A DNA stretch of 64,000 nt, taken from positions 1 to 64,000 of the forward strand of contig NZ_JSVU01000010.1 in the NCBI RefSeq assembly GCF_000952855.1, in the 5' to 3' direction. Of the stretch, positions 1-64,000 are shown one piece after another (position 1 is the first letter of the stretch; the number at the start of each line of letters is the position of its first letter). The DNA comes from Aequorivita vladivostokensis (GTDB lineage Bacteria > Bacteroidota > Bacteroidia > Flavobacteriales > Flavobacteriaceae). Under the pieces are notes generated by a model that did no database searches, was not told the DNA's origin, and was given only the letters and a program-made list of their open reading frames with translations. A program made the translations under genes and the position numbers.

Positions 1-120
1 TCTCACTTAGTTTAGTTTTCTCTGTCGGTCGACCACCTCTCCAGGTGGCGACCTACGCTGTCAATTTCAATATCTCAATGAACTTTTTGTCTCTCTTTTG
101 CTCGCCGACAGATCGTGTTC
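1..120 (-). other. Upstream leader of an rRNA operon (partial)
   Basis: On the minus strand this stretch contains a motif (RC of 68-88) beginning AAAAAGTTCATTGA and continuing into ATATTGAAATTGACAG. I recognise this as the conserved leader/spacer sequence found near 16S and 23S genes in Flavobacteriaceae. A stem with one bulge (27-38 pairing with 43-53) follows. Two strong promoters lie just upstream at 137-294 and point the same way. I infer that a 16S gene begins shortly beyond position 1, off the window. No mature rRNA sequence is visible inside the window. Confidence 0.6.
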
Positions 121-136
121 TGTAGTCACTCATTGT

Positions 137-177
137 CTAAGCGGGTGCAAATGTACAACTCTTTTTTAATCCCGCAA
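137..177 (-). promoter_or_regulatory. rRNA promoter P2 (downstream copy)
   Basis: Minus strand: TTG (177-175), 19 nt, then TACATTTG (155-148), followed by GCACCCGCTTAG. This fits the Bacteroidota vegetative promoter (TTTG / TAnnTTTG). It is nearly identical to the promoter at 253-294 across spacer start, -7 box and discriminator, so the two are tandem copies driving the same stable-RNA transcript. Confidence 0.8.
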
Positions 178-252
178 TACTTTTTTAAAAAAATATTTCA
201 AAAATTTTTAAGAGCGTCGCTTTTGCCTTTCCGGACTTCTCTATCTGTCCTG

Positions 253-294
253 CTAAGCGGGTGCAAATATAGACCGCTTTTTCGTTCCCGCAAA
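253..294 (-). promoter_or_regulatory. rRNA promoter P1 (upstream copy)
   Basis: Minus strand: TTTG (294-291), 19 nt, then TATATTTG (271-264) and GCACCCGCTTAG. It shares the CGGGA spacer start and the whole discriminator with the copy about 115 nt downstream. The same TATATTTGCACCCGC string occurs at the tRNA-Lys promoter (16939-16953), which supports a stable-RNA role. Confidence 0.8.
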
Positions 295-457
295 TTAAAT
301 CATACATTATTTTGAAATATTTTTCCGGTAAATCACTAAGGGTTTGAAACGCTATTACTTAAGGAAAAAAATAAATTTACGGCTTTTTATACCTTAATAT
401 ATATACTATTTTTAGGCTTGTTATTGCGTTAAGGATTGAACGGCATGTTTGAGCTCT

Positions 458-545
458 CCCAAGGCGCCGTTTTAGCGCCTTGGGAAGCGAGTAGTGAAAG
501 CCTGCCCCATAACCGCAAAAACGGTTATGGGGAACGCCCAAAAAA
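458..545. repeat. Double-hairpin element between rRNA promoters and thrS
   Basis: Two perfect hairpins are separated by a 20-nt linker. The first has a 10-bp stem (458-467 with 475-484, CCCAAGGCGC arms). The second has an 11-bp stem (505-515 with 522-532, CCCCATAACCG arms) with a CAAAAA loop. The linker reads AAGCGAGTAGTGAAAGCCTG, and AACGCCCAAAAAA follows the second stem. It is far more GC-rich than the DNA around it and has no T-tract after hairpin 1. It could be a repetitive palindromic (REP-like) element or a structured RNA. I see no sign that it codes for protein. Confidence 0.6.
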
Positions 546-569
546 TAATCACAATCCATAAAGTGGTTA

Positions 570-600
570 TTGCACACCGCCGAAACTAATAGTATCTTTG
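570..600 (+). promoter_or_regulatory. thrS operon promoter
   Basis: TTG at 570-572, a 20-nt spacer, and TATCTTTG at 593-600 followed by CACC form a textbook Bacteroidota promoter. Transcription should start near 607, giving a leader of only about 15 nt before the thrS ATG at 622. The TTG at 598-600 lies inside the -7 box and so cannot be the start codon. Confidence 0.8.
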
Positions 601-621
601 CACCCTAAAATTTTTGAGTAT

Positions 622-2568
622 ATGATAGCCATTACCTTACCAGACGGAAGTGTAAAGCATTTTGATGCAGGGGTTACGCCTATGGACGTGGCCAAAAGTA
701 TTAGCGAGGGATTTGCGCGAAACGTGATCTCGGCGTCCTTTAATGATGCAACTGTTGAGACCACCACCCCTTTAACTGAAGACGGAAGCCTGGTGCTTTA
801 TACCTGGAATAATGAGGAGGGCAAAAAAGCTTTTTGGCATTCTTCCGCACATATACTGGCGCAGGCTCTGGAACAATTGTACCCGGGAATTAAATTGACC
901 ATTGGCCCAGCCATTGAAAACGGTTTTTACTACGATGTAGATTTTGGCGACAAAACCATTTCTGAAAAGGACTTAAAAGAGATTGAAGACAGAATGCTGG
1001 AAATAGCTCGCGGAAAACATGAATTCTCAATCCGCGAATCTTCTAAAGCTGATGCGTTGGATTATTATAAAAAACTAGGCAACGAATATAAAGTAGAATT
1101 GATCGAAAATCTGGAAGACGGAACAATTACTTTCTGCGACCACGATACATTTACTGATTTATGCCGAGGCGGACATATTCCGAATACCGGAATCGTAAAG
1201 GCCGTGAAGCTGATGAGCATTGCCGGTGCCTATTGGCGTGGTGATGAAAAGAACAAACAGCTTACACGCATCTATGGCATCAGTTTTCCGAAGCAAAAAG
1301 ATTTAACTGAATTTCTTGAATTGCTTGAACAGGCAAAGCAACGCGACCACAGAAAACTTGGCAAAGAACTTGAGCTTTTCACATTTTCGCAAAAGGTGGG
1401 GCAAGGACTTCCATTGTGGTTGCCAAAAGGAGCGGCACTTCGCGAGCGACTCGAGAACTTCTTAAAGAAGGCCCAGAAAAAGGCCGGCTACGAAATGGTG
1501 GTTACGCCCCATATTGGCCAAAAAGAACTTTATGTTACCTCTGGCCATTATGCTAAATATGGAGCTGACAGTTTTCAGCCAATACATACGCCAAGTGAGG
1601 GCGAAGAGTTTTTATTGAAACCGATGAACTGCCCACACCACTGCGAAATTTATAATAGCAAGCCGTGGTCTTACAAAGATTTGCCAAAGCGTTTTGCAGA
1701 ATTCGGTACCGTTTATCGATACGAACAAAGTGGCGAACTTCACGGGTTGACCCGTGTTCGCGGGTTTACACAGGATGACGCACATATTTTCTGTACTCCG
1801 GACCAATTGGATGATGAGTTTAAAAAAGTAATTGATTTGGTTCTGTACGTTTTTGGTTCGTTAGGTTTTGAAAATTTTTACACACAAGTTTCATTGCGCG
1901 ATCCGGAGAAACCGGAAAAATATATTGGAAGCCTCGAAAATTGGGAAAAAGCCGAAAAAGCAATCATCAATGCCGCCGAAGCAAAAGGGTTGGATTATAA
2001 AATTGAATACGGCGAAGCTGCTTTCTATGGTCCGAAATTGGATTTTATGGTAAAAGATGCACTTGGACGAAACTGGCAATTGGGAACAATCCAGGTAGAT
2101 TATAATCTTCCGGAACGTTTCGAATTAGAGTACAAAGGTAGCGATAACGATACCCACCGTCCGGTTATGATTCACCGTGCGCCCTTTGGAAGCATGGAAC
2201 GTTTTGTAGCTATTTTACTGGAACATACGGGTGGGAATTTTCCGCTTTGGTTGATGCCCGAACAAGTGAGTATATTATCATTAAGTGAAAAATATGAAAA
2301 ATACTCACAAAAAGTTTTAAATTTGCTTGAAAATGACGAAATTCGCGCCCTTGTTGACAATAGGAACGAGACAATTGGCAAGAAAATCAGGGAGGCTGAA
2401 ATGAACAAAATCCCGTATATGTTGATTGTTGGCGAACAGGAAGAAAAAGATGGAACGGTTTCTGTACGTAAACACGGCGAAGGCGATCTAGGCACAATGA
2501 CACCAAAAGCCTTTTCAGAATTGATTCAACAAGCAATAAAAGAAGAATCGAAAGAATTTAATGTTTAA
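622..2568 (+). CDS. thrS: Threonine--tRNA ligase
   Basis: Class II threonyl-tRNA synthetase of 648 residues that charges tRNA-Thr in the cytoplasm. The N-terminal TGS domain opens with [10 protein letters not shown] and is followed by the editing domain with [11 protein letters not shown]. The catalytic core has MNCPHHC near residue 335 (zinc cysteine and motif 2 region), the [13 protein letters not shown] segment, and [12 protein letters not shown] near 518 (zinc histidine and motif 3). A C-terminal anticodon-binding domain follows. The ATG at 622 is chosen because an upstream in-frame TTG lies inside the promoter. infC starts 16 nt after the stop, so thrS heads the conserved thrS-infC-rpmI-rplT operon. 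No T-box or other leader is possible in the short 5' UTR. Confidence 0.97.
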
Positions 2569-2584
2569 CTAAAATTAGTAAGCC

Positions 2585-3139
2585 ATAGCAATACGAAGAA
2601 AAAGAAGTAGAGGCCCTGCAAGGGTAATTAAAGAAGATCAACACAGAATCAACGGAAAGATTCGTGCGGAAGAAGTACGCCTTGTAGGTGATAATGTTGA
2701 AATAGGAGTTTATCCTTTAAAAAAAGCGCGTGAAATTGCTGAAGAGCAAGAGCTCGATCTCGTGGAAATTTCACCAAACGCAAACCCGCCAGTTTGCAAA
2801 GTAATAGACTATAAAAAGTTTGTTTACGAGCAGAAAAAACGTGAAAAGGCGCTAAAGGCCAAAGCGACCAAGGTTACCATTAAGGAAATCAGGTTTGGGC
2901 CAAATACCGATGATCACGATTACGAGTTCAAAAAGAAACACGGCGAAAAATTTTTGCAGGAAGGTTCAAAATTAAAAGCGTATGTTTTCTTTAAAGGACG
3001 TTCCATCATCTACAAAGACCAAGGCGAAATTTTGCTTTTGCGTCTTGCCCGGGATCTTGAGGAATACGGAAAAGTAGAGCAAATGCCAAAACTGGAAGGC
3101 AAGCGAATGATTATGTTCATTGCCCCGAAAAAGAAATAA
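2585..3139 (+). CDS. infC: Translation initiation factor IF-3 (ATA start codon)
   Basis: IF-3 of 184 residues binds the 30S subunit and controls start-codon selection. The reading frame is clear from AIRRK near the start through [15 protein letters not shown] and the C-domain ending MFIAPKKK. An in-frame TAA at 2579-2581 sits two codons before ATA GCA ATA CGA AGA, so translation must start inside the window 2582-2630. That stretch contains no ATG, GTG or TTG. ATA at 2585 fits the usual N-terminus (M)AIRR. In E. coli infC begins with AUU and IF-3 autoregulates through that rare codon; the same logic probably applies here (inference). A start at the later ATG (2762) would remove the whole N-domain. 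Confidence 0.93.
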
Positions 3140-3205
3140 TACTTCATCTTTCAAAAGAAATTGAAGTTCACAATAAAGCGAAGTAATAAATAAAAAGTAG
3201 GAAAC

Positions 3206-3403
3206 ATGCCGAAACAAAAAACAAAATCCAGTGCCAAGAAGCGTTTTAAGCTTACTGGTACAGGTAAGATTAAAAGAAAGCATGCGTTTAAAAGCCACAT
3301 CTTAACAAAGAAGAGCAAAAAACGCAAACTTGCATTGACCCATGACGGGTTGGTGGACAAGGCCGACGAAAGCAATGTTAAGCAAATGCTTCGAATGAAG
3401 TAA
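3206..3403 (+). CDS. rpmI: 50S ribosomal protein bL35
   Basis: Small basic protein of 65 residues with the family start [15 protein letters not shown] and the central [20 protein letters not shown]-like stretch. It is a structural component of the large ribosomal subunit. It lies between infC (66 nt upstream) and rplT (96 nt downstream), the standard order. Confidence 0.97.
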
Positions 3404-3499
3404 TACAGCTTAACCGGTTAAAACAATTATTTAAACCCTGGAGTAGTGCAATAAAAGTATTCACAATGATGGATCGCCTGCTACAAAAAAATTAAAATT

Positions 3500-3844
3500 A
3501 TGCCAAGATCAGTAAATTCAGTTGCGAAGAGAGCCCGCAGAAAAAAGGTTCTTAAACAAGCCAAAGGTTACTTTGGAAGACGTAAAAACGTATGGACGGT
3601 TGCCAAAAACGCTGTGGACAAAGCGATGCTTTATTCATATCGTGACCGTCGTGCAAAAAAGAGAAATTTCAGATCCCTTTGGATCACCCGTATCAACGCG
3701 GGCGCAAGACAGCATGGAATGTCTTATTCACAATTTATGGGAAGTTTAAAAAATAGCGGAATCGAGCTTAACCGTAAGGTTTTGGCCGATTTGGCGATGA
3801 ACCACCCAGAGGCTTTTGCCGCAATCGTAAAACAAGTAAAATAA
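3500..3844 (+). CDS. rplT: 50S ribosomal protein bL20
   Basis: Protein of 114 residues starting [19 protein letters not shown], with the conserved central [15 protein letters not shown] segment. bL20 binds 23S rRNA early in large-subunit assembly. In E. coli it also represses its own operon by binding the mRNA before rpmI. The 96-nt rpmI-rplT gap contains the short palindrome AACCGGTT, but I cannot show an L20 binding site. A rho-independent terminator follows 28 nt after the stop. Confidence 0.97.
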
Positions 3845-3872
3845 GACATTAACTATATTATTTCGCCTAAAG

Positions 3873-3900
3873 ACCGCTTCAGAAATGAGGCGGTTTTTTT
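3873..3900 (+). terminator. Terminator of the thrS-rplT operon
   Basis: Stem ACCGCTTC (3873-3880) pairs with GAGGCGGT (3887-3894), with one T-G wobble and a 6-nt loop. Seven or more T follow. It ends the ribosomal-protein operon. Confidence 0.85.
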
Positions 3901-3952
3901 ATGCAAAAACTTCAACTAAAGAAGTTTGACTATCTTCGTTAAAAATAGACGA

Positions 3953-4900
3953 ATGCCTCGAACCGTACTTTTTCTCTCTATAATGCTTTTCGTTTCGGGA
4001 GGTTTTATTTTTGCCCAAAAAGGCACCGGAAAACTATACAGAATTGACAGGTATGAATCTATCTATCTTCCTTTAGGAAAAATTTCCTTTGCAGATAAAT
4101 TGATTGAATATAAAGTTGGTACTCCTCCACCCATTCAAAAATACAGGGATAGCATACAATGCCTTCACGAACCGAATTACAAAAATTACCAAACTCCAAA
4201 TTTTGTTTCCCTGGGTTGCGGCGGTAGTTTGACTGTAGAATTTACAGACAATGGTTTTATGAACCTGCCGGGCGACGATCTTTATCTTTTTGAAGTTGGC
4301 CCATCTAAAGAGCCTGCCAAAGTTGAGATTTCCGAAAATGGAATGGATTGGATTTATGCGGGAAAAATTGCCGGCGGAAAATCTTCTATTGATTTAATTA
4401 AGGAAGGTATTGATACTGAAACCGTTTTCTATTTTCTCCGGATAACCGATTTAAAAGACCTTTGCAAAAGCAAAAGTGCCGGCGCAGATTTGGATGCTAT
4501 TGGAGCCATAAATAGTGTGATAAAACTTACGATTAATGCAGATGTGTTATTTGATGTTGCTAATTATGACTTGAAAGAAACTGCCAAACAAGGACTCGAT
4601 TCTTTGGCGGAATCTATTCGGAAAGTAGATAAGGCAACCATATTGGTGGAAGGCCACACCGATAGTGATGGCGATGAGAATTCAAATATGTTGCTTTCTG
4701 AAAATAGATGTATTTCAGTAAAAAATAGACTGATTGAAATTTTTGGGGAAGATTCGTTATATGAATTCGAGATAAAACCGTACGGCGAAAGCAAACCGTG
4801 TGTTCCAAATGATTCCGAAGAAAACAAACAGCAAAATAGAAGGGTGGAAATTACCGTCTTACCGTCGCGGGATTATTACGAAAGCATTTCCAGGGAATAG
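3953..4900 (+). CDS. Exported protein with OmpA-like peptidoglycan-binding domain
   Basis: A 315-residue protein. It has a signal peptide (MPRTVLFLSIMLFVSGGF then FAQ), about 175 residues of beta-rich domain, and a C-terminal OmpA domain from LTINADVLFDVANYDL to RRVEITVLP. The OmpA domain carries the GHTD and NRRVEI motifs that bind diaminopimelate in peptidoglycan. It therefore probably sits in the periplasm or outer membrane attached to the wall. The ATG at 3953 gives a clean signal peptide; the in-frame TTG at 3926 would add nine polar residues before it. The N-terminal domain is not one I can name. Cys-rich spots (SIQCLHEP, LGCGG, DLCKSK) may form disulphides. Confidence 0.85.
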   Translation: MPRTVLFLSIMLFVSGGFIFAQKGTGKLYRIDRYESIYLPLGKISFADKLIEYKVGTPPPIQKYRDSIQCLHEPNYKNYQTPNFVSLGCGGSLTVEFTDNGFMNLPGDDLYLFEVGPSKEPAKVEISENGMDWIYAGKIAGGKSSIDLIKEGIDTETVFYFLRITDLKDLCKSKSAGADLDAIGAINSVIKLTINADVLFDVANYDLKETAKQGLDSLAESIRKVDKATILVEGHTDSDGDENSNMLLSENRCISVKNRLIEIFGEDSLYEFEIKPYGESKPCVPNDSEENKQQNRRVEITVLPSRDYYESISRE

Positions 4901-4934
4901 GTTTGAGGTGTGAGGTATAAGGACTTTGTAAGAT

Positions 4935-6194
4935 TTAGGTTTTCTGTTTCTTCTTCTTGGCAGCAGGAAACAAAACGTTGTTCAAAATAAGCCGATAGCC
5001 CGGAGAATTGGGATGGAGCGCCAGTTCAGTCTTGGCATCCCCTACCCTGTGCTGGTAATCCTCGGGGTCGTGGCCGCCGTAAAAGGTAAAGAAACCTTTT
5101 CCTTTTATTCCGTGAATATAGCGAGCCTCGCCGTTTGTTTTGTTCTCTCCCATAATTAAAACATTACTTTTAATTTCATCAGGGTCAAAAGAAGTTGTTT
5201 GCCCCATAAACCCTTTTACCAAAGCAGTATGATTTTGGTTAAGCATCGTTGGGATTGGGTCCCATTTTGCGGAATAATCCATTAATGTAAAATAATCACT
5301 TTCCTTGGCAATCCTGCGCTTTTCGGTCATGTCAATACTGGAAAATTCATAGACCATTGGACTGCGTTCCAGAATAAAATCTTTAAAAGCAAAAGTTTTA
5401 TTGTAATCTATTTTGCTTTGATAGCCCGGTTCGCTCGGGTCGCCGTCAAACATCGGTTCGCAAATATCTACGCCTTCAGCAGAAAGGGCAATGTCAAAAC
5501 TATCCGTAGCGCTACACATCGCAAACATAAAACCGCCGCCAATAACATAATCGCGTATTTTTTTTGCCACATCCAGCTTTGCTTCTGAAACTTTATTGTA
5601 ACCCATTTTTGCAGCTAACGCTTCGGCTTTAGCCTTTTCTTCAATATACCATGGCGCAGAACGATAGGCTCGGTAAAATTTGCCATACTGGCCCGTAAAA
5701 TCTTCGTGGTGCAAATGCAGCCAGTCGTAAAGAATGAGTTGGTCGCCCATAACCTCTTCGTCGTAAATTACGGTATAGGGAATTTCGGCATAGGTTAAAA
5801 CCATCGTCACGGCATCGTCCCACGGAAGATTTCCTTTTGGGGAATATACCGCGATTTTGGGCGCTTTCTCCAAAACAATGGCGTCCATATTTTTGGACGG
5901 GCTGCTTATATCAGTAAGAATTTGTTCGGTTTTGCTGTCGGAAATCACTTCAAAAGAAACTCCACGAATCTGACATTCCTTTTGAATTTCGGGAGAATCT
6001 GGCATCAAAAAAGAACCGCCGCGATAATTCAGCAACCATTTCACTTTTTGCTGCTTTTCCAAAACCCAATACGTAATTCCGTAGGCTTTTAAATGTTCCT
6101 TTTGGCTTTCTGCATCCATTGGAATAAGGATGTAGGAAGCTGAAGCTTTTAGGGAAAAGAGTATTAAGAATATGACTAAAATAAAACGTTGCAT
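4935..6194 (-). CDS. Exported GATase-like protein (often labelled asparagine synthetase B)
   Basis: A 419-residue exported protein with signal peptide MQRFILVIFLILFSLKASA. Homologues in Flavobacteriaceae are commonly labelled asparagine synthetase B, but I see neither the N-terminal Cys2 glutaminase nor the ATP-pyrophosphatase loop of AsnB. What is visible looks like a class-I GATase/ThuA-type fold: GGGFMFAMCSATDSFD near the middle and a HGIKGKGFFTFYGGHDPEDYQH stretch with paired His near the C-terminus. It ends in a basic tail (AAKKKKQKT). Start is at 6194 because the longer frame adds non-secretory sequence. The substrate is unknown. It converges with the OmpA gene 34 nt away, with no clear terminator between. 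Confidence 0.7.
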   Translation of the reverse strand: MQRFILVIFLILFSLKASASYILIPMDAESQKEHLKAYGITYWVLEKQQKVKWLLNYRGGSFLMPDSPEIQKECQIRGVSFEVISDSKTEQILTDISSPSKNMDAIVLEKAPKIAVYSPKGNLPWDDAVTMVLTYAEIPYTVIYDEEVMGDQLILYDWLHLHHEDFTGQYGKFYRAYRSAPWYIEEKAKAEALAAKMGYNKVSEAKLDVAKKIRDYVIGGGFMFAMCSATDSFDIALSAEGVDICEPMFDGDPSEPGYQSKIDYNKTFAFKDFILERSPMVYEFSSIDMTEKRRIAKESDYFTLMDYSAKWDPIPTMLNQNHTALVKGFMGQTTSFDPDEIKSNVLIMGENKTNGEARYIHGIKGKGFFTFYGGHDPEDYQHRVGDAKTELALHPNSPGYRLILNNVLFPAAKKKKQKT

Positions 6195-6292
6195 CGTGCG
6201 AATATAACGACAATTTTTAAGCCATGTTTTAGATATGAATAAATATAATTCGAAATAAGGGCCTTTCAACTGCGCCCAAGGTGACATTTTAC

Positions 6293-7846
6293 TTAAAACG
6301 GCACATCATTATCCTCGTCAATGGAAAAATCATCGTTCATCGAACTTCCAAAAGCTTCGTTTGGAGAGGGCAGATTCTTGGTTTTAAAAGTATCGTCATT
6401 TGCGGCATCGTTCATTCTGGAATGGATTTCCATCGGTGTATCAAAGGTATCGAGGCTTTCAAACTTACCGAGATGGCCAATAAACTTCAAACGGATTTCA
6501 TCCAAACCACCGTTACGGTGCTTTGCAACAATAAACTCCGCCTGTCCAGCTGTTGGCGTGTGCTCCTCATCGTCCCATTCATCAATTTTATAATATTCGG
6601 GACGATAAATGAAGGAAACGATATCTGCATCCTGCTCAATCGCTCCAGATTCCCGAAGGTCGGAAAGCAACGGACGCTTGCTGCCGCCACGGGTTTCAAC
6701 GGCCCGGGAAAGCTGTGAAAGTGCGATTACTGGGATGTTCAATTCTTTCGCCAACGCTTTTAAGTTTCGGGAAATAGTGGAGATTTCCTGCTCGCGGTTC
6801 CCCCCTTTTTGGCTTCCGCCAGCGGTCATCAATTGTAGATAATCTACAATGATAAGTTTGATGCCGTGCTGGGATGAAAGCCTTCTCGCTTTGGCGCGTA
6901 AGTCAAAAATGGAAAGCGAAGGTGTATCATCTATAAAAAGTGGCGCTTTTTCAAGCCCTTTTACTTTCACGTTGAGTTGTTCCCACTCGTGCTTTTCAAG
7001 ATTTCCGGTACGTAGTTTCTCGGAACTCAATTGTGTTTCGGAAGAAATCAAACGGGTAATAAGTTGCACCGAAGACATTTCCAAAGAGAAAAAAGCTACG
7101 GGAATGTTGTGTTCCACCGCTATATTCCGCGCCATGGAAAGCGTCAAGGCTGTTTTACCCATACCCGGACGGGCAGCGATGATTATCAAATCACTCGGTT
7201 GCCAGCCGGAAGTAAGCTTGTCCACTTTCGTAAATCCTGATGGCACTCCGGAAAGCCCCTCTTTATTTGCAATTTCCTCAATCCGTTTCTTTGCTTGGAT
7301 TACAAGATTCTGTGCAGTTTCTGAAGAACGCTTTATGTTCCCTTGTGTTACTTCGTACAATTTCGCTTCAGCGTTATCCAGAAGGTCGAAAACGTCGGTG
7401 CTTTCATTATAGGAATCCTCAATTATTTCGTTTGAAATTTTTATCAAACTTCGCTGAATATATTTTTGAAGAATGATACGCGCGTGGAATTCAATATGTG
7501 CCGAAGAGGACACTTTTTGCGTCAATTGTATCAAATAAAACTCTCCGCCAACGAGTTCGATTTTGCCCTGCTTCTTAAGTTGTGTTGAAACGGTTAATAA
7601 GTCCACAGGTTGGCTATCTTCAAACAGATCGTGAATAGCTTCAAAGATGTGTTGGTGTGCTTGTTTATAGAAAACTTCGGGGTGTAGGATATCTATTACT
7701 TCATCGACCCCTTTTTTGTCAATCATCAAAGCTCCGAGCACAACTTCTTCTAAATCAATAGCTTGTGGCGGTATTTTGCCCTTTTCAAGCGATATGACCT
7801 GCGAAGAGCGGGTTGAAAAACTGGTTTGAGGTTTGATTTTTTCCAT
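6293..7846 (-). CDS. dnaB: Replicative DNA helicase DnaB
   Basis: A 517-residue hexameric 5'-3' helicase that unwinds DNA at the replication fork. The N-terminal collar domain (QAIDLEEVVLGALMID) precedes the RecA-like ATPase. Walker A is AARPGMGKTALTL near residue 225, Walker B is IIVDYLQLM, and the DNA-binding part includes PVIALSQLSRAVETRG and SDLRESGAIEQDAD. There is no sign of an intein. The C-terminus carries an acidic tail ending SIDEDNDVPF, like the SSB-type DDxPF tip, which could contact replisome partners (inference). It is separated from accA by a terminator, so it has its own transcript. Confidence 0.96.
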   Translation of the reverse strand: MEKIKPQTSFSTRSSQVISLEKGKIPPQAIDLEEVVLGALMIDKKGVDEVIDILHPEVFYKQAHQHIFEAIHDLFEDSQPVDLLTVSTQLKKQGKIELVGGEFYLIQLTQKVSSSAHIEFHARIILQKYIQRSLIKISNEIIEDSYNESTDVFDLLDNAEAKLYEVTQGNIKRSSETAQNLVIQAKKRIEEIANKEGLSGVPSGFTKVDKLTSGWQPSDLIIIAARPGMGKTALTLSMARNIAVEHNIPVAFFSLEMSSVQLITRLISSETQLSSEKLRTGNLEKHEWEQLNVKVKGLEKAPLFIDDTPSLSIFDLRAKARRLSSQHGIKLIIVDYLQLMTAGGSQKGGNREQEISTISRNLKALAKELNIPVIALSQLSRAVETRGGSKRPLLSDLRESGAIEQDADIVSFIYRPEYYKIDEWDDEEHTPTAGQAEFIVAKHRNGGLDEIRLKFIGHLGKFESLDTFDTPMEIHSRMNDAANDDTFKTKNLPSPNEAFGSSMNDDFSIDEDNDVPF

Positions 7847-7957
7847 GAAGCGAATGTAAAGAAAATGTTAAGAGAAATGTATTGTTTTTTGTCTTACTAT
7901 ATTAACCATTCTTCAACAATTGAACTGTTGAAAACTGCAAAAAATTGTTGATAACCC

Positions 7958-7989
7958 GTAAAAAAATCCGAGGCTTCCACCTCGGATTT
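7958..7989 (-). terminator. Terminator downstream of accA
   Basis: Perfect 10-bp stem (AAATCCGAGG at 7964-7973 with 7980-7989) and a 6-nt loop. On the minus strand it is followed by a run of seven T. It lies 25 nt after the accA stop. Confidence 0.88.
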
Positions 7990-8014
7990 ACGGTAAGTTA
8001 AGCTATTGTTCGTT

Positions 8015-8968
8015 TTAACCTTTGAACTCGCCCATTTCCAAATATTTTTCCATGCGATTCTTAACTAAATCGGTTGGGGATAACATTTTTAGGTCAGCAT
8101 AATACTTCTCGATAGCACCTGCAACAGTTGTAAAAGTTTTTTCCCGATCACTATGGGCACCACCCAAAGGTTCCTTTACAATTTCATCGATAAGTTTAAG
8201 TTTTTTCATATCTGTCGCCGTAAGTTTTAGAGCTTCGGCGGCCTGTTCCTTAAATTCCCAGCTTCTCCATAGTATAGATGAACAGCTTTCGGGGGAGATT
8301 ACGGAGTACCAAGTGTTTTCAAGCATCAACACTTTGTCTCCAACACCTATTCCCAAAGCGCCTCCACTTGCTCCCTCCCCAATGATCACAACAATAATAG
8401 GCACTTTTAAGCGTGTCATTTCCAAAATATTACGGGCAATGGCCTCCCCTTGTCCCCTTTCCTCTGCTTCCAAACCAGGGAAAGCCCCAGGTGTATCTAC
8501 AAAACATACCACAGGTACATTAAATTTTTCAGCAGATTTCATTAATCGCAAAGCTTTTCTGTAACCTTCAGGGTTTGCCATTCCAAAATTTCTGAACTGG
8601 CGAGTTTTTGTATTGTAGCCTTTTTGCTGGCCCACGAACATATAACTCTGATCGCCGATTTTTCCAAGGCCGCCTACCATTGCCTTATCGTCCTTAAAGT
8701 TTCGGTCGCCGTGCAGTTCCAAAAAAGAATCGCCACAAATGGCATTTATATAGTCCATGGTGTAAGGCCGGTCCGGATGGCGGGAAAGCTGTACGCGCTG
8801 CCAAGGCGTAAGGTTTTTGTAAATTTCCTTTTTGGTTTCTTTCAGTTTCTTTTCAATCTGCTTGCAGGTATTGGACACGTCCACATCACTTTCCTCGCCA
8901 ATTAGACAAGCTTTAGTGTATTGCTCCTGTAATTCTTTTATAGGGAGTTCAAAATCAAGATATTCCAT
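8015..8968 (-). CDS. accA: Acetyl-CoA carboxylase carboxyltransferase subunit alpha
   Basis: A 317-residue subunit that, with AccD, moves the carboxyl group from carboxybiotin to acetyl-CoA to form malonyl-CoA for fatty acid synthesis. Family sequence is visible throughout: [46 protein letters not shown], and the oxyanion-hole glycines of [16 protein letters not shown]. Length matches the family. AccD is not in the window. A TATCTTTG box lies 33 nt upstream in the gap after the EamA gene, so accA may have its own promoter as well as read-through. Confidence 0.96.
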
Positions 8969-9001
8969 AATTTTTTCCTTCTATTTATAAAGGTTGGTGT
9001 A

Positions 9002-9034
9002 CAAAGATAAAATTTTGTTTTAGGTGTTATGCAA
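9002..9034 (-). promoter_or_regulatory. Candidate accA promoter
   Basis: Minus strand TATCTTTG (9009-9002) with a possible TTG at 9034-9032. The 22-nt spacer is slightly longer than the usual 19-21, so the -33 element is doubtful. Confidence 0.45.
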
Positions 9035-9922
9035 TCTTCTTCGTTTTCTTTCTTGGGTTATTTTTATAATTCCATTCGCAATAACGGTAAGTAGTATTAT
9101 AAGAGCGCCGTAGTAAAATTGCGGACTCATGTTTTCAGAATCGCCCAAAACGATGAGTGCCAAAATAATACCATACACGGGTTCCATATTTATGGTAAGC
9201 ATTACCGTGTAGGGGCTTATCCATTTCATAACCTGAATGGAAGCAATAAAGGCATAAGCGGTACAGGCCGAAGCCAAAATTATGAGATAAATCCAGTCGT
9301 GGACCGAAACAGTAAAAAATTCTGTGTTGAATTTTCCCCCGAAAGCGAGATAAATACTGATGCCGATAACCCCAAAGAGCAATTCATAAAAGGAAATTGC
9401 CGATGCCTTATGCTGCAAGACAAATTTTCCATTGATTACTGAAAAGAGCGCACTTAAAAATGCTGAAATAAGCGCCAAAATAATGCCCAAGGTATAGGAA
9501 GCTTCTACGTCGAAAATTATGTAAAGTCCCACTACCACTATTAGTCCGAACAATACTTCGTATAAAATAATTTTTCTTCCGTAAAGCAAAGGTTCCAAAA
9601 GCGATGCAAAAAATGCTCCCGTGGAAAGCACCGCGAGCGTCACCGAAACATTTGAAGCTTTGATCGCCCCAAAAAAAGTGAGCCAATGCAGGGCAATAAG
9701 AATTCCCGCAAAGCAAAACTTGCCCAGCGTTCTAAGTGAGAACCTTAAATTTTCCTTTTTGAAGATCAAAAAAAGAAAGACGAAACCTGCAGCCAATAAC
9801 ATCCGGTACCAAACCAGCGGAATGGCCTCAAGGGAAATCAACGCGCCCAAAACGGCGGTAAACCCCCAAATAAAAACTATAAAATGAAGGTGCAGGTAAT
9901 TGAGGAGCTTATCGTTTCGCAT
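9020..9922 (-). CDS. EamA/DMT-family permease
   Basis: A 300-residue inner-membrane protein with about ten hydrophobic helices in two EamA halves, the drug/metabolite transporter fold. The N-terminal half starts LHFIVFIWGFTAVLGALISL. The second half includes LLFGVIGISIYLAFGGKF and ends YGALIILLTVIANGIIKI with a basic tail. The substrate cannot be told from sequence; family members export amino acids, metabolites or drugs. The start overlaps the upstream LptG-like gene by 14 nt, indicating translational coupling within the tgt-lptG-eamA unit. Confidence 0.85.
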   Translation of the reverse strand: MRNDKLLNYLHLHFIVFIWGFTAVLGALISLEAIPLVWYRMLLAAGFVFLFLIFKKENLRFSLRTLGKFCFAGILIALHWLTFFGAIKASNVSVTLAVLSTGAFFASLLEPLLYGRKIILYEVLFGLIVVVGLYIIFDVEASYTLGIILALISAFLSALFSVINGKFVLQHKASAISFYELLFGVIGISIYLAFGGKFNTEFFTVSVHDWIYLIILASACTAYAFIASIQVMKWISPYTVMLTINMEPVYGIILALIVLGDSENMSPQFYYGALIILLTVIANGIIKITQERKRRRLHNT

Positions 9923-10988
9923 TTCTTAAAAGATAGATGGCCAATATTCCGAAAATAAAATTTGGAAACCAAGTGGCTACGAAGGGCGAAAAATCACTTT
10001 GCTCTGCCATGGTGCCGAAAATTTTGTCGAAGAAAACAAAAACCATCCCGATACCAATACCAATGGCTAGGTTCAGCCCCATTCCGCCCCGCCTTTTTAC
10101 AGAGGAAACGGCCACGGCGATTATGGTTAGAATATATGCAGAAACCGGCAAACTCCACCGTTTGTACCGGACCACCTCATAACGGTTAATGTATGAAGAT
10201 CCGCGAGCCTTTTCCTTTTTGATGAAATCGTTTAGCTCGGTAAAATTCAATGTTTCGGCAATGTAGGTTACGGGAGTTAAGTCTTCAAGATCAAAAGAAA
10301 AAACGGTATCGAGCTTCGGCTTGCTTTCCAAAACGTCATCGAACTCTCCTATCTTTCTTTTGTTGTAATGAAATAGGGAATAGGTGCTATCCTTTTCGTT
10401 ATATTTTATTTGCGCTGCGGAAATTTTATAGGTCATTTTATTACCCTCAAAATGTTCCAAAGTAAAGTTGCTGCCTATTTTATCGGTTACGTTGAAATAG
10501 CTAACGTAAATATAATCGTTATCATTTATCTGTGTGTAAACATTGCTTTGGTCCCTGTCCTGTTTTCCTTTTTTCAAATAATTATAGGAAAATTCATTGA
10601 AACCCTTGCTGGCCTTCGGTGCCAAATACATACTAAAAACAAGTGCTGCAATGCAAACTATGGTAGCGCCAATTATGTACGGTCGAAGAAAACGATAATA
10701 GGAAACCCCACTACTTAAAAAGGCAATTACTTCGGTATTGTTTGCCAATTTTGAAGTAAACCAAATTACCGAAAGAAACAAAAATAGCGGAAAAAGCAGG
10801 TTAGCAAAGTAAATGGTGAAATTGTACAGATAAATGAGGACCTCCATCAACGGCACCTCGTTTTCCAGAATCTTATCAATTTTCTCCGCGAGATGGACGG
10901 TGATACCGATAGGTATAAAAAGAAGCAAAAGGAGCGAAAAAGTCCCTAAGTATTTCTTTAATATGTACCTATCCAGTATGCTGAGCAT
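9909..10988 (-). CDS. LptF/LptG-family permease (YjgP/YjgQ)
   Basis: A 359-residue inner-membrane component of the Lpt system that extracts lipopolysaccharide and passes it to the periplasmic bridge. It has three N-terminal helices (MLSILDRYILKKYLGTFSLLLLL and on), a periplasmic beta-jellyroll middle (about residues 130-250, with YTQINDNDYIYVSYF), and three C-terminal helices ending FGILAIYLLRNAKR. I cannot decide between LptF and LptG by eye; its length and the RYILKKYL start fit LptG. One base separates it from tgt upstream, and it overlaps the EamA gene downstream. Confidence 0.85.
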   Translation of the reverse strand: MLSILDRYILKKYLGTFSLLLLLFIPIGITVHLAEKIDKILENEVPLMEVLIYLYNFTIYFANLLFPLFLFLSVIWFTSKLANNTEVIAFLSSGVSYYRFLRPYIIGATIVCIAALVFSMYLAPKASKGFNEFSYNYLKKGKQDRDQSNVYTQINDNDYIYVSYFNVTDKIGSNFTLEHFEGNKMTYKISAAQIKYNEKDSTYSLFHYNKRKIGEFDDVLESKPKLDTVFSFDLEDLTPVTYIAETLNFTELNDFIKKEKARGSSYINRYEVVRYKRWSLPVSAYILTIIAVAVSSVKRRGGMGLNLAIGIGIGMVFVFFDKIFGTMAEQSDFSPFVATWFPNFIFGILAIYLLRNAKR

Positions 10989-10989
10989 G

Positions 10990-12120
10990 TTATAGTCTTT
11001 GATCCAGTTTCTTTACCATGCCGGTTTTCCATTCGGCAAAATCACCCGCTAATATATGTCTTCTCGCCTCACGAACCAACCATAAATAAAACCCAAGATT
11101 GTGGATTGTTGCAATTTGTCTTCCCAACATTTCGTTCACGGTAAATAAATGACGGAGATATGCTTTGCTATAATCTGTATCTACCCAAGTAATGCCCATT
11201 GGGTCTATTACCGAAAGATCTGCCTCCCACTTTTTGTTTTTAATGTTGATAATCCCTTCGGAAGTGAAAAGCATTCCATTTCTACCGTTTCTGGTTGGCA
11301 TTACGCAGTCGAACATGTCAATTCCCAAAGCGATGTTTTCCAAAATATTCACTGGCGTACCCACGCCCATTAAGTAACGCGGTTTTTCCTTTGGAAGAAT
11401 TTCAGTCACTACCGCAGTCATTTCGTACATTTTATCAGCGGGTTCGCCCACCGAAAGGCCGCCGATGGCATTGCCCTCCGCTCCTACCGAAGCGATATAT
11501 TCCGCAGATTGTCTTCTTAAATCTTTATACGTACTACCTTGAACAATCGGGAAAAAAGTTTGGCCGTAATCATACTTCAAAGGAGTTTTCTCCAAATGTT
11601 TTATGCAGCGATCCAACCAACGATGCGTCATGTGCATCGATCGCTTAGCGTAATTGTATTCGCAGGGATACGGGGTACATTCGTCAAAAGCCATAATGAT
11701 ATCGGCGCCAATGGTGCGTTGTATCTCCATCACGTTTTCAGGAGTGAAAACGTGGTAACTGCCGTCAATGTGGCTTTTGAACTTTACACCTTCCTCTTTA
11801 ATTTTTCTATTTGCCGAAAGCGAATACACTTGGTAGCCGCCACTATCTGTCAATATATTTCGGTCCCAATTCATAAATTTATGCAGCCCGCCAGCTTTTT
11901 CGAGAACCGGAGTTTGTGGCCGCAAGTATAAATGATAAGTATTCCCAAGAATAATGTCTGGGTTGATGTCTTCCTTCAACTCCCGCTGATGCACGCCCTT
12001 TACGGTACCCACAGTGCCCACAGGCATAAAGATTGGGGTTTCGATTACTCCGTGGTCTGTAGTTATTGTCGAGGCGCGGGCTTGGCTTTGTAAATCTGTG
12101 GCTTCTAATTTAAAGTGCAT
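10990..12120 (-). CDS. tgt: Queuine tRNA-ribosyltransferase lacking zinc cysteines
   Basis: A 376-residue tRNA-guanine transglycosylase that exchanges guanine-34 for preQ1 in GUN-anticodon tRNAs. Active-site segments are present: LTDSGGYQVYSLS near residue 90, AFDECTPYP, GGLSVGEP and FDCVMPTRNGRNG. At the C-terminal zinc site the expected C-x-C-x2-C before NYSRAYL is replaced by MGITWVDTDYSKAYL, so all three cysteines are absent, while the later IHNL histidine remains. Flavobacterial homologues seem to share this, so activity is probably kept by other means. It heads the leftward tgt-lptG-eamA unit. Confidence 0.93.
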   Translation of the reverse strand: MHFKLEATDLQSQARASTITTDHGVIETPIFMPVGTVGTVKGVHQRELKEDINPDIILGNTYHLYLRPQTPVLEKAGGLHKFMNWDRNILTDSGGYQVYSLSANRKIKEEGVKFKSHIDGSYHVFTPENVMEIQRTIGADIIMAFDECTPYPCEYNYAKRSMHMTHRWLDRCIKHLEKTPLKYDYGQTFFPIVQGSTYKDLRRQSAEYIASVGAEGNAIGGLSVGEPADKMYEMTAVVTEILPKEKPRYLMGVGTPVNILENIALGIDMFDCVMPTRNGRNGMLFTSEGIINIKNKKWEADLSVIDPMGITWVDTDYSKAYLRHLFTVNEMLGRQIATIHNLGFYLWLVREARRHILAGDFAEWKTGMVKKLDQRL

Positions 12121-12142
12121 GCAGCAATTTTTATTGAGGGGG

Positions 12143-12150
12143 CAAAGATA
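12143..12150 (-). promoter_or_regulatory. tgt promoter -7 element
   Basis: TATCTTTG on the minus strand followed by GCCCC, about 23 nt before the tgt ATG. No TTG is seen at the expected -33 distance; that region is the short tandem repeat at 12153-12179. Confidence 0.55.
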
Positions 12151-12152
12151 GG

Positions 12153-12320
12153 ATTTACGATTTTAGATTTACGATTTTATATTTATGAATTTTACGGGAC
12201 ATTCAGTGACTGAAGAATATCTTCAAATTTTAAAAAGTTATAATATTTATTACTGACGCCTCCACGCTTCGGTCATCGAGCATCAGGCTTCAAACATCCA
12301 TCATCGCACATCCAAACACC
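12153..12320. repeat. Degenerate mini-repeats in the tgt-transketolase gap
   Basis: The 307-bp gap holds two copies of ATTTACGATTTTA (12153-12165 and 12167-12179, 14-nt period), a decayed third copy, and then a loose series of CATC/CACATCC-type motifs (12260-12320). It has no coding potential. Apart from the two promoters at its ends I see nothing else in it. Confidence 0.6.
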
Positions 12321-12374
12321 CAGCAACAATGTTAACAAAACCCTCAAATCGTTAATAAAAGCCTACATTTCAAC

Positions 12375-12405
12375 TTTGAACCCCTCTTTGAATACCTTAC
12401 TTTTG
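12375..12405 (+). promoter_or_regulatory. Transketolase operon promoter
   Basis: TTTG at 12375-12378, a 19-nt spacer and TACTTTTG at 12398-12405 make a full Bacteroidota promoter. Transcription should begin about 15 nt before the ATG at 12428. Confidence 0.75.
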
Positions 12406-12427
12406 AAACTGAAAATTAAAACACATT

Positions 12428-13273
12428 ATGGCAGATTACAAAGCACTTGAGGATTTGGTGGTTCAGGTCCGACGGGATATTTTACGACAGGTACACAAAG
12501 TAAATTCGGGACATCCCGGGGGGTCTCTTGGCTGTACCGAATTTTTCGTTGCACTATACAATGAACTGATGGAACGAAATGAAAACTTCACCATGGACGG
12601 TATTGGGGAAGATTTATTTTTCCTTTCAAACGGACATATTTCACCTGTTTTTTACAGTGTTTTGGCACGCGCAGGATATTTCCCCGTGGAAGAATTGAAC
12701 ACCTTCCGTCTTTTAAATTCAAGATTGCAGGGACATCCCACTACGCACGAAGGTTTGCCTGGCGTACGTGTAGCTTCGGGGTCTTTGGGACAGGGCATTT
12801 CGGTATCTATTGGAGCGGCACTTACCAAAAAGCTAAACAAAGACAAACACATAGTTTACACTCTTTGCGGCGATGGCGAATTGCAGGAAGGCCAAAACTG
12901 GGAAGCCATAATGTATGCCGCCGGAAATAATGTGGACAATTTGATTGTAACCGTAGATTTAAACGGGCAGCAGATTGATGGTGCTACAAAGAATGTACTT
13001 CCGCTCGGAAATCTGAAAGCCAAGTTTGAAGCTTTCGGCTGGGATGTGATGGATATTGAAAAAGGAAATGACCTAAAAGCCATTGTTACAGGTATGAAAA
13101 AAGCGAAAGAAAAAACAGGTAACGGTAAACCCGTTTGTGTTTTGTTGCATACAGTAATGGGCAATGGCGTTGATTTTATGATGCACACCCACGATTGGCA
13201 CGGAAAAGCGCCAAACGATCAGCAGTTGGAAACAGCGCTTTCACAGAATCCTGTAACCTTGGGAGATTATTAA
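12428..13273 (+). CDS. Transketolase, N-terminal (TPP-binding) subunit
   Basis: A 281-residue protein equal to the first third of transketolase. It contains the pyrophosphate-binding TPP motif GDGELQEGQNWEA with the following NLIVTVDLN, and HKVNSGHPGGSLG plus HPTTHEGLPGVRVASGSLGQG near the substrate channel. With the 317-residue partner encoded 17 nt downstream it would form a two-subunit transketolase of the pentose phosphate pathway. Two-gene transketolases are normal in Bacteroidota and many archaea, so this is not a broken gene. The ATG follows a strong promoter. Confidence 0.94.
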   Translation: MADYKALEDLVVQVRRDILRQVHKVNSGHPGGSLGCTEFFVALYNELMERNENFTMDGIGEDLFFLSNGHISPVFYSVLARAGYFPVEELNTFRLLNSRLQGHPTTHEGLPGVRVASGSLGQGISVSIGAALTKKLNKDKHIVYTLCGDGELQEGQNWEAIMYAAGNNVDNLIVTVDLNGQQIDGATKNVLPLGNLKAKFEAFGWDVMDIEKGNDLKAIVTGMKKAKEKTGNGKPVCVLLHTVMGNGVDFMMHTHDWHGKAPNDQQLETALSQNPVTLGDY

Positions 13274-13290
13274 AATTGAAAATAGTTCAG

Positions 13291-14244
13291 ATGAAAAAAT
13301 ATACAGATACAGGTAAAAAAGATACGCGTTCAGGTTTTGGGGACGGACTCACGGAACTTGGAAAGAAAAACAAAGATGTGGTTGCACTTTGTGCAGACCT
13401 TACGGGTTCGCTTAAAATGGACGAGTTTAAGGATAACCATCCGGAGCGCTTCTTTCAAGTGGGTATAGCCGAAGCAAATATGATAGGCATTGCTGCGGGA
13501 ATGACCATTGGCGGGAAGATTCCCTTCACCGGAACTTTTGCGAATTTTTCTACGGGAAGAGTTTACGACCAGATTCGTCAAAGTGTTGCTTACAGCGGAA
13601 AAAATGTAAAAATTTGTGCCTCGCACGCGGGATTGACCTTAGGTGAGGATGGAGCAACGCACCAAATTCTGGAAGATATCGGGTTGATGAAGATGCTTCC
13701 GGGAATGACGGTTATCAATACCTGCGATTACAACCAAACCAAAGCTGCAACCATTGCAATTGCGGACTCCGAAGGCCCTGTATATTTACGGTTCGGAAGA
13801 CCAAAAGTTGCAAATTTCACTCCTGCCGACCAAAATTTTCAAATAGGAAAAGCAGTTCAATTACAGGAAGGGTATGACGTAACCATTATTGCTACAGGTC
13901 ATTTAGTTTGGGAAGCTTTGCAAGCCGCGGAAACTTTAAACGAAAACGGAATTTCAGCCGATGTTATAAACATTCACACCATAAAACCTTTGGATGATGA
14001 AGCGATTTTAAAAAGCGTTAAAAGAACTGGTTGTGTAGTTACAGCTGAAGAGCACAATTTTCTTGGCGGATTGGGAGAAAGTGTTGCACGTTTACTTTCC
14101 ACCCAGCATCCTGCCCCGCAAGAATTCATTGCCACAAATGACACCTTCGGCGAATCGGGCACCCCGGAACAATTGATGGATAAATACGGTCTAAACGCCA
14201 CCGCTATCGTAAACGCAGTAAAGAAGGTGATTGCACGCAAATAA
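13291..14244 (+). CDS. Transketolase, C-terminal (Pyr plus C) subunit
   Basis: A 317-residue protein with the pyrimidine-binding transketolase domain (RSGFGDGLTELGKKN, ERFFQVGIAEANMIGIAAGM, ASHAGLTLGEDGATHQ) and the C-terminal domain (VVTAEEHNFLGGLGESVA, FGESGTPEQLMDKYG). The catalytic glutamate that activates TPP is in VGIAEANM. The start at 13291 (MKKYTDTGKKDTRSG) is preferred over an in-frame position at 13195 that overlaps the partner gene. A strong bidirectional terminator follows. Confidence 0.94.
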   Translation: MKKYTDTGKKDTRSGFGDGLTELGKKNKDVVALCADLTGSLKMDEFKDNHPERFFQVGIAEANMIGIAAGMTIGGKIPFTGTFANFSTGRVYDQIRQSVAYSGKNVKICASHAGLTLGEDGATHQILEDIGLMKMLPGMTVINTCDYNQTKAATIAIADSEGPVYLRFGRPKVANFTPADQNFQIGKAVQLQEGYDVTIIATGHLVWEALQAAETLNENGISADVINIHTIKPLDDEAILKSVKRTGCVVTAEEHNFLGGLGESVARLLSTQHPAPQEFIATNDTFGESGTPEQLMDKYGLNATAIVNAVKKVIARK

Positions 14245-14272
14245 GACGTAGCCTAAATATTGCGTTTAAATG

Positions 14273-14305
14273 AAAAAGCCCCGCTTAAATAAAGCGGGGC
14301 TTTTT
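14273..14305. terminator. Bidirectional terminator between transketolase and FKBP lipoprotein
   Basis: Perfect 14-bp stem, AAAAAGCCCCGCTT at 14273-14286 pairing with 14292-14305, with a 5-nt loop. The A and T ends let it work for the rightward transketolase operon and for the leftward gene at 14331. Confidence 0.92.
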
Positions 14306-14330
14306 ATATGTTACTTAAAAAGTATTATTT

Positions 14331-15254
14331 CTAAATAGTTGGATCCAAATAATCCGGAGTTCCGTTTCCGTTAGTGTCGGGAAAGGTAAGAACGCCGTTA
14401 ATAATTTCTATTTCAAATTTGGTCAATCTGCCATCTCCATCATCATCATCGTCTAAATAATTTGGAATACCGTCACCGTCCGTATCATCATCCATCAAAT
14501 ATTGGTAGTCAAGATTATTTATATCTTCCATATACGAAGGTATGCCGTCATTATCGTGGTCCGCAACTTCAGATTCAAATAATTCAAACGAAAAAATAAC
14601 CTGTTCATAAGGGTCCAAACCACCGGGAGCGCCAAAATTAAAATATGCCAAGCCAGATGGTATAAAAACCGCCCCAATGCCATAGTTCTCGAAGGTAAGA
14701 GTTCCATCGGGATTGGAAATAATATTGGAAGCGCCCTTAAATTCAATCATTGCCTGTTGCAATCCTCTGATTATGCCTTGTGAACCGGGCGATTCTACCA
14801 AACTAAAACGCACTGGGATAACTGAACTATCAAATAAATCCAAATTCATAAGCCTCCCGTCATAAGTATTGGTGGTATAATCTGAAAAATGGGGCGTTTC
14901 GCCACCGCCTTTACGAACCTCTAGGTAGTATAGTTTATAAACAACACTATTATCCACCACGTCCCTTACTTCTTTGGAAACAACCTGGTCAATCAACGGA
15001 ACGACGGTATCATTTTCAGTCTCGATCTTACCAAATCTTAATTTGAAATTATCCGGATCTGATTGAAATTCCCAATAATTATAATAATGCGTCTGCAGAA
15101 ACTTCTCTATAGAGTCTTGGGCGCGAATTGCCTCTTCACCCCGATCTCTTGGAGGGGGTCCTATTGGTCCATCATCATCATCTTTTTTACAGGAAACCGT
15201 AACAGCAAGGATTACAATTAAAAGCGCAAAGGCGTATTTTATTTTTATCATCAT
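14331..15254 (-). CDS. Lipoprotein with FKBP-type isomerase domain and calcium-type repeats
   Basis: A 307-residue lipoprotein with signal peptide and lipobox TVSC (Cys22), followed by an acidic linker (KKDDDDG). The central region (residues about 105-225) resembles an FKBP peptidyl-prolyl isomerase: GETPHFSDYTTNTYDGRL, GIIRGLQQAMIEFK, FIPSGLAYFNFG and the final VIFSFELFE strand. The C-terminus has three DxDxDG-type repeats (DHDNDGIPSYMED, DTDGDGIPNYLDDDDDGDG, DTNGNGTPDYLD) like thrombospondin type-3 calcium loops. It is probably a surface or periplasmic folding factor. Related FKBP lipoproteins include GldI of gliding motility, but the added calcium repeats argue for a separate subfamily. 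Confidence 0.82.
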   Translation of the reverse strand: MMIKIKYAFALLIVILAVTVSCKKDDDDGPIGPPPRDRGEEAIRAQDSIEKFLQTHYYNYWEFQSDPDNFKLRFGKIETENDTVVPLIDQVVSKEVRDVVDNSVVYKLYYLEVRKGGGETPHFSDYTTNTYDGRLMNLDLFDSSVIPVRFSLVESPGSQGIIRGLQQAMIEFKGASNIISNPDGTLTFENYGIGAVFIPSGLAYFNFGAPGGLDPYEQVIFSFELFESEVADHDNDGIPSYMEDINNLDYQYLMDDDTDGDGIPNYLDDDDDGDGRLTKFEIEIINGVLTFPDTNGNGTPDYLDPTI

Positions 15255-15331
15255 TAATTTTTTGTGGGCGCAAGATACAATTTTCCGTTATTTTTGCACC
15301 TTACATTAACGTTGTTTTGGGCATTATAATT

Positions 15332-15718
15332 ATGAGGATTGATAAATATTTATGGGCGGTTCGATATTTAAAAACCAGAAACATGGCTACCCAAGCGTGC
15401 AAAAAAGGCGCTGTACGTGTGAACGGGAATATTGTGAAACCTTCCAGAGACGTTTATCCCGGAGATGCCATTAACCTTCGGAAAAATCAAATCAACTACC
15501 AGCTTGAGGTGCTGGATCTCCCCGAAAGCAGGGTTGGCGCGAAGTTGGTGGATTTGTACAGAAAAGATACCACACCCAAAGAAGCATTTGAAACTAATGA
15601 AATGCTGCAATACGCAAAAACTTATTATCGCAAAAAAGGCGTTGGCCGCCCAACTAAGAAAGATCGCAGGGATCTGGATGATTTTACTGAAATCACCGAA
15701 GATGAAACAGACGCGTAA
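15332..15718 (+). CDS. S4-domain RNA-binding protein (Hsp15-like)
   Basis: A 128-residue protein with an N-terminal S4 fold: MRIDKYLWAVRYLKTRNMATQACKKGAVRVNG. E. coli Hsp15 (HslR) rescues stalled 50S subunits carrying peptidyl-tRNA; the equivalent role here is inferred. A basic stretch KKGVGRPTKKDRRDLDDF matches the family tail. The ATG at 15332 follows a TATTTTTGCACC promoter-like box at 15289-15296. The next gene starts 23 nt later on the same strand. Confidence 0.88.
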   Translation: MRIDKYLWAVRYLKTRNMATQACKKGAVRVNGNIVKPSRDVYPGDAINLRKNQINYQLEVLDLPESRVGAKLVDLYRKDTTPKEAFETNEMLQYAKTYYRKKGVGRPTKKDRRDLDDFTEITEDETDA

Positions 15719-15741
15719 CAACCATATTTAAAATAGAGCAG

Positions 15742-16245
15742 ATGCAAGAAATAAACACCGTTATTCTCGATAAAAAACAGATTGCGCATAAAATAAAAAG
15801 AATTGCCTATCAAATCTACGAAACCAACGTTGATGAAACGGAAGTAGTAATTGCGGGCATACAAACGAATGGGTTCCTTCTAGCAAAAAAGTTAAAGATA
15901 GAGGTTGAAAAAATTTCCCCCATAAAGGTGATGCTCTGCGAAGTAGTAATTGATAAAAAAAATCCAACTCGACCAATCGAAACTTCACTGAAGCAAGAAG
16001 AATACAAAAATAAATCGCTCCTTTTGGTAGATGACGTACTACACTCGGGAACCACTTTGATATATGGAGTAAAGCATTTTCTAGAAGTTCCGCTAAAACA
16101 ATTTAAAACTGCTGTTCTCGTGGATCGCAATCATAAAAAATATCCTGTAAAGGCAGATTTTAAGGGAATTTCTCTTTCCACTTCCTTAAATGAAAATGTC
16201 TCCGTGATTTTTGAGAAGAATAATGACAGGGCCGTACTAGAATAA
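15742..16245 (+). CDS. Phosphoribosyltransferase family protein
   Basis: A 167-residue type-I PRTase-like protein. The PRPP loop LLLVDDVLHSGTTLIYG is clear at about residues 94-110. The N-terminal part (KRIAYQIYETNVDETEVVIAGIQTNGFLLA) resembles the PyrR/hypoxanthine group. Its nucleobase substrate cannot be assigned. It shares a direction with the S4 gene, and its last nine bases overlap the end of aroK on the other strand. Confidence 0.8.
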   Translation: MQEINTVILDKKQIAHKIKRIAYQIYETNVDETEVVIAGIQTNGFLLAKKLKIEVEKISPIKVMLCEVVIDKKNPTRPIETSLKQEEYKNKSLLLVDDVLHSGTTLIYGVKHFLEVPLKQFKTAVLVDRNHKKYPVKADFKGISLSTSLNENVSVIFEKNNDRAVLE

Positions 16246-16758
16246 TCCAGCTATAATATTTTCCACAATCTTATCGGTATTCTCCTCACCGGCTTCCACT
16301 GTCATATGGGCTTGGTTGTAATAAAATGCCCTCTCAAAAAGATGTTTTCTTATAAAATCTTCCAATACCTCCTCTGAATTTAGATGCGCCAGAAGAGGCC
16401 TTCCATCCTTTTCATCATACAGCCGTCTAACCAGTGTGGGAATTGGCGCTTTTAGATATATTGAAATAACCTTGCTAGTCTTTAATATCACCTCCATCGC
16501 ATCTCCGTAACAGGGGGTGCCCCCACCAGTTGCTAAAACAAAACTGTCAGCCTGTTGAAGTAAGTTTTTTAAAATTTGATTTTCCACCCTTCGGAAATAG
16601 ATTTCTCCTTTTTTCGCGAATATTTCTGAGACAGATGATCCTTCTGCTTTTTCAATTTCGGAATCCATATCTTTAAATGGAAGCTGGAGTGCTGAAGCTA
16701 ATTTTTTTCCAACGGATGACTTTCCGCTTCCCATATATCCCATCAAAATTATTTTCAT
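16237..16758 (-). CDS. aroK: Shikimate kinase
   Basis: A 173-residue P-loop kinase that phosphorylates shikimate at the 3-hydroxyl in aromatic amino acid synthesis. Walker A is LMGYMGSGKSSVGKKLA at the N-terminus. The shikimate-binding Asp of DMDSEIEK, the EIFAKKGEIYFRRVE segment and the ATGGGTP loop all match the family, as does the RPLL lid region. It overlaps the convergent phosphoribosyltransferase gene by 9 nt. Confidence 0.94.
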   Translation of the reverse strand: MKIILMGYMGSGKSSVGKKLASALQLPFKDMDSEIEKAEGSSVSEIFAKKGEIYFRRVENQILKNLLQQADSFVLATGGGTPCYGDAMEVILKTSKVISIYLKAPIPTLVRRLYDEKDGRPLLAHLNSEEVLEDFIRKHLFERAFYYNQAHMTVEAGEENTDKIVENIIAGLF

Positions 16759-16915
16759 AGATTTTCAAATTACGAAATTCACATATTTTGGCATAATTAG
16801 CATCAATACTTTATGAATTTTTTATTCAAACTAAAATTTTAGAGAAAAAATATCATTTGTGAGGCCCTGTATTTCAAAGGTTTTGAATTTTCCTCAAATT
16901 TAATTCATTTTCGTT

Positions 16916-16946
16916 TTGAAAATTTAATTTAATGATAGTATATTTG
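16916..16946 (+). promoter_or_regulatory. tRNA-Lys promoter
   Basis: TTG at 16916-16918, a 20-nt spacer and TATATTTG at 16939-16946, followed by CACCCGC. Box and discriminator are identical to the rRNA promoter P1 at 253-271. Confidence 0.82.
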
Positions 16947-16962
16947 CACCCGCATTAAGGAA

Positions 16963-17035
16963 GACCTGGTAGCTCAGTTGGTAGAGCACCTCCCTTTTAA
17001 GGAGGTGGTCCTGGGTTCGAGCCCCAGCCAGGTCA
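16963..17035 (+). tRNA. tRNA-Lys (anticodon TTT)
   Basis: A 73-nt cloverleaf. The acceptor GACCTGG pairs with CCAGGTC, the D arm is AGCTCAGTTGGTAGAGC, the anticodon stem is CCTCC/GGAGG with loop CTTTTAA (anticodon TTT), and the T arm is CTGGG-TTCGAGC-CCCAG. The 3' CCA is not encoded. Confidence 0.97.
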
Positions 17036-17036
17036 C

Positions 17037-17068
17037 AAAAAGTTAAGCCTTTGGTTTAACTTTTTTTG
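17037..17068 (+). terminator. Terminator after tRNA-Lys
   Basis: A 13-bp stem (17037-17049 with 17053-17065, one G-T pair) with a TTT loop, running into seven T. It directly follows the tRNA 3' end. Confidence 0.8.
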
Positions 17069-17104
17069 TTTTAGTTCTTTTATACTTTAATGAACTAAGT
17101 ATCC

Positions 17105-17187
17105 ACCCGGGTGCTGGAATTGGTAGACAGGCATGGTTGAGGGCCATGTGTCCTTTGGGCGTGTGGGTTCAAGTCCCATCCCGGGTA
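17105..17187 (+). tRNA. tRNA-Leu (anticodon GAG)
   Basis: An 83-nt class II tRNA with long variable arm. The acceptor ACCCGGG pairs with CCCGGGT, the anticodon arm is CATGG-TTGAGGG-CCATG (anticodon GAG), and the T arm is GTGGG-TTCAAGT-CCCAT. It lies after the tRNA-Lys terminator; I could not find a clean separate promoter. The 3' CCA is not encoded. Confidence 0.95.
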
Positions 17188-17288
17188 CATTTTTTAAAGA
17201 ATAACTTTAAACGGTTCTAAAAGTATAATTCTGGACTTGTAGAATTAAAATTTCCCTCAAATAGTATTTTTCTACTGCTGTAAAATGT

Positions 17289-17759
17289 CTAGTAGGTCCT
17301 TAAATATTCTACCACTTGCCGCGCTTCTTCTTGCGTAAGCTTTAAATCAACCATTCTCGTTTCGTAAACAGCTTTTAATGCCTTAACCTGTGGATCGTTC
17401 TCTATCATCCCATCGGGATTCAATATCATATTCATTACCCATTGTGGAGAACGTTTTTCCAAAACTCCGCCGAGCGCCGGCCCTCTATTACTATTATGTA
17501 TTTCATTACAAATAGTGCACTGTTTATTAAAGATTTCTTCCCCCTTGGCTGCCATTTCTTTATTTATTTCCATTCCTAGCTCCACAGGCTCCTTTATTAG
17601 TCCGACACCTGTTTTGACCTCAGACGGCGCTTCAACCATTGCATTAATAGAATCATTGTTTTCTACTTTATTGCCATCATCTTTTACTTGATGCCCCCAA
17701 TTACAGGCGACTAAAGATAAAAACGGAATTAACATGTAGAAGATTTTATAAGTTTTCAT
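17289..17759 (-). CDS. Cytochrome c-like lipoprotein with degenerate haem motif
   Basis: A 156-residue lipoprotein (lipobox LVAC, Cys19) with a cytochrome c class I-like domain at about residues 65-156. The usual C-x2-C-H motif is C81-T-I-C84-N85: both cysteines are kept but the axial histidine is Asn, and the nearest His is H88 in CNEIH. The rest is family-like: GPALGGVLEKRSPQWVMNMILNP, and a distal Met in ETRMVDLKLTQEEARQVVEYLRTY. It may bind haem with another ligand, or have lost haem. A sequencing error is also possible, though one codon change (AAT to CAT) would restore the motif. It faces away from the carotenoid cluster. Confidence 0.75.
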   Translation of the reverse strand: MKTYKIFYMLIPFLSLVACNWGHQVKDDGNKVENNDSINAMVEAPSEVKTGVGLIKEPVELGMEINKEMAAKGEEIFNKQCTICNEIHNSNRGPALGGVLEKRSPQWVMNMILNPDGMIENDPQVKALKAVYETRMVDLKLTQEEARQVVEYLRTY

Positions 17760-18115
17760 AGTCGTAGTATTAAATTAATATTGTGTTTTCCAATCTCTAA
17801 CCTAAAATTACAATGCATCGTTGTTTTTCACCATATTATTAACGTTTGCTTAATCAGAGTAGAATTGTAGTAGATACGCCTTTAGAAAGTAAATTTTGTG
17901 TTTACCGGGGGAATGAGTTCTTCTTTCAAATGCTATAAATGCTGGGTTGAAACGATTTTATAAAATTCCTCTATATTTAAAGAACGGGTTGATCTTATAT
18001 AGTTTTATATTTTCCAAAAACAAATTTTATAATTGTGTTTAGAGAGTTTCACTTTTTTTTAAACAATCTCACATCTTTTTAGTACTTTCACCTTGTAATA
18101 ATAAATATCTCTTCA
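17760..18115. other. 356-bp divergent intergenic region
   Basis: AT-rich DNA between the leftward cytochrome gene and the rightward MerR regulator. No ORF, tRNA or strong palindrome is visible. TACTTTCACC at 18083-18092 resembles a -7 box for the regulator gene but lacks a convincing -33. An AAACAA half-site (18061-18066) resembles the arm of the palindrome in front of crtI. Confidence 0.5.
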
Positions 18116-19015
18116 GTGGTCAAAACACATTTTGGCATAAAGGATCTTGAAAACCTCTCAAACGTTAAAGCCCATACAATTAGGATTTGGGAAAAACGGT
18201 ACAACCTGCTTGAACCGGACCGTACCGATACAAACATCAGAAAGTATGACCTACAGAACCTTAAAAAATTATTGAACGTCGCCTATCTATACAATGCTGG
18301 GTATAAAATCTCAAAAATTGCGAGTTTAGATTCTGCGCAAATTCAGGCATTGATTAAAGAGAACATTAATGGCCTCGATTCTGAATACATGCTGAATGTC
18401 TTTAAATCGGCCATGTTTGAATTTGATGGCCAACTTTTTGACGCCACCTTGAAAAAACTATTGGAAACAAAATCCTTTAGGGAAGTTTTCGTTAAGATAT
18501 TTGTACCATTACTAAATGAAATGGGAATATTGTGGCATTCGGGAACTATTGATCCATCCCACGAGCACTTCATATCCGAAAAAATTAAACATACCATAAT
18601 TAGTTTTTCAGATAAAGAAAAAAAAATTAGCACTAAACCAGGCCCTCTATTCACCCTCTATCTACCATATCAGGAAATACACGAGATTGGGCTGCTATAT
18701 GCCAATTACGAATTGATTTCAGCAGGGTACAACACCATTTTTTTGGGAGCGAATATTCCCTTGGAAAGCTTGACGCATATTTTGAACAGTAAGCAGCGGG
18801 TAATTTTTGTCACCTATTTTACAATCCAACCAGAGAATGATAATCTTAAAAAATATCTTTCCGATTTTCAAACCGAAGTAGGCTCCAAAGGATCATGCGA
18901 ACTCTGGGTATTGGGAAACAAGGCAGAAAAAAGCAGCAAGAACACTAAAAATCTTAAATTTTTCAGAGATATAACCCTTTTCACGGACCATATCGAAAAA
19001 TTCCAACAATCATAA
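18116..19015 (+). CDS. MerR-family regulator with B12-binding domain (CarH/LitR-like)
   Basis: A 299-residue regulator. The MerR winged helix (residues 5-75) contains IKDLENLSNVKAHTIRIWEKRY. A four-helix bundle follows with W140 and E150-H151, a W-x9-EH motif. The Rossmann domain carries E187-x-H189-x2-G192. In CarH of Thermus and Myxococcus these two motifs cap adenosylcobalamin and give the lower axial His, making the protein a light-responsive repressor of carotenoid genes. Both are intact here, so a B12 photoreceptor is likely (inference). Start is GTG at 18116; no ATG exists upstream before a stop. It sits directly upstream of crtI on the same strand, 141 nt away, the expected place for a carotenoid regulator. 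Confidence 0.85.
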   Translation: MVKTHFGIKDLENLSNVKAHTIRIWEKRYNLLEPDRTDTNIRKYDLQNLKKLLNVAYLYNAGYKISKIASLDSAQIQALIKENINGLDSEYMLNVFKSAMFEFDGQLFDATLKKLLETKSFREVFVKIFVPLLNEMGILWHSGTIDPSHEHFISEKIKHTIISFSDKEKKISTKPGPLFTLYLPYQEIHEIGLLYANYELISAGYNTIFLGANIPLESLTHILNSKQRVIFVTYFTIQPENDNLKKYLSDFQTEVGSKGSCELWVLGNKAEKSSKNTKNLKFFRDITLFTDHIEKFQQS

Positions 19016-19122
19016 AAAAAAGACTCTCCGATCATCTAGTTTTAGATCTAAGTCATTCTATTTCCTTAATTCTTTCCCAAAATTTGAATTCAAGTATGAA
19101 AATAAATCGTGCAAATTTCATT

Positions 19123-19155
19123 TTTGTTTAAATAAAATGTAGATTTGTTAAACAA
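19123..19155 (+). promoter_or_regulatory. Candidate operator/promoter of the crt operon
   Basis: TTTGTTTAAATAA (19123-19135) is followed by TTTGTTAAACAA (19144-19155). The second contains a perfect inverted repeat TTGTT-A-AACAA ending one base before the crtI ATG. A TAGATTTG (-7-like) box at 19140-19147 overlaps it, but no TTG is properly spaced upstream. A dimeric or tetrameric MerR-type repressor could bind the paired sites. Binding is inferred only from position and symmetry. Confidence 0.45.
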
Positions 19156-19156
19156 T

Positions 19157-20620
19157 ATGAAAGACATCGCAGTTATTGGTTCCGGTTTTTCTTCGCTCGC
19201 TGCATCTTGTTATTTGGCACAGGCAGGAAATAAAGTAACCATTTATGAAAAGAATGGAACTATTGGCGGAAGGGCCCGCCAGTTAAAAAAGGACGGCTTC
19301 ACTTTCGACATGGGCCCCACTTGGTACTGGATGCCCGATGTTTTTGAACGTTTCTTTAAAGATTTTGGAAAGCGTCCCTCTGATTTTTACGCCTTGGAAA
19401 AGTTAAATCCAGCATATCGAGTATATTTTGCGAACAATGAATATATAACTATAGAGGATACGCTTGAAAAAATATGTACGGCTTTCGAAAATGAGGAAGC
19501 AGGAAGTTCGATAAAGCTCAAAAAATTTATGGCTCAAGCCTTGGACAATTACAATATCGCCATAAAAGACTTGGTTTATAGGCCGGGCGTTTCGCCAATG
19601 GAATTGGTCACCGCTGCAACCATGAAAAAGATAGGCCAGTTTTTTAGCACGATAAGCAAAGATGTGCGCCGCGAATTTTCAAACCCCAAGCTTATATCCA
19701 TTTTAGAGTTTCCGGTTCTCTTTCTGGGAGCAAAACCTTCGGATACACCTTCGTTTTACAGCTTTATGAATTATGCTGACTTTGGCTTGGGCACATTTCA
19801 CCCAAAAAATGGCATGTACTCCGTAATTGACGGAATTAAAAGACTTGCGGAAGAATTGGGCGTAACTATAAAGACAAATGAAAACGTTGAAAAAATAATT
19901 GTTGAGAACGGAAAAACCAGTGGGCTTATTTCCAACGGTGAAATGATTGAAGCAGATGTAGTTTTGAGCGGTGCCGATTATCACCACACCGAAACACTCC
20001 TGGAAAAAAGGTTCCGTAAGTATTCCGAAAACTATTGGAGCAAAAAAACCTTCGCCCCTTCCGCCCTGCTTTTTTACGTTGGGTTCGATACCAAAATAAA
20101 GCATGTAGATCATCATACATTATTCTTTGATGTAGATTTCAAAAAACATTCTGAAGAAATATATGATTCTCCCAAATGGCCCGACGAACCGCTTTTTTAC
20201 GCGAGTTTCCCATCCAAGACGGATAATAGTGTGGCTCCAGAGGGAAAAGAGGGGGGAATATTCTTAATTCCGTTGGCTCCGGGTCTGGATGACATCCCTG
20301 AAATACGTGAGGAATATTTCGAAAAAATAATGGCGCGGTTTGAACAAATTACAGCACAGGAGGTCAAAAAATACGTTATATTTAAAGAATCCTTTTGCAT
20401 CAACGATTTCATTTCAGATTATAATAGTTACAAAGGAAACGCATACGGCCTCGCAAATACCTTAATGCAGACCGCTTTTTTAAGGCCGAAACTGAAAAGC
20501 AAAAAAGTAAAAAACCTCTTTTTTACAGGACAACTTACCGTGCCTGGCCCCGGCGTTCCTCCGGCTCTGATTTCGGGGAAATTGGTAGCCGGTTTAATCG
20601 ATAAAGAAAACATACAGTGA
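19157..20620 (+). CDS. crtI: Phytoene desaturase
   Basis: A 487-residue FAD-dependent desaturase that turns phytoene into lycopene. The N-terminal dinucleotide-binding motif is VIGSGFSSLAASCYLAQAG, followed by EKNGTIGGRARQLKKDGFTFDMGPTWYWMPDVF. The C-terminal CrtI signature is GQLTVPGPGVPPALISGKL. An ATG at 19157 (MKDIAVIGSG) is preferred to a TTG at 19145 that lies inside the putative operator. The stop overlaps the crtB GTG (GTGA), so the two are translationally coupled. Confidence 0.95.
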   Translation: MKDIAVIGSGFSSLAASCYLAQAGNKVTIYEKNGTIGGRARQLKKDGFTFDMGPTWYWMPDVFERFFKDFGKRPSDFYALEKLNPAYRVYFANNEYITIEDTLEKICTAFENEEAGSSIKLKKFMAQALDNYNIAIKDLVYRPGVSPMELVTAATMKKIGQFFSTISKDVRREFSNPKLISILEFPVLFLGAKPSDTPSFYSFMNYADFGLGTFHPKNGMYSVIDGIKRLAEELGVTIKTNENVEKIIVENGKTSGLISNGEMIEADVVLSGADYHHTETLLEKRFRKYSENYWSKKTFAPSALLFYVGFDTKIKHVDHHTLFFDVDFKKHSEEIYDSPKWPDEPLFYASFPSKTDNSVAPEGKEGGIFLIPLAPGLDDIPEIREEYFEKIMARFEQITAQEVKKYVIFKESFCINDFISDYNSYKGNAYGLANTLMQTAFLRPKLKSKKVKNLFFTGQLTVPGPGVPPALISGKLVAGLIDKENIQ

Positions 20621-21459
20621 AAGAACTTTTTGACATCGTATCCAAAAAATGTAGCAAAGAGGTAACCAAAACTTACAGTACCTCCTTTTCATTGGCTACA
20701 CGAATGCTTGGGTCCGCCATACGCCAGGACATCTACAACATTTATGGTTTTGTGCGTTTCGCCGATGAAATTGTAGATTCGTTTCACGAATACAATAAAG
20801 AAATCCTTTTCAACCGCTTTGAAAATGCTTTGGAAGAAGCGCTCTTGGATAAAATCAGTTTAAATCCTATATTAAATTCATTTCAGGAAACGATCTATAA
20901 ATACAATATTCAAAAAGAGCTAATAGATACTTTTATGGCGAGTATGCGTTTGGACCTCACTAAAAGCGTGTATTCCACTACGGAAGAATTCAATGACTAT
21001 ATTTACGGCTCTGCAGACGTTGTGGGCTTAATGTGTTTAAAAGTTTTTGTGAAAGGTGATATTGAGAAATATAACCAGCTGAAGGAATCAGCCATGAATC
21101 TGGGCTCTGCCTTTCAAAAGGTAAATTTTCTGCGCGACCTGAAAGAAGATTACGAAAACCTGAGCCGAACCTATTTTCCAAATACCAATCTCGACTCTTT
21201 GGATGAGGAATCAAAAATGATAATTATTGAAGAGATAAAAGAAAACTTTAATAGAGGGTACCAAGGCATTCTCCAATTGCCGCACGATTCCAAACTCGGG
21301 GTTTTTGTGGCATATCGATATTATAAGAGATTGCTGAAAAAACTTCAACAAACCCCCGCCATCGAAATAAAAAACGCGCGGATACGCGTTCCAAACGTTG
21401 AAAAAATTGGGCTTTTAACGCGCAGCTATGTAAAATATCAATTAAATTTGGTGAAGTGA
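20617..21459 (+). CDS. crtB: Phytoene synthase
   Basis: A 280-residue enzyme joining two GGPP molecules into phytoene. Both Mg-pyrophosphate binding motifs are visible: FADEIVDS (D-x3-D) near residue 50, and NFLRDLKED near 170, preceded by GSAFQKVNFLRD. The GTG start overlaps the crtI stop. No GGPP synthase (crtE) is in the window, so its substrate must come from a gene elsewhere. Confidence 0.95.
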   Translation: MKELFDIVSKKCSKEVTKTYSTSFSLATRMLGSAIRQDIYNIYGFVRFADEIVDSFHEYNKEILFNRFENALEEALLDKISLNPILNSFQETIYKYNIQKELIDTFMASMRLDLTKSVYSTTEEFNDYIYGSADVVGLMCLKVFVKGDIEKYNQLKESAMNLGSAFQKVNFLRDLKEDYENLSRTYFPNTNLDSLDEESKMIIIEEIKENFNRGYQGILQLPHDSKLGVFVAYRYYKRLLKKLQQTPAIEIKNARIRVPNVEKIGLLTRSYVKYQLNLVK

Positions 21460-21497
21460 TAAGTGCTCCGTTTTGAGAGAACTCAACACCCCAAATA

Positions 21498-21511
21498 ACA
21501 AATCCCGAATC
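21498..21511 (+). repeat. Short dispersed repeat, copy 1
   Basis: The 14-mer ACAAATCCCGAATC in the crtB-crtZ gap recurs exactly at 61797-61810, in both cases followed by further CCGAATC/ACGAATT-type units. It is probably a low-complexity mini-repeat of intergenic DNA. Confidence 0.5.
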
Positions 21512-21537
21512 ACGAATTAACAAAGTAAAAAACAACA

Positions 21538-21987
21538 ATGACAACAGTTCTTTGGATATTAATTTTCATTTCCACCTTCTGCATTATGGAATTTATGGCG
21601 TGGTTTACCCATAAATATATTATGCACGGCTTTTTATGGAAATTGCACAAAGACCATCACCACAAAGACCACGGCAGCTGGTGGGAGCGGAACGATTATT
21701 TCTTTTTGTTTTACGCCCTGGTCAGCATCAGTTGTTTTATAGGATGGAGCTATTATGGCTTTTGGGCAGGGTTGCCTATCGGTTTGGGCATTTTTGCCTA
21801 TGGGGTTACCTACTTTTTTGTGCACGATATTTTTATACACCAGCGTTTTAAAATGTTCCGAAACGCCAATAACTGGTACGCCCGTGGTATCAGGCGTGCG
21901 CACAAAATACACCACAAACATTTGGGAAAGGATAAAGGCGAATGTTTCGGGATGCTATTTCCGCCACTGAAATATTTTAAAAAATAA
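21538..21987 (+). CDS. crtZ: Beta-carotene hydroxylase
   Basis: A 149-residue non-haem di-iron membrane hydroxylase that adds 3-hydroxyl groups to beta-carotene rings, giving zeaxanthin. The histidine clusters of the fatty-acid hydroxylase family are in place: HKYIMH, HKDHHHKDH, HDIFIHQRF and RRAHKIHHKH. Four hydrophobic segments are visible. It lies 78 nt after crtB and three bases before the lycopene cyclase gene. Confidence 0.94.
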   Translation: MTTVLWILIFISTFCIMEFMAWFTHKYIMHGFLWKLHKDHHHKDHGSWWERNDYFFLFYALVSISCFIGWSYYGFWAGLPIGLGIFAYGVTYFFVHDIFIHQRFKMFRNANNWYARGIRRAHKIHHKHLGKDKGECFGMLFPPLKYFKK

Positions 21988-21990
21988 AGC

Positions 21991-22695
21991 ATGTGGCATC
22001 TCTATCTTTTATTGGACATCGCCTCGCTGAGTGTCCCGTTTCTCTTTAGTTTTCACCCAAAATTGAAGTTTTATAAACTTTGGAAATATTTTTTTCCCGC
22101 CACCTTTATCATAATGGCTTTTTTTATTCCGTGGGACATCATCTTTACACAGCAGGGGTTTTGGGGCTTCAACGAAAAATACCTCTCAGGAATACATTTG
22201 GGAAACTTGCCAATTGAAGAATGGCTCTTCTTTATCTGCATTCCCTATGCTTGTCTTTTCACTATCTACGCCTTTAAAAATTTACTGCCAAAATTTTCCC
22301 TTTCAAAAAAAGTAACCGGAATAGTCTATTTTTCATTGCAGACCATTTTGATTGTCTCCCTGCTCTATTTTTACGACCGTTGGTACACCGCGGTCAATTT
22401 CGGTTATGCCATTGTGTTACTGGCCTTGGTTTATAACTATAAACGTGAAACGCTACAAGTTTTCTTCCCCGTATTCCTCATTCTTTTGGTGCCATTTTTT
22501 ATAGTGAATGGGTTTCTCACCGGCAGTTGGATCCATGAACAAGTGGTTTGGTACAACGATGCCGAAAATTTGGGCATCCGTATTGGTACCGTTCCCATTG
22601 AGGACAGTATTTATGCCTTAACAATGCTGTTGACAGTTTTTGTTCTGATGGAAAAATTCAGCGAAAAATATCCTTCCCAAGAGGAAATACCCTAA
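21991..22695 (+). CDS. Membrane lycopene cyclase (CrtYcd-type)
   Basis: A 234-residue integral-membrane protein of the lycopene cyclase domain family, related to actinobacterial CrtYc/CrtYd and fungal CarRP rather than soluble CrtY. Two repeats carry the characteristic PxE(E/D) motifs: LPIEEWLFFICIPYACLF and VPIEDSIYALTMLL. About seven helices are visible. It would close both ends of lycopene to give beta-carotene, the substrate of CrtZ. The second repeat follows directly in one chain, so this is the fused form. Confidence 0.9.
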   Translation: MWHLYLLLDIASLSVPFLFSFHPKLKFYKLWKYFFPATFIIMAFFIPWDIIFTQQGFWGFNEKYLSGIHLGNLPIEEWLFFICIPYACLFTIYAFKNLLPKFSLSKKVTGIVYFSLQTILIVSLLYFYDRWYTAVNFGYAIVLLALVYNYKRETLQVFFPVFLILLVPFFIVNGFLTGSWIHEQVVWYNDAENLGIRIGTVPIEDSIYALTMLLTVFVLMEKFSEKYPSQEEIP

Positions 22696-22815
22696 TTTGA
22701 TTTTTTCTGAAAAAATCGGCAAATTAACAGCAATAAAATTTCATATACAATAGGTTGCGAAATGTAAATAGAATGCGTTTTTACATTACATTTAATCCTA
22801 AAAACCGCAGTTGTT

Positions 22816-23400
22816 ATGATACATCCTAAAACTGAGCTTAAATTTATCAGCGATCAAATAGGTTACGGCGTGGTTGCTACCGAATTTATACCCGCCGGCA
22901 CAATAACCTGGGCCTTGGACGATCTGGATCGGGAATTTACGCCAGCCAAGCTAAAGAAAATGAATCCGCTTTACCAACAGATTCTTGAAACTTATTGTTA
23001 CAGAAACGGCAAAGGCAACTTTGTGCTGTGCTGGGACTATGGCCGCTACGTAAACCACAGTTTTAAGAGCAATTGTTTATCTACCGCCTATGATTTTGAA
23101 ATTGCAATCCGCGATATTCAGCCTGGGGAAGAGCTGACGGACGATTACGGCTACTTAAATGTGTCTGAACCTTTTAAGGGCATAGATGAAGGAACCCGCC
23201 GAAAGACGGTGTATCCCAACGATCTTTTGAACCACCACCAAACCTGGGATAAGCAGCTCTTGAAAAATTTTCCAAAAATTCCTAAAGTTGAGCAGCCACT
23301 AAAATCCTTGCTAACCCCAAAATTATGGAATACGATTACTGCAATTGCCGAGGGAAAAAAGGAAATGGACTCAATTCTAAAAAACCATTTTCCGGGCTAG
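22816..23400 (+). CDS. SET-domain protein (putative lysine methyltransferase)
   Basis: A 194-residue bacterial SET-domain protein. The N-terminal strand IGYGVVATEFIPAGTITW matches the SET-N motif. The catalytic part shows DYGRYVNHSFKSNC (the NHS cofactor motif), and IQPGEELTDDYGYLNV carries the GEEL-x-DYG catalytic tyrosine signature. A family member would use S-adenosylmethionine to methylate protein lysines; no target can be named. It lacks the post-SET zinc cysteines. It has its own 120-bp upstream gap and lies after the carotenoid cluster on the same strand, with no obvious functional link. Confidence 0.85.
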   Translation: MIHPKTELKFISDQIGYGVVATEFIPAGTITWALDDLDREFTPAKLKKMNPLYQQILETYCYRNGKGNFVLCWDYGRYVNHSFKSNCLSTAYDFEIAIRDIQPGEELTDDYGYLNVSEPFKGIDEGTRRKTVYPNDLLNHHQTWDKQLLKNFPKIPKVEQPLKSLLTPKLWNTITAIAEGKKEMDSILKNHFPG

Positions 23401-23410
23401 TTTTTAGGGA

Positions 23411-23977
23411 CTATTCGGTAAGCAGGTTGTCCAATAGAGCCCTCATTTTTTTACTGTTCCAGTCTGCTGCGCCTTCTTCATCAATGATAATCTCCCCGGT
23501 TTTTGAAATTAAATAAGTAGTCGGCAGGGCCTGTGACCTCAATTGTTTTGGCGCTTCATATTTTTGAAGAAAAACGGGCAATGAGTAGCTGTTTTTCTGA
23601 AGAAATCTATTCACTTTTTCAGATTCTTCCGAAGTGACGAAATAGAAATCTACTTTATCCCCGTAGCTATCATATAATTTCTGAAACGAGGGCATTTCGG
23701 CAACGCAGGGCGGGCACCAAGTAGCCCAAAAATTTACAATGGTAACCTTCCCTTCCGATTGTGAAAAATTAATCTCCCCACCTTCCATTTCCAGTAAATT
23801 CCATTGATAATCCTGTAATGTCTCGCGGTCCGACACCTTTTTTTCCGAAGGCGAAAAGGAAATAAGCCGCTGCACAAAAACCTGAATTGGCATTCGCGTT
23901 TGCGGGATAATCAGCAACGCCAAAAATGCAAAAAACAAGATATTGCCCCAATGTTTCTTTATAAATTTCATCAACAT
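23411..23977 (-). CDS. TlpA-like membrane-anchored thioredoxin
   Basis: A 188-residue protein with one N-terminal transmembrane anchor (NILFFAFLALLIIP) and a periplasmic thioredoxin fold. The active site is FWATWCPPCVAEMPSF, the cis-proline is in QALPTTYLI. Such proteins reduce or resolve disulphides in the periplasm, often in cytochrome c maturation. Either of two in-frame ATGs (23977 or 23971) could be used. The aconitase terminator lies just upstream, so it needs its own promoter, which I do not see clearly. Confidence 0.88.
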   Translation of the reverse strand: MLMKFIKKHWGNILFFAFLALLIIPQTRMPIQVFVQRLISFSPSEKKVSDRETLQDYQWNLLEMEGGEINFSQSEGKVTIVNFWATWCPPCVAEMPSFQKLYDSYGDKVDFYFVTSEESEKVNRFLQKNSYSLPVFLQKYEAPKQLRSQALPTTYLISKTGEIIIDEEGAADWNSKKMRALLDNLLTE

Positions 23978-23984
23978 TAATATT

Positions 23985-24024
23985 ATAAAAAAACCTAACA
24001 GGGTTTTAAAATCCTGTTAGGTTT
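23985..24024 (-). terminator. Terminator downstream of aconitase
   Basis: A perfect 12-bp stem (AAACCTAACAGG at 23991-24002 with 24013-24024) with a 10-nt loop, followed by seven T on the minus strand. It lies 19 nt after the aconitase stop. Confidence 0.9.
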
Positions 24025-24043
24025 AGTAGTATTTAAACCCTTT

Positions 24044-26308
24044 TTAAGCGTTCTGCTTTTTTATCAAATTCAGAGCAGATCCTTCGCGATACCACTTAAT
24101 CTGTGCATCGTTATAGGTATGGTTTACTTTAATTGTATCCTTGCTGCCATCTTTATGGACTATTTCAACTGTAAGCGGTTTGTTTGGCGCAAATTCTGAA
24201 ATATCCACAAAGTTGAAGGTATCATCTTCTTGAATCAAATCATAATCAGCTTCGTTGGCAAAGGTAAGTGCCAACATTCCCTGCTTTTTTAAGTTGGTTT
24301 CGTGTATTCGCGCAAATGATTTTACCAAAACCGCCGCAACACCCAAGTGACGTGGCTGCATGGCCGCGTGCTCGCGCGAAGAACCTTCGCCATAATTATG
24401 GTCACCCACAACTATTGTTTTTACGCCTTTTGCTTTGTACTCGCGTTGCACATCTGGCACCCCGCCGTACTCGCCGGTAAATTGGTTTTTTACAAAATTG
24501 GTTTGTTTATTGAAAGCGTTTACGGCGCCAATTAATGTATTGTTGGCAATATTGTCCAAATGCCCCCGGTAGCGCAACCACGGACCAGCCATTGAAATAT
24601 GGTCGGTGGTACATTTTCCGAAAGCTTTAATCAATAATTTTACACCTTGCAATTCCGAATCCTTAATAGGAAGGAAAGGCTCCAATAATTGAAGGCGCTC
24701 ACTGTCTTTCGCTACTTTCACCTCAACCGAGCTTCCATCTTCCTTGGGTGCCAAATATCCGTTATCCTCCACTTCAAAGCCTTTTGGCGGCAATTCCAAT
24801 CCACGGGGTTCGTCAAGTTTCACCTCCTGTCCGTCTTCATTTAAAAGCGTATCGTTCATCGGGTCAAAATCCAAACGGCCCGAAATAGCGATTGCGGCAA
24901 CCATTTCCGGCGAGCCAACAAACGCGTGTGTGTTGGGGTTTCCGTCAGCGCGTTTCGAAAAGTTTCGGTTGAATGAATGCACGATGGTGTTCTTTTCATC
25001 GCCTTTTCTATCGCTTCGGTCCCACTGGCCAATGCACGGTCCGCAGGCGTTTGTAAAAATGGTGGCTCCCAGATTCTCAAAAACGTCCAAAAGTCCGTCG
25101 CGCTCTGCGGTAAAACGGATTTGCTCTGAACCGGGATTTATTCCGAAATCGCTCTTTGGTTTTAATTTTTTATCGATGGCCTGTTGCGCAATAGACGCCG
25201 CCCGCGTTAAATCTTCATAGGAAGAATTGGTACAGCTACCTATCAAGCCCCAATCCACTTTTAAGGGCCATTCATTTTTCTTTGCTTTTTCACCCAATTG
25301 GCCCACTGGCGTCGCTAAGTCTGGCGTAAAAGGACCGTTCAAGTGTGGACGCAATGCCGTTAAGTCAATTTCTATAACTTGATCAAAATATTTCTCGGGA
25401 TTTGCGTAAACTTCATCATCACCGGTTAAATATTCACGGATTTTATTGGCTTCGTCTGCAATTTCTGCACGATCTGTTGCTCTAAGGAAGCGCTCCATGG
25501 CGTCGTCATAACCAAAAGTTGAAGTAGTCGCGCCTATTTCGGCACCCATATTACAGATGGTCCCTTTTCCGGTACAGGAAAGATTTTTTGCACCCGGACC
25601 GAAATATTCAACAATGGCACCCGTTCCACCTTTTACGGTAAGGATTCCGGCCACTTTCAAAATAACATCTTTTGAAGCTGTCCAGCCATTCAGTTCCCCC
25701 GTAAGTTTTACGCCTATTAACTTCGGAAATTTTAGCTCCCAAGGCATTCCTGCCATTACATCTACGGCGTCAGCACCGCCCACGCCTATAGCCACCATTC
25801 CCAAGCCACCTGCGTTTACGGTGTGACTATCGGTACCTATCATCATTCCTCCGGGGAAGGCGTAATTTTCTAAAACCACTTGGTGGATAATTCCTGCTCC
25901 TGGTCTCCAAAAGCCGATTCCGTATTTGTTTGAAACCGATTCCAAAAAGTCGAAAACCTCGTTACTGGTTTCATTTGCGCGCTTTAAATCGGGCGCGGCA
26001 CCCTGTTTGGCCTGAATTAAATGATCACAGTGAACGGTAGTTGGTACTGCAACTGTTTTTTTACCAGCCTGCATAAATTGCAAAAGCGCCATTTGGGCGG
26101 TTGCATCCTGGCACGCTATTCTATCTGGGGCAAAATCCACATAATCCTTTCCTCGCTGGAAAGCCTTATCTGGATTGCCATCCCAAAGGTGGGAATATAA
26201 AATCTTTTCGGAAAGTGTAAGTGGTTTTCCCGTGATTTCACGTGCTTTATCCACACGTTCCGCCATCTGGGCATAAACCTTTTTAATCATATCAATATCA
26301 AAAGCCAT
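24044..26308 (-). CDS. acn: Aconitate hydratase (mitochondrial type)
   Basis: A 754-residue TCA-cycle aconitase that isomerises citrate to isocitrate with a [4Fe-4S] cluster. The three cluster cysteines are in [13 protein letters not shown] and [13 protein letters not shown]. Substrate-binding segments [25 protein letters not shown] and [17 protein letters not shown] are intact. Length and sequence match the mitochondrial ACO2-like group rather than AcnA or AcnB of E. coli. The 211-bp upstream gap holds a TATTTTCG box near the start and an AT-only palindrome at 26473-26495. Confidence 0.96.
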
Positions 26309-26472
26309 AATTGTATTTTTAGTTGTTTGCGAAAATACAAAAATTTAGAATATTTAAAAAATATTTAATGAAAATGCCTATTTAATGAACATAATTCAGT
26401 AAATACCAAATATTGTTGAATATAATTGCCGATATGATAAAGTTAACTGTGAAAAATTAAGAAATTCAGAAT

Positions 26473-26495
26473 ATTATAAAAGAATGTTTTATAAT
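26473..26495. repeat. AT-only palindrome between moxR and acn
   Basis: ATTATAAAA (26473-26481) pairs with TTTTATAAT (26487-26495) around a 5-nt loop. It could act as a weak terminator for moxR or as a regulator site for acn. Nothing else stands out in the 211-bp gap. Confidence 0.4.
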
Positions 26496-26519
26496 TTCAA
26501 AAGATGGGAAATATTCCGC

Positions 26520-27473
26520 TTAATATAGGCTCTTGATTATTTCCTCAATACTTAACCCTTCGGCTTCGGCCTTGTAGTTTTTTATAAGCCTATGGCGAAG
26601 GATTCCGATTGCGGCTTTCTGCACGTCCTCAATATCCGGAGAAAATTTTCCGTGCAAGGCTGCATTTGTCTTGGCTGCCAAAATGAGGTTTTGCGAGGCG
26701 CGTGGCCCTGCGCCCCAATCAATATAGTTTTTTACGGTATCAGTCGCGGTGGAGCTATTGGGACGGGTTTTTCCAACGAGTGTTACTGCGTATTCCACAA
26801 CATTGTCCGCTACCGGAATTCTTCGGATCAATTGCTGAAAGTCTATGATTTCCTGCGCAGTGAAAAGGGCATTCACCTTTTCTATTTCTCCGGCAGTGGT
26901 TTGCTTTACTACCTCGACCTCTTCAGAAAAAGAAGGGTATTCCAGGTTTATGGCAAACATAAACCGATCCAACTGCGCCTCGGGCAAGGGGTAGGTTCCC
27001 TCCTGCTCTATCGGGTTTTGGGTAGCGAGTACAAAATAGGGAAGATCCAATTTATAGTGGTGGCCAGCAACGGTTACTGCACGCTCCTGCATAGCTTCCA
27101 GTAGGGCCGCTTGGGTTTTGGGAGGCGTTCGGTTAATCTCGTCTGCAAGGATGATGTTGGCGAAAATGGGCCCTTTTATGAATTTGAATTCACGGTTTTG
27201 ATCTAAAATTTCAGAACCCAAAATATCGCTCGGCATCAAATCTGGCGTAAACTGAATTCTTTTGAACTTGAGACCGAGCGCTTCCGCAACAGTGTTTACC
27301 AATAAGGTTTTCGCAAGCCCGGGAACACCTATAAGCAAAGCGTGCCCGCCGGAAAAGATGGCAAGCAAAACCTGCTCAACTACTTCATCTTGACCTACTA
27401 TTACTTTTTTTATTTCTTTTTTAAGGGCGTTGTATTTGGAAACCAGTTGCGATACCGCTGCTACGTCTGACAT
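26520..27473 (-). CDS. MoxR-family AAA+ ATPase
   Basis: A 317-residue AAA+ chaperone-like ATPase. Walker A is LIGVPGLAKTLLVNT, Walker B is NIILADEINRTPPKTQAALLEAM, followed by the sensor ATQNPIEQEGTYPLPEAQLDRFMF. MoxR proteins help assemble or activate partner complexes, usually von Willebrand factor A proteins (Bat/DUF58) encoded next door. No such partner is adjacent here. Instead it is the last gene of the folding operon, 13 nt after the SurA-like gene, which suggests a job in envelope protein maturation (inference). Confidence 0.93.
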   Translation of the reverse strand: MSDVAAVSQLVSKYNALKKEIKKVIVGQDEVVEQVLLAIFSGGHALLIGVPGLAKTLLVNTVAEALGLKFKRIQFTPDLMPSDILGSEILDQNREFKFIKGPIFANIILADEINRTPPKTQAALLEAMQERAVTVAGHHYKLDLPYFVLATQNPIEQEGTYPLPEAQLDRFMFAINLEYPSFSEEVEVVKQTTAGEIEKVNALFTAQEIIDFQQLIRRIPVADNVVEYAVTLVGKTRPNSSTATDTVKNYIDWGAGPRASQNLILAAKTNAALHGKFSPDIEDVQKAAIGILRHRLIKNYKAEAEGLSIEEIIKSLY

Positions 27474-27486
27474 ATTGTTTTCTATA

Positions 27487-28923
27487 TTATTTTTTTAACC
27501 AATCTCCAGCAAAGTCACAATCCTGGTAATCTTGATTGATGCTAATATACGTATCTTTTATTTTCTCGTTCTGCCATTTGTTGATTACCTTAATCTGCTT
27601 TTCGCGTAAGGCCAATTGTTTGATGCGCTCATAATCATTGGCATAATCGGCTTTGTGCTCGGGGTATTTTTTAGTAACGGTAAGGATCTTCAAACTGCTT
27701 TTTCCGGTACGGTCACGGTCTGTGAAAATTTCAGAAACCTGCCCTTCTTTTAAATTATACACTTGGGCGCTGAGGGTAGGATCCATTTTGGTAAGATCAA
27801 ACTTAGTGTCAAATGTTATGGGGTTAACCAATTGGCCACCATTATTTCTGGTTTCCTTATCGTCTGAGTACTTTCTGGCACCTTCGGCAAAGGTAATTTC
27901 GCCATTCTCTATTTCGGTTTTGATGTCCTCTATCTTTTTCTGTGCTTCATCGATCGATTTTTGTGATACTTCGGGAAACATTAGAATATGCCTAACATCT
28001 ACCTCCTGCCCGCGGATCTTTTCAACATAAAGAATATGCCAGCCAAATTCCGTTTCAAAAGGCTCACTGATCTCGCCTTCCAAAAGTGAAAAAGCCTGAT
28101 CCTTAAATTCCTTTGCCCAAGGCGAATCGCGTCTTACGCCCTGATAAAGGCCTCCTTTTGAAGCAGAACCCGGATCTTTGGAATAAAGCACCGCTTTAGT
28201 TGCAAAACTGGAGCCGTTGTCAATAATATCTGCACGAATTGCGTTTAGTCTGGCTATGACCTCGTCTATGGCCTGTTTGGTTACTTCGGGGTCAATAACA
28301 ATTTGCGCAATTTCAATCTCCGCTCCAAAAACGGGGCGTTCTTCTTCGGGAATGGAAAAGAAAAAAGTACGTACCTCTTCTGGGGTAACCTCTACTTTTT
28401 CAATTACTTTTTGCTGCATTAAGCTTGCCAATTTTATGCTCTTATTGGCTTCAAAAAGTTCCTTTTTTAGATCGGCAATGTTATCTTTTCTGTAGTATGC
28501 CGCAACTTTTTCCTCACTGCCCAATTCACTGATCATATATTGCAATTGCTGATCAATCATTCCGTTTATTTCGGCATCGGGAACTAAAATGCTGTCCTGC
28601 TGGGCCTGGTGCGCGTATAGTTTATCCTCCATCAACTTGCCCATTAATTGGCAACGGGTTATGTCTTCAATAGACATGCCCTGCGATTGCATTTCCACGT
28701 AGGCCTTATCGATATCGCTATCAAGAATTACGTATTCGCCAACTACGGCGCTTACACCTTCTGCCTTGTACCTTTTAAAAGGTTTTAAAGTGTCGCGCTT
28801 TACAGCTTGCTGCATCACCAAGGAATCATTAGCTTTCGCAACCCCGGTACTGTCCGGCTCTACCACTGTTTGTGCTTGTAGCATTGCAGAAGTAAGTAAC
28901 AATACCAATAAAAGTTTATTCAT
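27487..28923 (-). CDS. SurA-like periplasmic chaperone with two parvulin domains
   Basis: A 478-residue exported peptidyl-prolyl isomerase. The signal peptide starts MNKLLLVLLLTSAML; the longer upstream frame overlaps the previous gene and is rejected. A SurA N-terminal domain (SAVVGEYVILDSDIDKAY) precedes two parvulin domains: EIEIAQIVIDPEV to FGWHILYVEKI, and VDVRHILMFPEV to the C-terminal third (YSDDKETRNNGGQL). By family it escorts outer-membrane proteins. It overlaps the upstream lipoprotein gene by 8 nt. Confidence 0.92.
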   Translation of the reverse strand: MNKLLLVLLLTSAMLQAQTVVEPDSTGVAKANDSLVMQQAVKRDTLKPFKRYKAEGVSAVVGEYVILDSDIDKAYVEMQSQGMSIEDITRCQLMGKLMEDKLYAHQAQQDSILVPDAEINGMIDQQLQYMISELGSEEKVAAYYRKDNIADLKKELFEANKSIKLASLMQQKVIEKVEVTPEEVRTFFFSIPEEERPVFGAEIEIAQIVIDPEVTKQAIDEVIARLNAIRADIIDNGSSFATKAVLYSKDPGSASKGGLYQGVRRDSPWAKEFKDQAFSLLEGEISEPFETEFGWHILYVEKIRGQEVDVRHILMFPEVSQKSIDEAQKKIEDIKTEIENGEITFAEGARKYSDDKETRNNGGQLVNPITFDTKFDLTKMDPTLSAQVYNLKEGQVSEIFTDRDRTGKSSLKILTVTKKYPEHKADYANDYERIKQLALREKQIKVINKWQNEKIKDTYISINQDYQDCDFAGDWLKK

Positions 28924-29773
28924 TTTTATAGATTTCAAAATTATTTGTTTCAATAGCATCTCTTGTAATATCTGTTTCAAGTTTTTTTATGAGTTCCAGC
29001 TTTCTTTTATTCAGAATTATTTGTTTCAAAGTAGGCTTAACATAGGAAAGAGGCGCGGTATCATTGGGATTGAGCACATCTTCAATTTTCACCAAATATA
29101 CTCCTAATGAATCTTGCAATTGTGTAAAATTGGATTTTTTTAACACTTGCTCACTGTTGTCCCTAATTGCGGGCAAGGTATTTAGCAAAATTTCTTTTCT
29201 CACCCAAACCGAATCATTGAAGTTTGAGGAAATAAATTGATAGTCCTGGCTGTTAAGTGACTTTCTATCCTTTTCGTTATATCTTCCCAGCTTCTCGCGT
29301 ACGGACGCCAAACCTTCATAATTGACCGGCAACTGCACGTAGCGCAATTTGACCAACAAATCTTTTAATCTGAAATTTTCTTTATTGGTCTCGTAATAGT
29401 CGCGATACTCCTGTTCGGTAATGGTGCTATCCAGTTGCTTGCTTACAATTACATTTTTATAGGCTTCCGTTAATAAATCGTTTTGGTATTCCTGCACCAG
29501 TTTTTCGTACTGTTCCAATTGGTCTGCACTCAGATTTATTCTTGCTTGGTCTATAAGCAACTGCTGGGTGGCCCAACGGTTTATATAGTTGTTGACAATT
29601 AGAATACTATCCTCGGGGGTAGTATCTTCACTTATAAGTTTCTGGATGTCCTTTTCATATAAAAAATTGTCATTTACACGCGCCACTACGTTCTCCTCCA
29701 TCTTTGGCTTAAAGTATTCACAGGAAACCAAAAGGGTGCAAAATAAAATTATATGAAAAATGTGACGTATCAC
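28916..29773 (-). CDS. SurA-N-like lipoprotein without catalytic parvulin domain
   Basis: A 285-residue lipoprotein (lipobox LVSC, about Cys18) whose early part (ARVNDNFLYEKDIQKLI, then YINRWATQQLLIDQA) resembles the N-terminal chaperone domain of SurA/PpiC proteins. No complete parvulin core is recognisable. It sits between two real parvulins with overlapping ends on both sides (4 nt upstream, 8 nt downstream), so the three products are made together and probably work on the same envelope clients. A non-catalytic membrane-tethered holdase is my best guess. Confidence 0.75.
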   Translation of the reverse strand: MIRHIFHIILFCTLLVSCEYFKPKMEENVVARVNDNFLYEKDIQKLISEDTTPEDSILIVNNYINRWATQQLLIDQARINLSADQLEQYEKLVQEYQNDLLTEAYKNVIVSKQLDSTITEQEYRDYYETNKENFRLKDLLVKLRYVQLPVNYEGLASVREKLGRYNEKDRKSLNSQDYQFISSNFNDSVWVRKEILLNTLPAIRDNSEQVLKKSNFTQLQDSLGVYLVKIEDVLNPNDTAPLSYVKPTLKQIILNKRKLELIKKLETDITRDAIETNNFEIYKNE

Positions 29774-31728
29774 TTCAAGTCTCTTTTAACTCGTTTTAAA
29801 GCTTTATTGTTAATGTCAACCTTGTATTTAGTTCGTAAACTTTCCATCCATGAAGCCTCAATATCATTTTGGTAATTGCTTAAAACCTTCCCTCTTACCT
29901 CGTCCAACGACTTGGGGCCGGGTGCTAATATTTCCTTGATGTTTACTACCACAAAAGAATCATTGTTGGGGTAAATAGTTGAAACTCCTTGTTTAATTGC
30001 AAGATTTTTTGGCAATTCGTGCTGATCTATTTCGAAAATTCCGGGAGTAATCAAAACATCTACTTTATCTTCGGTATTGAGCGTGGCTTTTATGTCCTCG
30101 GCAGTTTTGCCAGCTGCCAACATAGCTTGGATTTGTTCGGCGATTTTTTCAGAAGTTGCCGAATAAATATCCGCATCAACGCGCTGTTTCCATTGATAGT
30201 TTTCCTTGGTTTTATTATAATATGCCTCAAGGCCTAAGGTATCGGTTTTCGCCTTGTCCCAGATATTTTTGTTCATTACGTCAAAAATCAATAGCCCATC
30301 GCGGTATTCGTTGAGTACGGCGGCATAATCTTCGTTATCCTCTTCAAGTTTTTCCTTGAAATAATCTTTTAGCTGCTCTGTCTCAAACTCGTTGTAAAGT
30401 TCCACCAACAAAGCTTCCTTTTGTTTGTAAGGTCTTGTTGATTTTTGGCGATTCTCGATATATTTGGCAAAATCGGTATAGCCTACTTTTTTGTTTCCAA
30501 TGGTGAAAAGCGTCTTTTCCTCAGATGCCGGGATTGGCTCCATAACCCATTTTCTCTTAAGCACCTCATCACTAACATAAGTATCAAAATAAGGCAGAAA
30601 GCTCGCTTCTTTCTTAAAGCCATATTTCTCTTTAATCTTATTGTTGGTGGCAGTAGTCACCAATTTGGAACGATCGCCTTCCGAGACCTTTTTTTCAAGC
30701 ATTGGTTTTTGCTCCTCAAAGCTTTCCATAGGCAATTTTTCATCCAGACGAATAATATGCCAACCAAAATCCGTTTTTACGGGCTTACTGATATCGCCCA
30801 CATTTTTAAGTTCATAGGCCGCATCCTCAAATTCTGTGGCCCGCAGGTCTCCTTTGGTAAAGGGATTCAATTTTCCACCTTTAACCGCGGAATTTTTATC
30901 ATCAGAAAATTGTTTTGCCAGGCTTTCAAAAGACTCGCCTTGCTTTAACATGGTGTAAATTTCATTAATACGTTCTTCTGGATTAAAAGTACGCGCGCCC
31001 TTTTTGTCAGAAATCATAATGTGCGAAACGCCAATCTTAGGAAGTTTGGCCCGTTTATCCTTCACTTTAATAATATGGTAGCCAAAACTGGTTCTTACTA
31101 TATCAGATATTTCACCTACCGGGGTATTGTAGGCCGCAGTTTCAAAGGGATAGACCATTGTAAAAACAGAGAAATATCCCAGATCGCCAGCTCTTTCGCT
31201 GGCGCCAGGCTCTTCTGAGTACGTTTTTGCCAAGGTTGTGAAATCTTCACCTTTTAGGGCTCTTTCCCTGATTGACTTTATCTTGTTATAAGCGGCAAGC
31301 GTATCCTGCGGCACCGATTCGTAATCGGTACGGATTAATATGTGCGAGGCGGCAATATCAAACTTTCCGCGTTCGTAGGCCTCCTTGGCAAGTTCTTCCG
31401 TAACCTTGTCCTCAAAAAGATAATTTCTGGATAATTGGTCACGATACTTCGAAAATTCACGCTTATAAGTACTTTCCTCATCTAGCTTTTGGGCTTGGGC
31501 CTCCACAATTTTCAGCTTATAATCTACAAATAGATTCAAATACCCATCTATATCCTTTTGGGATTCATCTTGAACCAGATCCAAATTCTTTTTATAAACA
31601 CGCTTAAATTCATTGGTATAAACAGGGTCGCCGTTTATGGTCATTAGCACCTCTTTCTTGTTTTGAGAAAAAACGGTGGTGGCACCCAAAAAGACCAAAA
31701 TGAACAGGGAAAGAAAATTTTTCATCAT
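29770..31728 (-). CDS. PpiC/SurA-like peptidyl-prolyl isomerase with two parvulin domains
   Basis: A 652-residue exported protein starting MMKNFLSLFILVFLGATTVFSQ, a clear signal peptide; the upstream frame has no coding character. A SurA-like N-domain (VLMTINGDPVYTNEFKRVY) is followed by two parvulin units: ASHILIRTDYESVPQD to TSFGYHIIKVKDKR, and GVSHIMISDKKGARTF to TDFGWHIIRLDEK. A further 300-residue C-terminal part has no domain I know. It heads the four-gene folding operon (this gene, lipoprotein, SurA-like, moxR). A TATTTTTG box lies at 31760-31767. Confidence 0.9.
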   Translation of the reverse strand: MMKNFLSLFILVFLGATTVFSQNKKEVLMTINGDPVYTNEFKRVYKKNLDLVQDESQKDIDGYLNLFVDYKLKIVEAQAQKLDEESTYKREFSKYRDQLSRNYLFEDKVTEELAKEAYERGKFDIAASHILIRTDYESVPQDTLAAYNKIKSIRERALKGEDFTTLAKTYSEEPGASERAGDLGYFSVFTMVYPFETAAYNTPVGEISDIVRTSFGYHIIKVKDKRAKLPKIGVSHIMISDKKGARTFNPEERINEIYTMLKQGESFESLAKQFSDDKNSAVKGGKLNPFTKGDLRATEFEDAAYELKNVGDISKPVKTDFGWHIIRLDEKLPMESFEEQKPMLEKKVSEGDRSKLVTTATNNKIKEKYGFKKEASFLPYFDTYVSDEVLKRKWVMEPIPASEEKTLFTIGNKKVGYTDFAKYIENRQKSTRPYKQKEALLVELYNEFETEQLKDYFKEKLEEDNEDYAAVLNEYRDGLLIFDVMNKNIWDKAKTDTLGLEAYYNKTKENYQWKQRVDADIYSATSEKIAEQIQAMLAAGKTAEDIKATLNTEDKVDVLITPGIFEIDQHELPKNLAIKQGVSTIYPNNDSFVVVNIKEILAPGPKSLDEVRGKVLSNYQNDIEASWMESLRTKYKVDINNKALKRVKRDLK

Positions 31729-31759
31729 TTTTTGAATATTTATTTTTATTGAAGCGTGG

Positions 31760-31767
31760 CAAAAATA
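31760..31767 (-). promoter_or_regulatory. -7 element of the folding operon
   Basis: TATTTTTG on the minus strand followed by CCACG, about 32 nt before the first ATG. No TTG lies at the expected -33 distance. Confidence 0.45.
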
Positions 31768-31822
31768 GCAAAAAGCTTCGTTAACATACCTCAGAAATGC
31801 AAACGAATTTAATATAATTATA

Positions 31823-31942
31823 GTGTTTTTACATTTTAAAAATATTGCTGAAAACCCGTATCTTGCCGAAGGTTTAAAAACCGGCAAGCCACAAGTCAAA
31901 ATTTGGGACGACAGTTCCTTCAAACGCTATTTAAATGCCTGA
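31823..31942 (+). CDS. Possible 39-residue peptide overlapping the next gene
   Basis: An ORF with GTG at 31823 that reads NIAENPYLAEGLKTGKPQV and then KIWDDSSFKRYLNA before a TGA at 31940-31942. Its stop lies inside the start of the 80-residue gene at 31935, an overlap typical of coupled genes. Composition and codon choice look protein-like. The reading frame stays open further upstream without an ATG, so it might also be the remnant C-terminus of a longer gene. I do not recognise it. Confidence 0.3.
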   Translation: MFLHFKNIAENPYLAEGLKTGKPQVKIWDDSSFKRYLNA

Positions 31943-32177
31943 AAGAATAAAACTAATTTGGGATTTTCACGGACCGAATGCGAAACACATTGCCCAGCAC
32001 CACGCCAAACATTTAAACGAATATGCCGAGGCCGAGCACCTGCAGCACAGCTTTACGGGAGCGGAAGAATTAACCCCAATGCACCATATCGCCTATATGG
32101 TGGTGGAAAAAAAGTTAATGGACACCTTGAGACAAACACTCAAGCCCACTCGCGGGCAGTTATTTGACGGGGGATGA
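31935..32177 (+). CDS. Small conserved histidine-rich protein of unknown function
   Basis: An 80-residue protein with eleven or so histidines, clustered as HGPNAKHIAQHHAKHL, EHLQHSF and MHHIAYMV. No signal peptide or membrane segment is seen, so it is cytoplasmic. I recall similar small flavobacterial proteins with a KLIWDF-RGP-like start but know no function. The stop overlaps the DinB-like gene by 4 nt (ATGA), which suggests joint production. Histidine clustering would allow metal binding; that is only an inference. Confidence 0.7.
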   Translation: MPERIKLIWDFHGPNAKHIAQHHAKHLNEYAEAEHLQHSFTGAEELTPMHHIAYMVVEKKLMDTLRQTLKPTRGQLFDGG

Positions 32178-32617
32178 AAACGTTTTTTCAAGATACTTTT
32201 CAATATACGCACCATAGCAACCTGTCGGTCATTTCAGCAGTGCAGGACAATCCATCCCTTTTTACGGGGCGAGCAGGTGTTTTAATCTGCCACACCCTGA
32301 ACGCCCACCACATTTGGAACCACAGAATATCGGGAAGCTCGCCGAGTTTTTCCGTCTGGGGAGCGCTAGCCCTAAATCAATTACAGGAGGTTGAGACTGA
32401 AAATTTTAGCCAAAGTCTTCAAATTATCGAGAAAGAAGATTTTGACGAAAAAATTAGCTATCAAAATACCAAAGGCCAAACCTTTGTGAATAGCGTTTCC
32501 GAAATTCTCTTCCACATAATTAACCACAGCACTTATCATCGTGGTCAGATTGTAAATCTTTTAAAACAGGAAGGGGTGCCACCCTTGGTTACCGACTATA
32601 TTTTTTACAAACGATAG
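32174..32617 (+). CDS. DinB-family protein
   Basis: A 147-residue four-helix protein of the DinB/YfiT superfamily. Metal-ligand type histidines are in place: TLNAHHIWNHRI in helix 2 and HIINHSTYHRGQIVNLL near the C-terminus. Superfamily members include thiol transferases such as bacillithiol-dependent enzymes, but many have no known role, and no substrate can be assigned. It overlaps the small His-rich gene upstream by 4 nt. Confidence 0.85.
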   Translation: MKTFFQDTFQYTHHSNLSVISAVQDNPSLFTGRAGVLICHTLNAHHIWNHRISGSSPSFSVWGALALNQLQEVETENFSQSLQIIEKEDFDEKISYQNTKGQTFVNSVSEILFHIINHSTYHRGQIVNLLKQEGVPPLVTDYIFYKR

Positions 32618-32687
32618 GCCAACTGCCTGTATATTTGCAATATTTATAGTAATATTGCTCTCCTAAATTATTTAAAAATAAAGCAAA

Positions 32688-33203
32688 ATGAAATTTCTGA
32701 AGATTGCCGTATTCCTTTTAAGCATTTCCGCTTTCGCCCAAAGCAAAGTGGGCGCTGTTGATATTGATTACATCCTGTCAAAAATGCCAGAAATGGAAAC
32801 CGTTAAGACCCAAATGGAAACCTACGGAGCACAACTGGATTTAGACTTGAACAAAAAAGTGGACGAGTACAAAAAACTTGCAGAGGCTTATAAGAAAAAT
32901 GAGGCCTCCCTTACCCCAGAGGAAAAAAAGACCAAACAGACGGAGCTCATAGCCTTGGACGCCGACATCCAAAAATTTCAGCAGAACGGTGCCAAACTAA
33001 TGGAAATAAAGCAACAGGAATACCTGAGTCCGCTCTATAAAAAAATAGGCGAAGCCCTGGATAAAGTTGTAAAGGCACAAGGCTATACCCAGGTGATGGA
33101 AACTACTCCGGAATTAGTTTACCTAGATCCCAATTATGATCTTACCCTTCCCATCCTCTCAGAACTTGGCATCACAATAACTGCCGAAGCGGAAGGTGAA
33201 TAG
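32688..33203 (+). CDS. OmpH/Skp-family periplasmic chaperone
   Basis: A 171-residue exported protein with signal peptide ending SAFAQ. It begins KVGAVDIDYILSKMPE, as in Skp/OmpH, then a long charged helical hairpin (about residues 40-125, rich in K, E and Q) that forms the tentacles of the Skp trimer. It would hold unfolded outer-membrane proteins in the periplasm. It has an acidic short tail. A strong terminator follows. Confidence 0.9.
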   Translation: MKFLKIAVFLLSISAFAQSKVGAVDIDYILSKMPEMETVKTQMETYGAQLDLDLNKKVDEYKKLAEAYKKNEASLTPEEKKTKQTELIALDADIQKFQQNGAKLMEIKQQEYLSPLYKKIGEALDKVVKAQGYTQVMETTPELVYLDPNYDLTLPILSELGITITAEAEGE

Positions 33204-33225
33204 AAATTTTTATTGACTTATAGAC

Positions 33226-33257
33226 AAACGTGAGGTTTTAAATCTCACGTTTTTTTA
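33226..33257 (+). terminator. Terminator after the OmpH/Skp gene
   Basis: Stem AAACGTGAG (33226-33234) with CTCACGTTT (33244-33252), a 9-nt loop, and a run of T. Confidence 0.88.
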
Positions 33258-33423
33258 TGCTTCTATTTAATCAAAAAAGTATATTTGAAGAGTTCCCGCT
33301 TCCAAAATTAGTTGCGAAAACCAGCAAATTTTATACAAAGCAGAATTGAGGAAGAAAAATACCTCCGACCTTGAAAAAATAATCAATTATTTTGAAGCGT
33401 TGGTATCTACCTTAAAACAATAA
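33257..33423 (+). pseudogene. Possible frame-disrupted small gene
   Basis: A 30-codon frame from ATG 33257 (MLLFNQKSIFEEFPLPKLVA then KTSKFYTKQN) ends in TGA at 33347. In the -1 frame the reading continues directly as ELRKKNTSDLEKIINYFEAL and VSTLKQ to TAA at 33421-33423. Joined, they make a plausible 54-residue protein. A TATATTTG box (33280-33287) lies inside. Explanations are a decayed small gene, a sequencing error, or chance. It is the only content of the 263-bp gap apart from the terminators. Confidence 0.3.
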
Positions 33424-33445
33424 AGCACCATAAATCGGTGCTTTA
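33421..33445 (-). terminator. Terminator downstream of guaB
   Basis: A perfect 9-bp stem (TAAAGCACC at 33421-33429 with 33437-33445) with a 7-nt loop, followed on the minus strand by TTGTTTT. The T-tract is interrupted, so efficiency is uncertain. Confidence 0.65.
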
Positions 33446-33466
33446 TAAAAATATCTGATTATCCAA

Positions 33467-34939
33467 CTATCTACTGTAATTAGGCGCTTCCTTTGTAATA
33501 GTTACGTCGTGCGGATGACTTTCGGCAATTCCGGAAAAGGTAATTTTCACAAACTTCCCGTTTTCCTTTAAGGTCTCAATATCCTTGGCCCCGCAATATC
33601 CCATTCCGGCCCGCAAGCCACCAATGAACTGCGTCATACTTTCCACCAACTCACCTTTGTACGGCACACGGCCCACAATGCCTTCGGGAACCAATTTTTT
33701 GATATCGTCTTCCACATCCTGAAAATAACGATCTTTGGAACCCTGTTTCATTGCTTCCACGGAACCCATTCCGCGGTAGGATTTGAATTTTCTTCCTTCA
33801 TAAATTATAGTCTCACCTGGAGATTCCTTCGTTCCGGCCAATAATGAACCGAGCATTACACAATCGGCTCCCGCGGCAATCGCCTTGGGAATATCGCCCG
33901 TGTATCGAATACCTCCATCGGCTATCACGGGAACTCCGCTTCCCTTTAAAGCCGCCGCAACTTCCAGCACCGCAGAAAACTGTGGAAACCCTACTCCAGC
34001 AACCACACGAGTTGTACAAATTGAACCCGGTCCAATACCTACTTTCACGGCATCGGCACCAGCATCAACTAAATATTTAGCTGCTTCTGGGGTAGCGATG
34101 TTTCCCACTATTACATCGAGATCTGGGAATTTTTGTTTTACCTGTCTCAAAACCTCAACCACGCCCTTAGTGTGTCCGTGAGCAGTATCGATAATTACGG
34201 CGTCAATCTGAGCGTGTACCAAAGCCTCCGCTCTTTGCACTGCATCGGGTGTTACGCCAAGGGCCGCAGCCACGCGTAGTCTTCCATACTTATCTTTGTT
34301 GGCAATAGGTTTTTGGGTAAGTTTTGTAATATCCCTAAATGTAATAAGCCCCAACAATTTTCCGTCATCGCTCACTACAGGTAGTTTTTCAATTTTGTTC
34401 TGTTGAAGAATAATCTCCGCTTCCTTTAAAGAAGTGCCCTGCGCCACGGTAACCAAGTTTTCGGAAGTCATTACCTCGCTCAAAGGACGTTTTAGGTCTT
34501 TTTCAAAACGGAGGTCGCGGTTGGTGACAATTCCTATAAGTTTCCCCGCATCATCAGTAATTGGAATACCCCCGATGCTGTACTCACGCATCGTTTTTTG
34601 CGCATCGCCCACGGTGCTGCCTTTTTTCAGCGTAACCGGATCTATTATCATGCCGCTTTCAGCTCGTTTCACTTTCCGTACTTCGGCAGCCTGCTGTTCA
34701 ATGGTCATGTTTTTGTGAAGCACCCCAATACCTCCTTCCCGAGCAATAGCAATGGCCATGGCGCTTTCCGTAACCGTATCCATAGCGGCGGACACAATGG
34801 GAACGTTCAAAGTAATATTTCGTGAAAATTTTGTGGCGATGGAAACTTCGCGGGGTAAAACTTCGGAATAGGCAGGCACTAAAAGTACGTCGTCGTAAGT
34901 AAGGCCTTCCCCAAGAATTTTGTTGTCGTGTGCGGTCAT
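33467..34939 (-). CDS. guaB: IMP dehydrogenase
   Basis: A 490-residue enzyme that oxidises IMP to XMP with NAD, the committed step to GMP. The catalytic barrel is split by two CBS domains (residues about 95-205: [22 protein letters not shown] and [22 protein letters not shown]). The active-site loop [17 protein letters not shown] holds the catalytic Cys, and [10 protein letters not shown] marks the substrate flap. The start [27 protein letters not shown] is standard. A TACATTTG box lies 54 nt upstream. Confidence 0.97.
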
Positions 34940-34992
34940 TGCAATTAATTTAACTTCCGAAAGAGCGAAAGTGGTTATGGATTAATTGCGTG

Positions 34993-35000
34993 CAAATGTA
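34993..35000 (-). promoter_or_regulatory. guaB promoter -7 element
   Basis: TACATTTG on the minus strand followed by GCACGC, resembling the other TTTGCAC discriminators in the window. No TTG is found at the usual -33 distance. Confidence 0.55.
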
Positions 35001-35097
35001 CATCTTTTAATTCAGAATTTTGAATTAAGAATTGTGAATTATCCTGCAGCTATTAAAAATATAGAGATATGTTCAAAAATCTCGCAGCCATTTTCAA

Positions 35098-37530
35098 TTA
35101 TAACTTTATCTGAAGCGTAGCATACCAAGTACGCGGCTGGCTGGGAAGAATTCCCGGCCCGGGATACCCAGTAGCGCGGCGCGTAAAATAACTGTTGTTT
35201 AAAACATTGTTGATTCCACTTTCCAACTTAAAACGGCCAAAAGTATATGCCAAGGATAGATCCAAAATATCATAAGCCGGAATTTCGCCCACGATGCCAC
35301 TCTGACTTTCAAAATCGCGCTCACTGTTGGTGGCATCGGTAAATTGCTTGCTCAAATAAGTGTATTGCAGACTTCCCAAAAAGTTTTTATAACCGAAGCC
35401 AAGTCCGGTTTTTAAGTTTATAGCAGGAATAAATTCCACTTTTTTGCCTTCCACATTATTCTCTTCGGATGAAGTGTATTCGCTATCGGTTAATGCCAGG
35501 TTCACGAAATAATTCATCCTCAAATATCTATTCGCCGAAAAAGTTTCCATAATGTTCCAATCCACAAAACTTTCCAAACCATAGGTAACCGCATCTCCAA
35601 TATTTCCGCGGAAGCGTTCCTCTTGAATATCGCTCACCTCGCGCACGATAACCCCTAACCTATCCTGATAGCTTAAGAAAAAACCACCGATGTCATACGA
35701 AAGATATTTACCAAACCGTCCGCGTGCGCCCAAATCAAAAGTGTAACCTTGCTCATCGGTAATGTTTGGATCAACTACTAATGACGGATTGGTTATTCTA
35801 ATATCATTAAAAGTAACCGAACGGTAGTTTTGGCTGACGTTCCCATAAATTTCCAACGACTTTAAGGGTTTATAACTCAACCCTACTCCCAATAACACAA
35901 AAGCTCGGTCAAATTCGCGGTTATCGGCAATGTTCTCGTTCAAGATAGGATTGCCTGCAATGTCAAAATTTATTTTTTTGTATTCCCCTTCGCTCTGCGT
36001 TTTTATATATTCAAACCGAAAACCGGGCGTAACCGAAAACTTGGACGAAATGTTGAAAATATTTTCTCCAAAAGCAGCAAAATTTAAATTCGGAAACTCA
36101 AAATCACTTTGGCGCGGGTAGTTGGGATATTCAGAAGATGCGAATTCAAAATTGGCGTCACTATCGTTGGTTCCCGGCCCTTGGCGTTCGCTATTGTTTG
36201 ATTGGTAATACTTTCCGCCAAAAAGCACCACATTCTCTTTTCCAAATAGATTATAGTGCGTTAAAAGTCTAGCCTCCGCGCCCCAATTGTTGAAATTTCC
36301 TGAAATCAATTCACGCGGCGCATCCAAATCATCCTGCTGCGAAACCCTGTTTTCCCGGAAACCAACAGATTTTCTATACGCGTCGAGGGCAAAAAGGTTT
36401 AGGCTGAAATCAGTCTTTTCAGAAAAACTGTGGTCCAAACGCAGCGAATAGAGTTTCCAATCTACCTTAAACCAGTTTCGTGTCCGGTTGCTGAAAGTTG
36501 GATCTTCCTCAAATTGCCTATCGGTAAGTCCACCCGGCTGTTGCGCCAAATAGTTTAAGTAACTCATTTCAAAAGCGAGAGTTGTTTTTTCTGAAAAATT
36601 ATACTCCAAATGGGCGTAGGCGTTGTGCGAATCAAATTCAGAATTGGGCCTGAAATCATCGCCCGTTTTAAAGTTGTAATACGCGTAATAGCCAAACTTC
36701 CCCACGGTGCCGCTTAGGCTGTTGAAACTATTGAAAAGTTCATACGAACCTAAGGATTGTCGGGAAATCCATTCTATTTTTTTCTTCGGATTGGGTTGGT
36801 GCAACTTAAAATTTATCAATCCGCCAAACTGCGTTCCGTACTGAAGCGAAGCCGCGCCACGAACCACTTCAATCTCGCTAATGGCATCGGCGGGCGGGGT
36901 GTAGTAACTTTCGGGATAACCCAAAACATCTGCTGAAATATCATAACCATTTTGCCGTGTGTTAAAGTTCGCGGTTCTGTTTGGGTTCAAGCCGCGACCG
37001 CCAATGTTCAACTGTAAACCGCCATCGTTGTTTTCATAAATATTCAAGCCTACAACCTGTGCATAAATCTGTCTTGCATTGTTGGTGGCAGTATTTGTAG
37101 TCAGGTTGTCCATCACTACCACTTCGCTTTTTTTTCCGGCGTAAATGGCTGTGCCTTCCACCTGTTTTAAATTCCGCAAAGCGAAAATTTCCTCTTTACG
37201 TTTTGTGATCAGTACTTCGGAAAGCTGTTCGCCGAGCATTTCCAATTCGAAGTTTATCGTTGTATTTTCTGAAATTGTGAACTGCTTTTTCAATACTTCA
37301 TATTCCAGATTGAAAACCGCAAATTCATAGGTTCCCGCGGGAATATCAGAAAATTCAAAATTTCCCGCTTCGTCGCTTACCTTAGATTTTCCGAGATCCA
37401 AAATATAAACTTCGGCGTAAGCTATCGGCGTTTTGGTTTCACTTGAAACCACTTTTCCCGAAACGGAAAATTGTGCAAACACGGAAAGGTTTACAAAAAG
37501 AAAGATTAGAAATAGGGCGTTTTTCAACAT
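35098..37530 (-). CDS. TonB-dependent outer-membrane receptor (FecA-like)
   Basis: An 810-residue receptor. The signal peptide (MLKNALFLIFLFVNLSVFAQ) leads into a carboxypeptidase-regulatory-like beta domain (FSVSGKVVSSETKTPIAYAE), then the plug (VVMDNLTTNTATNNARQIYA, LNIGGRGLNPNRTANFNTRQ, IEVVRGAASLQYGTQFGG) and a 22-strand barrel ending RTWYATLQIKL. Sequence style matches Fe(III)-dicitrate/siderophore receptors. It is the last gene of a four-gene leftward operon with imelysin and DUF4856 lipoproteins, which also points to iron or another metal chelate. No FecI/FecR regulators are nearby. Confidence 0.92.
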   Translation of the reverse strand: MLKNALFLIFLFVNLSVFAQFSVSGKVVSSETKTPIAYAEVYILDLGKSKVSDEAGNFEFSDIPAGTYEFAVFNLEYEVLKKQFTISENTTINFELEMLGEQLSEVLITKRKEEIFALRNLKQVEGTAIYAGKKSEVVVMDNLTTNTATNNARQIYAQVVGLNIYENNDGGLQLNIGGRGLNPNRTANFNTRQNGYDISADVLGYPESYYTPPADAISEIEVVRGAASLQYGTQFGGLINFKLHQPNPKKKIEWISRQSLGSYELFNSFNSLSGTVGKFGYYAYYNFKTGDDFRPNSEFDSHNAYAHLEYNFSEKTTLAFEMSYLNYLAQQPGGLTDRQFEEDPTFSNRTRNWFKVDWKLYSLRLDHSFSEKTDFSLNLFALDAYRKSVGFRENRVSQQDDLDAPRELISGNFNNWGAEARLLTHYNLFGKENVVLFGGKYYQSNNSERQGPGTNDSDANFEFASSEYPNYPRQSDFEFPNLNFAAFGENIFNISSKFSVTPGFRFEYIKTQSEGEYKKINFDIAGNPILNENIADNREFDRAFVLLGVGLSYKPLKSLEIYGNVSQNYRSVTFNDIRITNPSLVVDPNITDEQGYTFDLGARGRFGKYLSYDIGGFFLSYQDRLGVIVREVSDIQEERFRGNIGDAVTYGLESFVDWNIMETFSANRYLRMNYFVNLALTDSEYTSSEENNVEGKKVEFIPAINLKTGLGFGYKNFLGSLQYTYLSKQFTDATNSERDFESQSGIVGEIPAYDILDLSLAYTFGRFKLESGINNVLNNSYFTRRATGYPGPGILPSQPRTWYATLQIKL

Positions 37531-37539
37531 TGTAGTATT

Positions 37540-38904
37540 TTAAAGTCCTTTAATGGTATCGTTAAATGGCAGAATCCAATTCTTTCTTCGGAAGGATTCC
37601 CGTTGTTTCATCAAATCTACATTTGGGTCAACGTAAGGCTGACTCAATCTTCCGTTGAGTGCTACATAGCTTTCAGCGTAAACAGCTACATTTTCGTGGC
37701 CTTGCGCCTCAAAATGTTCACCCAAAAAATGTGCGTATTCCAATATAAAATCGGGTTGGGTGCTCATCTGTTTTTCTTGGAAAGGCGTCAAAAAGTCTGT
37801 ATTGTCCACTAGAAATTGCTCACCCGTTTCGGTATTTTTTATTTTGAATTGTGCATAGCCCGCTTTCTCCATCAACATAACACGCCACGAAAAACGGTAG
37901 CCTTCCTCTGTCCAAAAAAGCTCGTTGGGGTACGCCAAATAGCGCCACGGAAACAATAGCTGAATCATAAAAAACACGGCAAGAATCGGCAAGGCAATAT
38001 TTCTTTTGAAACGGTATTTCCTTGTTTGCGAAAGAGCGACCATTTTGGAATAATAAATTCGCAATAATTTTGAAATAAAACGGATTACTTTTCTGTGAAA
38101 GCCCGTGTCAAAAAAGATAAGTGTGCTCACGATCATTATATACGGAAACATCCCAATAGGGAACAAAACCCGCGTCATTACGTGAAAAGTTACGACCAAT
38201 GCAAAAGCAAACCAACGCGTACGCCTGTAAAGCAATAAAAAAGGAATAGCCAAATCATACAGGGCGCCGCTCCAACTAAAAGTGTAATGTACCCAGGGTT
38301 GCTGCATTAAATCTCCCAGAAAAGGAAGATCGTATTTTGAGGGAAGCCAAATTTTTAAAGGCATAGCATTAAAGAGCCAATCGCTGTTCAGTTTTGCCAA
38401 ACCTGCATAAAAATAGACAATGCCCAATATTAGTTTGATGCTATCTATAGTCCATTTTGGAACCATTTGAAAAGCCTTCCTCGGGTTTTTATAAGCATCC
38501 ACTGAAAAATAAACGTTTGCAGGAAGAAAAATCATCAAAAACGCAACGCAGCTAATAAAATAATAATGGTTGAGATACGTGGTTTTATCCATCAACTCAA
38601 TATAGGTGAAGCTTAAAAAGAAGACGATAATAGCTACACGATATTTATAGCCCAAAGCCACAAAGAGGGCGGCAATTCCACAAATTGCAAAAATTATATA
38701 GGTGTAATTTCCTATTGGTTTTACCCATTCAAAACCGTAATAGCTAAAGAAAAATTTCGGTTGTATGTATAATTTTTCAATCCATCCATTCGCCCAAAAT
38801 CGCACTATTCCCAAAAACATCATAAAACCAAAAAGAACACGAAAGACCGCGAGTGGCGCGGCCTGTGTGTTCTTTTGAAAATATTTTTGGATTGCTGTAA
38901 ACAT
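37540..38904 (-). CDS. HTTM-domain membrane protein
   Basis: A 454-residue membrane protein of the HTTM family, related to vitamin K-dependent gamma-carboxylase. Several helices are visible (PLAVFRVLFGFMMFLGIVRF, YTYIIFAICGIAALFVALGY, FYAGLAKLNSDWLF), with the conserved GLAKLNSDWL and LPSKYDLP loops. A soluble C-terminal third follows. Family members in flavobacteria often sit with imelysin and a TonB-dependent receptor. Its reaction is unknown, and carboxylase activity should not be assumed. The ATG overlaps the imelysin stop by one base (TAATG). Confidence 0.82.
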   Translation of the reverse strand: MFTAIQKYFQKNTQAAPLAVFRVLFGFMMFLGIVRFWANGWIEKLYIQPKFFFSYYGFEWVKPIGNYTYIIFAICGIAALFVALGYKYRVAIIVFFLSFTYIELMDKTTYLNHYYFISCVAFLMIFLPANVYFSVDAYKNPRKAFQMVPKWTIDSIKLILGIVYFYAGLAKLNSDWLFNAMPLKIWLPSKYDLPFLGDLMQQPWVHYTFSWSGALYDLAIPFLLLYRRTRWFAFALVVTFHVMTRVLFPIGMFPYIMIVSTLIFFDTGFHRKVIRFISKLLRIYYSKMVALSQTRKYRFKRNIALPILAVFFMIQLLFPWRYLAYPNELFWTEEGYRFSWRVMLMEKAGYAQFKIKNTETGEQFLVDNTDFLTPFQEKQMSTQPDFILEYAHFLGEHFEAQGHENVAVYAESYVALNGRLSQPYVDPNVDLMKQRESFRRKNWILPFNDTIKGL

Positions 38905-40025
38905 TAGTCGCCGTCAGCGTCAACGTAATCTATGGTCACGTCCAGCGCTTGGATCATATCTACTTTTAACAAAACTACGATGCGCTGCAATTCATCGTAT
39001 GTAGCGAGCATTTTTGAATTGTCAGTTTCTATTTGTTCCACAAAATTTGCATTTAGCTCGTTTGCCTTATTTTTTGCGACCGTGAATTGATTGTTTATCA
39101 AAGCACTTAGATTTTCACCGTTTTTGATAGTGTTCAGATAATCCAAATATGTTTTGAAGCTTGCTCCGTTGGAATTTCCGTTAAAACTTTTCCCATTAAA
39201 GAAATTTACACTGGCATTGATGGCTTCCAATAAAAGTTCTTTTGAAATATCTTTTTTATAAAATGCCTCTACGTTTTGTGGCAAAGTTCCGTTTGAAAAA
39301 ACACCAGCAGGAATACCTACTTTTCCAGCCCGAAGCGCTTTTTCAAAATAGAAGATGTAATCATTTGTAAGTTTATCAACAGCACCGGAAGCTGATGAGC
39401 TTGTGTTTGCCACAAACGCATCGCGATAACCGGCCGTCCAGCTTGTAAGCACCTCGTTACTCAAAGTTTTTATAGTTTGGGAAAGTGTGGTTAAATAATT
39501 TTTATAGCCTTCGGCATTAGGATTTGAAGTATAAAAAACCACTATTTCAGCATCGGTTTCAGCAAGGCCATTCAGCATATAATCCAACGCAGGAAAGCCT
39601 TGTTTATCGATGGTGGAAGGCAATGCAAAATCATAATTTCCCGTTGCGATGAAGTCTTCTATTTGAGAAACGTTTGTAGGATAAACGTTCAAACGATTTC
39701 GGAAACGTACTTCCTCAGCCTTTCCTATTTCAAACATTAAAACATTCTGGAAAGACACATAAGCTTCTTTCCAAACTGTACGCAGCGCTTGCAGGTTTTC
39801 CACGGTTGGAGTTGCGGTGAATGCACTTGTTGCGGCTTCCATTTCCCCTACTTTGGAATTGAAACTGGTATATGCGGGAATGATGATATTATCTGCCCAG
39901 TTGGCGAGCATTGCGCCACGGTCAAAAGCATCATCGGTTTCTTCCGGGCCATCGCTATCGCTTGAACAAGCAGTAATAGTGGCAGCCACAAGAGCCAAAA
40001 AAATTCCAAATTTTAAAAACTTCAT
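38904..40025 (-). CDS. Imelysin-family lipoprotein
   Basis: A 373-residue lipoprotein (lipobox ITAC, Cys20, then SSDSDGPEETDD). The helical imelysin/IrpA domain covers most of the protein, with TLRTVWKEAYVSFQNVLMFEIG-like and FPALDYMLNGLAE segments. Imelysin proteins are linked to iron uptake, and the family is also called peptidase M75, though proteolysis is doubtful. I do not see the classical GxHxxE motif clearly. It lies between the DUF4856 lipoprotein (69 nt upstream) and HTTM gene (overlap) in one operon. Confidence 0.85.
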   Translation of the reverse strand: MKFLKFGIFLALVAATITACSSDSDGPEETDDAFDRGAMLANWADNIIIPAYTSFNSKVGEMEAATSAFTATPTVENLQALRTVWKEAYVSFQNVLMFEIGKAEEVRFRNRLNVYPTNVSQIEDFIATGNYDFALPSTIDKQGFPALDYMLNGLAETDAEIVVFYTSNPNAEGYKNYLTTLSQTIKTLSNEVLTSWTAGYRDAFVANTSSSASGAVDKLTNDYIFYFEKALRAGKVGIPAGVFSNGTLPQNVEAFYKKDISKELLLEAINASVNFFNGKSFNGNSNGASFKTYLDYLNTIKNGENLSALINNQFTVAKNKANELNANFVEQIETDNSKMLATYDELQRIVVLLKVDMIQALDVTIDYVDADGD

Positions 40026-40094
40026 CTTAATCGATTTTTATTAAAACAACAATCGGCCAGAAATACCGACCGATTGGAAACTAATGTAACTAAA

Positions 40095-41315
40095 TTATAA
40101 ACTTCCTGCTTGGGCTACGGTAAAGTCGAACTTTGCCGCCATAGCTTCAGACACTGTGTCCAAGGTTTCTGGAGTAATATCCCAAAATCCATTGTCGGAA
40201 GAATCCATCAACATATTCAATAGGGTATCAACCTCATTTTTTGTAAATAATGGTGTGTTATTATCAGACATTCTTGTAAAACGTAAACTGTAAACAAAAC
40301 CATAAGCTTCCGATAAGGCGTGGAAAGCGCCCTGACGATCGCCGTCAACAATTTTATTTTTACCGGCCTGTAGGTAATAAATACCACGAACGGCAATTAC
40401 TTCAGAAATCTTTTCGCGGATGATTGCAACTTGCTCATCACGAACTTCATAATTTTTTGCAACAATTGCGGCGCGGCCCAATTTAAAAGCATCAAATATT
40501 TCAGCGGCAATAGTGGAAAAATCCGGGTCATCATTTACACGGCCCACGTATTCATTCAAGAATTTGTCGTCCTCGCCAATGGTTAAATTCGGGTTTTCAG
40601 GATTTGCAGAAGTTCCATAAAGGTAACCGTATGCCTCATCCCACTTGTGCTCCATAGTGGTGTAAGGTTTGTTTTCTTCGGTAATGTCGTTATTATTGTC
40701 TTCGCGATTATTACCCTCATCAAGCACCGCGACACTTAGATAATTGTTCAGCATTTGGTCTGCCATAACAGCGCCCAAAAGGCTTTTTGCGAAGGCCTGA
40801 TTGTATTCCAATCCTTTGGCATTTACGTAGCGCGTTCTGGTGCCATCAGCAATTTGTCCTGCTACGCCAGGAGTTGCGGCTATCATTTTATTTGGAAACA
40901 CCTCGTTGATTTGGGAGGATATATATGCTTCGAAGGTGGCTTTAATGGCAGCGCTTTCAGAAGTATTCATAAAGAAATAATCATAAGACGCCGCGGTCTT
41001 GCTTCTAAGATTTTTATCAGATGCATTCAAATCTGCTTCGCTAAAATCAGCGTTTCCCGCTTGGTGATTGTACATTGCCAGCAATGAGGCTTCCGTAGTG
41101 TTTTCAAAATCTGTAAATGCATTTGCCGTCTCCTGCGCCATTAAAATCCTGGTGGTTTGGCCATCAAAACTAACCGTTGATTCCGTTCCTCGCATAAAGT
41201 TATAGGTTGCCGGCGCCTCAACCGTGTTCTGAACTATAGGCTGATCATCGTCTGAAGAGCAGGAAGCAAACAGGGCCACTGATAGAATTGATGTGGTGAG
41301 AATTAAATTTTTCAT
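40095..41315 (-). CDS. DUF4856 lipoprotein
   Basis: A 406-residue lipoprotein (lipobox FASC, then SSDDD) of the DUF4856 family. It begins TYNFMRGTESTVSFDGQTTR after the linker and contains a mostly helical body with KGLEYNQAFAKSLLGAVMAD and TTMEHKWDEAYGYLYG segments. Such proteins occur in front of imelysin and TonB-receptor genes in flavobacteria and are thought to be surface or periplasmic partners in iron uptake (context inference). It is first in the operon, 48 nt from a full promoter covered by repeated octamers. Confidence 0.8.
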   Translation of the reverse strand: MKNLILTTSILSVALFASCSSDDDQPIVQNTVEAPATYNFMRGTESTVSFDGQTTRILMAQETANAFTDFENTTEASLLAMYNHQAGNADFSEADLNASDKNLRSKTAASYDYFFMNTSESAAIKATFEAYISSQINEVFPNKMIAATPGVAGQIADGTRTRYVNAKGLEYNQAFAKSLLGAVMADQMLNNYLSVAVLDEGNNREDNNNDITEENKPYTTMEHKWDEAYGYLYGTSANPENPNLTIGEDDKFLNEYVGRVNDDPDFSTIAAEIFDAFKLGRAAIVAKNYEVRDEQVAIIREKISEVIAVRGIYYLQAGKNKIVDGDRQGAFHALSEAYGFVYSLRFTRMSDNNTPLFTKNEVDTLLNMLMDSSDNGFWDITPETLDTVSEAMAAKFDFTVAQAGSL

Positions 41316-41362
41316 TTAAAATATTATTTAGACTGAATTAAAATAGATTGGTTTTTCAGCCG

Positions 41363-41393
41363 CAAAAATAATAGTCAAAAATAAACCTCACAA
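41363..41393 (-). promoter_or_regulatory. Promoter of the DUF4856-imelysin-HTTM-receptor operon
   Basis: Minus strand: TTG (41393-41391), 20 nt, then TATTTTTG (41370-41363). The -33 region lies between two octamers of the candidate operator. Confidence 0.7.
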
Positions 41394-41420
41394 GTTTATT
41401 TAGAACAAATTTAAATAAAC
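41379..41420. promoter_or_regulatory. Candidate operator: three alternating AAATAAAC octamers
   Basis: AAATAAAC (41379-41386), GTTTATTT (41394-41401) and AAATAAAC (41413-41420) form two overlapping perfect inverted repeats with 7- and 11-nt spacers. They straddle the -33 element of the operon promoter. This placement suits a dimeric repressor such as Fur or a DtxR-like protein. The identity of the regulator is not shown by the sequence. Confidence 0.5.
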
Positions 41421-41430
41421 TTCGGAATAA

Positions 41431-41913
41431 TTATTTATTCGTAGAAACCTCCAGTTGGTGTTTGTATTTAAGCCGAGCCACGCCTGCCCATTGCAGTAGT
41501 AGTTTCTTTTCTTCGTCAGATAGACCTCCATGGATTATAGCGTAAGACTCTAAAGGCATTTCACCATCCTCGACCATTTCAACAAGTTCTTCTAACTTGT
41601 GCTCCTTTTTTTTGATGGAATATGTACTCCAGGCAGAAACATTGAAATGTTCCTTTCCATGCTCAATATGTTCATCCAACCACAAGGAAAATGGTGCAAT
41701 TTCGGAATACCAGGGATATTGCGTCTGGTCGCTGTGGCAATCATAACAAGTTTCCTTTAAAATTAATGCCACTTCGGCGCTAGGCGTAGTTTCCCGCTCA
41801 AAAAGTGCGACACTTTCATAACCGCCCGTATTCTTGTCGGGACGAATAAATTGAATGGCCACTAAAGCAATAAGGGCTACTATTAATACGATTTTTATTA
41901 CTCTTTTCAACAT
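41431..41913 (-). CDS. Haem-binding domain protein (membrane-anchored)
   Basis: A 160-residue protein with one N-terminal transmembrane segment (IVLIVALIALVAIQFIRP) and the Haem_bd domain. The haem motif CYDCHSDQTQYPWYSEIAP is intact, followed by HGKEHFNVSAWSTYS. The domain is a periplasmic c-type haem protein of unknown redox role. The stop-to-start distance to the 5'-nucleotidase gene upstream is zero bases. Confidence 0.88.
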   Translation of the reverse strand: MLKRVIKIVLIVALIALVAIQFIRPDKNTGGYESVALFERETTPSAEVALILKETCYDCHSDQTQYPWYSEIAPFSLWLDEHIEHGKEHFNVSAWSTYSIKKKEHKLEELVEMVEDGEMPLESYAIIHGGLSDEEKKLLLQWAGVARLKYKHQLEVSTNK

Positions 41914-43455
41914 TTATTTTTTCTGCGAATTTAAATAGAAAATGATTGCTTTGCGAATATCTGCCGCAGTTTCATTATCCTCGGGTTCATAGATTTTTAC
42001 AATCCCTTTGTTCTGGGGCGTTAAAAAGGGAATATCCAAACCTTTCAACAGAAAATCACTAAAGGCAACCGTATAGGTTTTGTTGTCACTAATGGATTTA
42101 CCGCCAACCAACCACGTGCCATCGGCATCCTGCGAAAAGTTATATCGTTGAAGATAGGCCCCTTCACCGCTTTGCATTTTGCCGTATTCCAAAACTTCCT
42201 TTAATAAATTTCCCTTTAAATCTACTTTTAGTACGCTTCCGCCAAAAGGAAGTACTCTAAATATATCGATACTGGTTATATCGCCTACCAATCTGTCGTC
42301 TATTCTTATGGAACCGCCGTTCACCAAAGCGCCATCAACCTTATTCCCGTAGGAATAGGCCATTGCCCGGGTAATTAATTCCCCTACATTGGTCTGCTTG
42401 CTTCTATTGGCTTTATCGGTACCGTCTAAGGGCGAGGTAGCTCTATATATTACCTCCTGGGGATTCTCCACTACTTCCTTTAACCGTGTGTTTACAAGAT
42501 CTGTCCATTTGCTAACCACCCGTTCTACTTTGGCCGACGATGCTATCTTATCTGTAACCATCATCAATTCAGAATTGATGTGGAGATATTTGGTTCGGAG
42601 ATTGTAGATTAGGGTATGCACATAAACACTTTTTGCGTTGGCGTCTGCTTTTGCTATTATAGTTCTACCTTCTTTCTCAAGCATATTATAATGCTCATGC
42701 CCTCCCATTATTAAGGGTAACGATCTTAATCTTCGGGCTATTTCAATATCTTCCTCTAACGAAACATGGGTAAGCCCTACTACAAAATCAGCTTTTTTAA
42801 TCGCCAAATCATAGGCCCGTTCCGCATTCTCATAAATATCGCCATAGGAAACATAATCTTTTGGATTGGAGGGAAGGGTTACGCCAAATACTCCAAATTT
42901 CATTTTATTGCCATCGGCATCAATTGCGTTAAAGGTGGAAAAATCTGAGGTGGGTACGGTAGAATATTCCCACTTAGTGGCAAAAGGCACTAGCCCTTTC
43001 TCCGTAACATGGCGCACATTTGCCGTTGTCCAGGTAAAGTTGGATTCATTCAATCGCTTTTGCAAATCCTGCTCGCTGAGATCAAACTCATGGTTGCCGA
43101 AAGTAACCAGATCGATGTCCATCGCATTCAGCACATCTATCATTTGCTTTCCGTTTACGCGTTCACCATCCACCTTTAGCGTGCCTATTAGGGAGGGGTT
43201 TAAAAAGTCGCCGGCCAAAAATAAATACGTATTTGGAAATCTATCCTTTATAGAATCGCGAATATGGGCCACTCGGGCCAATCCACCATATTCACCCCCA
43301 TTTAATGGCGCAATTTCATACACATCATTTATCTGAATAATTTTGAGGGTAATGGCACCCGCCCCTTTTATGGGGTCTTCAGGATATACTTGTTGAAAAA
43401 TTTCGCAGCTCGAAAAAAAATAGCCCACTACAGCTAAAAGTAAAAACTTTCTCAT
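41914..43455 (-). CDS. 5'-nucleotidase / metallophosphatase lipoprotein (UshA-like)
   Basis: A 513-residue lipoprotein (lipobox FSSC). The N-terminal calcineurin-like phosphoesterase has metal motifs IIQINDVYE, FLAGDFLNPS, FGNHEFDLSE and GGHEHYN. The C-terminal 5-nucleotidase domain has NVGELITRAMAYSYGNKVDGALVNGGSIR and a FRVLPFGGSV segment. It would release phosphate and nucleosides from extracellular nucleotides. The usual metal residues D-x-H become ND in INDVYE, a known variant in this family. It abuts its neighbours without a gap. Confidence 0.9.
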   Translation of the reverse strand: MRKFLLLAVVGYFFSSCEIFQQVYPEDPIKGAGAITLKIIQINDVYEIAPLNGGEYGGLARVAHIRDSIKDRFPNTYLFLAGDFLNPSLIGTLKVDGERVNGKQMIDVLNAMDIDLVTFGNHEFDLSEQDLQKRLNESNFTWTTANVRHVTEKGLVPFATKWEYSTVPTSDFSTFNAIDADGNKMKFGVFGVTLPSNPKDYVSYGDIYENAERAYDLAIKKADFVVGLTHVSLEEDIEIARRLRSLPLIMGGHEHYNMLEKEGRTIIAKADANAKSVYVHTLIYNLRTKYLHINSELMMVTDKIASSAKVERVVSKWTDLVNTRLKEVVENPQEVIYRATSPLDGTDKANRSKQTNVGELITRAMAYSYGNKVDGALVNGGSIRIDDRLVGDITSIDIFRVLPFGGSVLKVDLKGNLLKEVLEYGKMQSGEGAYLQRYNFSQDADGTWLVGGKSISDNKTYTVAFSDFLLKGLDIPFLTPQNKGIVKIYEPEDNETAADIRKAIIFYLNSQKK

Positions 43456-44319
43456 TTAATGATATTTTGTAAAAATTTTAGTTGCTTCATTGTGCGCGCT
43501 CTCAAAAGACATGGGGTTGATGTTGCTCGAAACCTTTTCAGCAGTAAAATAGCTGAGCATCTTTTCGGTTGGCATATTTCCCGTTAATTCATCTTTCGCC
43601 ATTGGGCAACCGCCAAAGCCTTGAATGGCGCCATCAAATCTTCTGCAACCAGACTTATAGGCTGCATCAATTTTTTCGTGCCAGGCTTGAGGAGTGGTGT
43701 GCAAGTGCGCGCCAAATTCTATGTGGGGATATTTGGGGATCAAGTTAGCAAATAAATATGAAATAATATCAGGTGTAGATGATCCCACGGTATCGCTAAG
43801 GGAAAGTATCCTCACCCCCATTGTGGAAAGCTTCTCCGTCCACTCCCCTACAATATCCACATTCCAGGGATCGCCATACGGATTTCCGAAGCCCATACTT
43901 AAATAGGCAACTACCTCCTTATTATTTTTATAAGCAAGGTTTAAAATTTCCTGAAGTATTACCAAGGATTCGGCAATTGTTTTGTGCGTATTGCGCATTT
44001 GGAAGTTTTCCGAAATAGAAAAAGGGTATCCCAAATAATCAATTTCAGGGTGCTTTACGGCATCTTCTGCACCCCGCAGATTGGCGATTATGGCAAGTAG
44101 TTTACTTTTTGTGGTGGATAGGTCCAATTTTGAAAGTACTTCGGCAGTGTCCTGCATCTGCGGAATCGCCTTTGGCGAAACAAAACTCCCAAAATCTATG
44201 GTGTCAAAACCACAGCGCAAGAGCGATTGTATATACTTCACTTTCTGTTCCGTGGGAATCCAGGTTTTGATGCCTTGCATGGCATCGCGCGGACATTCTA
44301 TTATTTTTACTTGCTGCAT
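43456..44319 (-). CDS. Hydroxymethylglutaryl-CoA lyase
   Basis: A 287-residue aldolase-type TIM barrel that cleaves HMG-CoA to acetyl-CoA and acetoacetate in leucine breakdown. The N-terminal ECPRDAMQGIKTWIPTEQKV replaces the more usual EVGPRDGLQ but keeps the Arg-Asp pair. LSDTVGSSTPD, FGAHLHTTPQAW (two metal His) and GGCPMAKDELTGNMPTE with the loop Cys complete the active site. It is first in a three-gene unit with the 5'-nucleotidase and haem protein; no metabolic reason for that pairing is visible. Confidence 0.9.
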   Translation of the reverse strand: MQQVKIIECPRDAMQGIKTWIPTEQKVKYIQSLLRCGFDTIDFGSFVSPKAIPQMQDTAEVLSKLDLSTTKSKLLAIIANLRGAEDAVKHPEIDYLGYPFSISENFQMRNTHKTIAESLVILQEILNLAYKNNKEVVAYLSMGFGNPYGDPWNVDIVGEWTEKLSTMGVRILSLSDTVGSSTPDIISYLFANLIPKYPHIEFGAHLHTTPQAWHEKIDAAYKSGCRRFDGAIQGFGGCPMAKDELTGNMPTEKMLSYFTAEKVSSNINPMSFESAHNEATKIFTKYH

Positions 44320-44383
44320 TGCCCCAAAGATATGAATTCTTGCGAAGGCAGGAATCTTTCAATTTTAAAAAAGAATTATGGAA

Positions 44384-44998
44384 TTAGGGCAGCAAGATAA
44401 AAATGGCAATGCCCACAAAAACAACTATCTGAAGCCACTTTAAAACAATTCCCATACTTTTCCATTCGGAGATTAAAGATGAAATCTTGCCCGCCGCGAG
44501 GGCTATGCTACTGAAAGTTATAAAAGAAACCATCATAAAAGTTATTCCCAAAATGTAAAATTGCAGCACGGTGTTTCCATCTTCATTCCAAAGAAAACCA
44601 GGGAAAAACGCCAAAAAGAAAATCATCACTTTTGGGTTTACCAGATTCATGATTACTCCTGTTTTAAAAAGTTGTGCATACGTTTTTTTCGGAGCGTTTT
44701 CAGCTATTGAAATATGCTCGTCACTTTTATAGACTTTGTACGCCAAGTAGAGCAAATAACAAGCTCCCAAAATTTTTATTCCGTAAAAAATTTCATCGGA
44801 AGTCATTATAATCGCAGAAATGCCGAATGCCAAAAGAGTAGTGTGGACTATGCAGCCACTTATCAATCCTGCGGTGGTTGCAATGCCGCTTTTGGTACCA
44901 TTGGCCAAGGATTGCGTAAGCACATAAATATTGTCCGGTCCCGGTGAGATGGCGAGCGCTAAAGTGGCGATTGAAAAAGAAATTAATGTTTCGAGCAT
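44384..44998 (-). CDS. LysE-family amino acid exporter
   Basis: A 204-residue inner-membrane protein with about six helices. It opens with the LysE/RhtB signature ISFSIATLALAISPGPDNIY and has NLVNPKVMIFFLAFFPGF in the middle. It would export an amino acid or related metabolite; the substrate is not predictable. The start lies next to a short tandem GACGGTTTGAAA repeat and the GC-rich palindrome downstream of pyrD. Confidence 0.9.
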   Translation of the reverse strand: MLETLISFSIATLALAISPGPDNIYVLTQSLANGTKSGIATTAGLISGCIVHTTLLAFGISAIIMTSDEIFYGIKILGACYLLYLAYKVYKSDEHISIAENAPKKTYAQLFKTGVIMNLVNPKVMIFFLAFFPGFLWNEDGNTVLQFYILGITFMMVSFITFSSIALAAGKISSLISEWKSMGIVLKWLQIVVFVGIAIFILLP

Positions 44999-45002
44999 AA
45001 AT

Positions 45003-45084
45003 GACGGTTTGAAACAGGACGGTTTGAAAAAAACTGGATCAATCTCCTCTCCGCCGCGGCGGAAGGTCGGGAGGGGACCGTCCT
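45003..45084. repeat. GC-rich palindromic repeat at the pyrD 3' end
   Basis: Components: a tandem GACGGTTTGAAA (45003-45014, 45018-45029); an outer inverted repeat AGGACGGT (45016-45023) with ACCGTCCT (45077-45084); and a perfect 14-bp inner palindrome TCCGCCGCGGCGGA (45050-45063) flanked by CTC/GGGAG. The element reaches into the pyrD stop codon. Composition is quite unlike the AT-rich surroundings, so an inserted repeat is likely. It may also terminate pyrD. Confidence 0.65.
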
Positions 45085-46141
45085 ACGTCCTTTTCAGTAT
45101 CGCTTTGTTTATTTGCTTAACCAACCCAGGACCTTCGTAAATAAAACCCGTATAAAGCTGCACCAAGCTTGCGCCGGCATTTAGTTTTTCCAAAGCATCT
45201 TCGGCGGAATGAATCCCACCCACGCCAATAATGGGGAATGCACGGTTGCCTTTTTCCGAAAGAAAACGAATTACATCCGTAGCTCTTTTATTTAAAGGCT
45301 TTCCACTTAAACCGCCCATTTCCTTTTTGTTTTCGGAAGTAATTCCTTCGCGGGAAATTGTGGTGTTGGTTGCAATAACACCATCAATTTTCGTGGTTTC
45401 AACAATTTCAATGATGTCCAAAAGCTGTTCATCGGTCAAATCTGGCGCTATTTTTAAAAGAATTGGTTTGCGTTTTTCTTTTGAATTATTTCTATCCTGA
45501 AGCGTTTGCAACAAATCGGTCAACGGCTTCTTTTCTTGCAAAGCGCGCAGGTTTGGCGTATTGGGTGAACTTACGTTTACCACAAAATAATCCACATAAT
45601 CAAAAAGCGCCTCAAAACAGATAATGTAGTCGTTTACGGCTTCTTCATTGGGCGTAAATTTATTCTTCCCAATATTTCCGCCTATTAAAACCCTTCGATG
45701 CAGCCTTTCCTGAGCGGAGTCGAAGGGCTCAGGATGACAATTTGCCTTCAATCTTTCAACCGCTTCTTCCACCCCGCCATTGTTAAAACCCATTCGGTTA
45801 ATAATTGCGGAATCTTCTTTCAAACGAAACAAACGCGGCTTTTCATTGCCCGGTTGGGGTTTTGGGGTGACGGTTCCTATTTCAATAAAACCGAAACCGA
45901 AATTTGAAAGTTCTTTGTAAAGCTTCGCATCTTTGTCAAAACCCGCGGCAAGCCCCACTGGGTTTGGAAATTTCAATCCAAAAAGTTCGCGCTCCAGTTT
46001 TGGGTCTTCAATTTTATAAATACTTTTAAAAATACTTCCGAAGCCAATTTTATGGAAAAACCGAATCAGTGAAAAAGTGAAATGGTGAATTTTTTCAGGA
46101 TCAAAGATGAAAAAAATGGGACGGATGATGGTTTTGTACAT
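45083..46141 (-). CDS. pyrD: Dihydroorotate dehydrogenase (quinone) with an in-frame insertion
   Basis: A 352-residue class 2 enzyme that oxidises dihydroorotate to orotate with quinone in pyrimidine synthesis. The membrane-binding N-terminus ([20 protein letters not shown]) precedes the FMN barrel with [49 protein letters not shown] (catalytic Ser) and [15 protein letters not shown]. Between VERLKAN and [11 protein letters not shown] an extra 16 residues (135-150, [16 protein letters not shown]) are encoded by an inserted palindromic repeat. The frame is preserved and the rest intact, so the enzyme is probably active. Confidence 0.93.
45692..45739 (-). repeat. 48-bp palindromic repeat inserted in frame in pyrD
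   Basis: On the minus strand the element starts TGTCATCCTGAGCCCTTCGA and ends CATCGAAGG. It contains nested inverted repeats (TCCTGAGC/GCTCAGGA and CCTTCGA/TCGAAGG). The TCATCCTGAGC...CTTCGAC core matches a dispersed intergenic repeat seen in many bacterial genomes. Its length is exactly 16 codons and it is open in the pyrD frame. Confidence 0.8.
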
Positions 46142-46226
46142 GGTTGAAAAATGTGGTACAAAAATACACTAATCTATGTATTTGTTATTTTGAATATGCT
46201 TTATTTTGCATTGTAAAAGAAAAGCT

Positions 46227-47489
46227 ATGATTGAAAAACAACACCTTATTGACCGCTTCAAAAGCTACGTAACCATAGATACCGAAAGCGATCCAAACAG
46301 CGATACCACGCCCAGCACCAAAAAACAATGGGACCTCGCCAATAAACTTGCCGAAGAACTCAAGCAGATTGGAATGGAAGACGTAACCATTGACGAAAAC
46401 GCCTATATAATGGCTACTTTGCCCGCCAATGTTTCACATCCTGTTCCTGTTATTGGTTTCGTTTCACACTTTGATACTTCGCCAGATTTTACTGGCGCTA
46501 ATGTAAAACCGCAAATAGTTGAAAACTACAATGGAAAGGATATTCTGCTGAACAAAGAACAGGATATCGTTCTTTCTCCAGATTATTTTGAAGATTTATT
46601 GCTTTACAAAGGCCAGACCCTCATTACAACAGATGGCACTACGCTTTTGGGCGCTGACGATAAAGCTGGAATTACCGAAATAGTTTCCGCAATGGAATAT
46701 CTTATAAACCATCCCGAGATTAAGCACGGCAAAATCCGAGTAGGCTTCACGCCCGATGAGGAAATAGGCCGTGGTGCGCATAAATTTGATGTGAAAAAAT
46801 TCGGCGCAGATTGGGCCTACACCATGGACGGCAGCCAAGTGGGCGAACTGGAATATGAAAACTTCAACGCAGCCGGGGCAACGGTTACCGTAAAGGGAAA
46901 AATTGTGCATCCCGGTTATGCCAAGGGAAAAATGATAAACAGTATGTACATCGCTACGGACTATATCAATTCGCTCCCAAGGCTGGAAACCCCTGAGCAT
47001 ACCGAAGGGCGGGAAGGCTTTTTTCACCTGCATGGCATTAAAGGAACGGTTGATGAAACTAAAATTCAATACATAATTCGCGACCACGACCGTAAGCATT
47101 TTGAGGCCCGAAAGGATATGATGCAAAAAATTGCTGACGACCTGAACGAGCAGCACGAAATGGAAGTGGTAACTGTTGAAATAAAAGACCAATATTTCAA
47201 TATGCGCGAAAAGATTGAGCCGGTTATGCACATTGTGAAAATTGCAAAACAAGCCATGGAGCAAGCGGGTATTGAACCTATCATCAAACCCATTCGCGGT
47301 GGAACGGACGGTTCGCAGCTAAGTTTTATGGGGCTTCCATGCCCGAACATTTTTGCGGGCGGCCACAACTTTCACGGCAGGTATGAATATGTACCTGTGG
47401 AAAGTATGCAAAAAGCCGTGGAGGTAATTGTGAATATTGCCCAAATTACGGCGCAGGATCTTTCAAAATTCAAGAAAGAGGAAGAGTAA
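46227..47489 (+). CDS. pepT: Peptidase T (tripeptidase)
   Basis: A 420-residue zinc aminotripeptidase of family M20. Metal and catalytic motifs are [45 protein letters not shown] and, near the end, [33 protein letters not shown]. It frees the N-terminal residue from tripeptides in the cytoplasm. The ATG at 46227 is used because the earlier TTG lies in a TTATTTTGCA promoter-like stretch. It is transcribed away from pyrD. Confidence 0.95.
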
Positions 47490-47510
47490 TTGGTAAATTG
47501 CAAAAATAAA

Positions 47511-47552
47511 AAAGCACCAAATTCCAAATCGATACTTGGATTTTGGTGCTTT
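47511..47552. terminator. Bidirectional terminator between pepT and yajC
   Basis: AAAGCACCAAA-t-TCCAA (47511-47527) pairs with TTGGA-t-TTTGGTGCTTT (47536-47552), 16 pairs with one mismatch and an 8-nt loop. It serves both converging genes. Confidence 0.88.
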
Positions 47553-47571
47553 CAATTTATAATTTTTATTG

Positions 47572-47862
47572 CTATTTCTTCTCTTTTACGGGGGCGTTAA
47601 GTTTTGCCGTTCTTTCCATAGAAATGGCAGCTCTTTCAAACTTTATTTTTCCGGCGCCGCATTCAATAAGGCAGGTACCATCTTCATAAAGCTCTAGCAC
47701 TTTACCGTGTATTCCGCCAGTGGTTATCACTTTATCGCCTTTCTTCAATTGGGCGGCAAACTGTTTTTCCTGTTTGGCCTTTTTCATTTGGGGACGTATC
47801 AAAAAGAGATACATCACCAAAAACAATAATATTATAGGTAAAAAACTTTGAATTTGTTCCAT
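47572..47862 (-). CDS. yajC: Preprotein translocase subunit YajC
   Basis: A 96-residue protein with a single N-terminal helix (FLPIILLFLVMYLFLIRPQ) and the family sequence RPQMKKAKQEKQFAAQLKKGDKVITTGGIHGKV. YajC joins SecDF at the Sec translocon. It lies 28 nt after the DUF1573 gene in the same direction. Confidence 0.95.
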   Translation of the reverse strand: MEQIQSFLPIILLFLVMYLFLIRPQMKKAKQEKQFAAQLKKGDKVITTGGIHGKVLELYEDGTCLIECGAGKIKFERAAISMERTAKLNAPVKEKK

Positions 47863-47890
47863 AGCAATTTTTTATTCCTAAAAGTTAAGA

Positions 47891-48373
47891 TTAGGAAGTT
47901 GGGGTTTTTACGGGTGCTTGTGCAGCGCCATTTTTAGGGTTTACGAACGCTTTGATTGTCAAGGTTTCGGTACCTGCTTTAGTATTTGTGGTAAGCGTTA
48001 CGGTCTTGCTTACTTGGTTTTGTCCGCTACCGTTGAATTTCACCAACAATTCACCTGTTTCTCCAGGAGCAACTGGTTCTTTTGGATATTGTGGTACGGT
48101 ACAACCACAGCTACTTTTTGCGTTTACAATCATCAAGGGTGCTTCGCCCGTGTTCTTAAATTTAAATACGTGCTCTACGTTGGTACCTTGGTCTATAGTT
48201 CCAAAGTCGAACTGGCTTTCTTCGAAGGAAATTACAGGAAACTTACCAGATTCGGCATCGCGTGCCTCTGCAGTGGCTATGTTTTCCTCGTTTACTTTGT
48301 CTGCGGCATTGTCTTTACAAGAAGAAAAGGCAAAAACAGATAGTATTGCTACTATTAAAACTGATTTTTTCAT
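47891..48373 (-). CDS. DUF1573 lipoprotein
   Basis: A 160-residue lipoprotein (lipobox FSSC, Cys19). The DUF1573 domain is an Ig-like beta sandwich: FDFGTIDQGTNVEHVFKFKN, GEAPLMIVNAKSSCGCTVPQ and YPKEPVAPGETGELLVKFN. The SSCGCT motif is a hallmark of the family. Its function is unknown. It is co-directional with yajC downstream, and a TACTTTTG box lies upstream at 48405-48412. Confidence 0.9.
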   Translation of the reverse strand: MKKSVLIVAILSVFAFSSCKDNAADKVNEENIATAEARDAESGKFPVISFEESQFDFGTIDQGTNVEHVFKFKNTGEAPLMIVNAKSSCGCTVPQYPKEPVAPGETGELLVKFNGSGQNQVSKTVTLTTNTKAGTETLTIKAFVNPKNGAAQAPVKTPTS

Positions 48374-48404
48374 GATAATTAAGATTTTTATGTTTTTAGC
48401 ACGC

Positions 48405-48412
48405 CAAAAGTA
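48405..48412 (-). promoter_or_regulatory. -7 element for the DUF1573-yajC pair
   Basis: TACTTTTG on the minus strand, 32 nt before the ATG. The expected -33 region falls in the last codons of nusB and contains no TTG. Confidence 0.45.
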
Positions 48413-48427
48413 TGTATTTTTTTGCTT

Positions 48428-49372
48428 TTATTGAAGCCCGCGGCCAATTTTATTAAGTTTGCCATTTTCCTCAAATTCCTTAACTATTTTGTCCAAAATA
48501 CCGTTGACGAATATGCTGCTTTTAGGAGTGGAATATTCTTTGGAAACTTCCAAATATTCATTAATTGTGGCCCTAACGGGAATGGACGGAAAGAATAAAA
48601 ATTCCGCAATGCCCATTTTTAGGATTATTAAATCTATATCGGCAATTCTATCTTGGTCCCAGTTTGGGGTCTTGCCTTCAATCTGGGCGTTCAATTTGTC
48701 CTCATTGAGGATTACTTTTCTGAAAAGTTGCAGGGCGTAATCGCGATCTTCGCTATTCTTATAAAGATCCGGCACCAAGAGTTCGGAAGCATTTTTTTCC
48801 GAAAGATTATTGAGCATTTTAACTATGGCGGTATTCACCAATGGGAAATCATCAATCCACGTCAAACGCTTGTCTTCCAAATATTCATAAAGTTTGTCAT
48901 TGGGAGCGATCACCTCCTTAAACACCTTTATAATAAAATCCTGATCCTCCTTATAAGTGGTTTCCTTTTTTGAAAGGTAAGTTTCATACCACTCCAACTG
49001 CCGAAGCTCGTTTAAGATAATGCTTACATACTCACTATCCATCGCCCAATAGTCTAGCTTCTTTTTCGCTATAACATCATTGAAGGTAGAATTTGAAGCT
49101 ATAAGCTGCAATAACTTATTGTCAACAAAAGTACGGCTGGGGTTCTTTTCAATAGCAGTGGCAAGATGCTTTTTTTGCGATCTGGCAAGAAAACTTTCCG
49201 CTTGTTCGCGAAGAGCCAATAGCATCTGCAACATCAACAAGTATAAATCCTGCATTTGATCTATACTGTGCATCAAAAATTTTTCCTGCGAATCTATATT
49301 CGGGTTTGCACGCTGGCTGTAGGCGTAAACGGATTGCAAAACTTTTACTCGGATATGTCTTCTTGTAAGCAT
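48428..49372 (-). CDS. nusB: Transcription antitermination factor NusB (long form)
   Basis: A 314-residue protein, about twice the length of E. coli NusB. The N-terminus MLTRRHIRVKVLQSVYAYSQ and the C-terminal half (DRIADIDLIILKMGIAEFLFFPSIPVRATINEYLEVSKEYST, FVNGILDKI) carry the NusB fold that binds boxA RNA with S10. The middle 150 residues are an extension usual in Bacteroidota. It helps rRNA transcription and processing. The start at 49372 follows a TATCTTTG promoter box and a leader hairpin. Confidence 0.93.
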   Translation of the reverse strand: MLTRRHIRVKVLQSVYAYSQRANPNIDSQEKFLMHSIDQMQDLYLLMLQMLLALREQAESFLARSQKKHLATAIEKNPSRTFVDNKLLQLIASNSTFNDVIAKKKLDYWAMDSEYVSIILNELRQLEWYETYLSKKETTYKEDQDFIIKVFKEVIAPNDKLYEYLEDKRLTWIDDFPLVNTAIVKMLNNLSEKNASELLVPDLYKNSEDRDYALQLFRKVILNEDKLNAQIEGKTPNWDQDRIADIDLIILKMGIAEFLFFPSIPVRATINEYLEVSKEYSTPKSSIFVNGILDKIVKEFEENGKLNKIGRGLQ

Positions 49373-49403
49373 ATTTTTTGAAAGAACTGGTTTAAAGAAA
49401 CAA

Positions 49404-49436
49404 CGCACAAGAAAATTCCTGTGCGCTGCAAAGATA
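49404..49436 (-). promoter_or_regulatory. nusB -7 element and leader hairpin
   Basis: TATCTTTG on the minus strand (49436-49429). Just after it, CGCACA (49404-49409) pairs with TGTGCG (49420-49425), so a hairpin forms at the very 5' end of the nusB mRNA. No T-run follows, so it is not a terminator. It may stabilise the transcript. Confidence 0.5.
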
Positions 49437-49457
49437 GTGTTTTAAAAAAATGGAAAC

Positions 49458-50555
49458 CTATTTTTCGTTTTTTCTTGCATCAATTCTGGCCTGTGCCACA
49501 TTGAATGCCGCTTGATGCGTTGTAATATTATCGGCATCGGCTTTTTTCAAGATTTCAAGCGTGGTGTTGTATATATTTTCCGTCTTGCGCATTATTTCCT
49601 TTCGGTCATAATTTTCAAGTTCTGCGTAAACGTTTATTATTCCACCCGCGTTAATCAAAAAGTCAGGAGCGTAAACTATTCCCTTTTCGCGAAGCATCTT
49701 TCCGTGCTTTTGCTCTTCGGCAAGTTGGTTGTTTGCGGCACCTGCTATAATTTTTGTGTTCAACTGATTAATGGTGAAATCATTAATGGTAGCACCCAAG
49801 GCACAAGGCGCATAGATGTCCATTTCTTCCGCATAAATGTTGTCGCCTCCGTAGATATTCACGCTGTATTTATCGCGTACCTCCTCCAAGCGTTCTTGGT
49901 TAATGTCTGAAACATATACTTTCGCACCTTCATTGCTCAGGTTTTCCACCAGGGCTTCCCCCACGTTTCCGATTCCCTGCACATAAATAACCTTATCTTC
50001 CAGGATATCGCTTCCAAATTTATACTTTGCGGCAGCCTTCATTCCCATAAAAACACCATACGCGGTTATCGGGGAAGGATTGCCGGCGCCTCCTTTGGAT
50101 TCTGAAATTCCGGTAACGTATGGCGTAACCGTGCGCACCAAGTCCATATCTGAAGTTGCCATTCCCACATCTTCGGCAGTAATATATTTTCCGCCAAGGG
50201 AGTGAACAAACTCGCCGAACTTCAGCATCAATTCCGGGGTTTTCTGTGTTTTCGCATCGCCTATCAAGACAGCCTTTCCGCCGCCCAAGTTTAGGCCAGT
50301 GATTGCACTCTTATAGGTCATTCCGCGCGACAGGCGCAAAACATCGTTCAGTGCTTCCCACTCGCTGGTATAGTTCCACATTCTGGTGCCGCCCAAGGCA
50401 GGTCCCAAAACCGTATTGTGGATACCAATTATTGCTTTTAAACCAGTATCTTTGTCGTTGCAAAAAACGATTTGCTCGTGATTGTCAAAGGACATTTGCC
50501 CGAAAACGGGGTCAACTTTATGAAGTTCGCTTGTTTTAATTACTTCAGTTACCAT
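49458..50555 (-). CDS. Leucine/valine-type amino acid dehydrogenase
   Basis: A 365-residue member of the Glu/Leu/Phe/Val dehydrogenase family, closest in pattern to leucine dehydrogenase. The catalytic lysine is in LNLGGGKAVLIGD, and SRGMTYKSAITG precedes it. The NAD-binding Rossmann motif is YVQGIGNVGEALVENL. It oxidatively deaminates branched-chain amino acids to keto acids, feeding the leucine breakdown that HMG-CoA lyase at 43456 would finish. It has a full promoter upstream. Confidence 0.92.
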   Translation of the reverse strand: MVTEVIKTSELHKVDPVFGQMSFDNHEQIVFCNDKDTGLKAIIGIHNTVLGPALGGTRMWNYTSEWEALNDVLRLSRGMTYKSAITGLNLGGGKAVLIGDAKTQKTPELMLKFGEFVHSLGGKYITAEDVGMATSDMDLVRTVTPYVTGISESKGGAGNPSPITAYGVFMGMKAAAKYKFGSDILEDKVIYVQGIGNVGEALVENLSNEGAKVYVSDINQERLEEVRDKYSVNIYGGDNIYAEEMDIYAPCALGATINDFTINQLNTKIIAGAANNQLAEEQKHGKMLREKGIVYAPDFLINAGGIINVYAELENYDRKEIMRKTENIYNTTLEILKKADADNITTHQAAFNVAQARIDARKNEK

Positions 50556-50595
50556 AGCTTTTAAATTATTTTAACCATCCTATAAAATGGCGGTG

Positions 50596-50627
50596 CAAAA
50601 GTAACTTATTGTTGTCAATTCCACAAA
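50596..50627 (-). promoter_or_regulatory. Promoter of the leucine dehydrogenase gene
   Basis: Minus strand TTTG (50627-50624), a 20-nt spacer, and TACTTTTG (50603-50596) followed by CACCGCC. It lies about 41 nt before the ATG. Confidence 0.75.
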
Positions 50628-50674
50628 GCAATGGTCGTTAAATTAAGAATTTTTGAATAGTTAATACGTTACTA

Positions 50675-50728
50675 AGTTATTGGGTTATTTAAACTTGAAC
50701 ACATTAACAGCCCAGTAACCCAATAACT
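50675..50728. repeat. 13-bp perfect inverted repeat before the ABC exporter
   Basis: AGTTATTGGGTTA (50675-50687) and TAACCCAATAACT (50716-50728) with a 28-nt spacer, ending 11 nt before the ATG at 50740. It could be an operator or a leader hairpin that hides the start region. Degenerate copies of the TTACTAAG/CAGTAACCC unit nearby suggest it might instead be a decayed mini-repeat. Confidence 0.5.
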
Positions 50729-50739
50729 CAAAAGAGTAC

Positions 50740-52497
50740 ATGAAAGAATTAAAATATCTAAATAAATATTTTCTGAAATATAAAGGACGCCTGCTCTTGG
50801 GCGTTTTTATAACTATCATCGCTACCGTTTTTAAATTGGTCGTCCCTATGAAAGTGGGCGATTCCGTAACGGCGGTAAAGCAGTATATGAATGGTGAAAT
50901 TACCGACATTGCCGTTGTAAAGCACGAACTGCTCATAAATATACTTCTACTTCTTGGCGCGGCCCTGCTCTCGGCATTTTTCACATTTATGATGCGGCAG
51001 ACCTTTATTGTGGTTTCCCGCTACGTGGAATATGACCTTAAGAATGAAATTTTTAAACATTACGAAAAACTTTCCCTCGGCTTTTACAAACAAAACCGCA
51101 CGGGCGATTTGATGAACCGCATAAGCGAGGACGTTTCCAAAGTACGAATGTACGTGGGCCCAGCGCTAATGTATAGCATTACTACCTTAACGCTTTTCGT
51201 GGTTGTAATCAGCTATATGTTTTACAAGGCTCCCATCTTAACTTTATATGCAATAGCGCCATTGCCTATTCTTTCACTTGCAATTTATAGGTTGAGTGTG
51301 CTTATCAATCAACGCACAACCATTGTACAGCAGTATCTTTCAAAACTCACCACCTTCACACAGGAAAGTTTTAGCGGGATTGCGGTAATAAAGGCCTACG
51401 GAATAGAGCCACGTACCAACGCCAATTTTGAAGAACTCGCCGAGGGCAGCAAAGTGAAGAACATAGACCTCGCAAAGGTGCAGGCTCTGTTTTTTCCTCT
51501 GATGATTTTACTTATCGGCATTAGCAATATACTCGTAATTTATATAGGCGGAACTCGTTATATAAACGGCCAGATTGCCGAATTTGGAACCATTGTTGAA
51601 TTTTTGATATATGTGAATATGCTCACCTGGCCCGTTGCCGTGGTTGGCTGGGTTACTTCCATGGTGCAACAGGCAGAGGCTTCACAAAAACGAATCAACG
51701 AATTTTTGGAGACTGAACCTTCCATCGAAAATTTGGTGGCAGAAAATACTCCGATTGGGGGAAATATTGAATTCGACCATTTATCATTTACCTATCCAGA
51801 CACAGGGATTACGGCGCTAAAGGATGTCTCCTTTACGGTAAAACCCGGTGAAACTTCGGCGATTGTTGGAAACACAGGTTCGGGAAAATCGACGATTTTG
51901 GAATTGATAGGAAGGCTTTACGATGTGGAGGAAGGGATGCTGAAAATAGACAATACGCCCATCCGTCAGTTAAATTTGGAGGATTTGCGCAATAGCATTG
52001 GCTACGTGCCCCAAGATGCTTTTCTTTTCAGCGATACGCTTCGCAACAACATTCGCTTTGGGAAAGAGGACGCTTCGGAAGAAGAGGTGATTGAAGCTGC
52101 CAAGAACGCCGCCGTGCATAAAAACATCATCGGCTTTGCCAAAGGGTACGACACCGTGTTGGGCGAGCGCGGCATTACCTTGAGCGGCGGCCAAAAACAA
52201 CGCGTTTCCATTGCCCGCGCCATTATTAAAGACCCACAGATACTTCTTTTTGACGATTGCCTGTCAGCGGTTGATACGGAAACTGAAGAAGAAATACTCC
52301 AAAACCTCCATAAAATTTCAGAAAACAAAACCACGATTATCGTGAGCCACCGTATATCTTCGGTAAAAAATGCCGATAAAATAATTGTGCTGGAAGACGG
52401 AAAAATCATACAGCAGGGCACGCACAATAAATTGGTGAACAGCGAAGGCTACTACAAGGAACTTTACGCAAAACAACTTTTGGAAAAAGAAATGTAA
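50740..52497 (+). CDS. ABC exporter (fused permease and ATPase)
   Basis: A 585-residue half-transporter. The N-terminal type-1 exporter domain has six helices (about residues 15-310). The ATPase follows with Walker A AIVGNTGSGKSTILELIGRL, Q-loop GYVPQDAFLFSDT, signature ITLSGGQKQRVSIARAI, Walker B ILLFDDCLSAVD and H-loop IIVSHRISSVK. It should act as a homodimer like MsbA, or with a partner elsewhere. The substrate may be a lipid, peptide or drug. The Walker B aspartate is followed by Asp and Cys rather than Glu (LLFDDCLS), so the usual catalytic glutamate is Asp. That suggests slower hydrolysis or a heterodimer with an active partner. Confidence 0.92.
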   Translation: MKELKYLNKYFLKYKGRLLLGVFITIIATVFKLVVPMKVGDSVTAVKQYMNGEITDIAVVKHELLINILLLLGAALLSAFFTFMMRQTFIVVSRYVEYDLKNEIFKHYEKLSLGFYKQNRTGDLMNRISEDVSKVRMYVGPALMYSITTLTLFVVVISYMFYKAPILTLYAIAPLPILSLAIYRLSVLINQRTTIVQQYLSKLTTFTQESFSGIAVIKAYGIEPRTNANFEELAEGSKVKNIDLAKVQALFFPLMILLIGISNILVIYIGGTRYINGQIAEFGTIVEFLIYVNMLTWPVAVVGWVTSMVQQAEASQKRINEFLETEPSIENLVAENTPIGGNIEFDHLSFTYPDTGITALKDVSFTVKPGETSAIVGNTGSGKSTILELIGRLYDVEEGMLKIDNTPIRQLNLEDLRNSIGYVPQDAFLFSDTLRNNIRFGKEDASEEEVIEAAKNAAVHKNIIGFAKGYDTVLGERGITLSGGQKQRVSIARAIIKDPQILLFDDCLSAVDTETEEEILQNLHKISENKTTIIVSHRISSVKNADKIIVLEDGKIIQQGTHNKLVNSEGYYKELYAKQLLEKEM

Positions 52498-52563
52498 ATT
52501 TTACTTTGGCTGGTTTGGATTTTTTTTGGATTTTTGGCAAAACGTTAGCAAAAAACAGAAATT

Positions 52564-52959
52564 ATGAGTGACCACTATACGATGGAGCAAGAAGAGATTT
52601 TTTCAAAAGTAATGCGCGCGGGAAGACGCACCTATTTTTTTGACGTAAGGTCCACAAAGGCAGGCGATTTCTACCTTACCATTACCGAAAGCAAAAAATT
52701 TACAAATGATGATGGTTCCTACCATTACAAAAAGCACAAAATTTATCTTTACAAAGAGGATTTCAGCGAGTTTAAGGACAACCTTGAGGAAATGATAAAT
52801 TACGTAATCGACGAAAAAGGTGAAGAGGTTATAAGCGAGCGTCACCAAAAAGATTATAAAAAAGAAACCGATGACGTTGCGGCCAATGCTGAAAAGGCTT
52901 CAGAAAACGGGCAACCGGACACCAGCAACTTTACCGATATTGAATTTGACGATATATAA
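52564..52959 (+). CDS. DUF3276 protein (PUR-alpha-like nucleic-acid binding)
   Basis: A 131-residue protein with a single PUR-type repeat: EIFSKVMRAGRRTYFFDVRS, then DFYLTITESKKF and HKIYLYKEDFSEFKDNLEEM. Structural work on the Bacteroidota/spirochaete PUR family shows whirly-like RNA/DNA binding; the role in this organism is not known. The C-terminal 30 residues are acidic and disordered. It follows the ABC exporter by 66 nt and ends in a strong terminator. Confidence 0.88.
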   Translation: MSDHYTMEQEEIFSKVMRAGRRTYFFDVRSTKAGDFYLTITESKKFTNDDGSYHYKKHKIYLYKEDFSEFKDNLEEMINYVIDEKGEEVISERHQKDYKKETDDVAANAEKASENGQPDTSNFTDIEFDDI

Positions 52960-52980
52960 GTTTCAAACTTTTAAAAATAG

Positions 52981-53014
52981 AACCGGCACGGTCAAAAACC
53001 GCTGCCGGTTTTTT
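52981..53014 (+). terminator. Terminator after the DUF3276 gene
   Basis: AACCGGCA-CGGT (52981-52992) pairs with ACCG-c-TGCCGGTT (52998-53010), 12 pairs with a single bulged C and a CAAAA loop, then a T-run. Confidence 0.9.
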
Positions 53015-53076
53015 ATTTCAGAAGCTCAAATACTTTGCTTATTTTTCAGGAATAAAACTTTTTCCCAGCTACTTTT

Positions 53077-54672
53077 ATGGTAAACAAGCTGTACCAACCC
53101 TACAAACCAAATCTGGATTTTTCGGGGCTGGACCATATTGTGATTGGAAGCGGAATGGGCGGGCTCACCGTTGCAACCTGGCTTGCAAAGGCCGGAAAAA
53201 AAGTGGCAATTTTTGAACGCCACTACGTCCCCGGCGGTTTCACACACAGCTTTAAACGCAAGGATGGCTTTCAGTGGGATGTTGGCGTGCATTACGTGGG
53301 CAATATGGCAGAAGGGTCTTCATTACGCGGTTTTTTCGACTTTTTGACGGATGGAAATTTGCAGTGGGAAACGATGGGCGAAGTGTACGATGTGGCAAAT
53401 ATTGATGGCACGGAATATCTTTTTAAAGCCGGAAAGGAAAATTTCAGAAAACAATTTCTCGCCTATTTTCCCAAAGAGGAAATGGCAATTGACAGCTATC
53501 TTTCCCTGATTGAAAAAACAAACAAGCGCGGCGGTGCCTTCTTCTTCGAAAAAATTTTTGAGCCGTGGTTCAGTAAATCGGTCGGTTGGATTTTCAGAAA
53601 ACGATATGCCAGATTTTCCCAAAAAACCACTTGGGAGGTTTTGAACGAACTCACCAAAAACGAGCGGTTGATTGCCGTACTCTGCGCCCAATGTGGCAAT
53701 TACGGACTGTCGCCAAAAAATAGCAGTTTTGCGGCACATGCGATGGTGATTGGACATTTTTTGGAAGGCGGCTACTACCCTATCGGCGGCGCCGACCAAA
53801 TTTGTGAAAAAACTTTGGAAGTCTTTACAGCGCACGGCGGCAAAATTTTTATAAACGCCGATGTCACCAAAATCGTTACCGAAAACCATAAGGTAAAAGG
53901 AATCGAGCTTGGCGAAAAATTTATTCCCTGCCAAAGCGTGATAAGCAATGTGGGCGTAAACAACACCTTCAATCATTTGCTTTCTGAAACTGACAGAAAT
54001 GTTTGCAATTTCAATCTAAAAAATGTGCAACCTGCCAGCGCCCACATCTGTTTATATCTTGGGCTGAACAAATCAAGCGAGGCCCTCAACCTTCCGAAAC
54101 ACAATCTTTGGTATTACAAACACGACGGCATTGACGCAATTTTTGACAAAGCTACTTTGGAAAATGCGCCGGAAAATTTTGCATACATCTCCTTTCCTTC
54201 CGCAAAAGACCCCAATTGGGAAACCCAAAATCCGGGGACGGCGACAATCCAAGCAATTTCCGTGGGAAATATGGATTGGTTTGAAGATTATAAAGATTCA
54301 AACTGGATGAAACGCGGCGAGGAATACCTTCAACTAAAAAAGAATTTTGAAACCGAAATGCTTAAGGTGCTCTACAAGTTTTTTCCACAGATTGAAGGAA
54401 CCATTGTGGCTTCCGAAGTTTCAACCCCGCTTTCCACCGAAAATTTCACCAATTATAAAAGTGGCGAAATTTACGGTTTGGCACATTCGCCAGAACGATT
54501 TGCGCTTCCATTTTTAAGACCGAAAACTAAAATAAAAGGCCTTTTCTTAGCAGGCCAGGATATTACCTTAGTTGGTGTGGCGGGCGCGATGCTTTCCGGT
54601 TTGTTGTGCGCAACCGCCATTTTGAAGTTTGGTTCGTGGAAAATTTTTCGGGAAATTAAAAGCAGGCAATAA
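53077..54672 (+). CDS. FAD-dependent oxidoreductase (retinol saturase/CrtI-like)
   Basis: A 531-residue flavoprotein with N-terminal FAD motif IVIGSGMGGLTVATWLAKAG and then FERHYVPGGFTHSFKRKDGF. The C-terminal GLFLAGQDITLVGVAGAMLSG matches the CrtI/CrtISO/RetSat group. Its length and the VGVHYVGNM segment resemble all-trans-retinol 13,14-reductase-like proteins rather than phytoene desaturase. It may act on a carotenoid or another polyene made from the crt pathway 30 kb away, but this is a guess. It stands as a single gene after a terminator. Confidence 0.85.
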   Translation: MVNKLYQPYKPNLDFSGLDHIVIGSGMGGLTVATWLAKAGKKVAIFERHYVPGGFTHSFKRKDGFQWDVGVHYVGNMAEGSSLRGFFDFLTDGNLQWETMGEVYDVANIDGTEYLFKAGKENFRKQFLAYFPKEEMAIDSYLSLIEKTNKRGGAFFFEKIFEPWFSKSVGWIFRKRYARFSQKTTWEVLNELTKNERLIAVLCAQCGNYGLSPKNSSFAAHAMVIGHFLEGGYYPIGGADQICEKTLEVFTAHGGKIFINADVTKIVTENHKVKGIELGEKFIPCQSVISNVGVNNTFNHLLSETDRNVCNFNLKNVQPASAHICLYLGLNKSSEALNLPKHNLWYYKHDGIDAIFDKATLENAPENFAYISFPSAKDPNWETQNPGTATIQAISVGNMDWFEDYKDSNWMKRGEEYLQLKKNFETEMLKVLYKFFPQIEGTIVASEVSTPLSTENFTNYKSGEIYGLAHSPERFALPFLRPKTKIKGLFLAGQDITLVGVAGAMLSGLLCATAILKFGSWKIFREIKSRQ

Positions 54673-54713
54673 TCAATTAGTTTTTAATTACTTTTAGCCC
54701 AAAATTTCAGCCT

Positions 54714-56591
54714 ATGGAACGCTTAAAAATTGGTCTGGCTATTCTGGCAATTGCTTTCTCCGCATCTTTTGGTTTTTCCCAAGAAGACACTACCTCGGTA
54801 AAAGCGGATTCTCTGAATATCGTGCTATTGGAAAACTATAACAAACGCTTGGCTGAGATAGAACGCCAGCGAGTAGCCGATTCCATCAAAAAAAGTGAGC
54901 TTGAGGCCGAACTGAGTGCCCTAAAAACCACGGACAACCTTAAAAAAGAAGAGTTGCAGGCACAGCTTATTGCCCTGAATGAAAAGGAAATAAGACGGCT
55001 TGAAGACAAAAAGATAAAAATTGACTCTTTAAAAAAGGTTACCAAAGGCTTTCCGGTTTTTGGATTTTTCAACGATACCCTATTCGTGCTTTACTCAAAA
55101 TTGGGCAGTTTTTCACCCAAGGACCGGGCAGAAGCTATAAACAGGCGTATAGACAAGCTTACCGATAATCTCAATTTTGATGAAACGTCCCTTGAAATCC
55201 AAAAGTCTGAAAACGAGTTGGATATCGTTTTTGGCGATCAAACCATAATGACGCTTATTGAGAACGATGCCTTGTGGAACGACACCACAAAAGAGGCCCT
55301 GGCCAAAGAATACAAGGATAAAATAAGTGCGGCCGTTTTAAAATATAAGGATGAAACCAACTTTTTCAACCTTGCTAAAAAAATAGGGCTGGCAATTTTG
55401 GTATTGCTGATTATTGCCGCTCTGGTCAAGTATATTTCAAAGTTTTTTGCTTGGACGGCAATAAAAATTGAACTGCAGGAAGACAAAAGAATCAAAGGAG
55501 TGCAAATAAAAAATTACACCCTGTTTGATGCCAAAAGACAGATAAACGCTCTCTTAATACTGAACCGAATTCTGAAATGGATTGTCATAATTACGGCTAT
55601 ATACATTGCGCTTCCCATTCTATTTGGCATATTTCCTTGGACCGAGCATTTTGCCGGCACCCTTATCGGTTACATTCTCAATCCGGTAAAAGGCATATTG
55701 ACGTCGTTTTGGAATTACCTGCCCAATCTTATTACGATAATTGTAATTGTCTTGGTTTTCAGATATATTCAACGGGGAATACGTTTCTTAAAGGACGAAA
55801 TAGCCCGCGGCAATCTTCAAATCAACGGTTTTTATCCCGATTGGGCGGAACCTACCTATCAAATAGTACGAATTCTGCTGATTGCCTTTATGTTCGTTGT
55901 TTTATTCCCCTATTTACCCGGAAGTGATTCTCCCGTATTTCAAGGGGTTTCCGTGTTTTTGGGTTTTCTGTTTACCTTCGGCTCGGCAGGTTCATTGTCC
56001 AACATTATCGCTGGCTTGATTTTGACCTATATGCGTCTTTTTACAATTGGCGACAGGGTGAAAATTGGCGATGTATCGGGCGACGTGATTGAGAAATCAG
56101 TTCTGGTAACTCGTATTAGAACTCCTTTCAACGAAATTATCTCCATTCCAAATTCCACTGTTATGAACAGCCATACCATAAACTACAGCAGTGACGCACA
56201 GGAAAAAGGGCTAATAATACATAGCACGGTTACCATTGGTTACGACGTTCCGTGGCAGGATGTACATACCGCTTTAATAGATGCTGCCCTACGGACCGAG
56301 CTTGTTTTAAAGGAACCCTCCCCTTTTGTTTTTCAGACCAGTCTGGATGATTTTTATGTAGCCTATGAAATTCACGCCCACGTACGCGAAGCAAATAGAC
56401 AGGGTCTTATTTATTCGGTACTCCATCAAAATATTCAGGATGTTTTTAACGAGCGTGGTATTGAGATTATGTCTCCGCATTATCGTGCCGCACGCGATGG
56501 CAATGAGACCACCATTCCCTCAAGCTATAGACCGAAGGATTATAAAGCGCCCAGTTTTAATGTGAAGACAAAAAAAACAGACGGAGCGTAA
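54714..56591 (+). CDS. Mechanosensitive ion channel (MscS family) with coiled-coil N-terminus
   Basis: A 625-residue MscS-type channel. A signal peptide (ILAIAFSASFGFSQ) leads to a periplasmic coiled coil (about residues 30-115, heptads of L, E and K). Further periplasmic sequence and four to five transmembrane helices follow (IGLAILVLLIIAALVKYI, LITIIVIVLVFRYI). The pore helix and beta domain have FGSAGSLSNIIAGLILTYMR and FTIGDRVKIGDVSGDVIEKS. It would release solutes on osmotic downshock. The large N-terminal part recalls MscK-like channels. Confidence 0.9.
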   Translation: MERLKIGLAILAIAFSASFGFSQEDTTSVKADSLNIVLLENYNKRLAEIERQRVADSIKKSELEAELSALKTTDNLKKEELQAQLIALNEKEIRRLEDKKIKIDSLKKVTKGFPVFGFFNDTLFVLYSKLGSFSPKDRAEAINRRIDKLTDNLNFDETSLEIQKSENELDIVFGDQTIMTLIENDALWNDTTKEALAKEYKDKISAAVLKYKDETNFFNLAKKIGLAILVLLIIAALVKYISKFFAWTAIKIELQEDKRIKGVQIKNYTLFDAKRQINALLILNRILKWIVIITAIYIALPILFGIFPWTEHFAGTLIGYILNPVKGILTSFWNYLPNLITIIVIVLVFRYIQRGIRFLKDEIARGNLQINGFYPDWAEPTYQIVRILLIAFMFVVLFPYLPGSDSPVFQGVSVFLGFLFTFGSAGSLSNIIAGLILTYMRLFTIGDRVKIGDVSGDVIEKSVLVTRIRTPFNEIISIPNSTVMNSHTINYSSDAQEKGLIIHSTVTIGYDVPWQDVHTALIDAALRTELVLKEPSPFVFQTSLDDFYVAYEIHAHVREANRQGLIYSVLHQNIQDVFNERGIEIMSPHYRAARDGNETTIPSSYRPKDYKAPSFNVKTKKTDGA

Positions 56592-56640
56592 CTACTTTCT
56601 TCCACTGAACAATAGAAAGGCTCGTCTATTTTGAAAACCG

Positions 56641-56648
56641 TATATTTG
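56641..56648 (+). promoter_or_regulatory. -7 element of the SulP gene
   Basis: TATATTTG followed by CCGCC, 20 nt before the ATG at 56669. No TTG sits 19-21 nt upstream. Confidence 0.45.
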
Positions 56649-56668
56649 CCGCCTTTAAAAAAAACCAA

Positions 56669-58285
56669 ATGCTTGCAAAATACCTTTTATCCTTCACACA
56701 AAACCCAAAAAACGATATACTTTCTGGCCTTACCGTAGCCTTGGCTTTGGTGCCCGAGGCTGTTGCCTTTGCCTTTGTTGCGGGCATTGACCCCTTAGTA
56801 GGGCTTTACGGCGCCTTTATTATGGGAATAGTAACCGCCCTCTTCGGGGGTCGTCCGGGAATGATTTCCGGAGCCACGGGCGCAATGGCGGTAGTGATGG
56901 TCCATTTAATCCAAAAAGGAAACGAAGTAGGCCTATCCTTGGCTGAACCCGTGGAATACTTAGGCTTGCAGTGGCTTTTTATCACGCTTCTTTTTGTGGG
57001 CGCCATTCAAATTATGGCCGGGGTTTTTAGATTGGGAAAATTTGTTCGGCTCATTCCACATCCTGTAATGATGGGGTTTGTAAACGGATTGGCAATTGTA
57101 ATTTTTCTTTCGCAATTAGGGCTATTTAAGGAAAGCCGTGGCACCGTGCCACAATGGCTTACAGGACCGGATTTGTGGGTGATGCTGGCATTGGTCGGGC
57201 TAACGATGGGCATTATGTTCGGCTTGCCGAAACTTACCAAAAAACTTCCGGCCGCCTTAATCGCCATTATTATCGTGGCGTGTATAACCATCTTCGGAAA
57301 TCTTGACGTGAGCACCGTTGGCTCCTTTATTCGCGACGGCGGCGGAAGCGGTTTAAAAGGTTCCCTGCCCGTTTTCCAGACCCAGATTTTTACGTTTATC
57401 GATACCCTTACCGGCCATTGGGACTTGATACTTTCCACAGCATTTTTATTGGCAGCGGTTGGTTTGATTGAATCGTTGATGACGCTGAATTTAATTGATG
57501 AAATGACCGAAACCCGGGGCAGCGGCAATCGCGAGTGTGTGGCCCAAGGCGGGGCGAACATACTAAACGGACTTTTCGGTGGGATGGGCGGTTGTGCCAT
57601 GATTGGGCAATCCATTATCAACGTGAGCTCTGGCGGTCGCGGAAGGCTTTCTGGAGCAACGGCGGCCATTGCACTGTTGTGTTTCGTGCTTTTTGGAGCT
57701 CCATTAATTGAGCAAATCCCAATCGCTGCTTTGGTGGGCGTCATGTTTATGGTGGTAATTGGCACTTTTGCGTGGAGCAGTTTTCGTATTTTGCATAAAA
57801 TTCCCCTTTCCGATGCCATCGTTTTGATTACCGTTTCTGCAGTAACCGTTTGGCAGGATTTGGCAATAGCCGTATTTGTAGGCGTAATTATGAGCGCGCT
57901 GGTTTTTGCTTGGAAAAGCGCCACAAGAATTCGCGCCCGAAAGCGTATTAAAGAGGACGGCACAAAGGTGTACGAAATCTGGGGTCCTTTATTCTTTGGA
58001 TCCACTACAGCTTTCAATAGTAAATTTGATGTATCCGGCGACCCCGATTCCATTGAAGTTGACTTTATAGAATCCAAAATCTCGGACCACTCGGGAGTGG
58101 AAGCTGTCCGCAACATTGCCAATAAATATCTCGATAGCGGAAAGCAAATCAAGTTGACGCATCTCAGTCCAGATTGCAAGGCTTTACTATTAAAGTGGAA
58201 TCCTGAATTTGATACCATTATTGAAGATTCCATCGAGGATCCAAGGTATTATGTGGTGACGGATACTTTGGATGCGGAAGTATAA
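56669..58285 (+). CDS. SulP-family anion transporter
   Basis: A 538-residue SLC26/SulP transporter. It opens with the family motif NDILSGLTVALALVPEAVAFAFVAGIDPLVGLY, followed by GAFIMGIVTALFGGRPGMISGATGAMAVVM. About 12 helices span residues 15-420. A C-terminal STAS domain (about 440-530: FFGSTTAFNSKFDVSGDPDS) follows. Substrates in the family are sulfate, bicarbonate and other anions. The minus-strand frame opposite it is open for 408 codons, which is only a composition effect. Confidence 0.92.
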   Translation: MLAKYLLSFTQNPKNDILSGLTVALALVPEAVAFAFVAGIDPLVGLYGAFIMGIVTALFGGRPGMISGATGAMAVVMVHLIQKGNEVGLSLAEPVEYLGLQWLFITLLFVGAIQIMAGVFRLGKFVRLIPHPVMMGFVNGLAIVIFLSQLGLFKESRGTVPQWLTGPDLWVMLALVGLTMGIMFGLPKLTKKLPAALIAIIIVACITIFGNLDVSTVGSFIRDGGGSGLKGSLPVFQTQIFTFIDTLTGHWDLILSTAFLLAAVGLIESLMTLNLIDEMTETRGSGNRECVAQGGANILNGLFGGMGGCAMIGQSIINVSSGGRGRLSGATAAIALLCFVLFGAPLIEQIPIAALVGVMFMVVIGTFAWSSFRILHKIPLSDAIVLITVSAVTVWQDLAIAVFVGVIMSALVFAWKSATRIRARKRIKEDGTKVYEIWGPLFFGSTTAFNSKFDVSGDPDSIEVDFIESKISDHSGVEAVRNIANKYLDSGKQIKLTHLSPDCKALLLKWNPEFDTIIEDSIEDPRYYVVTDTLDAEV

Positions 58286-58311
58286 TTTGCGGTTGGTTCC
58301 TGCATTTTAGC

Positions 58312-58353
58312 ATAAATTTATAAATGCCTTTTTAAGGTTCTTTATAAATTTAT
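58312..58353. promoter_or_regulatory. Candidate operator: two ATAAATTTAT palindromes
   Basis: The perfect 10-bp palindrome ATAAATTTAT occurs at 58312-58321 and 58344-58353, 32 bp apart (about three helical turns). Counting three extra bases on the inner sides they form a 13-bp perfect inverted repeat. The second copy ends 11 nt before the start of the lipoprotein-CDF gene pair, suiting a regulator such as a metal sensor (inference). Confidence 0.45.
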
Positions 58354-58364
58354 AAGAAAATACG

Positions 58365-58787
58365 ATGCTGAAATTTCTACGTTTCGGGATTTTACTGCTG
58401 TGTGTCTTTTTCTTTAGCGCCTGCAATTTCCCTAAAGACCCAAAAAATTCATACGAAAAGGCAAAAAAATCTTTCTTGCGCGTTGGCGTGGTTTCAAAAA
58501 CAGATTCCATCCAAACTTCCTTTGAAAAGAATCTCATACAGAATTTTGCCGAGCAGGAAAATATGCAGACCCAATTCATAACAGACAATGAAACGGAACT
58601 CGTAAAAAAACTCGAAAAGTATCAACTGGATGTCGTTTTGGGCGGTTTCAAAAAAAAATCCAATTGGAAAAGCAAGGTGGGAATGACCAAACCCTACGAT
58701 TCCATCCACGTTTTTTTTATTCCCCGTGGTGAAAATCGGCTGTTATTTCATCTTGAAAATTTCATCCACAAACATAAAAAGCAATGA
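58365..58787 (+). CDS. Small lipoprotein resembling part of a solute-binding protein
   Basis: A 140-residue lipoprotein (lipobox FSAC, Cys20). The mature part (FLRVGVVSKTDSIQTSFEKN, then FAEQENMQTQFITDNETELVKKLEKYQLDVVLGGF) looks like the first lobe of a family 3 extracellular solute-binding protein, but the second lobe is absent. The C-terminus is His/Lys-rich (HLENFIHKHKKQ). Its stop overlaps the CDF transporter start by 4 nt, so the two are made together. It may deliver or sense a solute for that transporter. It is too short for a normal binding protein. Confidence 0.7.
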   Translation: MLKFLRFGILLLCVFFFSACNFPKDPKNSYEKAKKSFLRVGVVSKTDSIQTSFEKNLIQNFAEQENMQTQFITDNETELVKKLEKYQLDVVLGGFKKKSNWKSKVGMTKPYDSIHVFFIPRGENRLLFHLENFIHKHKKQ

Positions 58788-59746
58788 GAGTAGAATCTTT
58801 TGAACTTCCCGACAATTTAAAGGAGAAGCTAAATAAAGCCAAAAAACTGGAGTGGATTACTCTAGTTTATTTGGCAACGGTAGTTATACTTATGTATTTG
58901 GTAATGGGCTCTTCGCAAGCCATGAAAACCGCGTGGCTGGAGGATGCACTGAGTATGATTCCGGCTATCTCGTTTTTGATTGCTTCCCGCATATACAATA
59001 GAAAACCCACAAAAAAATATCAATATGGGTTTCATCGTGTATTTAGTATCGCTTTTTTGACGGGGAGCGTCGCCCTTTTTGGAATGGGTCTTTTTCTTTT
59101 GGTAGATTCGACAATTACCCTGATTAAAGCTGAACATCCCACCATTGGCAGCATGATGTTATTCGGCAAGCAGATTTGGATGGGTTGGATTATGATAGCA
59201 GTACTAGTCTATAGCTCCCTTCCCGCAATGTATTTGGGATACAAAAAGTTGCCTTTGGCAAAGAAACTCCACAACAAAATTCTATTTACGGATGCCAATG
59301 CACAGAAAGCCGATTATATGACCGGCTTTGCGGCAATGGCCGGTATTCTTGGCCTTGGTATGGGTTGGTGGTGGGCAGATGCCAGCGCAGCCCTGTTCAT
59401 TTCCTTCTCCGTTTTAAAGGATGGTTATACCAATTTAAAGGATGCCGTAGGAGATTTGATGGACCGAAAACCGTTGCATATTAAAGACGACAAACCCGAT
59501 GAATTGGTAGATAAGGTAGAAAACTCCATAAAATCGTGGGATTGGGTTAAAGATGCCAAAGTGCGTTTCCGCGAGGAAGGGCAAGTATATTTTGGCGATG
59601 TGCAGCTTATTGTAAAACCCGGAACCAACGTTTCCAAAGCCATTGAGGAAGGGTTGGAAAAACTATATGAGTTCCATTGGAAAATTTATGATGTAACCAT
59701 GATGCCCGTGGAGCAAATTAAGGACTATTCAGAAAAAGATTCCTGA
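58784..59746 (+). CDS. Cation diffusion facilitator-family protein with altered metal site
   Basis: A 320-residue CDF-type protein with six helices and a C-terminal cytoplasmic domain (about 230-320, ending VTMMPVEQIKDYS). In canonical members helix 2 has D-x3-D and helix 5 has H/D-x3-D. Here helix 2 reads WLEDALSMIP (D54 present, position 58 is Met) and helix 5 reads DANAQKADYMTG (D177 present, position 173 is Ala). So only two of four transport-site residues remain, though other residues (E53, D170) might substitute. Zinc or iron export is therefore uncertain. It overlaps the lipoprotein gene upstream. Confidence 0.82.
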   Translation: MRVESFELPDNLKEKLNKAKKLEWITLVYLATVVILMYLVMGSSQAMKTAWLEDALSMIPAISFLIASRIYNRKPTKKYQYGFHRVFSIAFLTGSVALFGMGLFLLVDSTITLIKAEHPTIGSMMLFGKQIWMGWIMIAVLVYSSLPAMYLGYKKLPLAKKLHNKILFTDANAQKADYMTGFAAMAGILGLGMGWWWADASAALFISFSVLKDGYTNLKDAVGDLMDRKPLHIKDDKPDELVDKVENSIKSWDWVKDAKVRFREEGQVYFGDVQLIVKPGTNVSKAIEEGLEKLYEFHWKIYDVTMMPVEQIKDYSEKDS

Positions 59747-59783
59747 GTTCCGACGAAATATTGAATTCCTCTTTTTGAAATTT

Positions 59784-60290
59784 TTACTGTCTCGAAAAAT
59801 GAAAGTCCATCTTTTTCGGCTGACCGTTCACAGTGCCTTCAATCCACGCATGTAGTGAATCTTTCGCAGGATTTGTATAAACTATTCTTTCTGGGAAATC
59901 GTGGTTCTTATTTTCAAAAATAACCTGTCCGTTTTCTTGGGAAACCATTTTAAAACTCACCGGCTTCGCACCATTTTCCGATGCTGAGGCTACAGTCAAT
60001 ATCACGTCCCCGCCTTTTTTCTCAAGCGCCATGGTTTCTGCAAAAACTATTTCCTTTTTATTCATCTCCACAAAACTATAGGCGGTAAAGGTACTGTCGT
60101 TTTCCTGCGACCAGGTTTCTTGGGAATATTCCTTCCCGTTCTGGTTTACCCAAGTTCCCAAAAGCCACTGCAATTGTTCAATTTGCTCAAACTTACCGGA
60201 AGTAATTTCAGTTTTGGATTTTTCTTCGGAATTGTTTTTACAGGAATTTAAAAATAATTGAAGGGCTAAAAATAAAAGGAGTTTCTTCAT
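59784..60290 (-). CDS. DUF6265-type lipoprotein
   Basis: A 168-residue lipoprotein (lipobox LNSC). After a linker it has LQWLLGTWVNQNGKEYSQET, ENDSTFTAYSFVEMN and FENKNHDFPERIVYTNPAKD, matching the DUF6265 calycin-like domain with its FENxxHDFPxRI signature. Function unknown; the fold suggests binding of a small hydrophobic molecule. It converges with the CDF gene. Confidence 0.8.
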   Translation of the reverse strand: MKKLLLFLALQLFLNSCKNNSEEKSKTEITSGKFEQIEQLQWLLGTWVNQNGKEYSQETWSQENDSTFTAYSFVEMNKKEIVFAETMALEKKGGDVILTVASASENGAKPVSFKMVSQENGQVIFENKNHDFPERIVYTNPAKDSLHAWIEGTVNGQPKKMDFHFSRQ

Positions 60291-60335
60291 AATTGACAGC
60301 TTTGTTTTGGCGAAGGTATCACAAAAAACAATTAA

Positions 60336-60674
60336 TCATAGAATTCTTAGACCATTCCGTACTTCTTTTCCGGGCTGCAAGAGCGTTACATCTTTACCCT
60401 CCACAGCGCCCAAAACGAGGCATTCGCTCATAAAGTTGGCTATCTGTTTCTTCGGAAAATTTACAACTGCAACCACCTGCTTTCCAATCAATTCCTCTTT
60501 TTTGTAAAGTGAAGTAAGCTGGGCAGAAGTTTTCCGCTGGCCTATTTCACTTCCAAAATCTATTAAAAGTTGGTAGGAAGGGTTTCGGGCCTCGGGAAAA
60601 TCATGGGCTTCAATCACGGTTCCCACGCGCATTTCAACCTTTTCAAAATCAGACCAAGACAAATTATTCGTCAT
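60336..60674 (-). CDS. CsaA-like tRNA-binding protein
   Basis: A 112-residue OB-fold protein of the tRNA-binding domain family: FEKVEMRVGTVIEAHDFPEA, then GQRKTSAQLTSLYKKEELIG and VVNFPKKQIANFMSECLVLG. B. subtilis CsaA has this architecture and chaperone-like activity; tRNA binding is the inferred property. It overlaps the preceding gene by 11 nt. Confidence 0.9.
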   Translation of the reverse strand: MTNNLSWSDFEKVEMRVGTVIEAHDFPEARNPSYQLLIDFGSEIGQRKTSAQLTSLYKKEELIGKQVVAVVNFPKKQIANFMSECLVLGAVEGKDVTLLQPGKEVRNGLRIL

Positions 60675-60975
60675 GATGCAACTTTAACTTCTGAATCATT
60701 TCTGGTGAAACTTCACCTTGGTCAGCGCCATAGGCATCAACCAATAAGCCTTTAATGCCATCGTTTGTTTCTATTAAGTAAAGAATGGTGTTGTCGCCGG
60801 GATTGGTCATTCCTTCAAAACGATAGAATTTTACCACGTCCAATTCGCCGGCTTTCCATTGCTTTTTAAGGTTTTTGGATTCTATGCCTTCGCCCACTAG
60901 ATTAAAATCTTCTGTAAAACCGTGCTTTTGCAAATCTTCAATGGCCACGGATAGTGATGAATATGAGTTTTTCAT
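60664..60975 (-). CDS. Small conserved protein of unknown function
   Basis: A 103-residue acidic protein starting MKNSYSSLSVAIEDLQKHGF with YLIETNDGIKGLLVDAYGAD near the end. Flavobacterial homologues are often labelled phosphoribosylpyrophosphate synthetase, but it has none of that enzyme's motifs and is a third of its length, so the label looks wrong. It overlaps the CsaA-like gene, suggesting co-expression. Confidence 0.75.
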   Translation of the reverse strand: MKNSYSSLSVAIEDLQKHGFTEDFNLVGEGIESKNLKKQWKAGELDVVKFYRFEGMTNPGDNTILYLIETNDGIKGLLVDAYGADQGEVSPEMIQKLKLHHDE

Positions 60976-61199
60976 AATTGTTGGTTTAGATTTTAAAGTT
61001 AAAGGAGATAATTTGCAACCGCAAAGTTTTATAGTTTCTTTAGGAAAATCAGTACGCAGTAAGTCCGTAGGCTCGCGATTTATCGCGCGCCCATATTATT
61101 ATTCAAAATAAAAAAAACTTTGCGCCTTTGCGCCTTTGCGAGAGAATTCACAAAATCGTAACTTTAAAAATATTTTCACACCACTACAGAAAAGAAAAA

Positions 61200-61757
61200 A
61201 TGGCCAGAACAGAATCCAAAATGCTTCCATTGGGAACCCAAGCCCCCGATTTTACATTGATTGACGCAGTAACCAACAATGCCGTTTCCTTAAAGGACGT
61301 GCGCGGCGAAAAGGGCACGGTAGTGATGTTTATCTGCAACCACTGCCCGTTTGTGAAACATGTAAATGACGAACTGGTGCGTATTTGCAACGATTACCGG
61401 GTAACCGGTTTTGGATTTGTAGGCATAAACAGCAACGATGTTATCAAATATCCCGAGGATTCCCCTGCCGAAATGTGGCGAACTGCGCGCAGGCACAATT
61501 ATCCCTTTCAGTATTTATATGATGAAACCCAAGAGGTAGCAAAGGCTTACGATGCTGCCTGCACGCCCGATTTCTATCTTTTTGATGATGAACTGAAACT
61601 GGTTTACAGAGGCCAATTGGACAACAGCCGTCCCGGGAATGGTATTCCCGTAAACGGTAGAGACCTCCGGGAAGCACTGGATAATATCCTAAACAACAAC
61701 CCGCAACGGAGGGACCAAAAACCGAGCATTGGGTGCAATATTAAGTGGAAGGAATAA
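61200..61757 (+). CDS. Thioredoxin-fold redoxin (AhpC/TSA-like)
   Basis: A 185-residue protein with a peroxiredoxin/thioredoxin-like fold: LPLGTQAPDFTLIDAVTNNA, then MFICNHCPFVKHVNDELVRI with a C-x2-C (CNHC) motif and a C-terminal CTPDFYLFD. The CNHCPF redoxins have no established partner. It has no signal peptide, so it is cytoplasmic. The ATG at 61200 is preferred because the extra upstream sequence is not conserved-looking. The preceding gap has a short tandem TTTGCGCC repeat (61122-61138). Confidence 0.85.
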   Translation: MARTESKMLPLGTQAPDFTLIDAVTNNAVSLKDVRGEKGTVVMFICNHCPFVKHVNDELVRICNDYRVTGFGFVGINSNDVIKYPEDSPAEMWRTARRHNYPFQYLYDETQEVAKAYDAACTPDFYLFDDELKLVYRGQLDNSRPGNGIPVNGRDLREALDNILNNNPQRRDQKPSIGCNIKWKE

Positions 61758-61817
61758 ATTCGGGATTCGTTAATTGGGGATCCGGGGTTCGAATTCACAA
61801 ATCCCGAATCCCGAATC
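61758..61817. repeat. Palindromic mini-repeat between convergent genes
   Basis: ATTCGGGATT (61758-61767) pairs with AATCCCGAAT (61800-61809), and the right arm is followed by another CCCGAATC unit. The 14-mer at 61797-61810 is identical to that at 21498-21511. No T-tract is present, so terminator activity is unlikely. Confidence 0.55.
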
Positions 61818-61818
61818 A

Positions 61819-62751
61819 CTACTTCACGTCCATCAATTCCACATCAAAAATCAGAGTAGCACTTGGAGGAATAACCCCGCCAGCGCCGCGCTCGCCATAG
61901 GCAAGATGCGAAGGAATTACAAAACGGGCCTTATCGCCTACTTGCAATAATTGGATGCCTTCATCCCACCCAGCTATTACTTGCCCAACGCCCAGTTGAA
62001 AGTCGATGGGTTGTTTTCTTTTGTATGATGAATCAAACTCGGTTCCATCAGTTAAAGCGCCTTTGTAATGCACGGAAACTGTTTTTCCCTTTTCAGCTTT
62101 TTTACCGTTTCCTTTTTGGATTATTTTGTAAAGCAGACCGCTATCAGTCCTGTCAAAACCTTCTGAAACTTTTTTAAGCTCCGCTTCCTCTTTTGCTTTT
62201 TTTGCGGCAATTCGCTGTTCCCTTTCGCCCGTAAATTTTCTGAAAGCTTCCACGGCGTTCCAGTTTTTGGCTTCCTCGCCTACGCGGATGATTTCTACTT
62301 TTTGCATCGTATCGCCCTGCGCAATGCTATCCACAACATCCTGCCCTTCCACTACATTTCCAAAAACGGTGTGCTTGTTGTCCAACCACGGCGTAGCAAC
62401 GTGCGTTATAAAAAACTGGCTGCCATTGCTCGCTGGCCCGGCGTTTGCCATGGAAAGCACGCCCGGAGTATCGTGGCGAAGGTCTTGATGGAACTCATCC
62501 TCAAAAGCGTAACCCGGCCCACCGGAACCTGTACCCTTTGGATCGCCGCCCTGAATCATAAAATCTGGGATTACACGGTGAAATTTCAAACCGTCGTAAT
62601 AAGGCGTTCCCTGTGGTTTTGCTGAATTTTCCAAGTTTCCTTCAGCCAAAGCCACAAAGTTTCCCACCGTTCCCGGGGTTTTGTCGTGCGTAAGTTTTAT
62701 AAGGATTTCTCCTTTTTCCGTCGTTATTTTTGCGTAGATTCCGTCTTGCAT
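61819..62751 (-). CDS. Cyclophilin-FKBP fusion peptidyl-prolyl isomerase
   Basis: A 310-residue dual-family immunophilin. Residues about 3-145 are a cyclophilin: [55 protein letters not shown] and [14 protein letters not shown] charged helical linker ([19 protein letters not shown]) joins it to an FKBP at about 195-310: [40 protein letters not shown] and [20 protein letters not shown]. Active-site residues of both families are present. No signal peptide is seen from the ATG at 62751, so it is cytoplasmic; the longer frame upstream is mini-repeat DNA. Confidence 0.92.
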
Positions 62752-62775
62752 TTTTTCGTTTTTTAAATTGAAATG

Positions 62776-62783
62776 CAAAGGTA
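62776..62783 (-). promoter_or_regulatory. -7 element of the cyclophilin-FKBP gene
   Basis: TACCTTTG on the minus strand followed by CATTTC, 25 nt before the ATG. The -33 region lies in a purine-rich mini-repeat without a TTG. Confidence 0.5.
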
Positions 62784-62938
62784 CGGAAATACGATTTATG
62801 AAATTGGAAATAGGAAGTTGGAAGTTTTTGAAAGAGGGATTAGGTATGAGGGATTTGGGATTTGAGAAGTATATAGAAGGATTTTGGAAAGGGTAAATTT
62901 GTATATTTGGGAAATACACCATATAAAAATATTAAAAC

Positions 62939-62975
62939 TTGGGTATAGCCAACTATATTAGCGGTATAAGCCCAA
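62939..62975 (+). other. Imperfect hairpin upstream of the bracketed gene
   Basis: TTGGGTATAGCC (62939-62950) can pair with GCGGTATAAGCCCAA (62961-62975) with small bulges. A second TTGGGGATATA follows at 62981-62991. It may be part of a recombination or leader structure of the gene at 63010. Confidence 0.35.
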
Positions 62976-62996
62976 TAGTGTTGGGGATATAAACAA

Positions 62997-63605
62997 GTTG
63001 CCAGTAATTATGAAGAACATCCTCGCAATAATATTTTCAACAATATTTTTGAGTTCTTACTCTCAAATTGATATTCCTCATACCAAAAGCGGAATTGAAT
63101 TTGAAAAGCTGCTTGAGAAAAGAGACACGTTGCGAATAATAAAACATATCCGAAAATTTGACTCCGATTTCTCTTCGAATTGGAAATTGAACAAAATAGA
63201 AACAAAAGCAGAAATTGACCATTTTAAATTCGGCTATAACATTGAGTGGATTAAGAAAAAATCTGACACAATTATTTATCGAACTTATACTTTCGATATT
63301 GATGGGAACTATTATTATGGTTTCGAACAAAGAGAACTGAATGATAAAGTTATAAGTCGTGGCGGAATAGAAATAGAAAACGGGACTTTAAAATACATCA
63401 GACAATTTTATCCGGAGAGGAAGAAAAATATTTTATCAGTAGGAGCCTATGAATTTGAGTTATACAAAAAGGGTAAGTTAATATCAATTTACAGAACCCG
63501 ATATTTAAATCATTTTCATATGCTTACCGAAGAAAAAAACAAAGACGAAGTAGAATTAATTTATGGAATTGATTTCCTAAACGTGAAAGAATAACTACTG
63601 GCAAC
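62997..63605. repeat. 10-bp inverted repeat tightly enclosing one gene
   Basis: GTTGCCAGTA (62997-63006) and TACTGGCAAC (63596-63605) are perfect inverted copies. The left one ends three bases before the ATG, and the right one starts one base after the stop codon of the single gene between them. This resembles a gene-cassette arrangement. No transposase or integrase is present within the window. Confidence 0.6.
63010..63594 (+). CDS. Secreted protein of unknown function in a cassette-like unit
   Basis: A 194-residue exported protein with signal peptide MKNILAIIFSTIFLSSYS. The mature part is rich in Lys, Ile and Tyr, with IEFEKLLEKRDTLRIIKHIR, YTFDIDGNYYYGFEQRELND and a C-terminal ELIYGIDFLN. 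I do not recognise a family. Codons are more AT-rich than those of the neighbouring immunophilin gene, and a 10-bp inverted repeat brackets it exactly, so it may be acquired DNA. The ATG at 63010 gives a proper signal peptide; a TTG at 62998 lies in the repeat. Confidence 0.7.
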   Translation: MKNILAIIFSTIFLSSYSQIDIPHTKSGIEFEKLLEKRDTLRIIKHIRKFDSDFSSNWKLNKIETKAEIDHFKFGYNIEWIKKKSDTIIYRTYTFDIDGNYYYGFEQRELNDKVISRGGIEIENGTLKYIRQFYPERKKNILSVGAYEFELYKKGKLISIYRTRYLNHFHMLTEEKNKDEVELIYGIDFLNVKE

Positions 63606-63765
63606 AAAGAACCGAGCAAAAAAACAACTTAAGGAATACCCAAAGAAGGCATTCCATCCCTAATTCCTCATACCTCATCCCTATTTCAACACATTTGTAA
63701 CAATTCCCCAACCCATTCGTCATACAAACAACCTCCCGTTAGCTATCGGGACCTAAAACAATTCC

Positions 63766-64000
63766 GTGGAAAACATTCTCACCATAAACAACCTCACCAA
63801 AAAATTTGGCGCGCTAACTGCCGTGGATAATCTTTCCTTTTCCATTGAAAAAGGCAACGTGTACGGCATCCTCGGCCCCAACGGTAGCGGCAAAAGCACT
63901 ACCCTAGGCATCGTGCTGAATGTGGTAAACAAAACCAGTGGCAACTTTAAATGGTTTGATGGCAACATCGATACGCACAATGCCTTAAAAAAAGTGGGCG
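63766..64000 (+). CDS. ABC transporter ATP-binding protein (partial, cut by window end)
   Basis: The first 78 residues are visible, starting GTG: VENILTINNLTKKFGALTAV and a Walker A ILGPNGSGKSTTLGIVLNVV. This is the start of an ABC ATPase of the CcmA/NatA-like type, probably for an exporter with a separate permease gene beyond the window. A CCCGTTAGCTATCGGG hairpin lies upstream (63735-63750). Confidence 0.88.
   Translation, partial: MENILTINNLTKKFGALTAVDNLSFSIEKGNVYGILGPNGSGKSTTLGIVLNVVNKTSGNFKWFDGNIDTHNALKKVG

Follow-up and report, generated by a model that had tools for sequence, protein, structure and literature searches.

TGTC-tagged palindromes nested in frame within a PyrD loop of Aequorivita vladivostokensis, with a palindrome-bracketed GIY-YIG nuclease as candidate for their mobility

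The 48 bp that lengthen pyrD in Aequorivita vladivostokensis are probably a nested pair of TGTC-tagged REP-like mobile elements that entered a PyrD loop in frame, and their mobility would be linked to a nuclease. The window is the whole stretch of DNA analysed (64,000 nucleotides of contig NZ_JSVU01000010.1). The features are listed in Table 1. G and L numbers designate genomes and loci, respectively; "own" refers to the genome that contains the window.

Table 1. Features of pyrD and of its palindromic insert (positions are those of the window).
Feature	Positions	Strand	Basis
pyrD, class 2 (quinone) dihydroorotate dehydrogenase, 352 aa	45083..46141	-	DHO_dh 4.6e-86; NF003652 8.1e-154; E. coli 1f76
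16-codon (48 bp) palindromic insert in pyrD	45692..45739	-	translation, loops of relatives, inverted repeats
Outer unit, 5' half, TGTCATCCTGAGC (TGTC tag, stem, start of apex)	45727..45739	-	compare 24-nt form in L015/L017
Nested second palindrome, reversed, 28 nt, where the outer unit would have its GNAG apex	45699..45726	-	L007-L010 versus L015/L017
Exact family core of the inner palindrome, TGAGCGGAGTCGA	45711..45723	+	sole exact match within the window
Outer unit, 3' half, TCGAAGG	45692..45698	-	sequence and inverted-repeat search

The pyrD frame is stop-free over its 352 codons in the reading of the window, and the family model assigns its product to the quinone-dependent dihydroorotate dehydrogenases. 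The best named relative is A. aquimaris D-24 (98% in PyrD). PyrD has one match in its own genome (E <= 0.001) and is therefore apparently its sole PyrD. An earlier note on this DNA had placed 16 additional codons between VERLKAN and VLIGGNIGK; they are confirmed at the positions given in Table 1, and most relatives do not have them. As that note had also stated, the insert is a multiple of three, is free of stops and begins with TGTCATCCTGAGC. In the shortest loops among relatives, 2 residues separate N from VLIGG, so that the net gain is 14 residues. Mapping on a class 2 structure, which the note had proposed, places the extra residues shortly before GINIGK of E. coli 1f76. The AlphaFold model (mean pLDDT 71.8, below 50 at residues 134-148) has the insert between a helix (124-133) and a strand (152-157), which suggests a flexible loop. 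Next to pyrD, in the gap that separates it from what is presumably a LysE-like gene, the window contains an 8-bp inverted repeat, AGGACGGT/ACCGTCCT, with arms 53 nt apart (45016-45084); it is outside the palindrome family described here.

The inverted repeats ascribed to the insert are present as two perfect 8-bp pairs (45691-45698/45720-45727 and 45708-45715/45727-45734), located inside it or at its edge. The description of a single palindromic element holds as regards the palindromes and the repeat family, but two nested elements are found, not one. The layout is TGTCATCCTGAGC, then 28 nt, then TCGAAGG. The two outer halves differ by two and one bases, respectively, from the 24-nt form found in the loop of two other genomes (G001 and G005; L015 and L017). 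The insert is a composite of two palindromes of one family, one inside the other, with an order of nesting deduced from sequence comparison. Its simplest history would be one insertion, followed by a second one nested in the first.

The family was counted by its core. The window has a single occurrence of the string TGTCATCCTGAGC when up to one mismatch is allowed (0.04 expected). In the whole genome (3.27 Mb), the 12-mer start of the insert, GTCATCCTGAGC, has one exact copy and six copies with up to one mismatch (three for the reversed control). The literal 12-nt start is not abundant, since it has a single exact copy; this start was rejected as a probe of the family, and the core was used instead. 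The inner core, TGAGCGNAGYCGAA, has 39 copies in the own genome (reversed control, 0), grouped by us into 18 sites, and the core is present in all 28 genomes of the genus. The insert therefore belongs, as proposed, to a family dispersed elsewhere in the genome. The objection that the 48-mer might occur nowhere else is probably correct for the literal 48-mer; the 48-mer is a composite, however, and its core is repeated.

The unit, as derived from 269 distinct hairpins, is about 24-25 nt long: TGTC, one variable base, a covarying 4-bp stem, the apex GAGCGNAGYCGA and the complementary stem. The four stem pairs are formed in 97, 95, 94 and 93% of the hairpins (shuffle means 73, 65, 44 and 44%). 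All Watson-Crick types are used at two of the positions, and pairing farther out is near the shuffled level. The 12-nt apex is nearly invariant and the stem bases compensate. This covariation is strong but is not independent evidence, because the sequences are related and many of the loci were chosen for the core. The TGTC tag lies exactly 4 nt upstream of the 14-nt core in 158 of the 269 hairpins; it is found at other distances in 11, and scattered downstream of the core in 14. The folding energies of five example units are not clearly better than those of shuffles (z from +1.1 to -2.1). No consistent target duplication was seen by eye. Five of the six reading frames of the core are stop-free by inspection. 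Tolerance of extra peptide by the loop, together with these open frames of the core, would account for the retention of the insert in PyrD.

PyrD is present in 27 of the 28 genus genomes, the own genome included, and is absent from G007 (69% complete). A recognisable element occupies the loop in 12 of these 27 genomes and belongs to five sequence classes: the nested form (four genomes: own, G018, G012 and G016), the 24-nt form (two genomes), a GGTCGTT type (two genomes, and additionally, as a longer composite, G022), a form of about 50 nt (two genomes) and another form (one genome). Four more loops look by eye like decayed elements, decayed at most (L012, L022, L030 and L031), and eleven genomes have short or unrelated loops. 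The loop of L018 is, by eye, a composite element. At least nine changes between classes, according to our labels, are required on the PyrD gene tree; as support is low and some rows are misassigned, several independent events are claimed here without a number. The earlier note had considered that close relatives might all carry the same 16 residues on unrelated DNA. Instead, homologous DNA is found in the three best-scoring relatives, and the loops of other species hold either different elements or no element. The PyrD loop is a recurrent target of insertion, the form described here being common to four genomes. It is hardly credible that this loop is merely fast-evolving, with palindromes that arose by chance and belong to no repeat family. 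Its length does vary also among the eleven genomes without an element, but 10 of the 11 exact cores (GAGCGNAGYCGA) found in the 27 pyrD loci of the genus (about 4 kb each, about 107 kb in all) lie inside the loop. The same reading is contradicted by the genome-wide count of the core against its control, and by the recurrence of insertion at two other loops.

These loops belong to a ligase-associated DEXH helicase and to a GSCFA protein. That other copies might fall in coding frames had been anticipated, and in-frame interior copies are indeed found in the helicase, GSCFA, AnmK and histidine kinase genes. The helicase is present in 20 of the 28 genus genomes. Its loop carries a two-hairpin insert in the own genome, a decayed version of it in G008 and a different 24-nt unit in G021; the loop is native at the other 17 loci, including that of the sister genome G018. 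The comparison of GSCFA covers the 14 of 28 loci matched by our motif. A 24-bp unit is present twice in the own genome and in G012, and three times in G018 and G025; the unit is decayed in G008, and the loop is native in nine genomes. According to these two series, single permissive loops have been struck repeatedly. In the own genome, in-frame copies are also carried by the histidine kinase, by AnmK and by a methylase end (L180, L179 and L173, respectively). Native loops in relatives are documented for the helicase and GSCFA, the histidine kinase and AnmK cases being known from the own genome alone. A core match in Ddl (L151) was left out of the count, since its residues look native. In the sister genome, an in-frame unit encoding DASTALS is found in a long open frame (L413, G018 C2:304400-305500), which we take to be possibly that of a transcription-repair coupling factor. 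A comparison of genes reveals insertions that preserve the gene; those that break it are invisible to it.

The variation in the number of GSCFA units (two in the own genome, three in the sister genome) and the existence of tandem palindrome arrays are what would be expected if hairpin-driven slippage during replication, template switching or gene conversion between copies were responsible for the spread. The GIY-YIG gene described below would then be carried along as a passenger, or would serve as a guard by resolving cruciforms. This explanation is rather unlikely: unlinked loops occupied by the units are native in sister genomes.

In-frame insertion is a known kind of event, since intragenic REPs and RPEs have already been described. 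The comparison with the palindromic elements of Rickettsia made in the earlier note is borne out by the in-frame insertions in conserved pyrD, helicase and GSCFA genes and by the native loops of relatives. The elements considered here differ from those of Rickettsia in being found in Bacteroidota, in having units of 24-25 nt, of which several different ones occupy one loop across a genus, and in having a candidate mobility gene. We take G. forsetii, named below, to be the flavobacterium Gramella. In a survey of REPs, RPE-1, RPE-4 and RPE-6 are given as palindromes lying in frame in genes that likely encode functional proteins, and intragenic REPs as occupying about the same place in two recB genes of Xanthomonas (PMC3733652). 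The same survey describes CGTC-tagged REPs as small palindromes tagged CGTC or TGTC, often dimers and sometimes intragenic (Di Nocera 2013, PMC3733652), reports them in Bacteroidetes and names G. forsetii as CGTC-positive. There, the terminal motif of the superfamily is CGTC or TGTC/CCTC, and the stems are of 8-9 bp, almost always with AT in positions 1-2, with a loop of 4-5 (PMC3733652). The palindromes described here match this superfamily in their terminal motif (TGTC at a fixed distance in 158 of 269 hairpins). Unlike its members, they have four supported outer pairs whose base types vary with compensation, and an associated GIY-YIG gene. As they do not have the stem of 8-9 bp starting with AT, they are not placed in the superfamily.

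REPs can be moved by a Y1 tyrosine transposase (RAYT, TnpA_REP), and it is quite improbable that the palindromes are ordinary REPs of this kind. Their hairpins are REP-like, and a Y1_Tnp match is found in 19 of the 28 genus genomes (weak in the own genome, E 8e-5). The other nine genomes have no Y1_Tnp match, however, and cores are present in all 28. The core lies within 450 bp of the centre of only 1 of 30 Y1 transposase loci, and over the whole locus (up to 3.4 kb) it is found in 4 of 30. In the 2013 survey, no transposase genes are associated with CGTC repeats and no tyrosine transposase is flanked by CGTC REPs (PMC3733652). RAYT was thus rejected as a partner on the adjacency of 1 in 30, despite the number of genomes that encode Y1_Tnp. 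One relative (G016 C1:116037-118199; L228, L246) has three Y1_Tnp genes within 2.2 kb, with equal scores (E 3.6e-29 each).

The gene found beside the palindromes encodes a GIY-YIG protein. In the own genome, the largest palindrome array (C1, 566.7-568.2 kb) contains it twice, as a protein of 103 aa. This array is missing at the same place in four relatives: a short TGTC-starting palindrome is found there in G018 and G005, and no core in G012 and G016. Among the matches listed for the genus, 95 GIY-YIG open frames at 90 loci (six duplicates dropped) were compared with two bracketed genes that served as the seed. Among these, the core lies within 200 bp in all 16 frames with E <= 1e-35, in 1 of 13 between 1e-35 and 1e-30 (twelve without), and in 2 of 66 above 1e-30, on one side only; the 1e-35 line was set post hoc, after the split had been seen, and the seed consists of bracketed genes. 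As a control, the core is found in 1 of 20 UvrC loci (2 kb). Two loci are of separate interest. L274 (G002 C1:1927270-1930864) has five tandem 82-aa GIY-YIG genes, mostly spaced by about 357 bp, without the palindrome core, and is an amplification of a different GIY-YIG subfamily. At L275 (G014 C82), a GIY-YIG gene bracketed by palindromes has a single in-frame TAA and is perhaps a decayed copy.

In Flavobacteriaceae, the nuclease is found at E <= 1e-20 in 84 of 249 genomes (235 genera); the own protein and the family seed share only about 48% identity. Among the best 30 family loci, 24 have a "+" core upstream of the gene within 150 bp, 27 have a "-" core downstream of it, and 23 have both. 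Random 300-bp windows of the same loci contain the core in 78 of 1500 cases. Of the 24 upstream cores, 22 are 8-30 bp from the start of the gene, and of the 27 downstream cores, 21 are 2-9 bp from its stop. Such tight bracketing by inverted copies recurs in many genera. A core in the expected orientation was found at neither side of L359 and L364 (2 of the 30). At 22 of the 30 loci, the TGTC tags of both flanks face outward; this and the close spacing resemble the ends of an element, which speaks against slippage or conversion with the gene as a passenger. The 30 loci fall into 12 groups of similar flanks, one of which has 13 members, and sequence divergence may split one shared locus into several of these groups. 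Because these 13 loci and seven loci of the genus share flanks, part of the association is due to common descent; movement probably contributes beside it.

The number of cores follows the gene. The median is 28 in the 54 genomes with the gene (E <= 1e-30) versus 1 in the 195 without (p=3.5e-19, kinship ignored). None of these 54 genomes has zero cores, versus 74 of the 195. At E <= 1e-20, 6 of the 84 nuclease-bearing genomes have zero cores (p=2e-19). Conversely, among the 165 family genomes without a match at 1e-20, 15 are rich in palindromes, with at least 20 cores (the sister genome G018 has 24), which favours a spread by slippage or conversion.

A GIY-YIG domain is recognised in the nuclease of the own genome (PF01541, 1.2e-19). 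Y6, Y16, G18, R26 and E63 are invariant across 44 nuclease proteins; we take the invariant Tyr, Arg and Glu residues to have the catalytic roles of GIY-YIG enzymes. The predicted fold (pLDDT 84.9) is nearest to UPF0213 (E 2.8e-6) and, more weakly, to the branched-DNA nuclease Slx1 (E 0.02). The nearest solved structures are 1zg2 and 1ywl; the likeness to the small GIY-YIG proteins of the UPF0213/YazA type is thus one of closest solved structures. The two YazA-type genes compared, from Radiobacillus and B. subtilis, have tRNA and rRNA methyltransferase genes as neighbours on either side and no repeats in common, whereas the subfamily considered here is bracketed by palindromes. A nuclease gene within hairpins and many solitary hairpins elsewhere recall the REPtron and its RAYT (TnpA_REP). 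The differences are a GIY-YIG protein instead of an HUH Y1 one, and no tyrosine transposase regularly adjacent (1 of 30).

Under the preferred explanation, nuclease-linked movement, the autonomous form would be the unit palindrome-nuclease-palindrome and the solitary palindromes would be its non-autonomous form. The putative target of the nuclease would be the hairpin or cruciform, the TGTC end, or an unoccupied target site. Repair of the break would then copy the short palindrome to new sites. In homing endonucleases, break repair copies their own genes. Most new copies in genes would be lost, and those in permissive loops would survive. The bracketed gene behaves as an autonomous element would, with different genomic positions (12 flank groups for 30 loci, some of which may be parts of one shared locus) and empty sites (one array, in four relatives); we infer that the nuclease mobilises the palindromes. 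A wider proposal, which we regard as evenly balanced, is that of a new class of minimal mobile elements: a GIY-YIG nuclease of about 105 aa within inverted TGTC hairpins would be the autonomous form of a large class of REP-like palindromes of Flavobacteriaceae, with alphaproteobacterial and cyanobacterial counterparts. If this is true, the nuclease is the missing mobility enzyme of the CGTC/TGTC palindromes, including those that add peptide to housekeeping proteins. The bracketed gene is a testable candidate for the spread of REPs without RAYT; for the CGTC class, the survey that defined it found no transposase (PMC3733652). Recurrent in-frame insertions would be a route to new peptide loops in conserved enzymes, and native, filled, nested and decayed sites provide a natural series. 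No tie between GIY-YIG genes and REP-like palindromes was found among the literature matches listed; subscription papers and preprints are outside this scope, so that the priority of the link is unproven.

Plasmid GIY-YIG loci were also compared (14 loci, chosen by taxon from overlapping lists of 26 and 18 matched records). Shared repeats were not found at 9 of the 14. The Sphingomonas parapaucimobilis locus (L367) shares a 13-base core only, recognised by eye. Long repeats are found on both sides at two Methylobacterium loci (L369 and L424), a Planktothrix locus (L370) and a Sinorhizobium locus (L371); these four clear cases are from alphaproteobacteria and a cyanobacterium. The repeats of Methylobacterium, Planktothrix and Sinorhizobium are other palindromic families and may extend the association beyond Bacteroidota.
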